A stretch of DNA of 64,000 nucleotides from Bdellovibrio sp. ZAP7 (lineage in GTDB: Bacteria > Bdellovibrionota_B > Oligoflexia > Oligoflexales > RGVZ01), in contig CAMDKS010000015.1 of assembly GCA_945900755.1 (NCBI GenBank), forward strand, positions 1 through 64,000, written 5' to 3'. Position 1 is the stretch's first letter. Every line of letters starts with the position of its first letter. The notes below the pieces were generated by a model, which had not been told where the DNA came from, did no database searches, and saw nothing but the letters and a program-made list of their open reading frames with translations. Shown one piece after another: positions 1 through 64,000 of the stretch. The translations under genes were made by a program, and so were the position numbers.

Positions 1-57
<57 letters not shown>

Positions 58-246
58 TGTTTAAATCTTGGCATATTGTTACTTTCGATAAATTCTCTGA
101 TTGCTCAAAAAACTACCTAGATAACAGATTGCATTTATTTATGTGACCAATGGTCACAGTCTCATCATAGCCCGAAGACTATAATTTGACGAAAATCAGT
201 TAACCTGTTGTATGGTTTTTTGTTTTTCTGTCGATTCACTATTCAG

Positions 247-259
247 TTTTCAAAGAGCG
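247..259 (-). promoter_or_regulatory. boxA-like antitermination element in the rRNA leader
   Basis: Minus strand CGCTCTTTGAAAA(CTGAAT), similar to the rRNA boxA/leader consensus, between the rRNA promoter and 16S. Confidence 0.6.
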
Positions 260-399
260 TCTCGATTTTGCGAGGGGGGTGTTTCTATCCGTTTGAAAGC
301 ATGTTGTCCATTGAAATTTAACGTTGTTACGTTTTTTCTTTGTTGAACAGAACAATTCAAAAATCAAAAATCACTTTAATTCGGAACCGAGGAAGGCCG

Positions 400-428
400 G
401 TTATAGGACAGAGATTGAGAAGGGTCAA
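400..428 (-). promoter_or_regulatory. sigma70-type rRNA promoter
   Basis: Minus strand TTGACC-N17-TATAAC with an AT-rich UP-like tract immediately upstream (about 429-485). Confidence 0.75.
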
Positions 429-507
429 TCATTTTTTGATGGAAAATAAATTAAAGTTTCCTAAAAAAATAATTCTATTATTTTAGATAGTTACATTGAC
501 GTGCGGG

Positions 508-1404
508 CTACAGCCTGACAGAACAATGGTTGGCTCGCTGGCCACTTTCTTCCAAAGTCGTACCATCGATCAGACAATGCAATGATCCTGCTAATTCCCC
601 AGGCCATTCCGTCGATGGAGGCAAAGACTGACTTTTTCTAATTTCTTTAATGGTTTCAATCATCTTTTCGGAGACTTCGACCGATTCCTTGCGACCGAGT
701 GCCCTAGCATCGTCAGAGATGCCTCCTTGGATAATGCGTCGCACCGTGCATTGGGCGTTAATATTTCTTTGTAGCACCCGACAAGAGATCACTCCTGATA
801 AGTCATTCCGTGCCGTTCCGAGAATTAAGTCGCTACGCAGTAACGACGCAATCTCAAAAGCGACATCGCCATCAAAAATATTCTCGTTTACTGCACGCAC
901 ACGTTCAAAGCGGCATTTAACATTTTTTGAAAGGTATGGAGGAGCCGTGTCTCCTGCACTCTCACAGATAATATCCGCCAATAGTCTTGGCTCGTTTACT
1001 GCGTCTTTTCGAACCTCGATCATTCGACTTCTTATTTTCTGCGACGTTGCATTTTCTAAAAGTGATTCAACCCCACTTGCACCTTGTAGAAAGCAAGTTA
1101 CGAATCCGTTCTCAAATTTACATCTTGCAATTCCACGTCCAGATTGAGCTCCTTCGGCGCCCTGTTCAATCATTTTTAAAAGTGTGACATCGGATTGGTC
1201 TACTGGAATCAATATTTTTTCACCGGCTCCATTTGCTTCAGCACCTTTTAAGTCCGGATCCTGCTCTTTCGTCAGGCTGGTCGGCTCGGCGGCGACGCCT
1301 TCAGCCGGCTCCTTAGGCTCTGCTTTTGGGGAAACACTTCGACACCCCGACAGAGTCGCGCAAATCATCACATAAATTGAGAAGAAACGAAGAAATACCA
1401 TCAT
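508..1404 (-). CDS. hypothetical lipoprotein
   Basis: 298 aa ORF with N-terminal signal and lipobox (ATLSGC). Confidence 0.7.
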   Translation of the reverse strand: MMVFLRFFSIYVMICATLSGCRSVSPKAEPKEPAEGVAAEPTSLTKEQDPDLKGAEANGAGEKILIPVDQSDVTLLKMIEQGAEGAQSGRGIARCKFENGFVTCFLQGASGVESLLENATSQKIRSRMIEVRKDAVNEPRLLADIICESAGDTAPPYLSKNVKCRFERVRAVNENIFDGDVAFEIASLLRSDLILGTARNDLSGVISCRVLQRNINAQCTVRRIIQGGISDDARALGRKESVEVSEKMIETIKEIRKSQSLPPSTEWPGELAGSLHCLIDGTTLEESGQRANHCSVRL

Positions 1405-1641
1405 AAATTTAAACTCCGCTTAAAATAAAATCGCGTCCATTTACACTGTGACATCGCACTGCATGAACCCACAAAATCACCATGCTTTAGGCACATCCCT
1501 TGAGGCGCTTATTCGATCATTTGTTTGCCTGTCCTTACAAGTTTACGTCGAAGCGGACTTAGACGCAAAGACTGATTGCATCCAGCCCCTTTGGGGCTTA
1601 GATTATTATTACTGAATCGCTATTTTTGTAAGGGGCCGCAA

Positions 1642-3285
1642 ATGAATAAATCTGCAGCAAAGCGCCGCGTCCTAACCGTCGTCATGGACGGCGTCGGGTT
1701 ATCGTCAAATGAATTTGGAAACGCCGTAGCAAATGCAGCTCGGCCAAATCTTGAATGGCTGAAAAACTTCGCCACATGGCGCACGCTAGCCGCCCACGGC
1801 AAAGCGGTAGGCTTACCGTCAGACAGCGACATTGGGAATAGTGAAGTTGGGCACAACGCACTCGGCGCTGGCCGCATATTTGATCAAGGGGCAAAACTAG
1901 TTCAAGAGGCCATCGCCAATGGCTCCATGTTTACTGGCGAAGCGTGGCAAAAAATCCGACATCAAGTGGCGTCTAATCAAAGCACCCTGCATTTTCTCGG
2001 CCTTCTTTCTGACGGAAATGTTCATGCTCACGAAGATCATCTCTACGCTATGCTCCGCCGCGCCAAACAAGACGGCTTAAAGCGAGTGCGTATACATATT
2101 TTGTTTGACGGTCGCGATGTTGGCGAAAAATCGGCGGAGACCTATGTCGCACGCCTTGAGACTGTTTTAGCAGAACTACGATCCGAACGTTTTGACGTTG
2201 CAGTGGCCTCGGGCGGAGGTCGAATGCAAATCACAATGGACCGATACGAAGCCGATTGGCCGATGGTTAAACGCGGCTGGAATTGTCACGTTCAAGGCGA
2301 AGCTCCCAATAGGTTTGCGACGCTCGCAGATGCCATGCACAAATTTAGGTCCGATTCAACCATTACTGACCAGTATATTCCCGAATTTATCCTAGAAAAA
2401 AATGGAAAACCGGTCGGCACCATAAACGATGGGGACGCCGTTATATTTTTCAACTTTCGCGGAGACCGCGCCATTGCCATCAGCCGAGCCTTTACCGAAT
2501 CAAATTTCAACAAGTTTGACCGGGGCCGATTTCCAAAGGTTCTCTATGCTGGAATGATGCGCTATGACGGTGATTTAAACATTCCAGAACACTTTCTTGT
2601 TCAGCCTCCAGCTATTTCTGACACATTCGGCGAGTATCTTGCGACCTCTGGTATTCGACAATTTGCTTGCAGTGAAACCCAAAAATTTGGGCACGTCACT
2701 TACTTTTGGAACGGCAATCGCAGCGGCTATTTCGACAAGTCAGTGGAAGAATATTTGGAGATACCTTCAGACAGCAACATCACCTTTGACCTAAAGCCTT
2801 GGATGAAGGCCTATGAGATCACTGAAGAGACGATAAAGCGCATGAAGTCTGGACGTTTCGATTTTGGACGCATTAACTTCGCCAATGCCGACATGGTAGG
2901 GCACACGGGAAATTATGAGGCGGCCGTCATTGCGGTCGAAACCGTTGATTTAATGCTAGGACGGCTGCTAACGGCAGCCAAAGCCACAAATACCATCTTA
3001 GTCGTGACGGCAGATCACGGCAACGCCGATGAGATGTTTGATGCGAAAGCAAAGGATTTTCCAGACTGGAAAAATCTGCCGCTGACCAAAAGACCCTCCC
3101 CAAAAACGGCGCACACACTAAATCCAGTGCCACTGGCTATATTTGATCCCGCACGCACCAGCCCATGGAAGCTTAACACCACGATTCAAAATGGCACCCT
3201 TGGCAACCTCGCCAATACAGCACTCACCCTAATGGGTATTCCTAATCGTGATATTTATCTCCCAAGCCTTATTTTAAAGGATTGA
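1642..3285 (+). CDS. gpmI: 2,3-bisphosphoglycerate-independent phosphoglycerate mutase
   Basis: VMDGVGLSS, GNSEVGHNALGAGR, HGNADEM motifs; start placed at the internal ATG (MNKSAAKRR). Confidence 0.95.
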   Translation: MNKSAAKRRVLTVVMDGVGLSSNEFGNAVANAARPNLEWLKNFATWRTLAAHGKAVGLPSDSDIGNSEVGHNALGAGRIFDQGAKLVQEAIANGSMFTGEAWQKIRHQVASNQSTLHFLGLLSDGNVHAHEDHLYAMLRRAKQDGLKRVRIHILFDGRDVGEKSAETYVARLETVLAELRSERFDVAVASGGGRMQITMDRYEADWPMVKRGWNCHVQGEAPNRFATLADAMHKFRSDSTITDQYIPEFILEKNGKPVGTINDGDAVIFFNFRGDRAIAISRAFTESNFNKFDRGRFPKVLYAGMMRYDGDLNIPEHFLVQPPAISDTFGEYLATSGIRQFACSETQKFGHVTYFWNGNRSGYFDKSVEEYLEIPSDSNITFDLKPWMKAYEITEETIKRMKSGRFDFGRINFANADMVGHTGNYEAAVIAVETVDLMLGRLLTAAKATNTILVVTADHGNADEMFDAKAKDFPDWKNLPLTKRPSPKTAHTLNPVPLAIFDPARTSPWKLNTTIQNGTLGNLANTALTLMGIPNRDIYLPSLILKD

Positions 3286-4151
3286 AAAAAATGAGCGGTA
3301 CCAAAAACAATTGGGACACCACAAAAAAGGCTTTTGGCGAGCTTTGTCAAACGATCGCAGCCTTGCGTCACCCCACAACAGGCTGTCCTTGGGACTTAGA
3401 GCAGACGCACGCAACCCTTCGCAGGTACATGCTTGAAGAGGCTTATGAGGCGGCAGAAGTCATGGACCCTGCCGATCCTGCCAAACTAAAAGACGAGCTT
3501 GGAGATGTTTTATTGCAAGTAGTACTGAACTCTCAGCTTGCGACGGATGCGTCCACATTCACCATTCAAGATGTGATCGAAGGTCTTGACGCAAAAATGT
3601 GTCGACGCCATCCACACGTATTTGGTATTGACGGTAATCCTAATGATCTGCATTCCCGCGACCGATCGAAAATTAAGGACATGTGGCAAGCGGTGAAGGC
3701 CAAAGAAAATCCTGCAAAAAACAAAGCTGCCGCAGGCGTCTTCTCACATCTCAAGGCTGGGTCTATAACTCCAGCCTTGCACCTCACTGTAGCCATAGGA
3801 AAGGTTGCGCAAAAAATTGCGTTTGATTGGAACACCCCCACCGAAGTGTTTGACCAGCTCCAAAGTGAGGTTAAAGAATTGCAGCACGAGCTCGTCACAA
3901 ATAAAAGCAAGGCGAAAATATACGAAGAACTAAGTGATGTGTTTTTTTCTCTCGGCCAACTCTGTCGACACCTCGACATTGATCCAGAGGTCTGTGCCCT
4001 AGACGGCAATAAGAAATTTCTGACTCGCTTCCAGTCACTTGAATCTCTCGCACAGTCTGAGGGCGTGGATGTTCCGACCGCAGGCAAAGCTATACTTGAA
4101 ACCCTTTGGAAAAAAGCAAAAGCCCTTGAAAAACGTGAGGCCTCCAAATGA
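3282..4151 (+). CDS. mazG: nucleoside triphosphate pyrophosphohydrolase MazG
   Basis: [26 protein letters not shown], duplicated MazG domain ([18 protein letters not shown]). Confidence 0.93.
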
Positions 4152-4600
4152 GTGTTGCGACCCTTGATAAAATAATAGTCACCACCGACGGAGCTTGCCT
4201 CGGAAATCCTGGCCCTGGTGGCTGGGCCGCTCTCCTTCGTTTTAATAAACGAGAAAAGATGATTTCAGGCGGTGAGGCCGACTCGACCAATAATAGAATG
4301 GAGTTAATGGCCGTCATCGAAGGCCTCGCCGCCCTAAAACGTCGTTGCAGCGTGACAATAGTCACAGACAGCCAATACGTTATAAATGGCTTCCAAGAGG
4401 GGTGGGTTAAAAAATGGGAGGCTAACGGTTGGAAGACGGCTGCCAAAAAACCTGTAAAAAATCAGGATCTTTGGGAGTCTTTGCTGGCCCACGTCGAACA
4501 ACACCACGTCAAATGGGAATGGGTTAAAGGCCATAGCGGACACCCCGACAATGAGCGGGTGGACGAGGAAGCACGCACTCAAGCTGAAAAATTCCGGTAA
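4148..4600 (+). CDS. rnhA: ribonuclease HI
   Basis: [55 protein letters not shown]. Confidence 0.96.
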
Positions 4601-4694
4601 CACCGTGAAAATCAGGGAACTCCGAACAAGCATTATTTATGATGGGAAAGCCGAGACATCGGCCCTTTGCAGGTGACTCGAGTTCAATCTAGGG

Positions 4695-4723
4695 TTGACA
4701 GAACCTATAGGCATTGCTAGAAC
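4695..4723 (+). promoter_or_regulatory. sigma70-type promoter for rpsT
   Basis: TTGACA-N17-TAGAAC about 88 nt upstream of the rpsT GTG start. Confidence 0.65.
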
Positions 4724-4810
4724 ACCCCTTCTCTATGGCACGTTTACGTTACTTGTGAGACATATTATTTCGGATTTTTGTATAAACACCGTATTTCATT
4801 GGGGTTTCCT

Positions 4811-5104
4811 GTGGCCAACCATAAGTCATCGACAAAAAGAGCTCGTGCAGACATTGTTAAGCGCGATCATAACAGCCAATATCTTTCAAGCGTTAGAACT
4901 GCTGTCAAGCATTTCAGAACCGCTCTTGAGGCGCTTAAAGCGGGAACTGAGAAAGACGTTAAGAAAATCGAAACGCTTCTTTCGTTCGCTCAAGAAATGT
5001 TAATGAAAGCATCTAGCAAAGGTGTCGTTCCTAAGAAAACGGCTAGCCGAAAAGTTAGCCGCCTAGCCCATGCTAAAAAAGCTGTTGTTGCCGCTAAGAA
5101 GTAA
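4811..5104 (+). CDS. rpsT: 30S ribosomal protein S20
   Basis: (V/M)ANHKSSTKRARADIVKRDHNSQYLSSVRTAVK...; GTG start inside the longer ORF. Confidence 0.93.
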   Translation: MANHKSSTKRARADIVKRDHNSQYLSSVRTAVKHFRTALEALKAGTEKDVKKIETLLSFAQEMLMKASSKGVVPKKTASRKVSRLAHAKKAVVAAKK

Positions 5105-5134
5105 TTCTTTGCGGATCTACGACTAGAGCCACAC

Positions 5135-5204
5135 TTCAAAGCCACCGCATTTTTCGATCTCGTTTTATCTAAGGATAAAGCAGCGAATTATTGGTGGCTT
5201 TGAA
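5135..5204 (+). terminator. putative rpsT terminator: 12-bp inverted repeat enclosing a smaller hairpin
   Basis: TTCAAAGCCACC...GGTGGCTTTGAA followed by a T run; inner TTTATC-TAAG-GATAAA. Confidence 0.5.
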
Positions 5205-6921
5205 TTTTTTCAATAGCTGTGGTTAAATTGGGGTGCTCCCCAAACGAATCGCGAATCTGGATGAGAGTATCTAGGGCCTCTGGATCATTTTGGTTTTCAA
5301 GACAGGCTTGAACCACCAAATTTAGGGAAGGTGACTCCAGCCCACCTACGCCGATGGCTTTCTGAAGCCAAAACACAGATTCAGTAAACATCTTTAGTCG
5401 ACGATAAACTAAACCTACTCCCGCCAAACACTGATAGTCGTTAGGATTTACTGCAAGTCCTCGCTTAAAGAAACTCAAAGCATCTTCGTGGCTATGCCCT
5501 TGCCAAGCCAAATAACCCAGTCCGCGTAGGGCATGGTAATTCTCGCTGTTTGCCTTTAAGGATTCTTCGAAGGCTGATATGGCCTCATCGCCACGAGACA
5601 ACGCCACTAAGGCATCCCCGCGAATCCGTAAAACCTCAGAGTGCTGCCCCACTTCACAGGTGGATGAAAAATCACGAACTTCTTCACACTTCACCAATAC
5701 AGCACTAGCATCCTTAAACGTCATCACCACTTGGTGGCACTCGATAAACGTTTTAAGACCTAAACGGCGATTACTTCGTTCGTCTTTTCTACATAATTCT
5801 TCAAATACGCCCTCAATGATTCGGGCTGCGGTCTTCGGAGAAAGGAATTCTGCCGCCAGCTGACCTGCCTCTTGTCGCTGTTCACTGACATGATCAACAC
5901 TCTTAATCGATTTTGTTAGACTCAAAGCCACATCGAGAGCAGAAAAATCATCCAAACGGATCACCGGCAACCCTGACAACCAATCATCGGCAATCGTGCC
6001 ACTTGGTACAATAAGTTTGGCGCCACAAGTAGCCGCAGAAATTATATGCCACGGCAAAATCTCGGGCTCGACTGTTTTGTTTCGTCGGCCCTCGATCACA
6101 ATATCGCTGGCACAAAGTAAATCTTGAATAAATGGCTGGAGGTCCTGAGCTAAGAGCATCGTCTGCGCACCGAGCCCCAAATCAGAAATTAGATATTTAA
6201 GAGCAGTTGAAGCCTCGCCAGCACCACAGAGCAAAAATCTAACCCTACTTCGTAAATCTGCGGGGAGTTGATTTAAGGCCAGCCTTGCACCCTGCACAAT
6301 CGTTGACGCGGGCTCCAATTCTCCTAGATTTGTCATGAGCGTAACCAGAATACTTGACTTAGAAATTTGGAAATAATTTCTAAATCGCATTGAACTCGGT
6401 TCTGAATAGACAAATCGACGAGGATCTGTCGCTGCATTAATTTTAGAAATTTTCGTTAAGGGCACCTGCTCCATTTCCAATAACTGCGATGCTCGCCGTG
6501 ACGTCGGGAAAAACGCATCTGAGTTTTGGCAGATGTCTTGCTGAATAGCACGAATATTTGCAAATTTTTCATAGATAAAAGGATCATATTCATGAGTCAC
6601 GCAAGCAAACGGAATGCCGAGCTTTCGAGCCGCTCGCACGGCTTGAAAAGTATAGAGCTTACTTGTTTCAATACCCACGACAACATCGGCTCCCATTAAA
6701 TGGCGTTCTAGGTCTCTGCAGAAGCCTGGCATGTCTGGAATCTGTGGGAAAAGCACTAAAGGGAGGGACGTTGTACCGTTGTAGTTTCCAGAGTCTATGG
6801 CAAACACCTCGACAGAGTGCCTTAAGGACAAATCCTCCCACACCTTGAGCAAGGATGGGTCAAGCAGGGTTCCGGCTACAATTTTTATTTTCAATTTTCG
6901 AACCATTTTTCCCTCTAACAT
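5188..6921 (-). CDS. glycosyltransferase-like protein with C-terminal TPR repeats
   Basis: GT-B-like N-terminal region (CVTHEYDPF, GADVVVGIETSKLYTFQAVRAARKLGIP) and TPRs (YHALRGLGYLAWQGHSHEDALSFFKRGLAVNPND). Confidence 0.7.
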   Translation of the reverse strand: MLEGKMVRKLKIKIVAGTLLDPSLLKVWEDLSLRHSVEVFAIDSGNYNGTTSLPLVLFPQIPDMPGFCRDLERHLMGADVVVGIETSKLYTFQAVRAARKLGIPFACVTHEYDPFIYEKFANIRAIQQDICQNSDAFFPTSRRASQLLEMEQVPLTKISKINAATDPRRFVYSEPSSMRFRNYFQISKSSILVTLMTNLGELEPASTIVQGARLALNQLPADLRSRVRFLLCGAGEASTALKYLISDLGLGAQTMLLAQDLQPFIQDLLCASDIVIEGRRNKTVEPEILPWHIISAATCGAKLIVPSGTIADDWLSGLPVIRLDDFSALDVALSLTKSIKSVDHVSEQRQEAGQLAAEFLSPKTAARIIEGVFEELCRKDERSNRRLGLKTFIECHQVVMTFKDASAVLVKCEEVRDFSSTCEVGQHSEVLRIRGDALVALSRGDEAISAFEESLKANSENYHALRGLGYLAWQGHSHEDALSFFKRGLAVNPNDYQCLAGVGLVYRRLKMFTESVFWLQKAIGVGGLESPSLNLVVQACLENQNDPEALDTLIQIRDSFGEHPNLTTAIEKIQSHQ

Positions 6922-6930
6922 GAATAACTC

Positions 6931-9456
6931 TTAATGCGAAAGATTCTCATTATCTCGAATAACTGCGACGGGTGCTGACGTACGAATTTCCGATGTGGCA
7001 AAAATTTCCTGACCGTTTGATCTCTGTTTCAAAGCAAAACCGATTAAAACTGTGGGCGATTCCATTTTTTCTTTCGCGACGATTGGCACCAAAATTTCCT
7101 TCTGGTCTCCTGCCAAAATTGAACCTAGTGAAAAACTACTTTTTGGCACCATAATCTGATCCCCTGCAAGACTCGATACGGACACCTGTGCGCCGTGAAT
7201 ATCGTCACCTGTTTTGTTAGCCACCGTGACCCGAATCATGGCCGCTTCATTGCCCTCAATCACCTTTGCAACGCTACTAGCGACGCCATCAACGAATTCT
7301 GCGGTCATGGTGATTGGTGCTAAATTGCGATCCACAACATCAATCAAAAATTCGCCTTGCCCCGTTTTCATCGCCTGAGCATCAATTGCAATACCTGAAT
7401 TTACATAGTGGCGACCCGACACCATCGCGTTTGGTATCATCACCTTAAAGACTCCTTCTCGTGATTCCCCACTTTCGATGGCACCAACGAGCGCTTCCTT
7501 TGTTTCAAGTCCTGACACCGCCGACTGAATAAACACGGATACATTTTCTGCGGCACGAGTACCAAAATTTGAAATCTTCCACGGGACCTCTAGCACACCG
7601 TTCCGAGTAGATTGGATGCCAGATGCTAGAGATGAGATTTTAAGAGTTAAACTTGGCGCGCTCACGCTTGGCGCGACGTTGGCCTTCCAGTGCACTTTAT
7701 GGGAGTTCTCCAACCACGTAATGACCGACTGTGAGATTTTTGATAGATCGCTCCTAATGGCAGGGGCTGCAAGCGCAAGCCAATGACTCGATCTTCTAGC
7801 GCCTATCGGCAAATGATTACCGTAGACGGCACCCACTTTTGAAAATATCGTCATTGCAATTCTCATTTCGGGATCAAGCTCCTCAGATTTGGTTGTCGCC
7901 GAGTAATCGCGAGCAAAATAGAAACCTTTAATCAATGGAGACCCTGATCCGCCCTTAGGATCAGCAGCAGCATTGAGTCGATTCGGAAGAAACTGTTCAT
8001 TGCGATAACGGTACAGTCCAAAAACATTTGCATTATCAGTGGTTCGGTATACCGGCTGGGTCCATACATCCGGAAGAATCCCAATATTTTGTATGCTCTT
8101 GTCGGCGGGTGTAAAATAGCGTGCAATTGTTAATTTTAGAGCTCTGAGTGCCGGCAACTCAAAAACTGTTTGCACAGACCCCTTGCCGAAGCTTGGTTGC
8201 CCAATCACCACCGCCCGGCCATTATCTTGAAGAGCTCCAGCGACAATTTCACTTGCTGAGGCACTGCCTTCGTCCATCAGTACAACCAACGGAAAATCCA
8301 CCTCATCATTCGTATGATTCGCACGCTCAATTTCTTGTTTGCGACCACGCGTGGTAACAACAATTCCTTTATCCAAGAAAATGTCACTCACGACGACGGC
8401 TTGGTCTAACAGTCCACCAGGATTTCCACGCAAATCCAACACGACGCCACCCAACGGGCGTTTCTGCCGAAATTTGTGAATAGAGGCGACGATCTCTTGA
8501 GACGTTCGAACTGCAAAACTTTCCACGAGTAACCGCAAAATGTAGTGATTTCCCTGTTTATATTCAAACTCCTCGACCGAATTAACTTCAATGATCTCGC
8601 GTTGAAGTGCCCGAGTTTTTGGATAGCCATCACCTTCACGTAAGGTCATAAGACTAGCTTTGCTTCCCGGCTCTCCGCGCATGTGAGAGACGAGAGTATC
8701 CAGAGACTTTCCAAACGTATTAAAGCCGTCAATCGACAATATTTTATCGTCCTTGCGAACTCCATTGCGCAATGCAGGGCTGTTCGGCAGAGTCTTTAAT
8801 ACGGTTAACACGTTATTGCGAACACCAACCAGCACGCCTAAACCACCGAACGCACCCTCAGTTCCCTGTCTGAGATCTTGATAACCCTCGGTAGAAAGCA
8901 GCGATGAATGAGCATCCAGAGAGCTTAATAGAGCATTAAGAACAATTGATGTGGAATTGCGCTCGTCGCCGAGCATGATGTTTTCGCCCTGATCCATCAA
9001 TTGATCGACGTTGATGCGGTCGCAAAATCCAATAAGGCTTTTGAGATGACCAAGGAGTACGTCGTAGTCCATTTCCCGATTACGGCTGAACTCGAGGGTT
9101 TCGGACTGCATCGTCAACGAGTAGACGGCGTCACTTTCATGAAAAGTCAGCTCGGGGATGGCAAAGGCTAAAGAGCGCATAGTTCCGGAGATCAGCTGAT
9201 CACTCTCCACGCGCTCCGGATCCACATAATAGTTCTGAACGAGACTAACAATCGAGTCCAACAAGATGGCGGACGTTGTCTCCTTGATGGACTTGTCTTC
9301 TGATACTTGAGTGACAGCCGTCCGGCGATGAGCTGATTTAGCTCTGAACCTCAATTCTCGCGGATGCAAAAAAATAATTACTGTAAGCAGTAGCGCCGCA
9401 ATGACGGTTGCTGGCAATCCATTAAATTTGGGAGCTTGCGAGCTCTTTCGAAACAT
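6931..9456 (-). CDS. S41 family C-terminal processing peptidase with PDZ domain
   Basis: GGVVLDLRGNPGGLLDQAV, DEGSASASEIVAGALQDNGRAVVIGQPSFGKGSVQ; start placed at MFRKSSQAP. Confidence 0.92.
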   Translation of the reverse strand: MFRKSSQAPKFNGLPATVIAALLLTVIIFLHPRELRFRAKSAHRRTAVTQVSEDKSIKETTSAILLDSIVSLVQNYYVDPERVESDQLISGTMRSLAFAIPELTFHESDAVYSLTMQSETLEFSRNREMDYDVLLGHLKSLIGFCDRINVDQLMDQGENIMLGDERNSTSIVLNALLSSLDAHSSLLSTEGYQDLRQGTEGAFGGLGVLVGVRNNVLTVLKTLPNSPALRNGVRKDDKILSIDGFNTFGKSLDTLVSHMRGEPGSKASLMTLREGDGYPKTRALQREIIEVNSVEEFEYKQGNHYILRLLVESFAVRTSQEIVASIHKFRQKRPLGGVVLDLRGNPGGLLDQAVVVSDIFLDKGIVVTTRGRKQEIERANHTNDEVDFPLVVLMDEGSASASEIVAGALQDNGRAVVIGQPSFGKGSVQTVFELPALRALKLTIARYFTPADKSIQNIGILPDVWTQPVYRTTDNANVFGLYRYRNEQFLPNRLNAAADPKGGSGSPLIKGFYFARDYSATTKSEELDPEMRIAMTIFSKVGAVYGNHLPIGARRSSHWLALAAPAIRSDLSKISQSVITWLENSHKVHWKANVAPSVSAPSLTLKISSLASGIQSTRNGVLEVPWKISNFGTRAAENVSVFIQSAVSGLETKEALVGAIESGESREGVFKVMIPNAMVSGRHYVNSGIAIDAQAMKTGQGEFLIDVVDRNLAPITMTAEFVDGVASSVAKVIEGNEAAMIRVTVANKTGDDIHGAQVSVSSLAGDQIMVPKSSFSLGSILAGDQKEILVPIVAKEKMESPTVLIGFALKQRSNGQEIFATSEIRTSAPVAVIRDNENLSH

Positions 9457-9698
9457 ACCTGTACCACCTCTATTGTAGATGACACTGGTATCGGCATAAG
9501 CCTCACCTCCTTGACTGTTTGGCCCCAATAGCACCAAATCGAAAATATTTTAGCGGCTATAACCCACCGTATTTTGTGAGATTTTGGGGACGCTTTGGCT
9601 TTTCATCTAAATCTGCCATTAATTTTCTTAAACCTCTTCCGATGACCCACCCGTAATGCTTTCAGGTCTCTGATCTGTTTAAGCAGAAAGGATGGAAA

Positions 9699-11258
9699 AT
9701 GGGAAAGTACCAAACTATGTATGGAAAATGGATCCTCGAGATTTCCGCACCGATGGCCGTCGTTTTTGCAGTCTATGCCGTTTCAATATATGCCTCGGCA
9801 ATTTCTGCCGCAGAGCGGTCAGGTCCTCACGCCGATGCCTCATTGTTTAGTTTTGAAATGATGTTAATTGAAGAGCATATTTCGATTGCTCAAGACGATG
9901 AACTAAATTTAATAGAGCTTAAAATCGCGAGAATCCTGCAGAATAATCCCAACGACCTATCGGCGAACTATTTGATGTCGACTCTGCTATTAAAAATGTT
10001 CACACTTGACCCAGGATCCTATTCACTGATTCGACAAAGCACAGAATTAGCTTCTCAAACCTACGATCTCGATCCAAAAAGCGAACTTGGAATCGCAGCA
10101 CTCGCTAGCATTCTTGAAGTAACTGGTGAGGCAGAGCGGGGTCTAGCACTAATTAAAGAGGCCGGAGCCACAGGTCTGCGCTTAGGATGGCATACAAATC
10201 TTGTCAAAGCGCGCCTACTAACTGAAGTCACTCATGCTGGCGGCCTCGACGAAGTGCTGTCGGTTCTAGGAGATGTATTAACCGATTCAAATGCGTCGAG
10301 GAAACTAGTTGCGCCGATACTTGCCGACGTCATCAGAATGAAATACGAAAAGCGCCATGGGCTTGACGAAATCGATGCTCTTGAGACTTGGAGTAAACTC
10401 TGCCCTTCAATCGAAATGACCTTAGAGTTGGCCAATGCAAATGCCCAAAATTTAAATTACAAAAAAGCTTATGCGGAATATGAAAAAATACTTTTAAAAG
10501 TACCCACACACACCGAATCCCTGATTAGCCAAGGCATCATTGCTCAAGCAAGTCTTCACAATCTAACTCTAGCCATACATAAATTTAAGGCCGCCATTGC
10601 CACCACAACCAATCCAGCGTTTGAAGGTCCTGCCAAAATTCATTTGGCCCTTGCCCTAATCGAGCAAAATACGAATCTCGAAGCTTCAAAATTGGCATCC
10701 CTTGACGCCATCAAGTCGAGCAGAGATCAAGAAAAAATACTCCTAGCCATCCTTGCAGCCTATCGCAGAACGTCCACAGCAACGGCCACCTTAGCCCTTC
10801 TAAAAGATCTCGAACAATCAGTTCCGGGATTGGCGTTAGGACATGCGTTGATGGCCGAAATGCTAGCCGAAGGACTCCACCTCTTTGATGAAGCGACCAC
10901 CTCGTTTACCAATGCTATTACTTTGGATCCTAGTCGCAGTGAATATTATAATGGACGCGGACTTGCTTGGATGGGCTTAGCAAACCTTGAAGCGGCATTA
11001 GATGATTTTGAAGCGGCGGCGGCCGTCAATCCAGACGATGCTTCGGCTCGCTATAATACCGCCTGCGCACAAGCTAGACTTGGGCGACAAGACGATGCAC
11101 TTGCGTCCCTTCGCCAATCTTTTGAATTGGATTTCCGACTGCAAACACTTGCCAAGTCCGACGAGGATTTGCTCTCCATGAGATCAGAGCCCCGCTTTGA
11201 GGCCCTAGTAAATTTGGACCTGCGGTCGGGAAAAGAACCTCTTAACGTGGGCCACTAA
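9699..11258 (+). CDS. TPR repeat protein
   Basis: Repeated TPR units (YYNGRGLAWMGLANLEAALDDFEAAAAVNPDDASARYN). Confidence 0.8.
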   Translation: MGKYQTMYGKWILEISAPMAVVFAVYAVSIYASAISAAERSGPHADASLFSFEMMLIEEHISIAQDDELNLIELKIARILQNNPNDLSANYLMSTLLLKMFTLDPGSYSLIRQSTELASQTYDLDPKSELGIAALASILEVTGEAERGLALIKEAGATGLRLGWHTNLVKARLLTEVTHAGGLDEVLSVLGDVLTDSNASRKLVAPILADVIRMKYEKRHGLDEIDALETWSKLCPSIEMTLELANANAQNLNYKKAYAEYEKILLKVPTHTESLISQGIIAQASLHNLTLAIHKFKAAIATTTNPAFEGPAKIHLALALIEQNTNLEASKLASLDAIKSSRDQEKILLAILAAYRRTSTATATLALLKDLEQSVPGLALGHALMAEMLAEGLHLFDEATTSFTNAITLDPSRSEYYNGRGLAWMGLANLEAALDDFEAAAAVNPDDASARYNTACAQARLGRQDDALASLRQSFELDFRLQTLAKSDEDLLSMRSEPRFEALVNLDLRSGKEPLNVGH

Positions 11259-12438
11259 GGCTTCTCGGATAAATTAAAATCTTGGCCGCTTTGTCAATAT
11301 AGGAACGAATGCCTTCGTGCCAAAATGGATCTTCAAGACTAAAGTCTTTCCCCATGAATTTTTGATCCGATTTTTGGGAGCCATAGATTAGCTTCATGGG
11401 AAGAGTTTTATAATCGTATTCGTAGGGCGGATCCTTCCACCCAAAACCACCGTTTCCGAGCTCAATGGCAGCGCGAATGAGGGCAATGGACAAGTCCAGA
11501 CTGCGAATGGCACGACAATCCGTTACGTGAATCTGCAGGCCTCTACAGGTCTTTCCCATCCATTTTTGGGACGTCGGCTCAAATTGCGCACTCCGCAAGA
11601 AAACACCCGGTGAAGTGCCGCCAAGAAGCTTGAGAACCATGTTTCGATAAGCGTCGCCTTCTGGCAAATATGGAGCGCCAATGAATTGAAACGGAAGTCC
11701 TGTGCCTCGCCCCTCCGACAGGTTGGTACCCTCGAAAATGACGGTGCCCGGATAGACATAGACAGAATCAATGGTTGGTAGGTTGGGCGATGTCAGTACC
11801 CAGGTGCGTTCGAGATCACACCAGTACGATTTTGGATCCCAATGTTGAAGTTCCACGACCTGCAGATCACAAGCAATACTTTGGTTAAAGAATTTTGCAG
11901 CTTCGCCCGCAGTTAAAGCGTGACGCATTGGAATCGGAAATTCGCCGACAAACGATGTGCTGTCACTATCTAGAACTCGACCCTCGCATATTTCGCCGCC
12001 GACAGGATTGGGGCGATCGAGAATGACCACTTTTTTTCTGTACTTTACGGATGCGCGCATGCAGGCAGCAATGGTCGCCTTCCAAGTATAAATGCGGCAC
12101 CCTGTTGTTTGAAGATCGATCACAATCGTGTCTACATTCTGTAACATTTCCGCGGTTGGCTCCCGAGTTTCCGAATACAAGCTATATAACGGAACGCCAA
12201 ACGACACGTGCTTCATGTGCTTCGTTTCAATCATGTTATCTTGACTGGTGCCATAAAATCCGTGTTGAGGCCCAAATAAGGCCGTCAAGCGCGACCCTAA
12301 AATCGTCGACAGCACCGTCCAAGCAGGCACCATCTCAGAGGTCACCGATGCTTGATTGCAGACGAGGGCACATCGCCCCCATTTATTTGCAAGGGAGGCA
12401 TCCGCAGCTAGACGCTCAAGACCGACGATACACTTCAT
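11242..12438 (-). CDS. DUF1343 family protein (NamZ/YbbC-like, possible exo-N-acetylmuramidase)
   Basis: NQASVTSE, LFGPQHGF, VIDLQTTGCRIYTW, LDRPNPVGG, EGTNLSEGRGTGLPFQFIGAPY. Confidence 0.88.
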   Translation of the reverse strand: MKCIVGLERLAADASLANKWGRCALVCNQASVTSEMVPAWTVLSTILGSRLTALFGPQHGFYGTSQDNMIETKHMKHVSFGVPLYSLYSETREPTAEMLQNVDTIVIDLQTTGCRIYTWKATIAACMRASVKYRKKVVILDRPNPVGGEICEGRVLDSDSTSFVGEFPIPMRHALTAGEAAKFFNQSIACDLQVVELQHWDPKSYWCDLERTWVLTSPNLPTIDSVYVYPGTVIFEGTNLSEGRGTGLPFQFIGAPYLPEGDAYRNMVLKLLGGTSPGVFLRSAQFEPTSQKWMGKTCRGLQIHVTDCRAIRSLDLSIALIRAAIELGNGGFGWKDPPYEYDYKTLPMKLIYGSQKSDQKFMGKDFSLEDPFWHEGIRSYIDKAAKILIYPRSLSGPR

Positions 12439-12454
12439 CCCGACACCCCGCTCA

Positions 12455-12694
12455 TTAACTTAAACGCTGTCCTATTTTTGCTACCAGCAATGTTAGGCAC
12501 TCATCAATAGACTTACCATTAACTGACTCGACGGTATTATTACGATCTGTTGCATGCTGGCCGTGGCCAGTAAAAGATGAATCCGCGAATTCATCCACTT
12601 CAAGTTGATAGGTGACGCCCTTAACCATGTAAGTGAACTGGTGCATTTTAAAAAGTTTTCCACCTGGCTGAACTACAATTTTTTTCCATGACAT
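12455..12694 (-). CDS. small hypothetical protein
   Basis: 79-84 aa ORF; start assumed at MSWKKIVVQ. Confidence 0.5.
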   Translation of the reverse strand: MSWKKIVVQPGGKLFKMHQFTYMVKGVTYQLEVDEFADSSFTGHGQHATDRNNTVESVNGKSIDECLTLLVAKIGQRLS

Positions 12695-12921
12695 GAGGCG
12701 ATCCTCCATTTAATCGGGCCTGAACAAATTGTTCAAAACCTATGTTTCAAGATTTGAGATGCGTAGTATATTTTACGGCGAATTGCTAACCACAGTCAAA
12801 TATTCGAGAAATCATCCTGTTAGGTTTGCATCCATTGGCATTTTTTTGCAGGAATTGGAGAATTCCTAATATTTTTGATACAATTATTATTGAGATCAAA
12901 ACGATCTCATAGGCTATATGT

Positions 12922-13077
12922 CTAGGAAAGGAGGTGGTGTTGTGGGTTGTTTTCAACAAATCCCTTGTCGCATGGAGGTATGTGTCTCTTAGTTGAGGCG
13001 GATACCTGACAGCGAACAGCCGGCTCCCCTCCTTTCACAGCTAGTATCATGTTGGGGACGTCGGTTGCTTTTTTTTT
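12922..13077 (+). ncRNA. candidate structured small RNA/leader with Rho-independent terminator
   Basis: GAAAGGAGG (12926-12934) pairs with CCTCCTTTC (13028-13036); internal hairpins at 12944-12964 and 12976-13007; terminator stem CAGCCGGC-U-CCCC / GGGG-AC-GTCGGTTG followed by T9. Confidence 0.55.
13017..13077 (+). terminator. Rho-independent terminator
   Basis: 8 bp + 4 bp stem with one internal mismatch, 24-nt loop, then TTTTTTTTT at 13069-13077. Confidence 0.65.
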
Positions 13078-13260
13078 AGTCAATCAAGCATTGTGCCCAT
13101 TTTCAACATAATCTAGCGAAAGTCCCCTGAAAATACACCCTGTCCAAAGCCTAGACACCGTCACATTCTTGCCTTAAGAGCAAGCCCTCAAAAATCATAT
13201 AACTTACCGTCATTGCAGACATTTAATGTCAAGATTCAGGCCCTCGCAGGCCCAAATCGT

Positions 13261-13276
13261 TGGCACTATCCTTGCA
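13261..13276 (+). promoter_or_regulatory. sigma54 (RpoN) -24/-12 promoter
   Basis: TGGCACTATCCTTGCA matches TGGCAC-N5-TTGCA with GG-N10-GC spacing. Confidence 0.75.
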
Positions 13277-13364
13277 TTATAGTAGGCAGCAGGCCCACCA
13301 GCTCTCGCCGAGACCAGCCCCTCTCGGAAGAATGAGGCCCAAACCTAGACCAGCCAAGGATACC

Positions 13365-14381
13365 ATGACCCTCTTCCGCACCAGTCCAATAGCCCTATTC
13401 CTGCTCCTAAGCAGTATCAGCTCGATTGCGGGCCAGGCATCGGCTAAGGACGCCTTCGGTTTAGATCGATACAAGACACCCGTGGAAGTGATTACGAAGC
13501 CAGACATGCCATACCGGACGCGATTTGGTCGCCCCATTAACGTCTACAGCATCACGGCACCCACTCTAAATAGTGACGACAAAAATCCACCTCATAGATT
13601 CCTCGTTCAAGGAGGCCTGCACGGCAACGAACTTCTTGGCAGTGAATTCGTAAGTTGGCTGGCTCAACGTTTTGCCAAAGGCGAGAGTCTCCTTAACACA
13701 TTGAACAGCGGCAATATCGCCATAGATTTTGTTCCCTATGCTAATCCAGATGGAACGATTCAGTTTACGCGCGGCAACGGAAATAAAATTAATCTTAATC
13801 GCAATTTTAGTGTGCTCTGGGGATTGACAAAAGAAAATCCAGGCCCCGCTGCATTTAGCGAGCCTGAAACTCGTGCGATTAGAGACCTCTTTGCAAAACA
13901 AAACTACACGGGTGCTATTGATGTCCATGGCTATATAAATTGGGTGGTCATCCCCACCGCTCCTGAAGATGGGCTCTCAGGACTTCCAAAAATTGATGCG
14001 AAAAAAATTGCAGACTACCGCAGATGGGCACTTGCCATCAAAAATGAAGCGGCAGCGAAATTACCGGGCTACGAAGTGAAGTCGGCAGGTAGCTTAGGTG
14101 ACGGCGGATCCTTTGAAGATTTCGCTTGGTGGGGCGCAGGAGTTCCTGCCGCATGCTTAGAGATATTCTCGAGTGACCGTTTTGTGGCTAAGTCAATGGC
14201 TGCCAAATTGGTAGACATCCTAACCCCTCGTGCCTTTGGTCGTGTGGCTGCAAACTTTGATTCTACAGATATGTTTTTGGTCTACGAAAATTATATTCAT
14301 AGCCTATTCATTGAATCTATCCGTATTAAATCGGGCGACGATACCGTTCGTCAAATGGCAGCCACAGCGCCTCCATTTTGA
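13365..14381 (+). CDS. M14 family zinc carboxypeptidase, exported
   Basis: HGNELLGSEF, ANPDGTIQFTRGNGNKINLNRNF, DVHGY, CLEIFSSD; signal peptide; start set downstream of the sigma54 promoter. Confidence 0.85.
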   Translation: MTLFRTSPIALFLLLSSISSIAGQASAKDAFGLDRYKTPVEVITKPDMPYRTRFGRPINVYSITAPTLNSDDKNPPHRFLVQGGLHGNELLGSEFVSWLAQRFAKGESLLNTLNSGNIAIDFVPYANPDGTIQFTRGNGNKINLNRNFSVLWGLTKENPGPAAFSEPETRAIRDLFAKQNYTGAIDVHGYINWVVIPTAPEDGLSGLPKIDAKKIADYRRWALAIKNEAAAKLPGYEVKSAGSLGDGGSFEDFAWWGAGVPAACLEIFSSDRFVAKSMAAKLVDILTPRAFGRVAANFDSTDMFLVYENYIHSLFIESIRIKSGDDTVRQMAATAPPF

Positions 14382-14420
14382 GCAGAATCTTACCTTATTC
14401 ATCAGAATCTAGCTAACGAT

Positions 14421-15842
14421 TCAAAAAAGATCCTCTATCGATATCAAGGCATCAAAATAGTCTTGAAAATAATCTTCATCTTCAAGCTGCCCATGATAAA
14501 TCAAAACAGGTCGAACTGAGAAATTTCGAGGCTTTCTAAGAAATTCAATCTTCTTCTTCACTTCATCAACTATGGATTTGCCAATTTTTTCCCGAAATTT
14601 TACTTCACAAGCATATGCAAGCCCATTTTTCAGCTCTATCAACAGATCAATTTGGCATGCACCTTTTGTTTTAGCGGATTTCGTCTGAAAATAGGGACCC
14701 GCCGCGACGATCATATTTGGGTCTAGTTTCAGAGCCGATACAATATCAACCAAATTCGCGAGTATCAGGTTCTCTACCTGTAATCCCATAATTGTATTCC
14801 ATTGGGTTAGGGATCCTAGATGTGTGTTCTGATATAATTTACCAGCTATTTTGCTTTTTTCGGGTTCAATGTAACGCAAATAAAAGCGCAAATAATTATC
14901 AGAGATCCGGTACCGACTAAGTTTTGCTGGGGTTTTACTACCTAGTATATGTGAGTAGTCTCGCGCAATGAATCCCGAATGTTCGATGTCCGTAAGATAT
15001 CTTGATATTGAACCGTTCTGCTCAACTTTAAGTTTTACACAAATCTCCTGAGTGGAAAGATGCCCCTTCAAAAGCAATCGAATGATTGACCGATATTTTT
15101 TTGACCGTCGATCAAATATGTCATTAAAAATCCTATCAAACTCATGAAGCAAAAAACCCTGTGGTTCAAAACAGAGCGTTTTGATGTTTTGTTCCGCAGT
15201 AAGTTTGCTATTCACCTCTTCGAGATACCGCGGCACACCTCCAGTGACTGAGAGTATTTTGATTTTGTCAGTTGCCCTCATTCGAGACTGAGGGTCCATC
15301 AATTGACTGCTTTCTCTGAGGTTTAGCTCCCTTAAGTCAATTGTTGCCGATAGTCGGCCAACAAAATCCGCAGAATTCAAAATATTTTCCTCAATCCACG
15401 AAGAAACCGACCCACAGACCAACACAATTAGTTTGGAAAACCTGGAAAGCTTAACGTCCCAGGAAATTTTGAGACGGCCCGCAAAATCAGGGTCATGAGC
15501 CCCCATCCACGAGATTTCATCTAAGAGGACCAATGATCGCTCGCTCTTAAGAGTTATTGCGAGGGCGTCGAAGGCGTCTGTCCACGTTTTAACGTTCATT
15601 CTGGGAATATTTGTTTGCCTAACAAGCTCCTCGACAAAATGATCCAACTGGTCTTGATTTGTCTGTCCTGGCCGAGGACTTAATCCTTGAAAACTTAAGA
15701 ATTTTTTCTGGGTTTTGCCAAATTCTGCAGCCAATGCACTTTTGCCAATGCGCCGCCTTCCCTTGCAAACCACAAGACTGGCAGTCTTTTTTTGTGTAAG
15801 GGCTGTGATTGCGGCTAGTTCTGGTTTTCGACCGATAAACAA
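14421..15842 (-). CDS. AAA family ATPase with winged-helix and DUF234-type PD-(D/E)XK-like C-terminal domain
   Basis: FIGRKPELAAI, CKGRRRIGKSAL (Walker A), SLVLLDEISWMG (Walker B), C-terminal CQIDLLIELKNGLAYACEVKF. Confidence 0.85.
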   Translation of the reverse strand: MFIGRKPELAAITALTQKKTASLVVCKGRRRIGKSALAAEFGKTQKKFLSFQGLSPRPGQTNQDQLDHFVEELVRQTNIPRMNVKTWTDAFDALAITLKSERSLVLLDEISWMGAHDPDFAGRLKISWDVKLSRFSKLIVLVCGSVSSWIEENILNSADFVGRLSATIDLRELNLRESSQLMDPQSRMRATDKIKILSVTGGVPRYLEEVNSKLTAEQNIKTLCFEPQGFLLHEFDRIFNDIFDRRSKKYRSIIRLLLKGHLSTQEICVKLKVEQNGSISRYLTDIEHSGFIARDYSHILGSKTPAKLSRYRISDNYLRFYLRYIEPEKSKIAGKLYQNTHLGSLTQWNTIMGLQVENLILANLVDIVSALKLDPNMIVAAGPYFQTKSAKTKGACQIDLLIELKNGLAYACEVKFREKIGKSIVDEVKKKIEFLRKPRNFSVRPVLIYHGQLEDEDYFQDYFDALISIEDLF

Positions 15843-15886
15843 ACGATTTTACCCCTTCCTAGCATTACTAGATTGAGATTATCTCA

Positions 15887-15924
15887 TTTATCTACAAACG
15901 TCAAATACGACGTTTGTAGATAAA
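15887..15924. repeat. 38-bp palindrome, copy 1
   Basis: TTTATCTACAAACGTC-AAATAC-GACGTTTGTAGATAAA, perfect 16-bp arms. Confidence 0.95.
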
Positions 15925-15940
15925 ATTTTCTACACATATA

Positions 15941-15978
15941 TTTGTCTACAAACGTCACATATGACGTTTGTAGACAAA
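15941..15978. repeat. 38-bp palindrome, copy 2
   Basis: TTTGTCTACAAACGTCA-CATA-TGACGTTTGTAGACAAA, perfect 17-bp arms; arms nearly identical to copy 1. Confidence 0.95.
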
Positions 15979-16003
15979 TCAAAGATCGATTCTCTGATAC
16001 ATA

Positions 16004-16861
16004 TTACAACTGAATTTTGTCTGCATAAAATTTCGGGATTGCAAAAGCGCCCGTCATCAAATCAGAACTCAAATATTGAAGGCCCTTCGAAATGCGATCA
16101 AAACGTCCATGATCATATTTTTGAGGGTCAATTGGATTTTGTGAAGCGACTGTCCATGACCAGCTACCGCGAGGATAAGTTGGAATCGGGGCCACATAGC
16201 TACGCTGATGTTTAAACCCACCATTGATATTTCGATGAATACGACTCAGGGCTTCCTTGGTAAACCAAGGCGACTCACTCTGGGCCGCCATAACTCCATC
16301 CTTACGTAACGCTCCTGCCACATCTCGGTAGAATTCGCGGCTAAAAAGTCCTTCGCCCGGTCCAATCGGGTCCGTGGAATCGACAAGAATCAAGTCCACT
16401 TCGTTTTTGAGCTCCTTCATAAACGCAACACCATCACCTACCCGCACCTTAACGCGCGAGTCAAAGCCTGGGTTTAAGCAATCGGCAACTTTAGGAAAGA
16501 ATTTTTTGCTGACATCAATCACCATGCCATCGATTTCGCAAAGAATGACCTCTTCTACGTCTTTGTGCTTTAGAATCTCTCGCACGGTTCCACCATCACC
16601 GCCACCAATGACGACAACGCGTCGCGGATTCGGATGCAGGCATAAAGGAACATGGGATATCATCTCGTGATAAATAAATTCATCCGAATCGGTCAGCATC
16701 ACAAGGCCGTCCAGCAATAGCATTGTTCCGTATGCCTTCGTTTCGACAACATCAACCGTTTGAAATTCGCTTTTGCCGTGGAACAAAACTTCCGTAACAG
16801 CCCAACCCGTGCGAACGTCGTCGCCTTCTTGCTCGGTGACCCAAAGATTCATAGATGACAT
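16004..16861 (-). CDS. speE: polyamine aminopropyltransferase (spermidine synthase)
   Basis: VVIGGGDGGTVREILKH, EIDGMVIDVSKKFFP, DLILVDSTDPIGPGEGLFSREFY. Confidence 0.94.
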   Translation of the reverse strand: MSSMNLWVTEQEGDDVRTGWAVTEVLFHGKSEFQTVDVVETKAYGTMLLLDGLVMLTDSDEFIYHEMISHVPLCLHPNPRRVVVIGGGDGGTVREILKHKDVEEVILCEIDGMVIDVSKKFFPKVADCLNPGFDSRVKVRVGDGVAFMKELKNEVDLILVDSTDPIGPGEGLFSREFYRDVAGALRKDGVMAAQSESPWFTKEALSRIHRNINGGFKHQRSYVAPIPTYPRGSWSWTVASQNPIDPQKYDHGRFDRISKGLQYLSSDLMTGAFAIPKFYADKIQL

Positions 16862-16912
16862 AAAAAAACCTCACGTTGGAATATTTTGACGATTCCTCTG
16901 TCTAACAGACAA

Positions 16913-17440
16913 CTATCGTCGTTTCTTTTCTTGATTACGAACATATTCAAGGAACGCAGCTTTATCTTGAAGAAGATCCATGGAATTGGCGTGCTGACGA
17001 GCCTGACGCTGCAGCTTTTTTTGTGCTTGCGGGTTTCCGCCTTGCTGAAACTGAATGCGACTTTGTTGGTTGCCTTGAACCGTATTGCCGTGCGCAACAT
17101 TTCCATTGGCGTTACTGTTTGGCTGATTGCGTTGCCCAGGACCTTGGCCACCACGCATTGTTTGCTTTCGCTCCACGATCTCCCAAGCTCGGACGACAAC
17201 GCCCTCAGCCAAAAGCTCTGAAACTAGTTCATCGATAGAAACACTCTCTTCTCGAGCATTCTCCCGAAGTTTGCGGTGAAGCGATTTGGAGATTTTTATC
17301 GTCAGCGTCTCGGGGAGTGCCTCTGGGGCGCCCTCGAGTTGTGCGGCTTCGTCTTCTTCTTGAGACTGCGCTTCTGTTTGATGTTGAGATCCTGGCGCAT
17401 AATTACCGCGATTATCGCCGTCCTGAGGAGGTCTTGCCAT
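16913..17440 (-). CDS. ribbon-helix-helix/HicB-like protein with Q/N-rich C-terminus
   Basis: LTIKISKSLHRKLRENAREESVSIDELVSELLAEGV followed by a low-complexity GQRNQPNSNANGN... tail. Confidence 0.6.
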   Translation of the reverse strand: MARPPQDGDNRGNYAPGSQHQTEAQSQEEDEAAQLEGAPEALPETLTIKISKSLHRKLRENAREESVSIDELVSELLAEGVVVRAWEIVERKQTMRGGQGPGQRNQPNSNANGNVAHGNTVQGNQQSRIQFQQGGNPQAQKKLQRQARQHANSMDLLQDKAAFLEYVRNQEKKRR

Positions 17441-17557
17441 TTTAATTCCTTAAAAATTTGTGAGTCATTTCACACTTAAAATACTTGAACAAATTGTGAG
17501 GTCCAATGTTTAGAGGCAAACCTCCAAATACCTGATGAGGGTGACATTGATAAATTC

Positions 17558-18931
17558 TTAATTTGCTTCAGGGTCCGGCCAAAGGGCCGATACGGTTTGA
17601 AAATCCGTAAAGGTATCATGTGCCTGATTTGACAGTGCCACGTCAAGTCCAAAATCATATATACCACGGTGAACGCTAGAAATCTCAATAAAAACGCCTA
17701 AATTACCCGAGGTTTTTTTTAGCCAAGGCCAAGCAGAAAGCATACTTTTTTGCTGAAAGCTCTCTTTAGGAGCTAGGTAGGGAGGAGGAGCCTGCTTTAG
17801 AGCCGCCTCGTCCACACGAATATTGACTGCAAAACTTCCAATAGCACTTTCGCCTTTAACCGTAAACCGCCCATCCTTGGCCACGTCAAAGGCTGATTGC
17901 TTCAAGGGGCCGGCCTCAGGACCGCCAACCGGCAACGACGCGAGATTTGAGGAGAGTGTCCAATCGAGGTTTTCTGGGTAGGTTAAAACATAGGCCAGGC
18001 CAGTACCGCGAGCCATGTAGTTTACAGGATCAAAAATAAATTCGATTTTAGTGGGTATTTGAAAATATCGATCATAGAAAACCAATTCACTAAACAAATG
18101 AAGGTCAATCAGGGAGAAAAACTTACGTAATTTTGCGCCCACTGCAACAATACTCCGCACAGGACCAGACTTCCAACATTCGATCTCCGACGTAAAATCC
18201 TTTTCCCCAAAGTAAAATGACGGCAAGAAAAACAGTTTCGGAATAAGCGGCATCACAAATGAACTTCCCGCAAAAACAGGCTTATCACCTGTCGGAGTCT
18301 TTAGGCTTACCTCACCCATGAGCATGGGGTGTCCATCCCTAAATTTGTAATGGTAACTAGACGTATTAATCTCAGCTGTTGGACGCGAGAAAATGGGCTT
18401 AAAGGCAAGTAAATTTGCTTGCCCCACTGATTCACCAATTAAGAGAGAGCCTAAATATCCAGTGTTTGACCCACAAAAATCCACACGCAATGGTTTAGAA
18501 CTTGGATTAAATCTTGCCGTCAGTGTTTTTGGGATATTCCTAAGTGTGAAGGCCCCACCTAAAGAATCCCCATTCACGCTTAATTCATCTCTTGCACCGA
18601 GTATATTATCACCGGTAAATTTGGTGTACGGCATCCCCTCCGAGAGAACATAATTTCCATCCCTGTTTACCTCGTCAATTTGAAGAGGTACTTGTACCCA
18701 ATTTTTAGCCTCAAAACGCCATGCTTCAATTCTATCTAGACTGCGTCCAAAAAGACTTGCTGGGGGATGAAAAACCATTGGAAATCTAGCCGTCGGCAAT
18801 CGCTGCGGCAAAGGCTTACACTCAGCGGCTAAAATTCTAGCGGGAAAAATCACACACAATTGCAATCCAAAACCGACAAGGACAGGAGACCAGCGAATGA
18901 ATCGTTGATTTATATTGCTATACAAATTCAT
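17558..18931 (-). CDS. hypothetical exported protein
   Basis: 457 aa ORF with N-terminal hydrophobic signal; family not recognised. Confidence 0.6.
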   Translation of the reverse strand: MNLYSNINQRFIRWSPVLVGFGLQLCVIFPARILAAECKPLPQRLPTARFPMVFHPPASLFGRSLDRIEAWRFEAKNWVQVPLQIDEVNRDGNYVLSEGMPYTKFTGDNILGARDELSVNGDSLGGAFTLRNIPKTLTARFNPSSKPLRVDFCGSNTGYLGSLLIGESVGQANLLAFKPIFSRPTAEINTSSYHYKFRDGHPMLMGEVSLKTPTGDKPVFAGSSFVMPLIPKLFFLPSFYFGEKDFTSEIECWKSGPVRSIVAVGAKLRKFFSLIDLHLFSELVFYDRYFQIPTKIEFIFDPVNYMARGTGLAYVLTYPENLDWTLSSNLASLPVGGPEAGPLKQSAFDVAKDGRFTVKGESAIGSFAVNIRVDEAALKQAPPPYLAPKESFQQKSMLSAWPWLKKTSGNLGVFIEISSVHRGIYDFGLDVALSNQAHDTFTDFQTVSALWPDPEAN

Positions 18932-20235
18932 CGCTCAATTTCTGAAATCTCCTTGGGGATTTTTCCGGTCAAAACGATATTTCCACTGTCAGTAATCAAT
19001 ACATCGTCTTCGATACGAATGCCAATGCCGCGATACTCTGCAGGGACCGTCGTGTCGTCAGAATTGATGTAAATTCCTGGCTCCACACTAAAATACATTC
19101 CCGGCTCCAGTAATACCGGCTTGCCATTGACCGAGTAAAGTCCCGCATCATGAACATCAAGGCCGATCCAATGACTGATACTGTGAGGACAAAAATGTTT
19201 ATAAACAGCTTTCTCCATGGCTTCAGCCAAAGGTACTTTGATAAGTCCAATTTCAATGAGTCCTTCCGCAATTGTCTTGAAGGCAATGTCTTGAATGTCC
19301 ACCAAAGTGGCCCCAGGTTTTGCTACTGCGATTGCAGCCTTCTGTGCTCGAAGACAAATTTCGTAAAGGGCTTTTTGTGCAGGCTTAAATTTGCCGTTAA
19401 TTGGAAACGTACGCGTCACGTCGGAGGCATAATTATCGACCTGACTGCCTGCGTCAATGAGTAGTAACTCACCGTCTATGAGGGGCATGTTGTTATCAGT
19501 GTAATGCAATACACAAGCGTGATCACCGCCTGCGACAATGGATCCATAAGCCTCCATTTCAGCGCCGCCCTTGAGAAATTGATGCATAATTGTTGCATAA
19601 ACGTCACGCTCTGTGAGGGCAGGCTTTAATTCTGCAAGAATAACCGCAAATGTTTTTCGAGTAATTTCCGCAGCGGCCTTCATGCGAGCAATCTCTTCGG
19701 GAGATTTTAAAAGCCTATGGGCACCAACAATCAGGGCAGAGTCACTGATCGGAAGTAAACCCGCGCCATTGCGCGCAAGACTAGCCTTATGTTTGCGAAG
19801 TGACTCCACAACTTTCTGATCGATCTCAGGTCTGCCACCTAAAGAGTATTGCAATCCCGTAGATCCAGACAAGAGTACAGGAAGTTTTGACCATAGCTCA
19901 TCAATCCCAAAAGCATCATCAATCGCTAGCTTTTGTTTGGCTGCGTCAATTCCCATTCTTAAACCATTCCAAAGCTCAGCCACCGGATCTTTGGTACGGA
20001 GAAATAATATGACTTTCTGCTCCTTCGCCTCTTTATGGGAGAGAATTAACAACGCAGCATCGGTCTCGCTTAAGCCTGTAAGATAATAGAACATCGAGTC
20101 TTGCCGCCAGATCCCACCAACCGTACTATTGCGGTTGGCTAGTGGCTGAGCAAATAGCAGCATCGACTGACCCTTGAGCGCCTCGACAACTCGATCAAGT
20201 CGAGCCCGATAATTTACTGGTGGAAGATTCAGCAT
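18928..20235 (-). CDS. pepP: Xaa-Pro aminopeptidase (M24B)
   Basis: LLIDAGSQVDNYASDVTRTFPINGKF, HSISHWIGLDVHDAG, LEPGMYFSVEPGIY; start placed at MLNLPPVNYRARL. Confidence 0.92.
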   Translation of the reverse strand: MLNLPPVNYRARLDRVVEALKGQSMLLFAQPLANRNSTVGGIWRQDSMFYYLTGLSETDAALLILSHKEAKEQKVILFLRTKDPVAELWNGLRMGIDAAKQKLAIDDAFGIDELWSKLPVLLSGSTGLQYSLGGRPEIDQKVVESLRKHKASLARNGAGLLPISDSALIVGAHRLLKSPEEIARMKAAAEITRKTFAVILAELKPALTERDVYATIMHQFLKGGAEMEAYGSIVAGGDHACVLHYTDNNMPLIDGELLLIDAGSQVDNYASDVTRTFPINGKFKPAQKALYEICLRAQKAAIAVAKPGATLVDIQDIAFKTIAEGLIEIGLIKVPLAEAMEKAVYKHFCPHSISHWIGLDVHDAGLYSVNGKPVLLEPGMYFSVEPGIYINSDDTTVPAEYRGIGIRIEDDVLITDSGNIVLTGKIPKEISEIER

Positions 20236-20344
20236 TTTACCCCCGTTCGCTCTGAAGTGATTTGTGAGCGAATTTCTTTCATGACTGCACTCTATGTTCA
20301 GAACTTGAAAATGGAAAGTGCATCCTAGGTTATAATAAAAAAAA

Positions 20345-20366
20345 GGACACACCATGACGTGTGTCC
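20345..20366 (-). terminator. Rho-independent terminator of the HU-like gene
   Basis: Minus strand GGACACAC-GTCATG-GTGTGTCC followed by T8. Confidence 0.85.
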
Positions 20367-20408
20367 TCTTTCAATAAACTGCTTCCCGTTAAAAGGTTAC
20401 AGCCGGAA

Positions 20409-20436
20409 GGTAATAATGGCGAAAGCCATCATTACC
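20409..20436 (-). other. 3'UTR hairpin of the HU-like gene
   Basis: Minus strand GGTAATGATGGC-TTTC-GCCATTATTACC, 12 bp including one G:U. Confidence 0.7.
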
Positions 20437-20442
20437 GATGGA

Positions 20443-20853
20443 TTAAACCATTTCCTTAAGAGCTTTAAGTGCGCGAACTTTTACAACGTTACGAGCAGGT
20501 TTAGCTTTGAACATTTGTTCTTGGCCAGTGAATGGGTTGATGCCTTTGCGAGCTTTGGTCGCTGGCTTCTGAATGCGGGTGATTTTCATTAGGCCTGGGA
20601 CGGTAAACATTCCTGGGCCTTTTTTGCCGACATCAAGACCGATTACTTCGCCAAGTGCACTGAAGATTGCGCCAATTTCTTTGCGGCTCATTCCTGTGTT
20701 GTCAGCAATTGCTGTCATGATTTCGCTTTTGGTGCGAGCTTTGTTCACAGTCTTAAGAGCTACAGATGTAGCGGTAGAAGTCGTAGTTTTTGCCTTGGTT
20801 GCGGTTTTTGCTTTTACTGTTGTTTTCTTAGCGGTCGCTTTTTTCTTAGCCAT
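20443..20853 (-). CDS. HU family DNA-binding protein with Lys/Ala/Thr-rich N-terminal tail
   Basis: KARKGINPFTGQEQMFKAKPARNVVKVRALKALKEM; N-terminal MAKKKATAKKTTVKAKTATKAKT. Confidence 0.88.
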   Translation of the reverse strand: MAKKKATAKKTTVKAKTATKAKTTTSTATSVALKTVNKARTKSEIMTAIADNTGMSRKEIGAIFSALGEVIGLDVGKKGPGMFTVPGLMKITRIQKPATKARKGINPFTGQEQMFKAKPARNVVKVRALKALKEMV

Positions 20854-20980
20854 TTCGTGAGTCTCCTTGAAAATTTAAATTAGAAACAAATTTGTTTTGC
20901 CTAAAAATCATAAAAGGAGAGCAACGAAAAATCAAGCTTCTTCCGCATGAAAAGTTATATTTTTCGAAAAAAACGTCTTT

Positions 20981-22780
20981 TTAAACAAAATAACCCGAAG
21001 AAGCTGACTTCCAAGTGGCAGGATGGTCGATCATATATTGAATCAACCGCGGTTTTACCTGGCGGTCAAAAGCCTTAGAATCCAGTCTGCGTTGGACGTC
21101 TAGGAGCATCGACTTTGTCTCACCCTCAAGTGTTGCGATGTATTTTGTCTTTAGCTCGCTATAGGAATCAGGAGCCACTCGAATCATTTTTTCAAGCTCC
21201 TCATGGGCAATTCGGCGAAGCTTATGCTGAGCTAGGTCTGGTTTTAGGCCTAAATCATGTTCTTGCTTGACAGAAATTCTATTTAGCGGCATTGCGGGAA
21301 TTAATTTATTTGACCCTTGGTGCGGAAAATTTTCTGAATTTTCGGAAGACCTCATTGCTCCGCCGGTATTTAAAATCGAGTTTTCGGCTAGCCTGACGGC
21401 CATTCTACACAATTCAATGACTGACTCTTTATTACGTCCAAATGAAATTGAGAATGGAGCTCCACCCTCTTGCTCCATTTCTACAATATTCGCGAGATCT
21501 TCCGACCGAGTAATGGCAGCAACAAAATCTCTAAATTTTCTGCTCGCATTGATTGCATCACTTGACTTGCAAATTTCAAACACTGAATGGTCCCGAAGCC
21601 GTTTTGGCATGGGCACAATGGACGATACTTTTGCACGAGCCGTCCACTCCAGAAAAAGCAGATGAGCCTGCAGCATAACTCCAGGCGCAACCCTTAACCC
21701 ACAGCCGGGAATGCTTGCAATGGAATTCCAAATTCCTTCTAATACTTTTGCAAATCCACTCTCTCCGCCGGAGATAACACCCAAGGTGGCGCAAATCTGC
21801 TTAATATTCGCTGTCACTGGACCGCACAAAATTTTCGACGACGCCAAACCAAAATACTCGAACTCCGCATGGGATCGTAAGCGCTCGGCAGAGGCCTGCC
21901 ACAAAAGTGTGGGCGAATACATTTGGGCTCCACCATCTAAAGCCATGTAACCTTGATTCGGATCTTTTTGAATGACCCCATGAGCGACAAGGCGCCGCCC
22001 AAGCTTTCCAACCAACCGCAAACGATCCATCATAAATGAACCTGAATCCCCTGCCTTTTTGGGAAGCTTAACACCCGCGGTAAGACTCTCTAATGAAAGT
22101 CCTACCAATCCGTCTAATCGAAGCCATGCACCATTGGTTTGCATCGCTGCCTCCATCCTCGCGTAGACTACTTGCTCAGGTGGCGATAGTTCTAGCCATA
22201 CAGGGGTCCAAAGCACAAGTGGAGACCTTCCTCTATTAATAGAGGACAATCGACCAAACTCGGTGACCTCACGCAAAAAATCAAGATGGCCATCCACATA
22301 CCCAGTCATGAGCTCAATAGCAAATCGACTGGGTTTCAAGCACAGTTTTTGAAAAGGCGAAGGCGCCTCTGAACAAGTCCAAGTCTCGCCAACAAATAGA
22401 GGGGTGCTTACAAGTTTGCCTTGGCCTTGATCCACTAAAAATCGGATCTGAGGAAGGACATCGAAAACGCGCCCTAGTCTCTCTTTTGATAAAGAGTCGA
22501 CTCCTGAAAGATGCTTCAAAGCTAACGTCCACTCCAACTCAACGTCAGAATCTTGCTTCTCTGATGTCATAATCTGACGTTGTATATCACCAAGCAACAG
22601 GGCCAATAATCCCAGCTCATTACAATCTAGACCGGGTAATACTGTGCCTACTGAGACTCCAAATTTATTGGCCTCACGAGTTGATGTCACGGTCGACTCA
22701 AATGCGTGAAGCCACCAGCCAGGAACAAATGTTCGTGCAGCTTCAAGGGCAACTAATGATGACGATCCTGAAAGCACCAC
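20981..22780 (-). CDS. hypothetical protein (599 aa)
   Basis: Long intact ORF; no recognisable family. Confidence 0.6.
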   Translation of the reverse strand: MVLSGSSSLVALEAARTFVPGWWLHAFESTVTSTREANKFGVSVGTVLPGLDCNELGLLALLLGDIQRQIMTSEKQDSDVELEWTLALKHLSGVDSLSKERLGRVFDVLPQIRFLVDQGQGKLVSTPLFVGETWTCSEAPSPFQKLCLKPSRFAIELMTGYVDGHLDFLREVTEFGRLSSINRGRSPLVLWTPVWLELSPPEQVVYARMEAAMQTNGAWLRLDGLVGLSLESLTAGVKLPKKAGDSGSFMMDRLRLVGKLGRRLVAHGVIQKDPNQGYMALDGGAQMYSPTLLWQASAERLRSHAEFEYFGLASSKILCGPVTANIKQICATLGVISGGESGFAKVLEGIWNSIASIPGCGLRVAPGVMLQAHLLFLEWTARAKVSSIVPMPKRLRDHSVFEICKSSDAINASRKFRDFVAAITRSEDLANIVEMEQEGGAPFSISFGRNKESVIELCRMAVRLAENSILNTGGAMRSSENSENFPHQGSNKLIPAMPLNRISVKQEHDLGLKPDLAQHKLRRIAHEELEKMIRVAPDSYSELKTKYIATLEGETKSMLLDVQRRLDSKAFDRQVKPRLIQYMIDHPATWKSASSGYFV

Positions 22781-23061
22781 AGTAAGCGTAAACTCCTAAA
22801 GCACGTTTAAAGACTACACAGCAGAAAGGTGTGACGTCAGACTCTAATCCAAAGACAGGCCTTTTTGGTACCTTAATTCTGAACAAATTGCTGGAACCTG
22901 GTAAAAAAAAGGTGCTTTTAACGGGCTGATTTTATTGGGTTCTATTTTTATTTTGGTAAAAACGCTCAATTACTTCGACGGCCCGCCGAAGAATGCTCGT
23001 TCAAACAACAGGATTGCCTGTTAGTTGAGCAAATAATGACCCCCGATCATGGAGTGCAGAA

Positions 23062-24372
23062 ATGGAATCACTTAAAAAAATGAAAGAGATCGTCACGGCC
23101 TGGGAGTCACTTCTGGTCGTCACAATTGCTCTTATTTTATTTGATTTGCCGCTAGGCGCTGCATTTAAACATACCCCAACAAAAATAGAGAGTGTTTTAG
23201 ATTTGCTCATTAGTGCAATTTTTCTTTGGGACTTCTACTCACAACAGGAAGCAAAGGACGCCACGCCTAAGTCAATGAAGGAAAAGGCCTTCAAATTTGT
23301 TGCCTGCCTACCACTAATGTCTATTGCCATAGGACTCGGTGCCAATGGCGAACACTGGCCTCTCTACCTACAAGCCACAAAGGTATTTCGCCTTCCTTCC
23401 ATTATCAAACTTATGGTCGAGCGAAGTAATATTAATCTAGTCCCAAACCTATTTAAATTTTTTGCTGCGGGCATGATTGCCGTTGTAGCTATCAATGCCT
23501 TTTCTTGCATTTGGCTGGCTATATATCCTCCTGGAGAGGATAAATTGACTGATTACGTAAAAGCCGCATACTGGTTGATTACCACAATCTCCACGGTAGG
23601 CTATGGTGACATCACCCCTCAAACGAGCGGTGGCCGCATCTTCGCTATGTGCATGATGATCATGGGAGCCACTATTTGGAGTATTCTAATTGCCAGTGCG
23701 TCCCGAATGATGCTTGCAAATGACCGGAGAAAGGAACGAGCCAAAGAAAAAATGGAAGCACTGCATTCCTTTTTCAACCAATATGACGTCCCAAAAAATC
23801 TGCAAACTCAAGCCGTCAGCTTCTTTAATCATTTGTCATCACGCAATATTAGCGAAGACGAACAAGCGGCTCTTGCAGAACTGCCCGCAGCACTACAAAG
23901 CGAACTTCAGACATATATGAACCTGAAGCCAATCAGTCGCGTAAGTCTATTTAAGGGAGTTTCGTTTGAATGCTTATCTGCCGTCGCAAAAAAGCTTGAA
24001 CAAGTGTACTTCGCACCCGGTGAAAAAATTATTACAAAGGGCGACGTAGGTGAGGAGATGTACCTGATCGGCCATGGCACGGTCGTTGTTCATGTCGGGG
24101 ATCATTTTATTACTAATCTTGGTGCTGGGACTTGTGTTGGCGAAATGGCCTTAATCGGCGATGGCCATAGGAGTACCGATGTCACGTCTCAATCCTATTG
24201 CGATGTATTTAAACTCTCGAAGCAGAAATTTGAGGAACTCTTCGCTGCCCATGCAGACTTGAGGATGAATATTGAAAAACTTGTGTTTGAAAGAAAAAAT
24301 GCCCAAGAAAGAAAAAATAGTGCTACCGCACCGGAGCGAATCGTCGTCCCGCCATTCAACAAGGCTGGTTAA
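23062..24372 (+). CDS. cyclic-nucleotide-gated potassium channel
   Basis: TTISTVGYGDITP filter, C-linker-like region, CNBD (GEKIITKGDVGEEMYLIGHGTVVV ... CVGEMALIGDGHRSTDV). Confidence 0.9.
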   Translation: MESLKKMKEIVTAWESLLVVTIALILFDLPLGAAFKHTPTKIESVLDLLISAIFLWDFYSQQEAKDATPKSMKEKAFKFVACLPLMSIAIGLGANGEHWPLYLQATKVFRLPSIIKLMVERSNINLVPNLFKFFAAGMIAVVAINAFSCIWLAIYPPGEDKLTDYVKAAYWLITTISTVGYGDITPQTSGGRIFAMCMMIMGATIWSILIASASRMMLANDRRKERAKEKMEALHSFFNQYDVPKNLQTQAVSFFNHLSSRNISEDEQAALAELPAALQSELQTYMNLKPISRVSLFKGVSFECLSAVAKKLEQVYFAPGEKIITKGDVGEEMYLIGHGTVVVHVGDHFITNLGAGTCVGEMALIGDGHRSTDVTSQSYCDVFKLSKQKFEELFAAHADLRMNIEKLVFERKNAQERKNSATAPERIVVPPFNKAG

Positions 24373-24408
24373 TTCGGACTCGCAGACAACCTGGCTGTCC
24401 CTCCAATA

Positions 24409-25011
24409 TTAATGATGCCCGTGCCGCACATAGGAATGTATTTCGGCTTCTTTTGCGTGAACCTTATCCGTAATTGGATGCTTCTCATTTTCATCCTTTA
24501 CGCTCGGGATGCCGCCATTTAGCTGGGGACGCTGCGCAAGATAGTCTTTTGTATAAACCCACTTCTGTTCGGCTAAACCAGTCATGACATACTCAGGCCC
24601 AAGGCGAATGGCGTCCACAGGGCAAGCCTCCTCGCAAAAACCGCAAAATACACATCGTAAAATATCAATTTCAAAACGCACGGGATATTTCTCAATCTCG
24701 TTTTCAGGATGCTGTCCGGCCTCAATATGAATACATTGCGCTGGACAATTCGTTGCACAAAGAAAGCAAGCCGTGCACCGCACGTTTCCATCATCTCTCA
24801 ACGTCAAAAAATGCTTACCTTTAAACCGTGGGCTATAGGTAGCGTGCGCTTCTGGCCACTCAACGGAATTAGTTTTTTCGAGGCCGGTGATTTGGACCAT
24901 AAATGTTTTGGCCGTAAATTTCATACCAGCCATAATGGTCGTAAAATAACCCCACGCGGCTTCAAAGGCATTGGCATCCACAGGGGGAGGAGCTACTTTT
25001 TTAACTGCCAT
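24409..25011 (-). CDS. nuoI: NADH-quinone oxidoreductase subunit I
   Basis: Two 4Fe-4S motifs: CTACFLCATNCPAQCI and CVFCGFCEEACPVDAI. Confidence 0.95.
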   Translation of the reverse strand: MAVKKVAPPPVDANAFEAAWGYFTTIMAGMKFTAKTFMVQITGLEKTNSVEWPEAHATYSPRFKGKHFLTLRDDGNVRCTACFLCATNCPAQCIHIEAGQHPENEIEKYPVRFEIDILRCVFCGFCEEACPVDAIRLGPEYVMTGLAEQKWVYTKDYLAQRPQLNGGIPSVKDENEKHPITDKVHAKEAEIHSYVRHGHH

Positions 25012-25026
25012 AATTCAATCTCCTAT

Positions 25027-26532
25027 TTAGTGAGCCTTAGTATAGGCTTCTGCAAGTGCTTTCACGGTATCGCTAACGCAATGCGCGCCAGCAACGGGAC
25101 AATTGAACGGTGTGGTCAAATGACCATTTTTACCTTCTTGATTGATGAAGGTTCCGCGTTTTTCAGCAAAGCCTTTCAGGGGAATGACATGCTTGGATCC
25201 GTTGCTACCATCCATCGCTCCATCAAAAATGCCGCTTACGGTCCAAAAAGAAACAAACTCCATAGCTGAAAGACCCACTAACTGGGTTTTAAGACTTGGA
25301 AAACTTCCTAAAATTTCTGGTACGAGAGCAATAACGACCTTGGCCCCGGACTTTTCAGCATCCACAATTTGGTTCATTGCCTTATCACCGCCGACCCCGT
25401 GGCGCTTCATCGCTGCTAACAATCCAGCGGTATTTGAATTGCGGTCGCCTCGAAGAAGTAGGCCATCAAAATCGGCTATTTTTTCAGTGGGCTCGCGCCA
25501 CTGATAGACTTTTTTAATTCCGAGCTTACCAACGAAGAAATCAAAAAATGCCGCATATTCCTCGTTCGTATATTGAGCCGAAACAAGCAATACGGCTTCT
25601 TCAGGCTTCGCATGCTTAAGTTTTGCTGCGAGAAGCTTCATGGCCTCGCTAAAATCAACATCGCGACGCTTTCCATGTCCTGAAACAAAGGCAAATCGTT
25701 GGCGGTTTTCTTGATTCAAGTGACGATAGGTACTGCGACCATAATCGCACATCCAATGGCCGTTTGCCTCGCCCTGACGCGGCTTAATGCGGTAGTAGGT
25801 GCCAGTATCTTCTTTTGCAAAAACATCAACCTGGCAACCTGTCGCACAGCCTGCGCAAGTAGAGGGTTTATCTTTTAGGAACCATACACGCTGCTTAAAG
25901 CGGAAGTCCTTAGAGGTAAAAGCACCTACTGGACAAATATCCACTAAGTTTGCAGTGTAATTATGACTAATCTTCTTTCCAGGAAACGTTCCGATAATCG
26001 AATGGTCACCACGATCAAAAATTCCAAGCGCACCCGATTTGGTTACTTCATTTTCAAAACGTACACAGCGACTGCACAGAATACAACGCTCCGTATCAAG
26101 CACCAAATCTCCGCCAATTTGAAGTGCCTTTGGCTTTAACACTTTTGGGCGTTCCATTTGACTTTGATATTTTCCGACCGACATATAGTAATTTTGCAGC
26201 CCACATTCCCCTGCTTGATCGCAAATTGGACAATCAAGTGGGTGGTTGATCAAATGAAATTCTAGAGCCCATTTATGGGCATCCTTCACTTCATCGGTAT
26301 CAGTGCGAACCTCCATACCTTCGGTCGCCTGTAGGTTACAGGCGATTTCGAGTTTTGGACGTCCCTCAATTTTGACCAAACAAAAGCGGCACACACCAGC
26401 AATTGACAAACCAGGATGCCAGCAAAAATGAGGAATCACGATTTTCATTTGTTGGGCAGCCTGCATCACAGTCGTTCCTTTAGGAACAGTGACCGACTGA
26501 CTATTTATTTTAAAGGAGACTGTCTCGCTCAC
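25027..26532 (-). CDS. nuoG: NADH-quinone oxidoreductase subunit G, short form
   Basis: HFCWHPGLSIAGVCRFCLV, HPLDCPICDQAGECGLQN, CILCSRCVRF, CAGCATGCQVDV; 501 aa. Confidence 0.92.
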   Translation of the reverse strand: MSETVSFKINSQSVTVPKGTTVMQAAQQMKIVIPHFCWHPGLSIAGVCRFCLVKIEGRPKLEIACNLQATEGMEVRTDTDEVKDAHKWALEFHLINHPLDCPICDQAGECGLQNYYMSVGKYQSQMERPKVLKPKALQIGGDLVLDTERCILCSRCVRFENEVTKSGALGIFDRGDHSIIGTFPGKKISHNYTANLVDICPVGAFTSKDFRFKQRVWFLKDKPSTCAGCATGCQVDVFAKEDTGTYYRIKPRQGEANGHWMCDYGRSTYRHLNQENRQRFAFVSGHGKRRDVDFSEAMKLLAAKLKHAKPEEAVLLVSAQYTNEEYAAFFDFFVGKLGIKKVYQWREPTEKIADFDGLLLRGDRNSNTAGLLAAMKRHGVGGDKAMNQIVDAEKSGAKVVIALVPEILGSFPSLKTQLVGLSAMEFVSFWTVSGIFDGAMDGSNGSKHVIPLKGFAEKRGTFINQEGKNGHLTTPFNCPVAGAHCVSDTVKALAEAYTKAH

Positions 26533-27803
26533 GCTGAAGTACCTCGCTTAATGTAGGCTCGGATTTCGTCTCCGAACTTCTTAGTTATCGCCATAGTTGG
26601 CATTGCTGCGGCATCCGACAAAGCGCAAATGGTTCTTCCCCCCATTTGTTTCGCCACCAACCACAATTTTTCAACGTCCGTTTCCTTGCCCTCGTGATCC
26701 ACAATTCCATCCATAATGTTTGCTAACCAACCCGTGCCTTCACGACAAGGAGTGCATTGGCCGCAGCTCTCATGATGGAAAAAATCGGTAATCGTTTTCA
26801 TAAGATCAACCATACTTTGACGGTCGTCAACAATCATCACCGCACCAGAACCTAGCATAGAACCCTTGCCAGCAATGGATTCGTAGTCCATGGTCAGACC
26901 TTTCAATTCCTCAGGAAGCAGAATTGGTGCGGAAGCTCCACCAGGAATGCAGGCCTTAAGTGTACGACCTGGCAGCATGCCACCAGCATCTTCATTTAAA
27001 AATTTTTCAAAACTATAGCCAAGGGGCAACTCATAAACACCAGGGCGTTTGACGGCTCCAGAAATACAAAATAATTTTGTGCCGGCGGCCTTTTCAGTGC
27101 CGATAGCCTTATAAGCCGCCGCACCATTGGTGATGATCCAAGGAACTGCCGCAAACGTTTCAGTATTGTTGACGATGGTTGGCTTACCCAAGTAGCCAGA
27201 CACCGCAGGAAATGGCGGTTTAAGTTTTGGTTGACCTTTTTTGCCTTCAAGAGACGATAGCAATCCCGTTTCTTCTCCACAGATATAGGCCCCAGCCCCC
27301 GTATAGTGATCAAGATCGAAGTCAAAGCCCGAACCGAGAATATTTTTTCCTAGATAGCCTGCTTCGTACGCCTCTTTGATCGCTTTTTCTAGCCATTTGA
27401 TTTCATCAAAAAATTCATAGCGGGTGTAAATATAGCCTTTTGTTGCATTGATCGCCTTACCAGCGATAATCATGCCCTCGACAATCATGTGCGGACTCAG
27501 CTCCATGATGTACCGATCCTTGAACGTGCCCGGCTCCCCTTCATCGTTATTGCAGATTAGGTACCGTGGGCCAGGAATATTTTGCGGAACAAAACTCCAC
27601 TTGAGACCTGTAGGAAATCCTGCGCCCCCGCGGCCACGCAAACCAGACTGTTTCACTTCGTCGATGATTTGAGTCGATTGCATTGCCATCGCTTTTTTAA
27701 GAGCTGCATAACCGCCTTTTGAAGTGTACGTAGCCAAATCGCGTGCATTTGGTACACCTTCAAAGGCCGTTAGAATTTTAACTTTATCAACTGTATTACC
27801 CAT
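26529..27803 (-). CDS. nuoF: NADH-quinone oxidoreductase subunit F
   Basis: GLRGRGGAGFPTGLKW, CNNDEGEPGTFKDR, ESCGQCTPCREGTGW. Confidence 0.96.
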   Translation of the reverse strand: MGNTVDKVKILTAFEGVPNARDLATYTSKGGYAALKKAMAMQSTQIIDEVKQSGLRGRGGAGFPTGLKWSFVPQNIPGPRYLICNNDEGEPGTFKDRYIMELSPHMIVEGMIIAGKAINATKGYIYTRYEFFDEIKWLEKAIKEAYEAGYLGKNILGSGFDFDLDHYTGAGAYICGEETGLLSSLEGKKGQPKLKPPFPAVSGYLGKPTIVNNTETFAAVPWIITNGAAAYKAIGTEKAAGTKLFCISGAVKRPGVYELPLGYSFEKFLNEDAGGMLPGRTLKACIPGGASAPILLPEELKGLTMDYESIAGKGSMLGSGAVMIVDDRQSMVDLMKTITDFFHHESCGQCTPCREGTGWLANIMDGIVDHEGKETDVEKLWLVAKQMGGRTICALSDAAAMPTMAITKKFGDEIRAYIKRGTSA

Positions 27804-27814
27804 GGACTCTCACC

Positions 27815-28303
27815 TCACTTTAGTGATGCGTATTTTTCTAGAATTTGATCCACATTGTCGACTGTGACTTTGTGATGTCGATCCTTATTTACTAGCATTG
27901 CTGGAGCCTGATCGCAAACTCCGAGGCACGGCACGCCAATCATTTCAAAAGGGGCATTCTCCCCATGTTTTGCTTCAAGCTTCTTGATGTGACCCTCTAT
28001 TTTCTTCATCACATCTTTTGCACCCATCATGCAACACACGATGTTGTCGCAGAATTGAATAGGATGCTTTCGAGGCTTCTCCTGGCGGTAAGCTTTGTAA
28101 AACGTGAGCACTTCTTTCACATGTACTCGGCTTAAGCCATACACTGATTCCAACGTATCAACATGTGAGTCTTGAACCCAATCAAGTTCATCTTGAATGG
28201 CATGTAGAATTGGCAGAATGGATGAACGCTTTGTTTCATAGCGCGCAAGCTCACTCTTAATCTTAGTCTGAAGTGCACTGGAAAATATATTGTCTACACT
28301 CAT
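27815..28303 (-). CDS. nuoE: NADH-quinone oxidoreductase subunit E
   Basis: Thioredoxin-like 2Fe-2S protein (VHVKEVLTFYKAYRQ, CDNIVCCMMGA, GVPCLGVCDQAPAMLVN). Confidence 0.93.
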   Translation of the reverse strand: MSVDNIFSSALQTKIKSELARYETKRSSILPILHAIQDELDWVQDSHVDTLESVYGLSRVHVKEVLTFYKAYRQEKPRKHPIQFCDNIVCCMMGAKDVMKKIEGHIKKLEAKHGENAPFEMIGVPCLGVCDQAPAMLVNKDRHHKVTVDNVDQILEKYASLK

Positions 28304-28349
28304 AATGACTTTATCCTATCCATAATACGTTCACAGTTAGCCGTCACAG

Positions 28350-30065
28350 TTAGCGGTCAAGTTCGCCCGCAATAATATTAATTGTTCCAAGTGTCGCGAC
28401 AATATCTGCAATCATGTCACCTTCGCACATTTCAGTAATCGCCTGGAAAACCGCAAAACATGGGGGACGGCATTTAACTCGGTATGGGACTCCACTGCCG
28501 TCGGAAACGACATAAAAACCAAGCTCACCATTTGCGGCTTCGTACCCCTGATAAAACTCACCTGCAGGAACTTTCACACCGTTGATCACATGCATAAATT
28601 GATTCATAAGGCCTTCAATATTTCCATACACGTCCTGCTTATGAGGCAACACAATGCTTGGGTCATCGATGCTGATGGCGCCACTTGGAATGTTATTGAG
28701 ACATTGATCCAAAATTCTGCAGCTTTCTAAAATTTCTGCCATCCGCACTTGATAGCGATCGTAACTATCTCCCCGCTCGCCAACCGGAACATCAAATTCG
28801 AGTTGATCGTACCCGTAGTACGGAGCAAAAACTCTCATGTCCATTGGCACACCAGTAGCTCGAAGGCAGGGCCCAGAAAAACCCCAATTGATAGCATTCG
28901 CCGCCGACATTTTTCCTGTGCCAACCATACGGTTAACAAAAATCCTATTTTTGGTGCAAAGTAGGTCAACTTCACGGTGTGCCTGTCGAATCGCTTTTAC
29001 AGTTTCGCGAGCCTCAGCAACCCAACCATCAGGAAAGTCAAAACCCATACCGCCAACGCGAGCCAACGAAACGGTTAAGCGAGCTCCGCACAATTTCTCG
29101 AAAAGGTCATAGACTTTCTCGCGTGCCGCAAATCCTAACCAAAAATTTGTCAATCCGCCCAAGTCCACTGCGTTCGTCGTAATACATACTAGGTGATCAA
29201 TACACCTGCTGAATTCGTCGAGGATCACTCGCATCATTTGAGCCTTGGCAGGTATAGTGACGCCAAGCTGCTTTTCGATGGCCCTACACCAGGCGTTATT
29301 GTTCATGGGAGCAGAGCAGTAGTTCAAGCGGTCGGTGTAAGGAATAATTTGGTTGTAGTTGTGATTCTCACACATCTTTTCAAAGCAGCGGTGAAGGTAA
29401 CCAATCTCAACGTCTAGCTTTTCAATTTTCTCGCCTGAGAGCACCGCCATGAACCGGAGTGTCCCGTGGGTCGCTGGGTGAGCAGGGCCGATGTTGATCC
29501 AAACTTTGTCTTCAAGATGATCCTCTTGATTACGAAGCATTCGCTCACGATCTTTTTCAAACGTGTGTGCAATAGGCGTTTTTAATTCCTGATTCCGATC
29601 TGCGGGATAATCTTTACGCAAGGGATGGCCCACGAAATCCTCGTGGCACAGCAGCCGCCTCAGATCTGGATGACCTTTGAATTTAATTCCATAAAGGTCA
29701 TAGGCCTCACGCTCAAACCAATTCGCCGACTTATAGACCGGAGTCAAGGAAGCAATGTCGTCACTTTCATTTACTTTTGACTTCATGCGAATACGTTGAT
29801 TGGTATCCGGATTCAGCAAATGGTAAACCACTTCAAAACGTTTGTCTCGATCAGGATAATCAACGCCACAAACATCTAGTAGATATGGAAATTTCTTGTG
29901 GAGCTCACGAGCTACGTCAAGCACGTTGCCGTGATTAACATAAATAGTGTCTTCGTCTGTGTAACGCTCATTTTTAACGTACTCTACACCTGCCTGAGGG
30001 AGCTTCGCTTTAAGCTCTTGGCTGATAGTGTCAACGTAACGAGTTTGACCTTGTGTATCGGACAT
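28350..30065 (-). CDS. nuoCD: NADH-quinone oxidoreductase subunit C/D fusion
   Basis: NuoC (WFEREAYDLYGIKFKGHPDLRRLLCHEDFVGHPLRKDYP) fused to NuoD (INIGPAHPATHGTLRF...); start at MSDTQGQTRY. Confidence 0.94.
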   Translation of the reverse strand: MSDTQGQTRYVDTISQELKAKLPQAGVEYVKNERYTDEDTIYVNHGNVLDVARELHKKFPYLLDVCGVDYPDRDKRFEVVYHLLNPDTNQRIRMKSKVNESDDIASLTPVYKSANWFEREAYDLYGIKFKGHPDLRRLLCHEDFVGHPLRKDYPADRNQELKTPIAHTFEKDRERMLRNQEDHLEDKVWINIGPAHPATHGTLRFMAVLSGEKIEKLDVEIGYLHRCFEKMCENHNYNQIIPYTDRLNYCSAPMNNNAWCRAIEKQLGVTIPAKAQMMRVILDEFSRCIDHLVCITTNAVDLGGLTNFWLGFAAREKVYDLFEKLCGARLTVSLARVGGMGFDFPDGWVAEARETVKAIRQAHREVDLLCTKNRIFVNRMVGTGKMSAANAINWGFSGPCLRATGVPMDMRVFAPYYGYDQLEFDVPVGERGDSYDRYQVRMAEILESCRILDQCLNNIPSGAISIDDPSIVLPHKQDVYGNIEGLMNQFMHVINGVKVPAGEFYQGYEAANGELGFYVVSDGSGVPYRVKCRPPCFAVFQAITEMCEGDMIADIVATLGTINIIAGELDR

Positions 30066-30498
30066 GCTCGACTTGCTCCTTAACAATTCTAAATTATCGC
30101 AATCAAAAACGCTTGACCAAAAAAACGATCGCACGTCTAACACGCAACAGTAAGAATTCAATAGTGATTTTTCAGCAGAAACTAGAGAATATACTACCTA
30201 AAAATCAAAGACGTGACAATTAATACTGCGACCACGAACTTCCGGCATTGTGCCAACTCAGAAATTCTTCTGACCCGAATATTAATCACTACAAATCCTG
30301 TGATTCATTTATAACCTACTGATGTTATCATCGCCTTCCTGCCGCAGCAAGTTTAGGGGATCACAGATATTATGCTCCTTTTTTATTCATCCTCCTCCTT
30401 TGGTCTTTCGAAAGTCACGTCACTAATATAAAAGATACCGTAGAATTTGTCGAAAAGGCATTGTACGCCTTAACAGCAAGCAATTTCAGGAGCAGACA

Positions 30499-32325
30499 AT
30501 GACTCAAGTTTCAGCAATGTGGCACCGCACTCACACACTCGGCGAACTGAACAAATCCCACGCGGGACAGGACGTGATCCTTACAGGCTGGGTTAATCGA
30601 CATCGCGATCATGGCCAATTTATTTTTTTAGACTTGCGTGATCGTTATGGAATCACTCAGGCCGTTGTCGACCCTGAACGCACTCCTGCCGTCTACGATA
30701 TGGCAAAGGGCCTCCGCGCTGAATTTGTCGTGGCGATTAAGGGTAAGGTCGTGGCGCGTCCTGACGGTATGATTAACAAAAATATGGCCACAGGTGATGT
30801 CGACGTTCACATTACAGACCTTCGGATTCTAAATAAGTGTGACGTTTTGCCCTTCAACATTCAAGACGATGGCGACGTCTCCGAAGCACTGCGCCTGAAA
30901 CATCGTTATTTAGATCTGCGCCGACCAGTCATGAAAAATAACATCGTAAACCGCACCAAATTCGTTGGCGAAATGCGTAGAGCCCTTGATGCTCGAAACT
31001 TTCTGGACATTGAAACTCCCATTCTCTATAAATCCACTCCCGAGGGTGCTCGCGAATATCTTGTCCCGTCTAGAATCCACCCAGGTCACTTTTACGCTCT
31101 CCCCCAAAGCCCCCAGCTATTCAAACAAACGCTTATGATAAGCGGCTTTGATCGCTACTACCAAGTTGTAAAATGTTTTCGCGACGAGGACCTTCGTGCG
31201 GATCGCCAGCCAGAATTTACACAAATTGATGTTGAAATGAGCTTTGTCGATGAGGCGCTAATCACAAATACACTGGAGGAGGTCGTTCGTAAGGCGGTGA
31301 CCAACTTCTATGATGGTCAAGTCAATTTGGCGAAACCTTTTCCTAGGCACACCTTTGCACAAGTTATGGACGACTACGGTGTCGATAAACCAGACCTGCG
31401 CTTTGACCTTAAATTAAAAAATATTACCGACTTAGTTAGTAAGTCTGAGTTTAAAGTATTCAGTGATGCGGTCTCGTCTCAGGGCATTGTCAATTGTCTC
31501 GTGGTTCCTAGTGCGGCCGAAAAATTTAGTCGCAAAGACATCGACGAACTCGGTGATGTCGCCAAAAATCATGGGGGCAAGGGACTTGCCTGGATTAAAA
31601 AATCGTCGGGCACAGGCCTCGCCAGCTGGAGCGGCCCAATTGCTAAATTCTTCACCGAAGCCGATTGTACGGCCATTGAAGCAAGAGCTGATATCAAATC
31701 TGGAGATCTAATCCTATTTGGCGCCGGCACTTACGACTCGACGAAATCTATGCTCGGGGCAGTACGAAATTTCCTAGGTGCAAAACTAAAATTATTTGAC
31801 CCTAAAGATCTCTACTTTTTGTGGGTCACCGAATTTCCATTGCTAGAACGAGACGAAGAGAATAATCGGTGGCTAGCCCGCCATCACCCTTTCACCTCGC
31901 CCCGTCCTGAAGACCTGCACATGATGAAAACGGACCCTGGCAAGGTGCGAGCCTCTGCCTACGACCTCGTGTTAAACGGGTACGAGGTTGCGGGCGGATC
32001 CGTGCGTATCCATGACCCCGATATTCAAAAGCAGCTTTTTAGCATTATTGGCCTCTCAGAAGAGGAGGCTCACGCCAAATTTGGATTTTTGCTGGATGCC
32101 TTGCGTTTTGGAGCACCTCCCCACGCAGGCATCGCCTTTGGCTTGGACCGCATGGTCATGTGTTTGACCGGCGCAACAGCCATTCGCGATGTTATTGCGT
32201 TTCCCAAAACGCTCAAGGGGACTTGCCTGCTGACGGGAGCACCCACTATTGCGACTCTTCCCCAACTAAAAGATCTACATATAAAGGTGGAGGTACCACC
32301 TCCCACGCCTCCGTCACCCGTTTAG
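30499..32325 (+). CDS. aspS: aspartate--tRNA ligase
   Basis: GWVNRHRDHGQFIFLDLRDRYG, KHRYLDLRR, FRDEDLRADRQPEFTQIDVEMSF, GIAFGLDRMVM. Confidence 0.97.
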   Translation: MTQVSAMWHRTHTLGELNKSHAGQDVILTGWVNRHRDHGQFIFLDLRDRYGITQAVVDPERTPAVYDMAKGLRAEFVVAIKGKVVARPDGMINKNMATGDVDVHITDLRILNKCDVLPFNIQDDGDVSEALRLKHRYLDLRRPVMKNNIVNRTKFVGEMRRALDARNFLDIETPILYKSTPEGAREYLVPSRIHPGHFYALPQSPQLFKQTLMISGFDRYYQVVKCFRDEDLRADRQPEFTQIDVEMSFVDEALITNTLEEVVRKAVTNFYDGQVNLAKPFPRHTFAQVMDDYGVDKPDLRFDLKLKNITDLVSKSEFKVFSDAVSSQGIVNCLVVPSAAEKFSRKDIDELGDVAKNHGGKGLAWIKKSSGTGLASWSGPIAKFFTEADCTAIEARADIKSGDLILFGAGTYDSTKSMLGAVRNFLGAKLKLFDPKDLYFLWVTEFPLLERDEENNRWLARHHPFTSPRPEDLHMMKTDPGKVRASAYDLVLNGYEVAGGSVRIHDPDIQKQLFSIIGLSEEEAHAKFGFLLDALRFGAPPHAGIAFGLDRMVMCLTGATAIRDVIAFPKTLKGTCLLTGAPTIATLPQLKDLHIKVEVPPPTPPSPV

Positions 32326-32401
32326 TCGCCCGTTTAGTAAAAGAATAGAAATGAGAGATTTTTGCAGCTTGGCTACCACTCACTACCTCAGGAAATAAAC
32401 C

Positions 32402-33373
32402 ATGATGATGTCAGAAAATCCCCAAAGCGCCGTCGCAAATTTCCCTATGGGACCAAATGTTCGTGGTTGGCTTAACGTCTCTCCCGAGGCCTACAAAGGT
32501 AACGAAAACACGTCTCCCTCAGCGGAGGCTGTGGCAAATTTTACGGACGTTGTACTTGAGCAACTAGAAAATTCGTCTCCCCAAAACAAAGGCCACTTAG
32601 TCGATTTGCTTGAAGAGCTTGTGGGCATGAACATGCCACTTTTAGCGATCAAGCTAGCCGATGCCTATCCACTTATGTTCCCAAAGAATGATTTTCGCGC
32701 ACAACTAAACCTAGGCAATGCTGCGATGATGATTAGTGATTTTGCTCGGGCAGAAGATGCGTTTGTGGTTGCCCAGCAACTAGTGCCTGAGGAACCGGCT
32801 CCCTATATCAATCTAGCTCAGATCTATAGTCACGATGGCTTTGCGGATAAGGCTCGCGAATGGTGTTTGGCTGGCCTTGATACGGATCAAGACAACACCC
32901 GCCTTTGGGAGCTCCTCGCGTATATGGAGCAGCAATCTTGCGGCGATCCCACAGAAGGTGCAAAACGATTGGCAACCATAGCCAACGAACGAAACTCGTG
33001 GGCAGGCCTTTCCCTGTCATGCGATTTAATCAATCCAGAAGACGTCTTGACGAAACTAAAAGCCTTGGAGCCCTTTTGGAATGAGGGCTATAGAGGGCTT
33101 GAATACCTTATTGAGTTTACGGCTGTACTCGGGATGGCTGGCCGTTATGACCGGATTCCGTCTATTATTTGGACCGTCGAGAAAGAGGCGACCAACGGCC
33201 TGCCTTGGCAGTTGACCCTTCACCTGGCTCAGGCCTATTTGGGGCTAGGACGCGATGACGATGCGGTGCTCGCACTTGATAAACTTAAGAATGTTCAAGA
33301 CTTACCTAACGTCGCCAAGGAGGCGGCACAGGTCATCCTGTCCGAGGCCAAGGGACAAGCGACTGTACATTAA
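32402..33373 (+). CDS. TPR repeat protein
   Basis: TPR-like units (RAQLNLGNAAMMISDFARAEDAFVVAQQLVPEEPAPYINLAQIY). Confidence 0.7.
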   Translation: MMMSENPQSAVANFPMGPNVRGWLNVSPEAYKGNENTSPSAEAVANFTDVVLEQLENSSPQNKGHLVDLLEELVGMNMPLLAIKLADAYPLMFPKNDFRAQLNLGNAAMMISDFARAEDAFVVAQQLVPEEPAPYINLAQIYSHDGFADKAREWCLAGLDTDQDNTRLWELLAYMEQQSCGDPTEGAKRLATIANERNSWAGLSLSCDLINPEDVLTKLKALEPFWNEGYRGLEYLIEFTAVLGMAGRYDRIPSIIWTVEKEATNGLPWQLTLHLAQAYLGLGRDDDAVLALDKLKNVQDLPNVAKEAAQVILSEAKGQATVH

Positions 33374-33542
33374 CCCATTTTTAAAACCCTGAGGCGGGCT
33401 CACGGATAAAAATACTGCAAATGCCCATTTTATTTAATAGTTTTAATACAATTATGTTGACTTGGGATGAGAACTCCTATAACACTCGTGTCGATAGTTA
33501 CATTTTTTAAAAAACCGCAGTTTTTGAAGCTATGGAGCGTTT

Positions 33543-35027
33543 ATGAAGGCACTCATCGTTGATGATGATAGTACACTACGTTTAGTGATTCGCGCTGTCC
33601 TCGAAAAACGCGGTTTTATCGTGCTTGAAGCAGAAGACGGCCTGATGGGCGTCGAAATGGCGCAACGCCATCCTGACATTGGCGTTGCCATCCTCGATGT
33701 AAATATGCCGCGAATGGGTGGACTAGAAGCCCTAGAAAAAATCAAAGCCATCAATCCTTCGATTTTTTGCATTGTTGCGACAGCCTACTCAAATACCAAA
33801 GATGCCATCAACGCTATCAAACATGGCGCTTACGACTATGTTCAAAAGCCAGTGGATCCAGATCGCCTATCGCGACTTCTTGATAAAGCCACTGCAGCAA
33901 ATAACATGATCCTTGAGGCCAGTTATTCTGCGCCAAAACTGGAATTTGACGAGGGCCGCAGCATCGTTGGTGGAAGCTCTCAATTAAAGCATGTCTTTGA
34001 CGTCATTTATAAACTGGCCAAAGTTGATACCTCAGTTCTCATACGCGGAGAAAGCGGAACAGGCAAAGAACTCGTTGCGAGAGCCCTACACTTTAATAGC
34101 CACCGCAAAAATTCTCCATTTGTTGCTCTCAACTGTGCGGCAATACCCGAATCCTTGATTGAAAGTGAATTGTTTGGCCACGAAAAAGGTGCCTTCACGG
34201 GCGCCGATAAACGCAAGCTCGGCCGCTTTGCGCAGGCGGAAGGTGGCACTCTGTTTCTGGACGAGATTGGTGACATCAGCGCCGCAACTCAAGTCAAACT
34301 TCTTCGCGTCCTACAAGAGCGCTGCTATACGCTTGTCGGCGGTAGCCAAGAAATAAAATCTGACGTTAGAATCGTCGCCGCAACGCATAAACCGTTAGAG
34401 CGAATGATTGAAACAAACGAATTCCGTGCCGATTTATATTTCCGTCTAAACGTATTGCCAATTAACCTTCCCCCACTTCGCGAACGTAAAGAAGATATTT
34501 ATGACCTTTGCCAATACTTATTGAGAAAATTCAATAAGACACACAAGCGTAAAATCACATCCATAAGCGAACAAGCGATGAAGCTCCTGATGGCACACCC
34601 ATGGCCAGGGAATATTAGAGAACTTGAAAATTCGATGGAACGTGCTTTTATTATGGAATCAACAGACATCCTTCAAGCACCATCCTTTGACCTTCAGTCA
34701 TCATCTGCGGCAGGAATTTCTCCGTCGATGGCGTCAAGTATCCCTACTGTGGCCACAGCTATTCGTAGCGGCGCATCAATGGTTGACTCTCCATCAGGGG
34801 GCAGCAGCAAAGCCTCAAACGGAGAATTTTTGTTTGTTCGCGAGGGCGATGAACTAAATTATCCAGCACTTCGGGACCGCTTTGAGCGCGAATTCATCGT
34901 TAAGGCCTTAACGGCCTATAAGGGACGAATAAATCAAACTGCAGAAGCAACTCAAATGACTAAAGTCACTCTATTGAGGAAACTAGAAAAGCACGGCATC
35001 GATGCCAAAAGCTACTTTAAGCTCTGA
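33543..35027 (+). CDS. sigma54-dependent NtrC-family response regulator
   Basis: Receiver domain, AAA+ with GESGTGKELVARALH and GAFTGA, C-terminal Fis-type HTH. Confidence 0.95.
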   Translation: MKALIVDDDSTLRLVIRAVLEKRGFIVLEAEDGLMGVEMAQRHPDIGVAILDVNMPRMGGLEALEKIKAINPSIFCIVATAYSNTKDAINAIKHGAYDYVQKPVDPDRLSRLLDKATAANNMILEASYSAPKLEFDEGRSIVGGSSQLKHVFDVIYKLAKVDTSVLIRGESGTGKELVARALHFNSHRKNSPFVALNCAAIPESLIESELFGHEKGAFTGADKRKLGRFAQAEGGTLFLDEIGDISAATQVKLLRVLQERCYTLVGGSQEIKSDVRIVAATHKPLERMIETNEFRADLYFRLNVLPINLPPLRERKEDIYDLCQYLLRKFNKTHKRKITSISEQAMKLLMAHPWPGNIRELENSMERAFIMESTDILQAPSFDLQSSSAAGISPSMASSIPTVATAIRSGASMVDSPSGGSSKASNGEFLFVREGDELNYPALRDRFEREFIVKALTAYKGRINQTAEATQMTKVTLLRKLEKHGIDAKSYFKL

Positions 35028-35059
35028 TAATAATAGAGATAATTCCAAATTTTTAGATA

Positions 35060-36934
35060 ATGCGCCCCCATGATATAATGAATTGGTACAAAATCAATTT
35101 ATTGCCATCTTGGGGTCGTAGAACAATCATGAGCTCTTCAGACTCAAAAACTCCGGACGCTGGAGGCCAAAGTGATTCACTCTCCTTAACACGCATGAGT
35201 CGGTGGGTTCACCTGGCTCCAGACTCCCTATCGCTAATTCGAGAAGAACTGGCTACCGCATTAGGCTTTAACGCTCCTAAAACCAACGCCGGACTTCGAG
35301 ACGTCACCCCACCAATTTTTTCTGAGTCACAATTAGAAAATCTCACAGAGGACCATTTTGAGGCTCAAATAGGCCTTAAAATCCGCCGTTTAGTCAATGC
35401 TGGTGCACCTTGGCATGTTGTTTCGGAGCTGCTCTGGCAAAGATTCAACAACGGACGTACGCCACAAAAGGCAGCCCAACTTCTAGAGACCGCTTTTGTG
35501 CAAGCCACCCCAAGTGAAACACTCGAAATATTCTCGCATATAATGTCTAGCGGCCTAAAGGAATTTTATTGGCATTTGCACCCTAAACTCCGAGACTTCC
35601 TTGTAGAACACTCTCCGGAATCCAATCTTGATCAGCTATACTGGATTATCGCCCATGAGCCTGATGACTCGAAACTCAGTGGCATCGAACATGCCTACGT
35701 ATTTCTTCGTGTCATCACAATCTCAGACAAGACCGCCGCCTGGACATACTTCCGAAAAAACAAATTTAAAATTTTTGACTCCTTCGGAACTACGACTCAC
35801 TTTGGAATGACCAAACAGCAACTCATCTATCGTGTGGGCGAACTCGCTTTGAGCTTAGGTTATATAGAAGACCATCGAGAATTATTTCAACTTCTTCCTC
35901 TGGGGAGTCCTAATCGGGAAAATAGGCTTTCCCGTCCAGAGGTCCAATCGAATTCTCAGTCCATAAGCCAATCCAATTTATCTGCGGAACAGTTAATTCA
36001 AATGGGGGCCACGCAGGCATTCACAAATGATGACCTGCTACATCTTTGGCGCCTGACTTCAAAGAATTCAACGCCAGATCTTGCATGGCGCACGGCCACC
36101 ATTTTAGCTTCCCGCGAGGCTCTACCGTCTGAAATTAGGCCCGCCTGGGAAGTTTCAGGGGAGCGTCGCGCCGCTTATGCACCAATCACTTTGTCGATCA
36201 AAGAAATCGAGTGTGCGCTTTCCAATTTATCGACCTCGGCCCAATTGCTGGGACCTGCCTTATGTACTCTCGGTAGTAAAATTAATGAATATGCGCTTAT
36301 TAATGGCGATGTTTCACGTTCTTCTCCAAGCCTCATAGGCACATCCTCCATCGAGCAAATCATTGCGACTGCGGTTAAAAACTCTCTAGGAATTCCAAAA
36401 CTTACCAAGAATGTCTCCGAAGCTGTTGGCATTCACATGATTCCATCAGTGGCGGCCCCGCTGGCTCAGGCCGTTATAAACGGTCCTTGGATCTTTGCAG
36501 CACGCATTATCGCAGAGCGTTTGTCGATTCCTGCGTGGGGATGGAATGTTAGTGAACTTCAAGCTCACGCAAAAGACATTTTGCCGCTTATCGGCAAAAG
36601 CCCGTCCTGGAGAACTCCAGTAAAGAAGGCTAAGTGGCTTACTTCCATGAATTCAATTGAACGAACCGCTTGGAGCAGCTTAGTTAATTGCACCAACGAC
36701 GACACCTTAGAAGTCTTGTCTACTGATCTCATCAAATTTATTTGTCGACTTGCAGTCATCTTGTATCCAAGTCATTTAAGTGCCTTGAAAGCCCTGCACC
36801 AAATCCGCATGCCCCTAGCGATCATTCAAGATTTGGAGTGGTTTATTTTAAGCGACGCCTGGACTAGATTGCGCAACCACCAAAAAGTCGCAGCAAAAGT
36901 TACGATACCTCAGTCACTTCGTGAAAATATTTAG
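35060..36934 (+). CDS. hypothetical protein (624 aa; start uncertain)
   Basis: Long intact ORF downstream of the NtrC-like gene; no recognised family. Confidence 0.6.
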   Translation: MRPHDIMNWYKINLLPSWGRRTIMSSSDSKTPDAGGQSDSLSLTRMSRWVHLAPDSLSLIREELATALGFNAPKTNAGLRDVTPPIFSESQLENLTEDHFEAQIGLKIRRLVNAGAPWHVVSELLWQRFNNGRTPQKAAQLLETAFVQATPSETLEIFSHIMSSGLKEFYWHLHPKLRDFLVEHSPESNLDQLYWIIAHEPDDSKLSGIEHAYVFLRVITISDKTAAWTYFRKNKFKIFDSFGTTTHFGMTKQQLIYRVGELALSLGYIEDHRELFQLLPLGSPNRENRLSRPEVQSNSQSISQSNLSAEQLIQMGATQAFTNDDLLHLWRLTSKNSTPDLAWRTATILASREALPSEIRPAWEVSGERRAAYAPITLSIKEIECALSNLSTSAQLLGPALCTLGSKINEYALINGDVSRSSPSLIGTSSIEQIIATAVKNSLGIPKLTKNVSEAVGIHMIPSVAAPLAQAVINGPWIFAARIIAERLSIPAWGWNVSELQAHAKDILPLIGKSPSWRTPVKKAKWLTSMNSIERTAWSSLVNCTNDDTLEVLSTDLIKFICRLAVILYPSHLSALKALHQIRMPLAIIQDLEWFILSDAWTRLRNHQKVAAKVTIPQSLRENI

Positions 36935-37882
36935 TCGTGATTTCTGCGCGCCGCGGTATTGCGCATCTTTAAGCACACCCAGTTTGGACTCTCTAAAGAA
37001 AATCTGACGTGGAAAATCTAAGGTACCACTCGTCGTCATTCCTAATACTGCGACCGTCAGCAATGATCTGAATACTTTTTGACGATCACTTGATGTATAG
37101 GGGTCAAAACCTAAGACAGACCTTGAATACATACTTGGACCTTGTGCATCATCGTGGGTCGCTCGGGGCACGGAAATTTCAAGAATTTCGCCACTCAAAT
37201 TTTCAGAAAATTTCTTGCGCCCTCTAGCCACAAATCTCTTAGGATCAGAACCTAAAAGAACCAGCGGTAAATCAATTTTTTTCATCGCCGTCACAACGCT
37301 ATCATGAACCACTGCAGGGTCTAGCAAAATGGCCCCCATGACAGGTGCACCACTGCCCATGGCTAACATGGCTGCGCTCCCTCCGAACGAATGACCGACC
37401 ACCACAATTCTGTCACGATCGACATTTTTGCCTAAAAGCAGCGGCACATTGTGCAGCATTTCTGTAAATCTCCTCAACACCTCACCATTCTCAAGCCACT
37501 GATCGCGATTAGGCAACTCAATAGCCACGACGTGAAATCCCCAACTAGCTAGCCGGCGAGCCTGATCTCGGTGGGCACTTTTTCCTGAAAAATTTCCGTG
37601 ACTAATGATTACTATCGGCAATAGGTCTTGTGTTTTTGCAGCAAAATGATCGACAACAATTGTTCTATCAAGATCCATGGTCACTTCTCGTGCAAGTTGC
37701 TCTGAAACTTCAAACGGACCCAACTCCTGAAATCTGCGAATCTCTGGTGCGAGCAACAGAATCTTTGCCACGGTCGGTTCTGCGCTCGGCAGGGGTTTGC
37801 GCTCCACCGAAAGGGATGCACATCCTGACATGATCAGGACCACGAAATAAATTTTAAGTAATCGCGACACAATGCACTCCAA
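36914..37882 (-). CDS. alpha/beta hydrolase lipoprotein
   Basis: Lipobox MSGC; IVIISHGNFSG, VVVGHSFGGSAAML nucleophile elbow. Confidence 0.8.
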   Translation of the reverse strand: MECIVSRLLKIYFVVLIMSGCASLSVERKPLPSAEPTVAKILLLAPEIRRFQELGPFEVSEQLAREVTMDLDRTIVVDHFAAKTQDLLPIVIISHGNFSGKSAHRDQARRLASWGFHVVAIELPNRDQWLENGEVLRRFTEMLHNVPLLLGKNVDRDRIVVVGHSFGGSAAMLAMGSGAPVMGAILLDPAVVHDSVVTAMKKIDLPLVLLGSDPKRFVARGRKKFSENLSGEILEISVPRATHDDAQGPSMYSRSVLGFDPYTSSDRQKVFRSLLTVAVLGMTTSGTLDFPRQIFFRESKLGVLKDAQYRGAQKSRLNIFTK

Positions 37883-37972
37883 ACAATGTTTAATTTGATA
37901 TACTTATCGGGTGTTGTGCGAAAAAATTGACCCCCGAGTATTAAAATTCTGCTACAATGGGCGTAAAATCGA

Positions 37973-38560
37973 ATGCTGTTTTTCTCCAAATTTTCAACTT
38001 TATCTGTAATAATATGGAGACTTACACTTATATTAGCCCTTACAAGTACCCAGGCCTGTAAAAGCTTGTACGATCAAACCACCTATTCCAAATCCAAGGC
38101 CGTAGGGCTCATTTCAAATGCCGACTGGTCCTACGGATATGCGTATACTGATCCGGATGCCAAACTACCTGAAGGGCAACAGATCATGATCGTTTTGACG
38201 GTTGAAAAACCCAAACACGCCTGCCCTGATGCAGCTGATTTAGTTGGGGACGGGCGCAATATCTCGATCTCATTTGATGGCAATATTGGTGAAATGAAAA
38301 TTGGCGCTCCCTCCGATGCTCTAGAAAATGAGGACACGATGTTTCGCGCCGCAAAGTCTATACGTAATGCTACAGTGGCATTTCAAGATCCTAACCTTCC
38401 TGTAGGCAAGCAATTTATATTTGCAACTAGAGGCAAAGTCAAAATCACCAAGATTTCACCTCAGCTCATTCAGGGTGCTTTCGTAGCAAAATTCAACGAA
38501 AAGAACTTTGGGAACGGTCAATTCAAGGCTAAAGTTTGCAAACACGGTCAACTCAACTAG
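37973..38560 (+). CDS. hypothetical lipoprotein
   Basis: Signal with TQAC lipobox; 195 aa. Confidence 0.6.
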   Translation: MLFFSKFSTLSVIIWRLTLILALTSTQACKSLYDQTTYSKSKAVGLISNADWSYGYAYTDPDAKLPEGQQIMIVLTVEKPKHACPDAADLVGDGRNISISFDGNIGEMKIGAPSDALENEDTMFRAAKSIRNATVAFQDPNLPVGKQFIFATRGKVKITKISPQLIQGAFVAKFNEKNFGNGQFKAKVCKHGQLN

Positions 38561-38575
38561 ACTGCAACCTTTAGC

Positions 38576-38863
38576 TTATTCGTAAATATTTCTCTCATTC
38601 TTTTGACTTGAATCTTGCCAAGGCCCATAGCTCCATTCCTCATCGGGCGGCAAAAAATTGGTCAGTAATCCCAAGAAAATCATCGGCAATGAGAGAACAA
38701 ACCAGTGGACATCAGTTTTTTGCTGAAGATTGGCCCAAAGCCACGACGAAAAAAGAATCGTCAAGATACTGCAAACCGTAAGAGTGAACATTCTGCGCTT
38801 TGGATAATAGAGCAGCTTCACATACCTTGCCTCATTACCAAGACTCACTTGTTTTTTCGCCAT
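38576..38863 (-). CDS. small membrane protein
   Basis: 95 aa with two hydrophobic segments. Confidence 0.5.
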   Translation of the reverse strand: MAKKQVSLGNEARYVKLLYYPKRRMFTLTVCSILTILFSSWLWANLQQKTDVHWFVLSLPMIFLGLLTNFLPPDEEWSYGPWQDSSQKNERNIYE

Positions 38864-38874
38864 TTCAAATCCCC

Positions 38875-39240
38875 CTATTTTTTAGAATTAGTCGCGCCTG
38901 CTGTGCCACTCTGTATTCCCAATTTTAGTGATGCTGGTTTCCTTATATACATCCACCGCACACTAGCTAATAATAACAACACCATGAACACTACAACTTT
39001 GCCAACGGCCCCATAAACAGATTGAATGCCAATGGGAAGCGAGAGAATGAGCACCGCTCCTAGTGCTAGTAAACAACCCATATAAGTTACTTGTGCAACT
39101 TCATCCCGACGATCCACTCCCTTGAGACTTGAAAAGAGGCCCATGCTCCATAGGGCCCAAAAAACAAGAGGACCTACGTCCTGCGGACGGAAATCCGTGA
39201 ATAAGCTTTTTAAATCTAATAATAGAATTTCCCATTTCAT
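38875..39240 (-). CDS. membrane protein
   Basis: Hydrophobic segments; start placed at MKWEILLLDLK. Confidence 0.5.
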   Translation of the reverse strand: MKWEILLLDLKSLFTDFRPQDVGPLVFWALWSMGLFSSLKGVDRRDEVAQVTYMGCLLALGAVLILSLPIGIQSVYGAVGKVVVFMVLLLLASVRWMYIRKPASLKLGIQSGTAGATNSKK

Positions 39241-39372
39241 GACCTGATCCTCGCTTCTTGAGATCCCTATCGGCAGGCCCTCAAAAAACTTAACAGGCAA
39301 TGCTTGCCCATAGGTCGGTGGTGGGTTACGATGACAGTCAAATACACTTTCGCCACGAAGGAGATTCATGCC

Positions 39373-40461
39373 ATGACCCTGCACCCATGTGCTACAAGGC
39401 TTCGTCTATGTATCCAAACCATTTTGGTCCTGATTTCGGTTGAATCGCTCGTTTCAACGGCCTTTGCCGCAAAAACACGTGGAGAAATCGACAGTAATAA
39501 AAACAATAAGCTGACCAATGAACCCTCCGGAGTCCTATCCTTTGAAAAGCCTACGATTGATTTTGGGACTGTTAATCGTGGACAAAAAATGTCGGCGGTT
39601 TTCACGTTCACAAACATTGGAAAAGGCCCGTTAATCATTCAGGGCGTCCAGTCTTCCTGCGATTGCACAACAGTGACTCCGCAGAAGGGAAAGGTCTTTG
39701 GCCCTAACGAAACAGGAACTATTGAAGTTGTCTTTGACTCCAAAGATTATAGCGGCAAGGTTACTAAGGCCTTGACCGTCATCAGCAACGAGCGATCAAT
39801 GTCGGACAGGACCCTTTCCATCACCGCAACCGTCAACAGTGAGCTCGATGCCTCCCCACCTCTAGCAGATTTCGGTAAGGTCATTCCCAACCAATTGTCA
39901 CAGCAGACAATTCACCTCAAAAACAAAATGAAATCAGAATTGAAAATTGAGAAATTACGCTATAACTCAGAATTTCTAGACGTCGGATATACCAAGGAAG
40001 GATCTGATTACGCCATTTACGTCAAACTAAAACCCTCTGCTCCGATCGGTTTTTTCAAGGAAACAATTTGGATCGAAAACAATTCGACCGCACTTCCTGA
40101 AATGCCGATTCCCGTTAGGGCAACAATAGAAGCGCAAATTGCCGCAACGCCTGCCTATATTGAATTCGGTTCAATTGCCGTAACCGAAAAATCCGCACGG
40201 CAAGTTGCACTTTTATCGCTCGAAGGATTTGACGTCACAAGCAATCTCATTGAATTAAATTTAAACGGTCTAAAGTCAGATGATGGACAGGCTTTAATGG
40301 CGGTTCGGGTTGCACCTGCAAATAAAAATTCAAAAAATATTTCCTTGGAATTAATGAATCCGGGCGGAAAATCTGGGAATGTTCACGGTAAGATTACGCT
40401 ACTTACGACAAATCCCCAGCAGAAGAATGTCACGCTTGATTTCTACGCCTTCTTTCGTTAA
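39373..40461 (+). CDS. DUF1573 domain-containing exported protein
   Basis: PTIDFGTVNRGQKMSAVFTFTNIGKGPLIIQGVQSSCDCTTVTP. Confidence 0.85.
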   Translation: MTLHPCATRLRLCIQTILVLISVESLVSTAFAAKTRGEIDSNKNNKLTNEPSGVLSFEKPTIDFGTVNRGQKMSAVFTFTNIGKGPLIIQGVQSSCDCTTVTPQKGKVFGPNETGTIEVVFDSKDYSGKVTKALTVISNERSMSDRTLSITATVNSELDASPPLADFGKVIPNQLSQQTIHLKNKMKSELKIEKLRYNSEFLDVGYTKEGSDYAIYVKLKPSAPIGFFKETIWIENNSTALPEMPIPVRATIEAQIAATPAYIEFGSIAVTEKSARQVALLSLEGFDVTSNLIELNLNGLKSDDGQALMAVRVAPANKNSKNISLELMNPGGKSGNVHGKITLLTTNPQQKNVTLDFYAFFR

Positions 40462-41915
40462 TGAACCAGCAGGTTTCCTAGAAGTGCAATCTTATTGCCA
40501 GCGGTAATCTTTACCGGCAGGGTTTTACCAAGTAAATTCCCTGCGGCTTGAACTCGAACGGTTCTAAATTCTGTAGTTTTTCCAACCCAAAGTCCTGGGT
40601 ATTTTCTGCTTTCGTAAATAAAAAGCACGTCTTGATTTGTGCCAATATCAGCGTTCACCCATTCCATCGTAATTTTATCTTGAGCTGCGTTCAAGCGTGC
40701 GAGACGCTGGACTTTTATTTCTTCTGGAACCTGCTCTAGAAATCTGGCTGCGGCCGTACCTTTGCGAGGCGAGTAAACAAAGGCATAAACAAAACTATAG
40801 CGAACTCTCTCGATGAGGCGAAGCGTATCCTCAAACTCTGCTTCCGTTTCCCCAGGAAAACCAACAATCAAATCGGTACTAATCGCCATCCCAGGCACAG
40901 CTTCCCGCAGCCACCGAACCCGCTCCAAATAGGTGTCCACAGTTACTTTACGCTTCATTCGATCAAGAGTTCGGTCACTTCCTGCTTGAACAGGTAGATG
41001 AATGTGGCGACCAAGTTTAGGTTGCTCTGCAAATAATTGCGCAAGCGGCTGGGTGAAATCATGGGGATTTGACGTCGTAAACCGGACTCGCTCAACACCC
41101 TCAATACTGGCCACCGATTTTAGAAGGTCCACAAATGGGCCCCCATCATCAGGCACTTCATCAATTCCCAAAAGGTCAAGACCATAGCTATTAACATTTT
41201 GGCCTAGAAGCGTTATTTCTCGGGCTCCCGTGCTAACCATGTACTCGACCTCCCGCAGAACATCGGCCTTCGTTCGGCTAATCTCGCGGCCGCGTGTAAA
41301 TGGCACGACGCAGAAAGTACAAAAATTATTGCAACCCTGAATGATATTTACAAATCGCGTCACCTCTGGTCTCCCAGAAATGGAGGGAATATGTAAAGGG
41401 GGAAAATTTGATCGCAGGCTCTCAGGCGAGTGCTGGACTGGACTTTCCTCAATCTCCGTATGACGATCAAAGCCAATGGCAACGGTGGACTCGCCGGAGG
41501 TGCGATTTTCTAAGAGTAGCCGAGGCAATTCATCCAATTTACCTGGACCGATTAAAACATCAATTTGCGGTGCAAGTGCAATCAGTTTCTTACCATCAGC
41601 TTGTGCGACACAGCCGGTAACAGCAATTTTAAGATTAGGATTTGATTCTTTAAGTTGATTAAGAACTCCCAGCCGACTTAAAACTTTGTGACGAGCATTT
41701 TCGCGAATATGGCAGGTATTCAGCAGCACTAAATCCGCAGCTTCTGCTCCCGCAACCGTCAGTTCATAATTGTTTGCCTCAAGGATTGCTAGCATTCGTT
41801 CACTATCGGCCACGTTCATTTGACAGCCCCAGGTTTCGATATGTACCTTGCGCTTGGAGCCTATGACTGGACTAGAAATTTCAGTTTGAGATGAGATCAT
41901 ATACAAAACACCCAA
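40458..41915 (-). CDS. miaB: tRNA-2-methylthio-N6-dimethylallyladenosine synthase
   Basis: ETWGCQMNVADSERM, QGCNNFCTFCVVPFTRGRE radical SAM, TRAM C-terminus. Confidence 0.95.
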   Translation of the reverse strand: MGVLYMISSQTEISSPVIGSKRKVHIETWGCQMNVADSERMLAILEANNYELTVAGAEAADLVLLNTCHIRENARHKVLSRLGVLNQLKESNPNLKIAVTGCVAQADGKKLIALAPQIDVLIGPGKLDELPRLLLENRTSGESTVAIGFDRHTEIEESPVQHSPESLRSNFPPLHIPSISGRPEVTRFVNIIQGCNNFCTFCVVPFTRGREISRTKADVLREVEYMVSTGAREITLLGQNVNSYGLDLLGIDEVPDDGGPFVDLLKSVASIEGVERVRFTTSNPHDFTQPLAQLFAEQPKLGRHIHLPVQAGSDRTLDRMKRKVTVDTYLERVRWLREAVPGMAISTDLIVGFPGETEAEFEDTLRLIERVRYSFVYAFVYSPRKGTAAARFLEQVPEEIKVQRLARLNAAQDKITMEWVNADIGTNQDVLFIYESRKYPGLWVGKTTEFRTVRVQAAGNLLGKTLPVKITAGNKIALLGNLLVH

Positions 41916-41921
41916 TATAAA

Positions 41922-43451
41922 TTATCGACGATTCTTTTTTCGTGCGTCTTTAACGGCTTTGCGTAGTTTTTTTTGTTTGTCGCGGTCTATGACCTTCGGT
42001 AGCGCAATGGCTCCACCAAACATATCACCCATGCCTGCAGGCATGCCGCCGCCGCCCATCATGCCTTGAGCCGCTTTACGCAGCTGATTGAGCTGCCCCA
42101 TGCCACCCATGCCTGGAATTTTGCCGAGTAACCCACCGAGACCTTTACCCATCATGCCCATCATTTGCCGCATGGACTTAAACTTCTTGAGAAGATCATG
42201 GATGTCTTTTGTTTTGGTACCGCTACCTTTTGCGATTCGTCGAACGCGGCCTTCATTGAAAACGCTCGGATTTATCCGTTCTTGCTCAGTCATGGAATCA
42301 ATGATGGCTTTGATTTTTACCAGCTCGCCGTCATCAAATTTGGCATCTTTCGGAATTAATCCCTGAATTGGAAGCTTTGCCATAACATCTTTTAGGGAGC
42401 CCATTTGCTGAATCATCGAAAGCTGTTGATAGAAGTCTTTAAAGGTAAACTGACCATCTAACATTTTCATCATCTCAGCTTCTTTATCGCCGGTATGAAC
42501 TCTGTCAAAGTCTTCCATCAATCCAACTACGTCACCCATCCCGAGAATTCGGCTGGCAAGACCCTCTGGACGAAACTCTTCAAGACGAGCCAAATCTTCG
42601 CCCATTCCAAGAAACTTTAGCGGCTTTCCCGTAACGCGGCGAATACTTAGCGCTGCACCGCCTCTAGTATCGCCATCAAGTTTTGTCATAATGACGCCAG
42701 AAATATCTAGGCGATCATTAAAGGATTTTGCGGTGGTAACGGCATCCTGCCCCATCATCGCATCACAAACAAAGAAAATATTATCTGGTTTTGCCCGAGC
42801 CTTGATCTCATCAAGCTCCGCCATCAACTCACTGTCAATCGTCAAACGACCTGCAGTATCCAGAATGACCACATCACAATCTAACTCAAAGGCCTTAAGC
42901 TGAGCCTTCTCACATATCTCTTGGGGTTTTGCCCCCTCGATGTGGAAAACTGGAATATTCAATTTTTTGCCCAGAACTTTTAACTGTTCAACAGCGGCGG
43001 GTCGATAAATATCCGCGGCCACGAGCAAGGGCTTGCGCTTATGTTTTGTTATCAAATAATGAGCGAGTTTACCGGTTGTCGTTGTTTTACCGCTTCCCTG
43101 CAAACCCACCATCATTATGGTGGTTGGACGATTGACAGCAAATTGAATGGTTGCATCGTGAGCCCCCATTAGGGATTCCAACTCGGTCTTACAAATTTGA
43201 ACAAAGTGATCCGCAGGCGTCACACGCACGCGCTGAGCGCCAGAACCCGCACGGAGATTGACCGCAGTACCGAGTGCTTCCGCCTTCACCTTGGCCAGAA
43301 AATCCTTAGCCACACCGTACTCAACATCGGCTTCAAGTAGACTTTTACGAATTTCGCCAATCGCTTCATCAATATTTGCTTCTGACAGATTGGCCTTGCC
43401 GGTCAATTTTTGACGGGCAACGCGAAAACCGCCACTTAAAATATCTAGCAT
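41922..43451 (-). CDS. ffh: signal recognition particle protein Ffh
   Basis: GLQGSGKTTTTGKLA, DTAGRL, TKLDGDTRGGAALSI, Met-rich M domain. Confidence 0.97.
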   Translation of the reverse strand: MLDILSGGFRVARQKLTGKANLSEANIDEAIGEIRKSLLEADVEYGVAKDFLAKVKAEALGTAVNLRAGSGAQRVRVTPADHFVQICKTELESLMGAHDATIQFAVNRPTTIMMVGLQGSGKTTTTGKLAHYLITKHKRKPLLVAADIYRPAAVEQLKVLGKKLNIPVFHIEGAKPQEICEKAQLKAFELDCDVVILDTAGRLTIDSELMAELDEIKARAKPDNIFFVCDAMMGQDAVTTAKSFNDRLDISGVIMTKLDGDTRGGAALSIRRVTGKPLKFLGMGEDLARLEEFRPEGLASRILGMGDVVGLMEDFDRVHTGDKEAEMMKMLDGQFTFKDFYQQLSMIQQMGSLKDVMAKLPIQGLIPKDAKFDDGELVKIKAIIDSMTEQERINPSVFNEGRVRRIAKGSGTKTKDIHDLLKKFKSMRQMMGMMGKGLGGLLGKIPGMGGMGQLNQLRKAAQGMMGGGGMPAGMGDMFGGAIALPKVIDRDKQKKLRKAVKDARKKNRR

Positions 43452-43611
43452 TTTATAGCTCCTTAATTAGCGAAAATTGCAATAATCTCCACGGGTAAAG
43501 AGCGTATAGTTGGATTCCCAAAAATCGTCAAGACAAAGGGATCCCGCCCGACGGAGGAAATCTATTGGATCACTGTAATTACAGATAGATACATGATTTT
43601 TTAAATTCACT

Positions 43612-45165
43612 CTACCACGATTTGATAGTGTGCCGTTGATTGGTGCCCCACCCAAGTTCGCCGGTGGATTTTGGGCCGGCCTTTTCGTCTTGTTCTTCGG
43701 CATCGAGGGGATTTGCAGGCAAGGCGTGAACAGTATATTTGTATTGTCCTTCGGGAAGCCGCAGTAATTTCGTCTGTCCATTATCGATAACGAATTCGGT
43801 TTCGGAGCTCAATGACTGAATCAGGTATTTAGATAGGGCTGCGGACTCTGTCCCAGCTATCGCATCATGATCGTAAACAAAGCCGCACTCCAAATGGAAG
43901 CCTTTTCCTGTCAATTTCATTCCATCAGCAATTTGCAGGAGACTTCTCGAAGCACTAAATAAGGGATGCCAACATATTTCCGTCTGAACAAGAGTGTCAA
44001 CTATGTTTTGGGTTTGAGCTTCGGCGAGTTCTTGAACTCGTCTAGCCGCAGAATTTTTTCTATGGCGAACGAGTCTTTTCGGAGCCTCGTCTTGTTCTGA
44101 ACGACCGAGAAATTTTTTAGCCGTGTCCATAAGTTTTTGGGAGACAGCTACATCTGGCGCGATGGTGATGCGTAAGGGCTGTCGAGGCACATCAAGAGCC
44201 CTGCCAGGAATAGATTCTAGAGGAATCTTAATGCTAATTGTACCGGCCAAACTTGTTTCTTCGTACAATTCACGAAGTAGAGCTAGTTCTTGTATTCCTT
44301 TGGCAAGTCCATACAATGCGGCTTCCTGTCGAAGGGACGCTTGACCAGAGCAAACGGCCTGTTGCCAACGAAGTGACGTCATAACTACCGGCAGCTCTTC
44401 AGGAATACTGAATTTAAGGACCCGACAAAACTTCAAATAGGCTTCCTCAGGTGACGACTCTGCCGCAATTCTAGCAAGCGTCGTGACAACTCCCGATCGT
44501 CGAGCTAGGATGTATGGCTGACGACTCCACTTTTGAATCATTACTTTTTGAAACTGCTCAGTTGCGGTCATGGCCTCTTCCGGCTGCATCGACGCAAGTC
44601 GACACTTTGCCTCTTTTGCCCCAAACTCTAGCGACGTGCAATCTGGAACCAGTTGTTTCATGGCCGCCAAAATTGTATTCTGGAGGAGAACGACTTGTGC
44701 CTCATCCACGAGTATTGTATTTTCGGTCAAGAGTTGATCGTCACCACTAATTTGCGCTACGCATAGAGCATCTTTTAGCGCTTTGTTAATTTCTAGACCT
44801 GAAAGTTTTGTCTCAGAATCTTCTACGGAAGCGAGCACTAACTGGTCGCCTTCTTCTTCGAAGGCTAGATCATAACTTTGTCCGAGGACGCCTAGAGTTG
44901 CGCCGAAAACAAATCTTTGGTCTGCGCATGATTTTGCGCCAAATCGCAAATTTGACAGCGTAGCCTTCTGAGAGGTTATATTGATCCAAACATGATTGGC
45001 TTGGCTTCGGTGCACGACTATAGGTTTGGGTCCAACGACAGTAATGCTTGGATTAGGTTTTAGGCTCTTGCAGGCGTTTACCACCAAACATAAGCTAAAT
45101 AAAATTGGAACTATTGGAAATTTATAGACGCTCAATTTTCTGAACGGAAAATTCGACTTTTTCAT
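43612..45165 (-). CDS. hypothetical lipoprotein
   Basis: Signal with VNAC lipobox; 517 aa. Confidence 0.6.
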   Translation of the reverse strand: MKKSNFPFRKLSVYKFPIVPILFSLCLVVNACKSLKPNPSITVVGPKPIVVHRSQANHVWINITSQKATLSNLRFGAKSCADQRFVFGATLGVLGQSYDLAFEEEGDQLVLASVEDSETKLSGLEINKALKDALCVAQISGDDQLLTENTILVDEAQVVLLQNTILAAMKQLVPDCTSLEFGAKEAKCRLASMQPEEAMTATEQFQKVMIQKWSRQPYILARRSGVVTTLARIAAESSPEEAYLKFCRVLKFSIPEELPVVMTSLRWQQAVCSGQASLRQEAALYGLAKGIQELALLRELYEETSLAGTISIKIPLESIPGRALDVPRQPLRITIAPDVAVSQKLMDTAKKFLGRSEQDEAPKRLVRHRKNSAARRVQELAEAQTQNIVDTLVQTEICWHPLFSASRSLLQIADGMKLTGKGFHLECGFVYDHDAIAGTESAALSKYLIQSLSSETEFVIDNGQTKLLRLPEGQYKYTVHALPANPLDAEEQDEKAGPKSTGELGWGTNQRHTIKSW

Positions 45166-45628
45166 GTAGTCCTCCGACCTCAGGATTGCTGGCCTCTACG
45201 GTCCAAGCAGCTGGCTGCGACATTCGCAACACATGACGAGATATCTCAACGCCATCAGCATTCTCAGAAATCAGAGTTACGTCTTTAAGACCAGCACTAG
45301 TCTTCATTAGAGTATTCGCCCAAAGGTATAGGGACGGATCTGTAACAAAATCGCGACTTAATTCAATTCGGCCAGATTCTGCTGTCAGAACTGATCCCGC
45401 CAAGCGGTCAAGATCTTTTACCGGACTAAAGGCTCCGAAGGTGACACCATCAATCTCAACGACCATTGACGTAATTTTATTTGAAAAACTAGCAGGCAAC
45501 CGCTCTGTTGCAACCATAGGAACTAATAATAGACCCAGCAAACATAGATTTGCGACTCTAACTACTTTGCTAGACTTATACTCTGTAATGAAGTTCCGCA
45601 TATTGCGCACGACATTTCCCCATCCCAT
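45122..45628 (-). CDS. hypothetical exported protein
   Basis: 168 aa ORF overlapping the start of the next gene on the same strand. Confidence 0.5.
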   Translation of the reverse strand: MGWGNVVRNMRNFITEYKSSKVVRVANLCLLGLLLVPMVATERLPASFSNKITSMVVEIDGVTFGAFSPVKDLDRLAGSVLTAESGRIELSRDFVTDPSLYLWANTLMKTSAGLKDVTLISENADGVEISRHVLRMSQPAAWTVEASNPEVGGLHEKVEFSVQKIERL

Positions 45629-45766
45629 TTAAATTCTTCTATTACTATTAAATATAACACTGACTGAAACGAATTACTAGACTCCAAAACAAAAACTTAA
45701 GCGCCCTTTATTTAATCGACCTCTGACTCTCTTCAAATCAGAGACTGAGGAGGTATCGGATGCTGT

Positions 45767-46150
45767 TTAGGAAAGTTTAGCGATGGCTTCAATTTCAACA
45801 TTCACATCACGGGGTAAACGGGCGACTTCGACGGTCGCGCGAGCAGGATAAGGCTGTGGAAAGTAGGTCCCATAGATCTCGTTAACGACCGAAAATGAGT
45901 TCATATCTTTCAAGAAAATTGTTGTTTTCACAACATCGGCCAGAGTTCCGCCTGCGGCTTCGATAATGGCCTTAAGATTTTCCAAAACTTTTTTTGTTTC
46001 GTCCGCGACTCCGGTCCGAATTAGCTCCCCTGACTTTGGGTCGAGGGGGATTTGACCCGATACAAAAAGTAGGTCCCCAGCTCGAACAGCTTGGGAATAG
46101 GGGCCTATAGCGGCTGGAGCATTGGCGGTTTGAATGATTTGTTTTTTCAT
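45767..46150 (-). CDS. ridA: RidA family protein
   Basis: ANAPAAIGPYSQAVRAGDLLFVSGQIPLDPKSG, PYPARATVEVARLPRDVNVEIEAIA. Confidence 0.94.
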   Translation of the reverse strand: MKKQIIQTANAPAAIGPYSQAVRAGDLLFVSGQIPLDPKSGELIRTGVADETKKVLENLKAIIEAAGGTLADVVKTTIFLKDMNSFSVVNEIYGTYFPQPYPARATVEVARLPRDVNVEIEAIAKLS

Positions 46151-46357
46151 TTAAAATCCTCAGACGATAGTATTCTTGAAAAAGTGAATTCGATAGTTAC
46201 TTTGCGGGTGAAAGATTACTTGGTACAAATGAAATAACAATACTTTTCTTAAGTTATAAATGGCAGTTGTAATTGGTGCGTGTTGTTTCTATACTATTCA
46301 GTCTGTACACTTTATAATCAATAGTTGCCGTTGCACAATTCTCACCGAGGTTCACCA

Positions 46358-47155
46358 GTGTTACAATTCCCGCAGATAGATCCCGTCATTATCGGCCTAG
46401 GCCCCATCCAGCTGCGTTGGTACAGCTTAATGTACGTGATTGGCTTGACGGCCTGCTATTATTTTCTTCGCGACGCATCTCGCAAAGGTCGGCTTATGCT
46501 TGATGAACAGCAGGTTGAGTCAGTTATGTTGTATGGATTAATCGGGATGATTCTTGGCGCGCGTTTGGCTTATGTTTTTGTCTATAACTTTGATCACTAC
46601 TCGACGCATCCGGAAGAGATTTTAGCGACCTGGAAAGGCGGTTTATCCTTTCATGGTGCGATTACGGGCATTGGCCTATCCCTTTTATTGTTTGCTCGTA
46701 AAAACAAAAAGAGTTTTTTGAATATTACGGATCATATTTCAACCATCGCTCCTATTGGACTTGCCTTTGGGCGAATTGGGAATTTTATCAATGGCGAGCT
46801 ATGGGGACGCATTACAGATTCACCGGTTGGGATGATTTTTCCTGATGGTGGTCCCTTCCCACGGCACCCATCACAACTCTACGAATCCTTTTTTGAGGGA
46901 TGGGTTCTCTTGGGCATTATGTGGCTCATTTATCGTTCGAAGCCTCGCACGGGCGTCCTGTCGGCATTCTTTTTAATTCTATACGCCACGTTTCGATTCT
47001 TCATTGAATTTTTCCGTGAACCAGATTCGCAATTGGGTACAATTTTTGGACCCTTCAGTATGGGGCAAATCCTTTGTGCTCTCATGTGGCTGATCGGAGG
47101 AATTATTCTTACGGTATCCCTAAATTCAGATCAGGATAAGGTGTCTCAGGCTTAA
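46358..47155 (+). CDS. lgt: prolipoprotein diacylglyceryl transferase
   Basis: GARLAYVFVYNFDHY, WKGGLSFHGAITG, GRIGNFINGELWGR; GTG start preferred. Confidence 0.95.
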   Translation: MLQFPQIDPVIIGLGPIQLRWYSLMYVIGLTACYYFLRDASRKGRLMLDEQQVESVMLYGLIGMILGARLAYVFVYNFDHYSTHPEEILATWKGGLSFHGAITGIGLSLLLFARKNKKSFLNITDHISTIAPIGLAFGRIGNFINGELWGRITDSPVGMIFPDGGPFPRHPSQLYESFFEGWVLLGIMWLIYRSKPRTGVLSAFFLILYATFRFFIEFFREPDSQLGTIFGPFSMGQILCALMWLIGGIILTVSLNSDQDKVSQA

Positions 47156-47666
47156 ACCCTAGGGAACAAGCAAAAGCAATGCCCATGGCATCACTAGCAT
47201 CGAATGGCAAACGGCCTTTATTAAACCCCATGATTGCTTGAAGTGCTTGGTACACCTGCTCTTTGGTGGCGGCACCATTTCCTGCAACGATTCGTTTAAC
47301 CTCAGCGGGAGTGATTTCACGCACGGGAACTTTATGTCGTCCGACTGCAGAGATCAGGGCACCTCGGGCTTCACTGAGTTTAATCGTAGAGGAGGGGTTG
47401 ACGCCTTGAAAAACCTTTTCGATTCCAACGAGATTTGGCTGTAATTCGCTGATGAGGCCATAGAATGCGTCATGGATTTCAAAGATTCGTTCGTGCATCG
47501 CAAGATTCGTGGAAGCTCGGACGACACCTGCATCGGCAACGATCCAGTCTTTCGGTGAGCGTGGCACTAGTTTTTTGGCATCCATAACCGCAAAGCCTAT
47601 GACACGGCTGCCTGGATCAATACCTAAAATTCTCGGAAAGCGGCTCATCGTCATTTTTATTTCCAA
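47109..47666 (-). CDS. ruvC: Holliday junction endodeoxyribonuclease RuvC
   Basis: ILGIDPGSRVIGFAV, VGIEKVF, DASDAMGIA. Confidence 0.95.
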   Translation of the reverse strand: MEIKMTMSRFPRILGIDPGSRVIGFAVMDAKKLVPRSPKDWIVADAGVVRASTNLAMHERIFEIHDAFYGLISELQPNLVGIEKVFQGVNPSSTIKLSEARGALISAVGRHKVPVREITPAEVKRIVAGNGAATKEQVYQALQAIMGFNKGRLPFDASDAMGIAFACSLGFKPETPYPDLNLGIP

Positions 47667-47686
47667 TTTTATTCACTATTGAATAA

Positions 47687-49515
<1,829 letters not shown>

Positions 49516-49518
49516 AGT

Positions 49519-49950
49519 ATGTTAGGCCATCTAACATTTTTCAATATTTTCGTAGCCGCACTTGGTGGGGCTTGCTTCGGAATACTGTTCAGGATTCCTG
49601 CACGCTATTTTGTACATTCGACTATTTTGGCCATGATTGCAAAATTGGGTACTGGAGCCTTGGCTGAAGGATCACATATTGGCTTCGCCACGTTTATCAG
49701 TGCATTTGTCGTGTGTTCGATCAGTCACATATTTGCTCGAACGACGGGCAAACCCGCGCAAATCTTTCTAATTCCTGGAATCATGTTTTTAGTGCCCGGA
49801 ACCAGCATTTACAAAGCCTTTTCGGGCGCGATGACAGGAGATTTCGACACTGCCATGACGCTCTCGGCGCAAGCGATTGTTGTGACAGTATCCATCTCGT
49901 TTGCGTTGCTGCTTGCCAATTGGATCGTCCCAAGTCGCAAAAGTTTATAG
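49519..49950 (+). CDS. threonine/serine exporter, ThrE C-terminal-type subunit
   Basis: IPGIMFLVPGTSIYKAFSGAMTGDFDTA, adjacent to the N-terminal subunit. Confidence 0.8.
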   Translation: MLGHLTFFNIFVAALGGACFGILFRIPARYFVHSTILAMIAKLGTGALAEGSHIGFATFISAFVVCSISHIFARTTGKPAQIFLIPGIMFLVPGTSIYKAFSGAMTGDFDTAMTLSAQAIVVTVSISFALLLANWIVPSRKSL

Positions 49951-49951
49951 G

Positions 49952-50668
49952 TTACAAACTAACGCCGAACGACACTGTGACTTCACGTTCGAACGGTGCT
50001 TTTTTAGGAAATTTGTAAAGAAAGAGGCTATATTCGGCCATAAAGAACGTCGACGAGCTTAGTTTAATACCTGCTCCGCCTCCGAGTGTTGGCTTATAGG
50101 TGATTGGGCTAACAAATTTTACGGCAGGCTCCCCCACCACTTCTTTGGTCATTTCTCGTTGCGTTGCGACAACGCCGGCTTTGGCCCGAAGAATAAAAAT
50201 CCAAAATCCTGGGTCAATCACTAACACGGCGGTACCTTTTCTCTGAGTCTCGGTAAGTTTCACCTCTTTATCGGGCGTAGATGTGTCCATATCGAGGTCT
50301 TTTTGGTAATCGATTTCTCCGTAGTCATCCACAGCCTGACTAGTTTTAGACGTTGTAATTAGTTCATTTGTACCGATTCCGGCTTGAAGTTTCATAAGAC
50401 TAAAAAACCCAAGAGACCCACGAACACCGTAGGTGGTGCGTTGCTTTACCACTTCTGTTTCTGAAGCTGCGCCACCGCTTGCTGTTTTTTTGCCTGCTTT
50501 ATTTGGTTTTATTTCTTTTTTCGAGCTTACGGTTGCAAAGGGCTCTATGCTTATTCGAGCTTGTGCAAGGGTAGACATCCCAAACAAAAGGGTGAATGCG
50601 CAGGCTCGAATTAGTTTACAATTTAACATTTGCCGATCTCCTCTATAAGTTAGAGTCATGATCGGCAA
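49952..50668 (-). CDS. hypothetical outer-membrane-like protein
   Basis: Signal peptide, beta-rich C-terminal pattern ending EREVTVSFGVSL. Confidence 0.5.
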   Translation of the reverse strand: MPIMTLTYRGDRQMLNCKLIRACAFTLLFGMSTLAQARISIEPFATVSSKKEIKPNKAGKKTASGGAASETEVVKQRTTYGVRGSLGFFSLMKLQAGIGTNELITTSKTSQAVDDYGEIDYQKDLDMDTSTPDKEVKLTETQRKGTAVLVIDPGFWIFILRAKAGVVATQREMTKEVVGEPAVKFVSPITYKPTLGGGAGIKLSSSTFFMAEYSLFLYKFPKKAPFEREVTVSFGVSL

Positions 50669-50760
50669 AAATTCCTTTAACTTTAGGCCATTACTAGATT
50701 TGCGTGTGGTTAGCTACTCACATCCCGTGATGGTACGTTCACAAAAAATTGGTTTTTCCT

Positions 50761-51303
50761 TTAAAACATCATGACATCTTCGACTACAGCTTCATCCGGC
50801 AGCCCACCGATATATTTCCGAATAATAGCTCGTTCGCTCTGCATGGTTGTCAATTTAAGCATGGTTTCACCCACTTTGGTTAGTTGTTCTGCGGTTGGAT
50901 TTGATCCTAGCTCAATTTTAGCGACCAACCAGGCACCCATTACTTTTCCAATATTTTCCATTTGCTGTCGAATAGCATCTTGAAACTGCAACGCTCCAAT
51001 AATTGGCATGAGTACATCATTGACGCTTCGATGTTCTTTAATGAGACTTGACAGAGCTGTAATTAATTTATTTAGGGTAACACCTGAGCCCTTTGGGCCT
51101 AGCTCGGATAAAGCGCTGTCAACTTTCTTCAACGCCGCCTGCGTGTCGGTGGACATTTTTGAGATCCTACTTGAGTCCTTCAGGAGAATATCAATGATGC
51201 TTGAGATCGTTCTTACAGCCTCATCACTATCTTCGATGCATTTATTCATAATATTTTTTGAGAAAGTTACCATAGTTTCGAAATATGCAGCTTGAATTGT
51301 CAT
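50761..51303 (-). CDS. CheZ-like chemotaxis protein (putative)
   Basis: Helical protein with LQFQDAIRQQ (D-x3-Q) and C-terminal acidic/hydrophobic EAVVEDVMMF. Confidence 0.5.
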   Translation of the reverse strand: MTIQAAYFETMVTFSKNIMNKCIEDSDEAVRTISSIIDILLKDSSRISKMSTDTQAALKKVDSALSELGPKGSGVTLNKLITALSSLIKEHRSVNDVLMPIIGALQFQDAIRQQMENIGKVMGAWLVAKIELGSNPTAEQLTKVGETMLKLTTMQSERAIIRKYIGGLPDEAVVEDVMMF

Positions 51304-51354
51304 GGACGGCCTCTTTTTTGCTGGCTCAATATTTTTGCGGTAGATTAGTCTCGT

Positions 51355-52020
51355 TCAAGAAAATGCTTCGAACATGGTCATGTCATCAACAATGTCTTTA
51401 GGAGCTGGACGCTTGAGTACAGTGGGATAGAACGCTTCTCTTTCGACCGCCGATCCAAGACTTTTTCCAATTTTTTCGGCCACGGCGGCAACGGCATCAG
51501 CAGAGGTAGGCATTGCGTCGATTGAGGACTTCCATCCGTCAACCATCCTAGTTAGGCGCTGTTTAATGCCATCTTCAAATTGCATACTAGTGAGGACAGG
51601 AACCAGTTTTTCTTTGAGGCCGGTTTCAAATTGAATAATCGTTTCTAGTTGTTTTTGAACGCCAGAAATTGACAGGCGAGCTTGCTTAGCATCGTCATTT
51701 TCCGCTATATTGCTTAGACTTGCCTCTGCACCGCCACCCGCCATTTCGGCTTGAATGGCATCCATAAGATCATCGACCTCACGGTTTACGGCTTCTTTGC
51801 TTTCGGCTACACCCTCTGCACCAAAATAAAGGTCATGAAAATCTGTAACAGCTTTCTGCTGTTCTGAACTAAGATAGTCCCCACTGCTATTCATAATTAA
51901 CTCAACAGCGTTTGATGCACCTTCGGTGACCAACAGTGTCCAGTCGTGAATAATTTTTAAAAATGCCTCGTCTAATATATTCCCTGCTGCCATGACTACT
52001 CCAAATTTTTGGCTCACCAA
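51355..52020 (-). CDS. CheZ-like chemotaxis protein (putative), paralogue of the neighbour
   Basis: SMQFEDGIKQRL (D-x3-Q) and C-terminal IVDDMTMF. Confidence 0.5.
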   Translation of the reverse strand: MVSQKFGVVMAAGNILDEAFLKIIHDWTLLVTEGASNAVELIMNSSGDYLSSEQQKAVTDFHDLYFGAEGVAESKEAVNREVDDLMDAIQAEMAGGGAEASLSNIAENDDAKQARLSISGVQKQLETIIQFETGLKEKLVPVLTSMQFEDGIKQRLTRMVDGWKSSIDAMPTSADAVAAVAEKIGKSLGSAVEREAFYPTVLKRPAPKDIVDDMTMFEAFS

Positions 52021-52203
52021 TGAAAGAAAAGCAGACGGTATCCAGCAAAATACTGTCCCTCTATATTATATCACTCAACAGGTAAAACTAAACCTGACAC
52101 CAATAAATTTCAGGCGGCATCGACAAAAGTGGGCCAAATTTTTGGTATTTTGGCAAATAAGTCCAAGTGGCGAAATTCACATCCGTGATTTGCAGTCCAA
52201 ACC

Positions 52204-53742
52204 CTAAATGTCAAACTTAATGCCCTGCGCCAACGGAAGGTGCCCAGAGTAGTTGATGGTGTTCGTTTGGCGTCGCATATAGGCTTTCCAGGAATCGGAG
52301 CCGGACTCACGTCCACCTCCTGTTTCTTTTTCGCCACCGAATGCGCCGCCGATTTCAGCTCCGGAGGTTCCGATATTTACGTTAGCGATACCGCAATCGG
52401 AGCCCCAAGCAGCGAGGAAGGCTTCGGCCTGTTGGAGATTTTCGGTAAAGACGGAGGAACTGAGACCTTGTTTTACATCATTTTGAAGGGCTACAGCATT
52501 TTCAACTTGGCCTTCATATTTCATTAAATACAAAATCGGAGCGAATGTTTCTTCTTGGACGACTGCCATTGAATTTTTCGCTTCGACGATAGCGGGACGA
52601 ACGTAGCAACCGGATGGGAAGCCATCAATAATTTCGCCACCAAAAATAATTTTAGCGCCTTGTTCTTTGGCACTAGCCAGCGCTTTTTGCATCATGTGAA
52701 CGGCATCTTTATCTATGAGTGGCCCGACATGATTTTTTTCATCGAGTGGGGATCCGATTCGAAGTCCTGAAAAGGCTTTAACAAGCATGTCTTTTACTTT
52801 GTCGTACATAGATGCGTGCACAAACAGACGGCGAGTGGTGGTGCAACGTTGGCCGCAGGTTCCGACGGCACCGAAGACTATGCCTGGTGCCGCGATTTGG
52901 AGGTTGGCGTGTTCGGTAAGGATAATGGCATTATTACCACCGAGCTCTAGAAGGGATCGACCAAGACGTTTCCCAACAACTTCTGCGACTCGTTTTCCAA
53001 GTCGGCAGGAGCCCGTTGCGGAGACGAGAGGAATACGATCATCGGCCAGCATTGGCTCTCCAACTTCCGAGACGTCACCTACGATCATGGCTAGGGTGCC
53101 TTCAGGAACTTTATTGGCGGCAAGTACGTCTTTAATAATATGAAAGCAGGCGATCGCGGAGAGTGGTGTTTTTTCGCTAGGCTTCCAGATCGACACATCG
53201 CCGCAGACCATTGCAATTAGACTATTCCAGGCCCAAACGGCGACAGGAAAATTAAAAGCAGAGATGATGCCAATAATTCCAAGCGGGTGCCATTGTTCGT
53301 ACATTCTATGGCCGGGACGTTCTGAATGCATGGTTAGACCGTACATTTGCCGAGAGAGCCCGACGGCAAAGTCTGCAATGTCGATCATTTCTTGAACTTC
53401 TCCGAGTCCTTCTTGAAGGGACTTTCCCATTTCATAGCTAACAAGTTTACCAAGAGGTTGTTTAAATTCGCGAAGCTTGTTGCCAATTTGCCGAACGACT
53501 TCTCCTCGTTGCGGTGCGGGAACTTTTCGCCACTCAATAAATGCAGCCTGTGACGCAGTGACCACGGCATTGTAATCTGATTTAGATGCCTTATAGACTC
53601 GTCCGATTACGTTTCCGTCGACGGGGCTAATGCTTTCAAAAGAACCATGTTTACGGGCGCCTGCGGTTTTAGTTCCTGTATGAACGCCGTCAACGTCACC
53701 GTGAATACCTAGGACGTCTAAAAAATCCATCGAAATCGTCAT
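52204..53742 (-). CDS. aldehyde dehydrogenase, ALDH7-like
   Basis: LELGGNNAIILTEHANL, GTCGQRCTTTRRLFVH, GSDCGIANVNIGTSGAEIGGAFGGEKETGGGRESGSDSWKAYMRR. Confidence 0.92.
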   Translation of the reverse strand: MTISMDFLDVLGIHGDVDGVHTGTKTAGARKHGSFESISPVDGNVIGRVYKASKSDYNAVVTASQAAFIEWRKVPAPQRGEVVRQIGNKLREFKQPLGKLVSYEMGKSLQEGLGEVQEMIDIADFAVGLSRQMYGLTMHSERPGHRMYEQWHPLGIIGIISAFNFPVAVWAWNSLIAMVCGDVSIWKPSEKTPLSAIACFHIIKDVLAANKVPEGTLAMIVGDVSEVGEPMLADDRIPLVSATGSCRLGKRVAEVVGKRLGRSLLELGGNNAIILTEHANLQIAAPGIVFGAVGTCGQRCTTTRRLFVHASMYDKVKDMLVKAFSGLRIGSPLDEKNHVGPLIDKDAVHMMQKALASAKEQGAKIIFGGEIIDGFPSGCYVRPAIVEAKNSMAVVQEETFAPILYLMKYEGQVENAVALQNDVKQGLSSSVFTENLQQAEAFLAAWGSDCGIANVNIGTSGAEIGGAFGGEKETGGGRESGSDSWKAYMRRQTNTINYSGHLPLAQGIKFDI

Positions 53743-53881
53743 AATAAAACCCCTCTTAATGGTGCATATTTTCCAGATTTGGAGTGTAACCTTAAAATCG
53801 CTTCAATTTCTAGCAAGTTCCCTATAGTATCGGTTCTCCTAATCATTTTCTCTCGTAGGACCCACTAATTCTAGGAAATCA

Positions 53882-55111
53882 ATGTCAGCCCCCTTCCTTA
53901 TTGCCGCACGTTATTTATTGGCCACACGATCTAGCAGGTTTTTGACTTGGATGACGGTGCTTTCGATTTCAGGGATCAGTATTGGCATTGCGGCGATGAT
54001 TGTTGTTTTATCCGTTATTGATGGATTTGAAATTGAGCTTCGAAACCGTTTTCTAGCAGCAAATGCGCATATTCTAGCCTTTCAATTCCCCTCAGGGATT
54101 GACTCGGGGGATGACTGGTCAAAAGTGATTGAAAAGGACTTCGGACCTGAACTTACGGGCATCAGCCCCTTCGTTCACTCGGAGACAATGGCAACTAAAG
54201 ACGGCTTGATGCATAGTATCCTAATTCGCGGGATTCATCCGATTTTGCGAAAAAAAGCTCAGGATTTAACGCCTTGGGTCGAGCCCAAAAGTGCCCTAGA
54301 TGAGCTAACCAAAAGTTTTGAACATCCCGACCAGTACCCCTCCCCAAAGCCAATTATTATTGGAGTTGGTCTTTTATCACTACTTCAAAGCAAAGTGGGC
54401 GAGTCGATTAAACTGGTCACTCCTGATTCAAAGAGTCTTGGGGAGATGCGTGAGTTTCGTGTTGTTGGGGTATATGATTCGGGGAACCGGCATTACGATG
54501 ATAAACTTGGAATTATGGCCCTCAATGATTCGCAGGATTTTTTTGGCATGGAAAACAGAGTGCACGGATTAGAGATCGGGCTTAAACGGCCGGCGGACTC
54601 ACAAATTATCGCAGACAAAATGAAGGGTAAGTATTCGTTGACGATTAAGGAGTGGCAGTCTTTCAATCGGCAAATGTTTGAGGCTATGGAAATGGAACGA
54701 GCGGTTATCGGGTTGATTGTAGCGCTTGTTGGATTTGTGGCTAGCTTCAATATTTTGACGACACTCTTTGTTTCAGTAACTCAAAAGCAGCGGTCGATTT
54801 CGATTCTCAAGGCGTTAGGCGGCACAAATTGGGACATTCAAAAAGTATTTCTGTATCAGGGTTTGTTTATCGGCATCTTCGGTGGAACCCTGGGGGCGCT
54901 CTTGGCCTTTATCATTAGTAAATTTCTTGAGAGATACGAATTTATTGCACTTCCCGACCTTTACTTGCTTGCGAGGTTGCCGATTACCTATCACGCAACT
55001 GTTTATGGTTACGTCGCACTTGCTGGCTGCGCCATTTGCGTCCTTGCAGGTGTTTATCCTGCCTGGGTTGCCAGTCGTAGCAACATCATCGACGGTTTTA
55101 CAGGGCGGTAA
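53882..55111 (+). CDS. lipoprotein-releasing ABC transporter permease (LolC/LolE family)
   Basis: FLIAARYLLATRSSRFLTWMTVLSISGISIGIAAMIVVLSVIDGFE; MacB/FtsX C-terminal TM region. Confidence 0.88.
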   Translation: MSAPFLIAARYLLATRSSRFLTWMTVLSISGISIGIAAMIVVLSVIDGFEIELRNRFLAANAHILAFQFPSGIDSGDDWSKVIEKDFGPELTGISPFVHSETMATKDGLMHSILIRGIHPILRKKAQDLTPWVEPKSALDELTKSFEHPDQYPSPKPIIIGVGLLSLLQSKVGESIKLVTPDSKSLGEMREFRVVGVYDSGNRHYDDKLGIMALNDSQDFFGMENRVHGLEIGLKRPADSQIIADKMKGKYSLTIKEWQSFNRQMFEAMEMERAVIGLIVALVGFVASFNILTTLFVSVTQKQRSISILKALGGTNWDIQKVFLYQGLFIGIFGGTLGALLAFIISKFLERYEFIALPDLYLLARLPITYHATVYGYVALAGCAICVLAGVYPAWVASRSNIIDGFTGR

Positions 55112-55295
55112 GCTGGGCTTTGGGAAACATTCTGGGAATTCTCCTCCTAGATGAAAATTACGCCACTTAAAATATTACTGAATAATTTTCAAATATCTGC
55201 AATAATATTAATGCATTGTGTGTGATGCGCCGTCGCAACGGTTTATTGGACTAATTGGACTGCTTATAAATTCATTGACGAATTGAGTAGGAATC

Positions 55296-56162
55296 GTGAG
55301 CAAGTATAAAAAGAAAAAACCATTATCAAAGTCAGCGGCTCTCGAATTGGGAGAGGCGCTTTCGACACCTAGCCCTTCTGCAATTTTGCCTCAAAAATCC
55401 GCTCAACTTGCAGAAAATAAAAAACCCAAGCGACTCGCAACTGGATCATTAAAACTCCAGTTTGCGGGAGATGTCATTCTAGTCAAGAACCCTGAAAAGG
55501 CGTTAAGTGGTTTTTTTAAGCGGTATGCTGCACTTTTTGAGGCACTCGCAAATATGCCCAAAGAGCAACGAGGGCTAGTCTATAAAATCATGACTGGTCT
55601 GATGCTTACGAGCCACGCTAAAAAATCGAACGACGTAGAGGCAAAACGAAAGTTATTTGAACTCAAAAACCTGCTCTACCTAAGAATTGCAAATGACCGA
55701 GCCCTTCGCCGGCAAGTTGAATTTAAGTATCTATCGAGCAAAAACTTCCGCGTGCTTAATTATTGCCCGTCCTGTGCAGTGGCCAATACAGCACTAGGCG
55801 TCGACCGCCACAAATGGAAGTACTGTAAAAAATGTGAGGTGGATCATAATTTTTACAACTTATTATCGATGGAGTTTCGATTCGAAAAAGGCTTTGCGCG
55901 AATGTTTATTTCCAACGATCAAATCAATCGGATTGAGCAGTTTAAGCTTCCACCGAGAATAAAATCCGACATTTTAACAGAAGAAGCCATCGTCGACCAA
56001 TTTCACTATAATACACGAAATCTCGACGCTATTGATATTGATTCAATACTAAAATTACACGGAAAATTACTGATCGTTGCCCCGCCAGCAAAAGCCTCAA
56101 AGACGTCGCCGGCTAACCCATCAGTCTTGATTAAAAATCCTGTGAAAAAATCCACCCGCTGA
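55296..56162 (+). CDS. hypothetical protein with putative zinc ribbon
   Basis: CPSCAVANTALGVDRHKWKYCKKC. Confidence 0.6.
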   Translation: MSKYKKKKPLSKSAALELGEALSTPSPSAILPQKSAQLAENKKPKRLATGSLKLQFAGDVILVKNPEKALSGFFKRYAALFEALANMPKEQRGLVYKIMTGLMLTSHAKKSNDVEAKRKLFELKNLLYLRIANDRALRRQVEFKYLSSKNFRVLNYCPSCAVANTALGVDRHKWKYCKKCEVDHNFYNLLSMEFRFEKGFARMFISNDQINRIEQFKLPPRIKSDILTEEAIVDQFHYNTRNLDAIDIDSILKLHGKLLIVAPPAKASKTSPANPSVLIKNPVKKSTR

Positions 56163-57215
56163 CGAGAGTGTTTCTTCTTTAGAAATCTCTGCGTATTTTA
56201 GGAGAATTTCCCGTTGTTCTTTGGTTAGTTTTTTTGGCACGACTACCCGCATTTCGACATGCATGTCTCCACGTCCTACGCCTTTTAGGTGAGGTACGCC
56301 AGAGCCGGGAAGAGTTAAGCGCTCTCCTGACTGAGTGCCCGAGGGGACATCGACTTCGATGTCTCCGTCCAAAGTTTTTACAGTTAACTTACAGCCCAAC
56401 GCCGCTTGAGCAATACCTATGGGCTGCTCCACAATTAGATCTAGACCATCACGAACAAAGCGATCACTTTCCTTAACATGCAGCACAACATACAGATCGC
56501 CACTTGGTCCACCTGCGGGTCCGGGTTCACCCTCGCCAGACAGCCTAAGTCTAACCCCTGAATCGACACCTGCCGGAACTTTCACAGCCAATTTTTTCTT
56601 TTTGTTCATGCGGCCTTGCCCGCGGCAACTTTCGCAAGGCTTCTCAATCGTAGATCCTTGACCTGCACAAGTAGGGCACACCATTCGCACTGCGAAGAAC
56701 CCTTGAGTCCGATTTACTTGCCCGTGACCTGCGCAGGTGCGACATGTATTTCTGTTACTTCCGGCTTTAGCTCCAGTTCCAGTACAGGTATCACAGCGAA
56801 CGGGCCGTTCAATCTCAACCTCCCGTTCAACTCCAAAAACCGCTTCTTCAAATTCAATGGCCATATCGTATCGAAGATCCGAGCCGCGTTTGACGCCACC
56901 TCTTTGACCGCCTCCGGCCATTCCAAAAAAGTCTTCAAAAATCGAGCCGAAGCTTGAAAATATATCGTTAACGTCCGAAAAACCTTGATTGCCAACACCC
57001 TGGTGGCCAAATCGGTCGTAGCGAGCACGTTTTTCGGAGTCTGAAAGAACTTCGTAGGCCTCACTCGCCTCTTTAAATTTCTCTTCTGCTGATTTGTCGT
57101 CGGGATTGCGATCTGGATGAAATTTCATCGCAAGCTTCCGGTAAGCAGCCTTCACTTCGGGTCCTGCTGATTCTTTTGCAACGCCTAGTATTTCGTAATA
57201 ATCTCGTTTTGCCAC
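56121..57215 (-). CDS. dnaJ: molecular chaperone DnaJ
   Basis: J domain with HPD, four zinc-finger repeats (CDTCTGTGA, CRTCAGHGQ, CPTCAGQGS, CESCRGQGR). Confidence 0.97.
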   Translation of the reverse strand: MAKRDYYEILGVAKESAGPEVKAAYRKLAMKFHPDRNPDDKSAEEKFKEASEAYEVLSDSEKRARYDRFGHQGVGNQGFSDVNDIFSSFGSIFEDFFGMAGGGQRGGVKRGSDLRYDMAIEFEEAVFGVEREVEIERPVRCDTCTGTGAKAGSNRNTCRTCAGHGQVNRTQGFFAVRMVCPTCAGQGSTIEKPCESCRGQGRMNKKKKLAVKVPAGVDSGVRLRLSGEGEPGPAGGPSGDLYVVLHVKESDRFVRDGLDLIVEQPIGIAQAALGCKLTVKTLDGDIEVDVPSGTQSGERLTLPGSGVPHLKGVGRGDMHVEMRVVVPKKLTKEQREILLKYAEISKEETLSSAGGFFHRIFNQD

Positions 57216-57331
57216 GAATTCATGACCTCTATCAGTCTAAAATATGAAAAAATATGAAACAAATATCGATCAATCGTCGATTAACTTTACCGCTTAAATC
57301 GTCTAAAGATTGGCTAGAATCCTAACTCATT

Positions 57332-58153
57332 TTAGCCGCCAAAGCTATGCTCGGGACTTGGAAATTTTCGTAATTTAACATCCTTGTCAAAGCTGGATAG
57401 CGAATCTCCAATTATTTTATTCAAGTCTGCATATTTTTTAAGAAATTTGGGATTAAATGACGCATCAAACCCAAGGAGGTCATGCATAACAAGTACTTGG
57501 CCATCGCAACCTACGCCTGCACCAATGCCAATGGTTGGAACCACTAAATCCTTAGACACAAGCGCGGCGACTTGTGACGGAATCATCTCCAAAACCACGC
57601 AGAAAGCACCGGCATCCTGGAGTGCCTTAGCATCTGCAAGAAGTCTTTTTTGCTCTGATTTTTCCTTGGCTTGAACCCTGTATCCACTGAGAGCATGTAC
57701 ACTTTGCGGCGTCAATCCGAGATGTCCAATGACCGGAATTCCCGCGGCTACAAGTGCCGCCACCTGAGGACAGATGGCTTCGCCGCCCTCTAATTTCACA
57801 CCATGAGCTCCACCTAACTGCATTAATTTAGCTGCATTTCTAAGTGCGTCGTCTCGATTAGCATAAGTCATGAATGGCATATCGGCGGCTACAAAGGGTC
57901 GTTTTACAACTCTAGTGACGGCGGCCGTGTGGTGAATCATATCTTCGAGTGTCACGGGAATTGTCGAGTCGTACCCAAGTAAAACATTTCCAAGACTATC
58001 CCCGACGAGGACCATGTCGATTGTGGAGGCCTCAACAATTCTTCCAAAGGCAGAATCATAACAGGTCACCATACTAATGGCTTCACCGGCTACCTTCTTA
58101 TTTAAAAGTGTGGCGACGGTAATCGGCTGCGATTTAGTTAAGACGTGACTCAT
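57332..58153 (-). CDS. panB: 3-methyl-2-oxobutanoate hydroxymethyltransferase
   Basis: MVTCYDSAFGRIVE, LVGDSLGNVLLGYDSTIPVTLEDM, GHLGLTPQSVHALSGYRVQ; start at MSHVLTKSQP. Confidence 0.95.
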   Translation of the reverse strand: MSHVLTKSQPITVATLLNKKVAGEAISMVTCYDSAFGRIVEASTIDMVLVGDSLGNVLLGYDSTIPVTLEDMIHHTAAVTRVVKRPFVAADMPFMTYANRDDALRNAAKLMQLGGAHGVKLEGGEAICPQVAALVAAGIPVIGHLGLTPQSVHALSGYRVQAKEKSEQKRLLADAKALQDAGAFCVVLEMIPSQVAALVSKDLVVPTIGIGAGVGCDGQVLVMHDLLGFDASFNPKFLKKYADLNKIIGDSLSSFDKDVKLRKFPSPEHSFGG

Positions 58154-58283
58154 AGTGGCACCCTCCCTGAAACTCACATATACTAGGAAAACAAATAGAA
58201 AGACAAGAGCAATCGCTACCGCTATAGGCTTAACGAGAGACCTGATTTTTTCGGTTTCGTTTCGAAATAAGGAATACAAGATT

Positions 58284-58943
58284 ATGGATTTTTTTGCCCC
58301 ATTAGACCAATATTGCGAGCGAACAGGCATCGGCTTGTGGAACGAACCCGTCAATTTATTATCAAATGCAGGCTTTGTTATTAGTGGGTTGCTTATTTTT
58401 AAGCTTTTAAAGTCGAACCACTATAAACAACAACCCGTTGGCTCAAAGTTTCTAGCCTCGATGATGATCGTGATCGGCATTGGCAGCGCCTTATTTCATA
58501 GCTTTGCAAATGTTTGGTCCATGTGGGCCGACGTGATTCCGATTACTATTTTTGTGCTCTCTTATCTTTTTCTATTTCTCCGCTATACTGCCGGAGCGTC
58601 GATTCAAAAGGCCGTCGTTCTATTGGTCAGTTTTGGCGTTTTGTCGGCACTTCTCACAATGATCTCAGATCATCAAATCGCCAATGGAGGCGAGGCTTAC
58701 TTCGGTGTATGGACTGCGCTTTTTGGAATTTCCTGTTTTTACGCCGGCCGTAGGCAGCCACTGAATCAATGGCGAGTGGCCCTTGCAGCCGCAGCGTTTA
58801 CTGGTTCACTATTTTTGCGTACCATTGATTTGAAGTACTGTGACTCTTGGCCTATTGGTACCCATGTTTTCTGGCACTTATTGAACAGTTTCGTCGTTTT
58901 TTTGCTTACCAGCGCTTACATTTCAGAGCGTCCCAGAAGTTGA
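58284..58943 (+). CDS. ceramidase-like (CREST superfamily) membrane protein
   Basis: ERTGIGLWNEPVNLLSNAGFVISG, GSALFHSFANVWSMWADVIPI, GTHVFWHLLNS. Confidence 0.75.
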   Translation: MDFFAPLDQYCERTGIGLWNEPVNLLSNAGFVISGLLIFKLLKSNHYKQQPVGSKFLASMMIVIGIGSALFHSFANVWSMWADVIPITIFVLSYLFLFLRYTAGASIQKAVVLLVSFGVLSALLTMISDHQIANGGEAYFGVWTALFGISCFYAGRRQPLNQWRVALAAAAFTGSLFLRTIDLKYCDSWPIGTHVFWHLLNSFVVFLLTSAYISERPRS

Positions 58944-59533
58944 ACGCACGAATCCCTTAGGGTGAGAACCTTAGGTCTGGTTTGTTGTGATATGAATGTG
59001 GAAGATTTGGGGTGGGAACTTGATATGGACGCTGGTGAAGGGAGCTTCTCGTGCGTTGCGTCATTCTCTATAGAGCAATAGCCGTGCCAATAGTTCCAAA
59101 ATTGTGGCACATAATTAAACAGAATAGTTTTATTCAATATTTACAGGGATATATAGACCATTCCTGAGACGTTTTAGCAGTAACTCGGCCATGTTGCGCC
59201 CATTATTCGGGCAATCCAGAACTGCACTGGTACAGATTTAATACCAGGTAAACGCTTGTTTAGAATCCATTTGCGTCATTTCAACAAAATTGACCGTCTC
59301 CATCTGCCAAGCACCGGTCCTTCACGCTCGTATGTCACCTTCGGAAAAAAAATACGCCCTCTCTACAAAGGCGATTGTGGGTTTTACCTTAAAAGGTAAC
59401 CAACTTGAATACGTCCAACATTTTGGTCATTTTTAATTTGTTACCAATTTTCTAATGGCCCTGTTTCCCTATTTTCCAATTTGAGTCGCCGGCATTCCCT
59501 TAAGTTGCCCGCAAATGGACCGATACCTTTCCC

Positions 59534-61603
59534 ATGAAACACAAAGCATTAATTCCAACAGATAAATCCCCGTCTCGTTTGCGTACAATGTACGAGGCAA
59601 GGCGTCGCAACCTTCCGCCGATGGGTACGCGCTCTCGACCTGCGATGTTGATCACGGCCGTTTTTGCAATGAGCCTCATTTCAATTCTGACATCTCTCAC
59701 GTGGGTGCAACGAAGCGACTTAGATTACCTAAGAGACGCCTCCTCAGTAAAAATAATGGACAACTTAAAATGGGACGTTAACCTCCCTGGGCGACCAACC
59801 CAAAAAGTAGATTTCTTGGAACTCGCTGCGATTTCCGTCAGCGACCTGAAGGGTAAGCCTTACACGCTAACTGCGATAATTCCAACGGCAGTTATTGCGT
59901 CGATCAAGCCAAGTGTTCCCGAAGAATCCATCGTTTTAGTACTACCCGCCTTCGCGCATCAAGAGGCCATTCTCCAAACAACCTGGACAGACCGACGGCA
60001 CTTTGCATCTAGCGAAGGTCTAAACATCGCATTTCCGCCCCTTGTATCAAATAGTGAATTTCAAACTGTAACTCTCACACTTACGCCAACTAATATTCAA
60101 AAAACTATTATAAATTCCTCGACAAACCAGATTCCAATGTTTTTTTCTGGGTCCATTCGATATCAAAGGTATAATGATTTTCTCCTTGCAAAACGGGTAG
60201 GATCTGGCAAACAGCTGGCCGATATAGGGCGTATTGTTCTTGCGCTATTCAGTGTCCTGCTTTTTTTGTTTATCGACAGCTCACCAGAATGTCTCGGACT
60301 TGGTATGTTCATGAGTCTTAAAGCACTGGGCGTTGTTGCCAGTCAACGCTGGTTCCCCGATGCGATGTTCTCCCCATGGGTTGTCGCCCACCTTCAAACA
60401 TACTTTTTAGGTTTTGCAGATTTCATGCAGCTGTATTTTTTCACGCAACTCGCCCGTTTGAATAAACCTCGGCCGATGGCATGGCTGGCTGCTGGCGCAA
60501 TGTTTGGCGCTATATATTCACTCGGCATGGGAATTCAGACCTTGCCCGGCGAATTTAATTGGAGTCACGAGATTTGGCGATATCGCAATATTCTAATCGG
60601 CCTTGGGTGTCTCGCCTGCGCTCTACCTGTTTCGGCACTCTGCCTCAAGGACAAGCACTATCACCGTGCAGCGGCCCTTTTGCTTGCTTCCACCGGAGTA
60701 CTTGTGCAGGTCATCACGCCGCTCATTATAGACATTCCTGGGGTATCAGATCAGCTTTGGTATAAGACTTGGTATGCTAGCTTCGAAACCCTTACGCCCT
60801 ATGTATTTGCTCTAAGCACATTTATCAACGTATCCACCCTTGAAAAACGAGTTAAAACTCTAACCGATAACGCCATTAACGCAAAGGTTATGGAACAACA
60901 ATTGGAGCTTGCGAAAGCAGTACAAGAAACCTTTTTCAAAATCCCCATCATGCCACCAGGCGTAAGTCTGGCCATTAGCCACCGAGCGGAGATGTACGTT
61001 TCCGGTGATATGATCTATAGTTATCACGATAAAAATAGTAATGCGGCCATAGCACTAATTTGTGACGTGACAGGCCACGGATTACACGCAGCGCTCAAAG
61101 CAAGTATATGTAGTGTGATCTGTGATTCAATTTGGGATGTCGAAAGACTGCGCCAGAGTGACACCAATTATAGTCGCCTTGAAATTCTTCATGACCGTGC
61201 ATCAGGATTCTTTGCCAAAACAGCGGTCATGCCAGATCTCTTAGCCGTCGTAGGCTGCGAGGTCTCTCTCAAGGAAAAGCAGGCCATCTTTTACAGAGCA
61301 AATGCCGTGTACCCACTCCTTATTTCCAAATCAAGCGATGGCGCTTGGGACATGAGACTAATTATCGGTGACAATGTAAGCGTTCATAAGGTGCAATTGA
61401 CTGGTCACTCTTTCATAGTTTTATTCACTGACGGCCTCATTGATTCTAGCCGCACTTATAAACATTTTACGGACTGGCTAAGGTCTCGACTCCCTCAGGA
61501 ACAAAACCTGACAGCGGAGCGCCTTAAAGAACTCATGCTGTCCTTCGAACGCTGGGTAGAGACCCACGACGACCGCACAATGTGCGTTCTTGAGGTCGCC
61601 TGA
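59534..61603 (+). CDS. membrane-bound SpoIIE/PP2C-type serine phosphatase
   Basis: Multi-TM N-terminus; C-terminal QLELAKAVQETFF, YVSGDMIYSY, ICDVTGHGLHAALKAS, LFTDGLIDS. Confidence 0.85.
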   Translation: MKHKALIPTDKSPSRLRTMYEARRRNLPPMGTRSRPAMLITAVFAMSLISILTSLTWVQRSDLDYLRDASSVKIMDNLKWDVNLPGRPTQKVDFLELAAISVSDLKGKPYTLTAIIPTAVIASIKPSVPEESIVLVLPAFAHQEAILQTTWTDRRHFASSEGLNIAFPPLVSNSEFQTVTLTLTPTNIQKTIINSSTNQIPMFFSGSIRYQRYNDFLLAKRVGSGKQLADIGRIVLALFSVLLFLFIDSSPECLGLGMFMSLKALGVVASQRWFPDAMFSPWVVAHLQTYFLGFADFMQLYFFTQLARLNKPRPMAWLAAGAMFGAIYSLGMGIQTLPGEFNWSHEIWRYRNILIGLGCLACALPVSALCLKDKHYHRAAALLLASTGVLVQVITPLIIDIPGVSDQLWYKTWYASFETLTPYVFALSTFINVSTLEKRVKTLTDNAINAKVMEQQLELAKAVQETFFKIPIMPPGVSLAISHRAEMYVSGDMIYSYHDKNSNAAIALICDVTGHGLHAALKASICSVICDSIWDVERLRQSDTNYSRLEILHDRASGFFAKTAVMPDLLAVVGCEVSLKEKQAIFYRANAVYPLLISKSSDGAWDMRLIIGDNVSVHKVQLTGHSFIVLFTDGLIDSSRTYKHFTDWLRSRLPQEQNLTAERLKELMLSFERWVETHDDRTMCVLEVA

Positions 61604-61631
61604 TTCAGCTCGACCTAATGGATATCAATTA

Positions 61632-62243
61632 TTATTCCGATTTAAGTCCGGCCACCCGAATTTGCAACTTAATGATCTTGTCATTACGCCGCACCGTGAA
61701 TATGAGACGATTGGCCGCAGGAAGATCATGCTTCATTTTAGAGGATTTCTTTTCTATGTCGGCAACGGCAATCCCATTAATCTGTTCAATAATATCTCCA
61801 TCTTTAAAGCCGGCCTTGGCATAAATGGAGCCCGTTCTTATTTTGGCTAGTATCACCCCTTTCGTTTCTCCCTCGTGGCGAAAGCGGTGTAAATCTGCGT
61901 CTTGGAGTAGGTCTAGAAAATCTATTGTGATCATCCGATCGCGCATGGCTTTTGTAATTTCCATGTCGTGATCTGGGACGTCAGCGGCATGAGAATCTTG
62001 CGCGACAGTCTGCGCGTCTTGATGCGCCTCAGCGTCAACAGGAGGTTCCGCCTGCGCTGGCTCACGTATAGCCTGTTCGGAAACCGTTGGAGCCCCTTTT
62101 TTGGACATGGACGACCATTTTTCAATGCCAATAAGCGCCAATAAAAAGCCAACGAAAAAACCAAGAAGAAATGTTAGCCACCCGCTCATTGGAGATTTTC
62201 CGCCCTCGTTAAACTGAGACGTATTGCTTGGATTCTTGCTCAT
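61632..62243 (-). CDS. membrane-anchored PDZ domain protein
   Basis: Single N-terminal TM; IYAKAGFKDGDIIEQINGIAVADIE PDZ motif. Confidence 0.75.
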   Translation of the reverse strand: MSKNPSNTSQFNEGGKSPMSGWLTFLLGFFVGFLLALIGIEKWSSMSKKGAPTVSEQAIREPAQAEPPVDAEAHQDAQTVAQDSHAADVPDHDMEITKAMRDRMITIDFLDLLQDADLHRFRHEGETKGVILAKIRTGSIYAKAGFKDGDIIEQINGIAVADIEKKSSKMKHDLPAANRLIFTVRRNDKIIKLQIRVAGLKSE

Positions 62244-62452
62244 TTTATTCTCCCTAGACTGCTATTTTGATAATTAAAATAGTCGCATATGGAATTTTAC
62301 AATCTTCGCCTTGCGAAAGCAAACTTTGCAAAGGTTGAACCTTTGGCTGGAATTTTTCTTATCCCTATCCAGAAGTTTCCTAGAATTGTAGACTTAGATT
62401 CTAATATGGTAAATTGGGTCGTTTTACCCAAAAATATTTAGGACCACGCTCC

Positions 62453-63514
62453 ATGATTTCACTGCAGGAAAATATATCCTTAAGCAACTATACGACAATT
62501 CGCACGGGCGGGCCCGCACGCTGGTTTATAACCTGCAAAACCGAAGCGTCCATTCTTGAGGCGTTGGCCTATGCCTCGTCCAATAAATTAAAGGTCCTGA
62601 CACTTGGTGCTGGTAGTAATTTACTGGTGTCAGATCAGGGTTTCGACGGGCTAGTCATTCAGGTGGCGTTAGATCATATTTCTTTCAAGGATTCTGGGTT
62701 GGTCGTCGCTGGAGGAGGCGTCAACTGGGATCATTTTGTAAAGGCGACTTGCCTACACGGCCTGACAGGCATCGAGTCGATGTCTGGGATTCCAGGAAAC
62801 GTCGGTGCTACTCCAGTGCAAAACGTCGGAGCCTACGGGCAAGAGGTTTGCGAGACGATTGTACAAGTAAACGCCATCAACATCAAAGATTTTTCGAAAC
62901 GAATATTTTCGGCCAAAGAATGCGCATTTGCCTACCGAAATAGTCGATTCAAAACTTCGGACAAAGACCTGTGGCTCATCACAGAAGTAACCTTTCAATT
63001 GAACGAATCATCACTACCGAACCCACAGTATGATGAGCTTCTAAAATCACTGGCCTCTGACCCACTTTGGTCTACGGGCGATAGATTTCAAAAAATCATG
63101 ACTCTTCGCGAGCACGTCCTTAAAATTCGCTCCTCAAAAGGCATGGTCTTGAATCATTCAGATTCTGACACCTATAGCCTTGGCAGTTTTTTTATGAATC
63201 CAATCGTTAGCACCTCAGAAAAGGTGCGAATTTTTCAACTCGCCGCTGACAAGGGGCTGCCTCGTCAGCCAACAGCTCACAGTGCTGGGGACAACTTGTG
63301 GAAACTCTCTGCGGCTTGGCTCATTGAAAATTCGGGCATTAAAAAAGGTGACATGATCCAGTCGGCCCGAGTCTCCACAAAACATGTTCTAGCCCTCACC
63401 AACCCGTCGAATGCATGCACCTCTGACATTCTTGCCTTGGCCGCACACATTAAAAAATCCGTTCACAATATGTTTGCGGTAGAACTCATTCAAGAGCCAG
63501 TATTTGTCGACTAA
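62453..63514 (+). CDS. murB: UDP-N-acetylmuramate dehydrogenase
   Basis: NYTTIRTGGPARWF, LGAGSNLLVSDQGFDGLVI, GIPGNVGATPVQNVGAYGQEV. Confidence 0.96.
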   Translation: MISLQENISLSNYTTIRTGGPARWFITCKTEASILEALAYASSNKLKVLTLGAGSNLLVSDQGFDGLVIQVALDHISFKDSGLVVAGGGVNWDHFVKATCLHGLTGIESMSGIPGNVGATPVQNVGAYGQEVCETIVQVNAINIKDFSKRIFSAKECAFAYRNSRFKTSDKDLWLITEVTFQLNESSLPNPQYDELLKSLASDPLWSTGDRFQKIMTLREHVLKIRSSKGMVLNHSDSDTYSLGSFFMNPIVSTSEKVRIFQLAADKGLPRQPTAHSAGDNLWKLSAAWLIENSGIKKGDMIQSARVSTKHVLALTNPSNACTSDILALAAHIKKSVHNMFAVELIQEPVFVD

Positions 63515-63696
63515 AGACCATCACTAGGTACACCTTTTGAGACTATACCTCTAATTTCAGCTTTTTGCACAGTTAATAGACATTTTTGCAATAGTTGATA
63601 TTTTAGCTCAGCATTTATTGATTCTTTCCGCTAGTATCAACCTCGGTTTTTGTTTGATCGACTATCACGTGCTTAATTTTTTGAGGGAGCGACTAC

Positions 63697-64000
63697 ATGG
63701 AATTTCAAGGCAATTTTTATTTCTTCATGCGTTGGATGCATTACTTTTTTGGAATTATTTGGATCGGCCATCTTTATTATTTCAACTTTACACAAGCGCC
63801 ATTCTTTGCTGAAACTGACGCGACCACGAAGTCGAACGCCATTCAAAAACTCCTACCCCGTGCCCTGTGGTGGTTTCGTTGGGGCGCAATGTTGACATTC
63901 ATTACTGGTTTCATCATGCTTTCCATTTGGGGTAGCAGTGTTGGACCAGACGCTTTGAAATCCTCATTCGGACTATTCATCTCTGTAGGCGCTCTTCTTG
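63697..64000 (+). CDS. PuuD-like (urate hydroxylase/DUF989-type) membrane protein, truncated by window end
   Basis: MEFQGNFYFFMRWMHYFFGIIWIGHLYYFNFTQAPFFAE... open to the window edge; missing from the ORF track. Confidence 0.65.
   Translation, partial: MEFQGNFYFFMRWMHYFFGIIWIGHLYYFNFTQAPFFAETDATTKSNAIQKLLPRALWWFRWGAMLTFITGFIMLSIWGSSVGPDALKSSFGLFISVGALL

Follow-up and report, generated by a model that had tools for sequence, protein, structure and literature searches.

An intergenic segment at positions 12911-13077 of the window (the whole stretch of DNA analysed, 64,000 nucleotides) had been described in an earlier note as a candidate structured RNA with an extended Shine-Dalgarno (SD) sequence, a copy of the anti-SD and a strong terminator, and this description raises the question of what the locus encodes and by what means its product might act.

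Distribution and gene context of the element

Homologues were found by similarity search in the genus and the order, and a covariance model search located the element in 28 of 43 Oligoflexales genomes at 29 places, with one copy per genome except for one genome with two; in the phylum sample's remaining 15 genomes this model detected no element, and families f4, f5, f7 and f11 gave no element match. The two-SD pattern returned the same set as the covariance model, minus one genome (G005, in which the second SD reads GGGGG) and plus one chance match, and by both methods the rest of the phylum sample was empty save for an unrelated low-complexity match (G028). Among 84,980 species genomes, scanning with a pattern picked out 19 contigs, carrying the labels Oligoflexales, Oligoflexia, Oligoflexus, Pseudobacteriovorax or unspecified Proteobacteria. 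A viral origin was rejected, the pattern being absent from viral contigs. The genome with two copies (G025) holds, in addition to locus L055, a second, diverged copy (L069, contig C18) with different neighbours.

In a search of Rfam 15, covering the window and 16 homologous loci, no match at the element had a covariance-model score that reached the gathering threshold. 6S RNA, likewise a small, stable and structured RNA of similar size, was rejected as the identity, since the element fails the RF00013 model and the genome carries its own 6S RNA, the RF00013 match, elsewhere (G000:C26). Nothing relevant was found in the literature on small RNA in Oligoflexales or Oligoflexia. The predicted fold is more stable than those of shuffled sequences (z = -2.9).

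The next gene is convergent, at a distance of about 140-260 nt, in seven loci (L025, L026, L027, L030, L035, L038 and L039), and the element is therefore taken to be a stand-alone unit and not a leader. The position expected of a riboswitch or cis-element, 5' of a conserved same-strand gene, was not found, as the downstream genes differ or are convergent: f1-g1 and f8 have a gene for an M14 zinc carboxypeptidase on the same strand, and other loci have differing co-directional genes (FabF-like, antiporter-like, PepP-like). A cis-acting switch for the downstream gene is thus excluded as the general role by the seven convergent loci. In many lineages the gene usually found upstream resembles that for oligoribonuclease, as called from a sequence motif and not from a family search. 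On comparative sequence grounds the element is a small stand-alone gene for a folded RNA, with a predicted stable product of about 185 nt, and the earlier proposal of an independent structured RNA holds, with homologues across the order and no Rfam family; an undescribed RNA family would thereby be added in a poorly studied bacterial order.

Promoter, SD sequence and RNA structure

The features recognised in the element are collected in Table 1.

Table 1. Positions in the window of the features assigned to the element, and the basis of each assignment.
Feature	Position	Strand	Basis
Extended -10 promoter element, TGATACAAT	12876..12884	+	TGnTAnnnT 5' of P2 in homologues
Hairpin P1 (TGAGATC-AAAAC-GATCTCA), presumed RNA 5' end	12891..12909	+	Sequence; hairpin in homologues
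Hairpin P2 (TAGGC-TATAT-GTCTA)	12910..12924	+	Compensating changes
SD1 linker GGAAAGGAGGTGGT, complement of 16S tail AUCACCUCCUUUCU, 14 bp including G-U	12925..12938	+	Duplex energy; 16S tails of relatives
Hairpin P3, base (RTGCT/AGCAY in homologues), enclosing the start codon	12937..12973	+	Pairing in homologues
Tiny ORF, GTG...TAG, 16 codons (MGCFQQIPCRMEVCVS)	12942..12992	+	Open frame, start at SD spacing
Alternative helix P5 (TGTCGC with GCGAACA, bulged A)	12966..13018	+	Two-sided change; borderline overall test
SD2, GGAGGT within the ORF, 8 nt ahead of the last sense codon; 5' arm of P4	12974..12979	+	Fixed spacing
Hairpin P4, over SD2 and the stop codon	12974..13007	+	Predicted fold; 3' arm compensates in homologues (inspection)
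Intrinsic terminator: 12-bp stem, 24-nt loop, T9	13018..13077	+	Sequence; CCGGC/GCCGG hairpin conserved
Anti-SD copy CCCCTCCTTTC, with CCTCCTTTC identical to 16S tail	13026..13036	+	Present in f1, f8 and L025

The -35/-10 pair previously put forward as the promoter (TTGAGA...CTATAT) was rejected, because TTGAGA forms the 5' side of P1 and CTATAT the loop of P2, both being conserved as RNA structure, and because a TGnTAnnnT -10 element lies further upstream; of 26 unique homologues, 23 have this -10 element upstream of P2, and shuffled upstream regions gave a mean of 1.9 and a maximum of 6. With the supposed promoter reassigned to P1 and P2 and the real -10 further 5', the element therefore starts near 12890 and not at 12911. 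P1 adjoins P2 in homologues, its sequence changing and its hairpin staying, and the pairs of P2 show double changes (GC/AT, TA/AT and others) across 26 homologues.

Directly 3' of P2 lies the SD1 linker, GGARRGGAGGTGRT. Because the 16S genes of relatives end in GGATCACCTCCTTTCTA, this linker pairs with the 16S tail over 14 bp including G-U; the extended SD originally proposed was confirmed in the sequence. The computed energy of the duplex is -23.5 kcal/mol for the window's SD1 and -23.5 to -24.8 kcal/mol for seven homologues. The 14-nt run of pairing is unique within the window, where the next best is 10, and the longest runs in 20 shuffled windows were 9-13. SD1 is invariant across lineages, including those that lack the anti-SD copy; its commonly variable positions are A/G (R), all facing U, and at L068 the first pair with 16S is lost.

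Sequence inspection also confirmed the remaining 3' features of the earlier note, namely the anti-SD mimic, of which CCTCCTTTC at 13028-13036 copies the 16S tail, the terminator of a 12-bp stem (arms at 13018-13029 and 13054-13066) followed by T9 (13069-13077), and the sharing of bases 13028-13029 between the two. The anti-SD copy is absent in f6, f9, f10 and L039, although SD1 is invariant there. A U-run follows the CCGGC/GCCGG hairpin in f1-g1 and f8. In f6 and f1-g2 (L026, L030, L035, L038, L064-L067) a CCGG 3' hairpin is conserved without a U-run, and there it may not be a terminator.

The competition suggested between SD sequestration and termination is plausible, from the modelled folds, in the window's family and f8, where the SD:anti-SD and terminator folds are nearly equal, and is not general, given the lineages without the anti-SD. 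The energy difference between the two folds is 0.1-1.0 kcal/mol for the window's element, L022, L034, L029 and L033, the gap in f1/f8 being within 0.5 kcal/mol in four of five cases and 1.0 in the fifth; at L008 and L025 the SD:anti-SD fold is favoured by 3-5 kcal/mol. Since several lineages have no anti-SD copy, the fold switch is a lineage feature and not part of the common core.

The base of P3 is weakened in the window; among 26 homologues each of its five positions is paired in 22-26 (G-C, G-U and A-U types), and the evidence for P3 is moderate, because the helix slid by -3 still pairs in 90 of 130 cells. P5, which competes with P3 for the same AGC, reads GTAGC/GCTAC in relatives with both sides changed in the window's clade, and its overall test was borderline, 1 of 300 shuffles having reached its value.

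The short reading frame and its peptide

The tiny ORF, absent from the earlier note, is conserved with 14-18 codons among homologues. A start (ATG, GTG or TTG) at 6-12 nt after GGAGG, followed by an open frame, was found in all 20 representative homologues; in 2000 trials with only the variable loop shuffled, on average 2.2 and at most 8 passed. The test was made on the frame of the second motif with no stop before that motif, and on representatives that are related, not fully independent. The other two frames passed in 2 and 1 of the 20. A purely non-coding RNA was rejected on this test. The stop (TAG or TAA) is located exactly 6 codons past a conserved AYG/GCG codon in 20 of 20 representatives, and the distance from SD2 to the stop is fixed in all 29 loci tested; the last G of SD2, at 8 nt from the last sense codon, has an initiation-like spacing with the stop codon in the A site. 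A +1 frameshift of the RF2 type at the stop was rejected by eye, the last codon not being a conserved slippery one.

The peptide of 14-18 amino acids could itself be the product, as a signal, a toxin, an enzyme-modified peptide or a regulator, and conservation of the ORF, the strong SD and the alternation of starts among ATG, GTG and TTG agree with such a small-protein gene, as do the recurrence of E-V and S-S near the C-terminus and the frequency of Cys. However, the codon changes among close relatives are mostly nonsynonymous (42 against 10 synonymous, as pairwise counts within five small groups that include some changes more than once), with 21/29/20 changes at the three codon positions, most of all at position 2. 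At the nucleotide level the recurring S-S and E-V residues fall on the motifs AGTAGCAY (P3 arm) and GGAGGT (SD2), which may be under constraint for a different contact with RNA or protein. The peptides, for example MVCSNCTSSTEVNVC, vary and are polar, unlike the hydrophobic type I toxins. The peptide changes look neutral, the frame being kept and the peptide not, and we consider a small-protein gene unlikely.

Proposed ribosome engagement and competing modes of action

Since evolution has kept the frame open but let the peptide sequence vary, ribosome engagement is probably how the RNA works, and the open frame with its drifting peptide points to translation itself as the function. The whole proposal, that the element represents a translated regulatory RNA of a new family, with an action of this kind and not one through its peptide, is one that we prefer tentatively, with somewhat less than even confidence. 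The features recognised are the promoter, P1 and P2, a 14-nt SD over the whole 16S tail, an open ORF, SD2 and a 3' CCGG hairpin, followed by a U-run in many lineages; at the sequence level they agree with a dual-function sRNA, a stand-alone RNA with its own promoter, terminator and a putatively translated sORF, although the U-run is lacking after the 3' hairpin in f6 and f1-g2. SD1 would capture a 30S subunit and the ribosome would then read the short frame, and SD2, lying 8 nt from the P-site codon with the stop in the A site, might by its geometry retain the ribosome at termination. When SD1 is unoccupied, the anti-SD arm of the terminator hairpin could close it in the window's lineage, and the fold would then switch with ribosome occupancy. 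In this way the RNA might act as a reporter or a sink of free ribosomes, or it might make its 3' half available for action in trans. The specific version in which ribosomes are parked, with capture of 30S by the full-length 14-bp helix, holding of the terminating ribosome by SD2, absorption or sensing of free ribosomes and an irrelevant peptide, is speculative and in our judgement improbable. The combination of a full-length SD at the start and SD2 at a fixed distance from the stop would allow a direct test of whether SD pairing holds a ribosome at termination, and the element would also let one ask whether bacteria sense or absorb ribosomes through an RNA.

Control of the M14 gene by attenuation, in which a ribosome on the leader ORF would free the terminator and its absence would allow SD:anti-SD pairing and read-through, is consistent with f1-g1 and f8, where a same-strand M14 gene downstream, the anti-SD copy and near-equal alternative folds occur together, and a leader ORF with an SD does lie upstream of a terminator. 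As to mutually exclusive terminator and antiterminator helices, f1 and f8 show the nearly equal folds, and f6, f9, f10 and L039 have no anti-SD arm. On the other hand, the element is kept where the next gene is convergent (the seven loci above, among which L027 and L025 retain the anti-SD) or unrelated, no run of regulatory codons is present, and about 290 nt separate the terminator from the likely M14 start in the window; we regard this role as quite unlikely. Titration of CsrA, with GGA motifs binding the CsrA dimer, is very unlikely. The element resembles CsrB/RsmZ in its repeated GGA motifs, its structured stand-alone RNA and its terminator, 35 of 41 genomes encode CsrA, and CACGGAGG fits the published CsrA site pattern, but there are just about 3 GGA sites, one of them variable (GGGGG instead of GGAGG at the second site of L022), a genome 96% complete (G011) has the RNA and no detected CsrA, and titration would need neither a 14-nt match to the 16S tail nor an open frame. 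Among genomes without the element, CsrA was also not detected in f4 and f7, and those of f11 mostly have it. Silencing in trans, by pairing of the anti-SD copy with mRNA SDs and with SD1 as an internal mask, would suit the identity of CCTCCTTTC to the 16S tail and its masking by SD1 in the predicted fold, and is hardly probable, as several families lack the anti-SD and retain everything else.

Further known systems may be compared with the translated RNA proposed here. The hok/sok system includes a toxin mRNA in which the SD is sequestered. The toxin mRNAs of the H. pylori aapA/Iso type I systems also show SD sequestration (PMC6733600), and both resemble the element in that intramolecular pairing can hide a small ORF's SD; the element differs from type I toxin mRNAs in that its peptide is neither hydrophobic nor conserved and the mask is not present in all lineages. 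The attenuator leader RNA and leader peptide of Sinorhizobium meliloti, rnTrpL/peTrpL, act in trans (PMC7298713) and share with the element a short RNA, a strong SD, a leader-size ORF, alternative helices and a terminator, but the element is without a downstream biosynthetic operon or a regulatory codon run, is in several lineages a stand-alone unit next to convergent genes, and has no conserved peptide. In Staphylococcus aureus, extended SD sequences are found at start sites of ordinary mRNAs and leader ORFs (PMC13009471), with similar extended SD:16S-tail pairing at small ORFs and GTG starts, whereas the element forms a structured RNA family of its own, in which a second SD lies close to the stop.

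Some features of the surrounding DNA were also noted. Near the element, a gene for a NamZ exo-beta-N-acetylmuramidase (11242-12438, minus strand) is conserved in several relatives. A 473-aa ATPase_2/DUF234 protein is encoded at 14421-15842 (minus strand), with the genes for the M14 peptidase and spermidine synthase on either side, and its gene looks like an insertion because those two genes are adjacent in relatives. Positions 1-62 of the window (minus strand) belong to the 5' end of a 16S rRNA gene (RF00177), and the contig therefore breaks at an rRNA operon.
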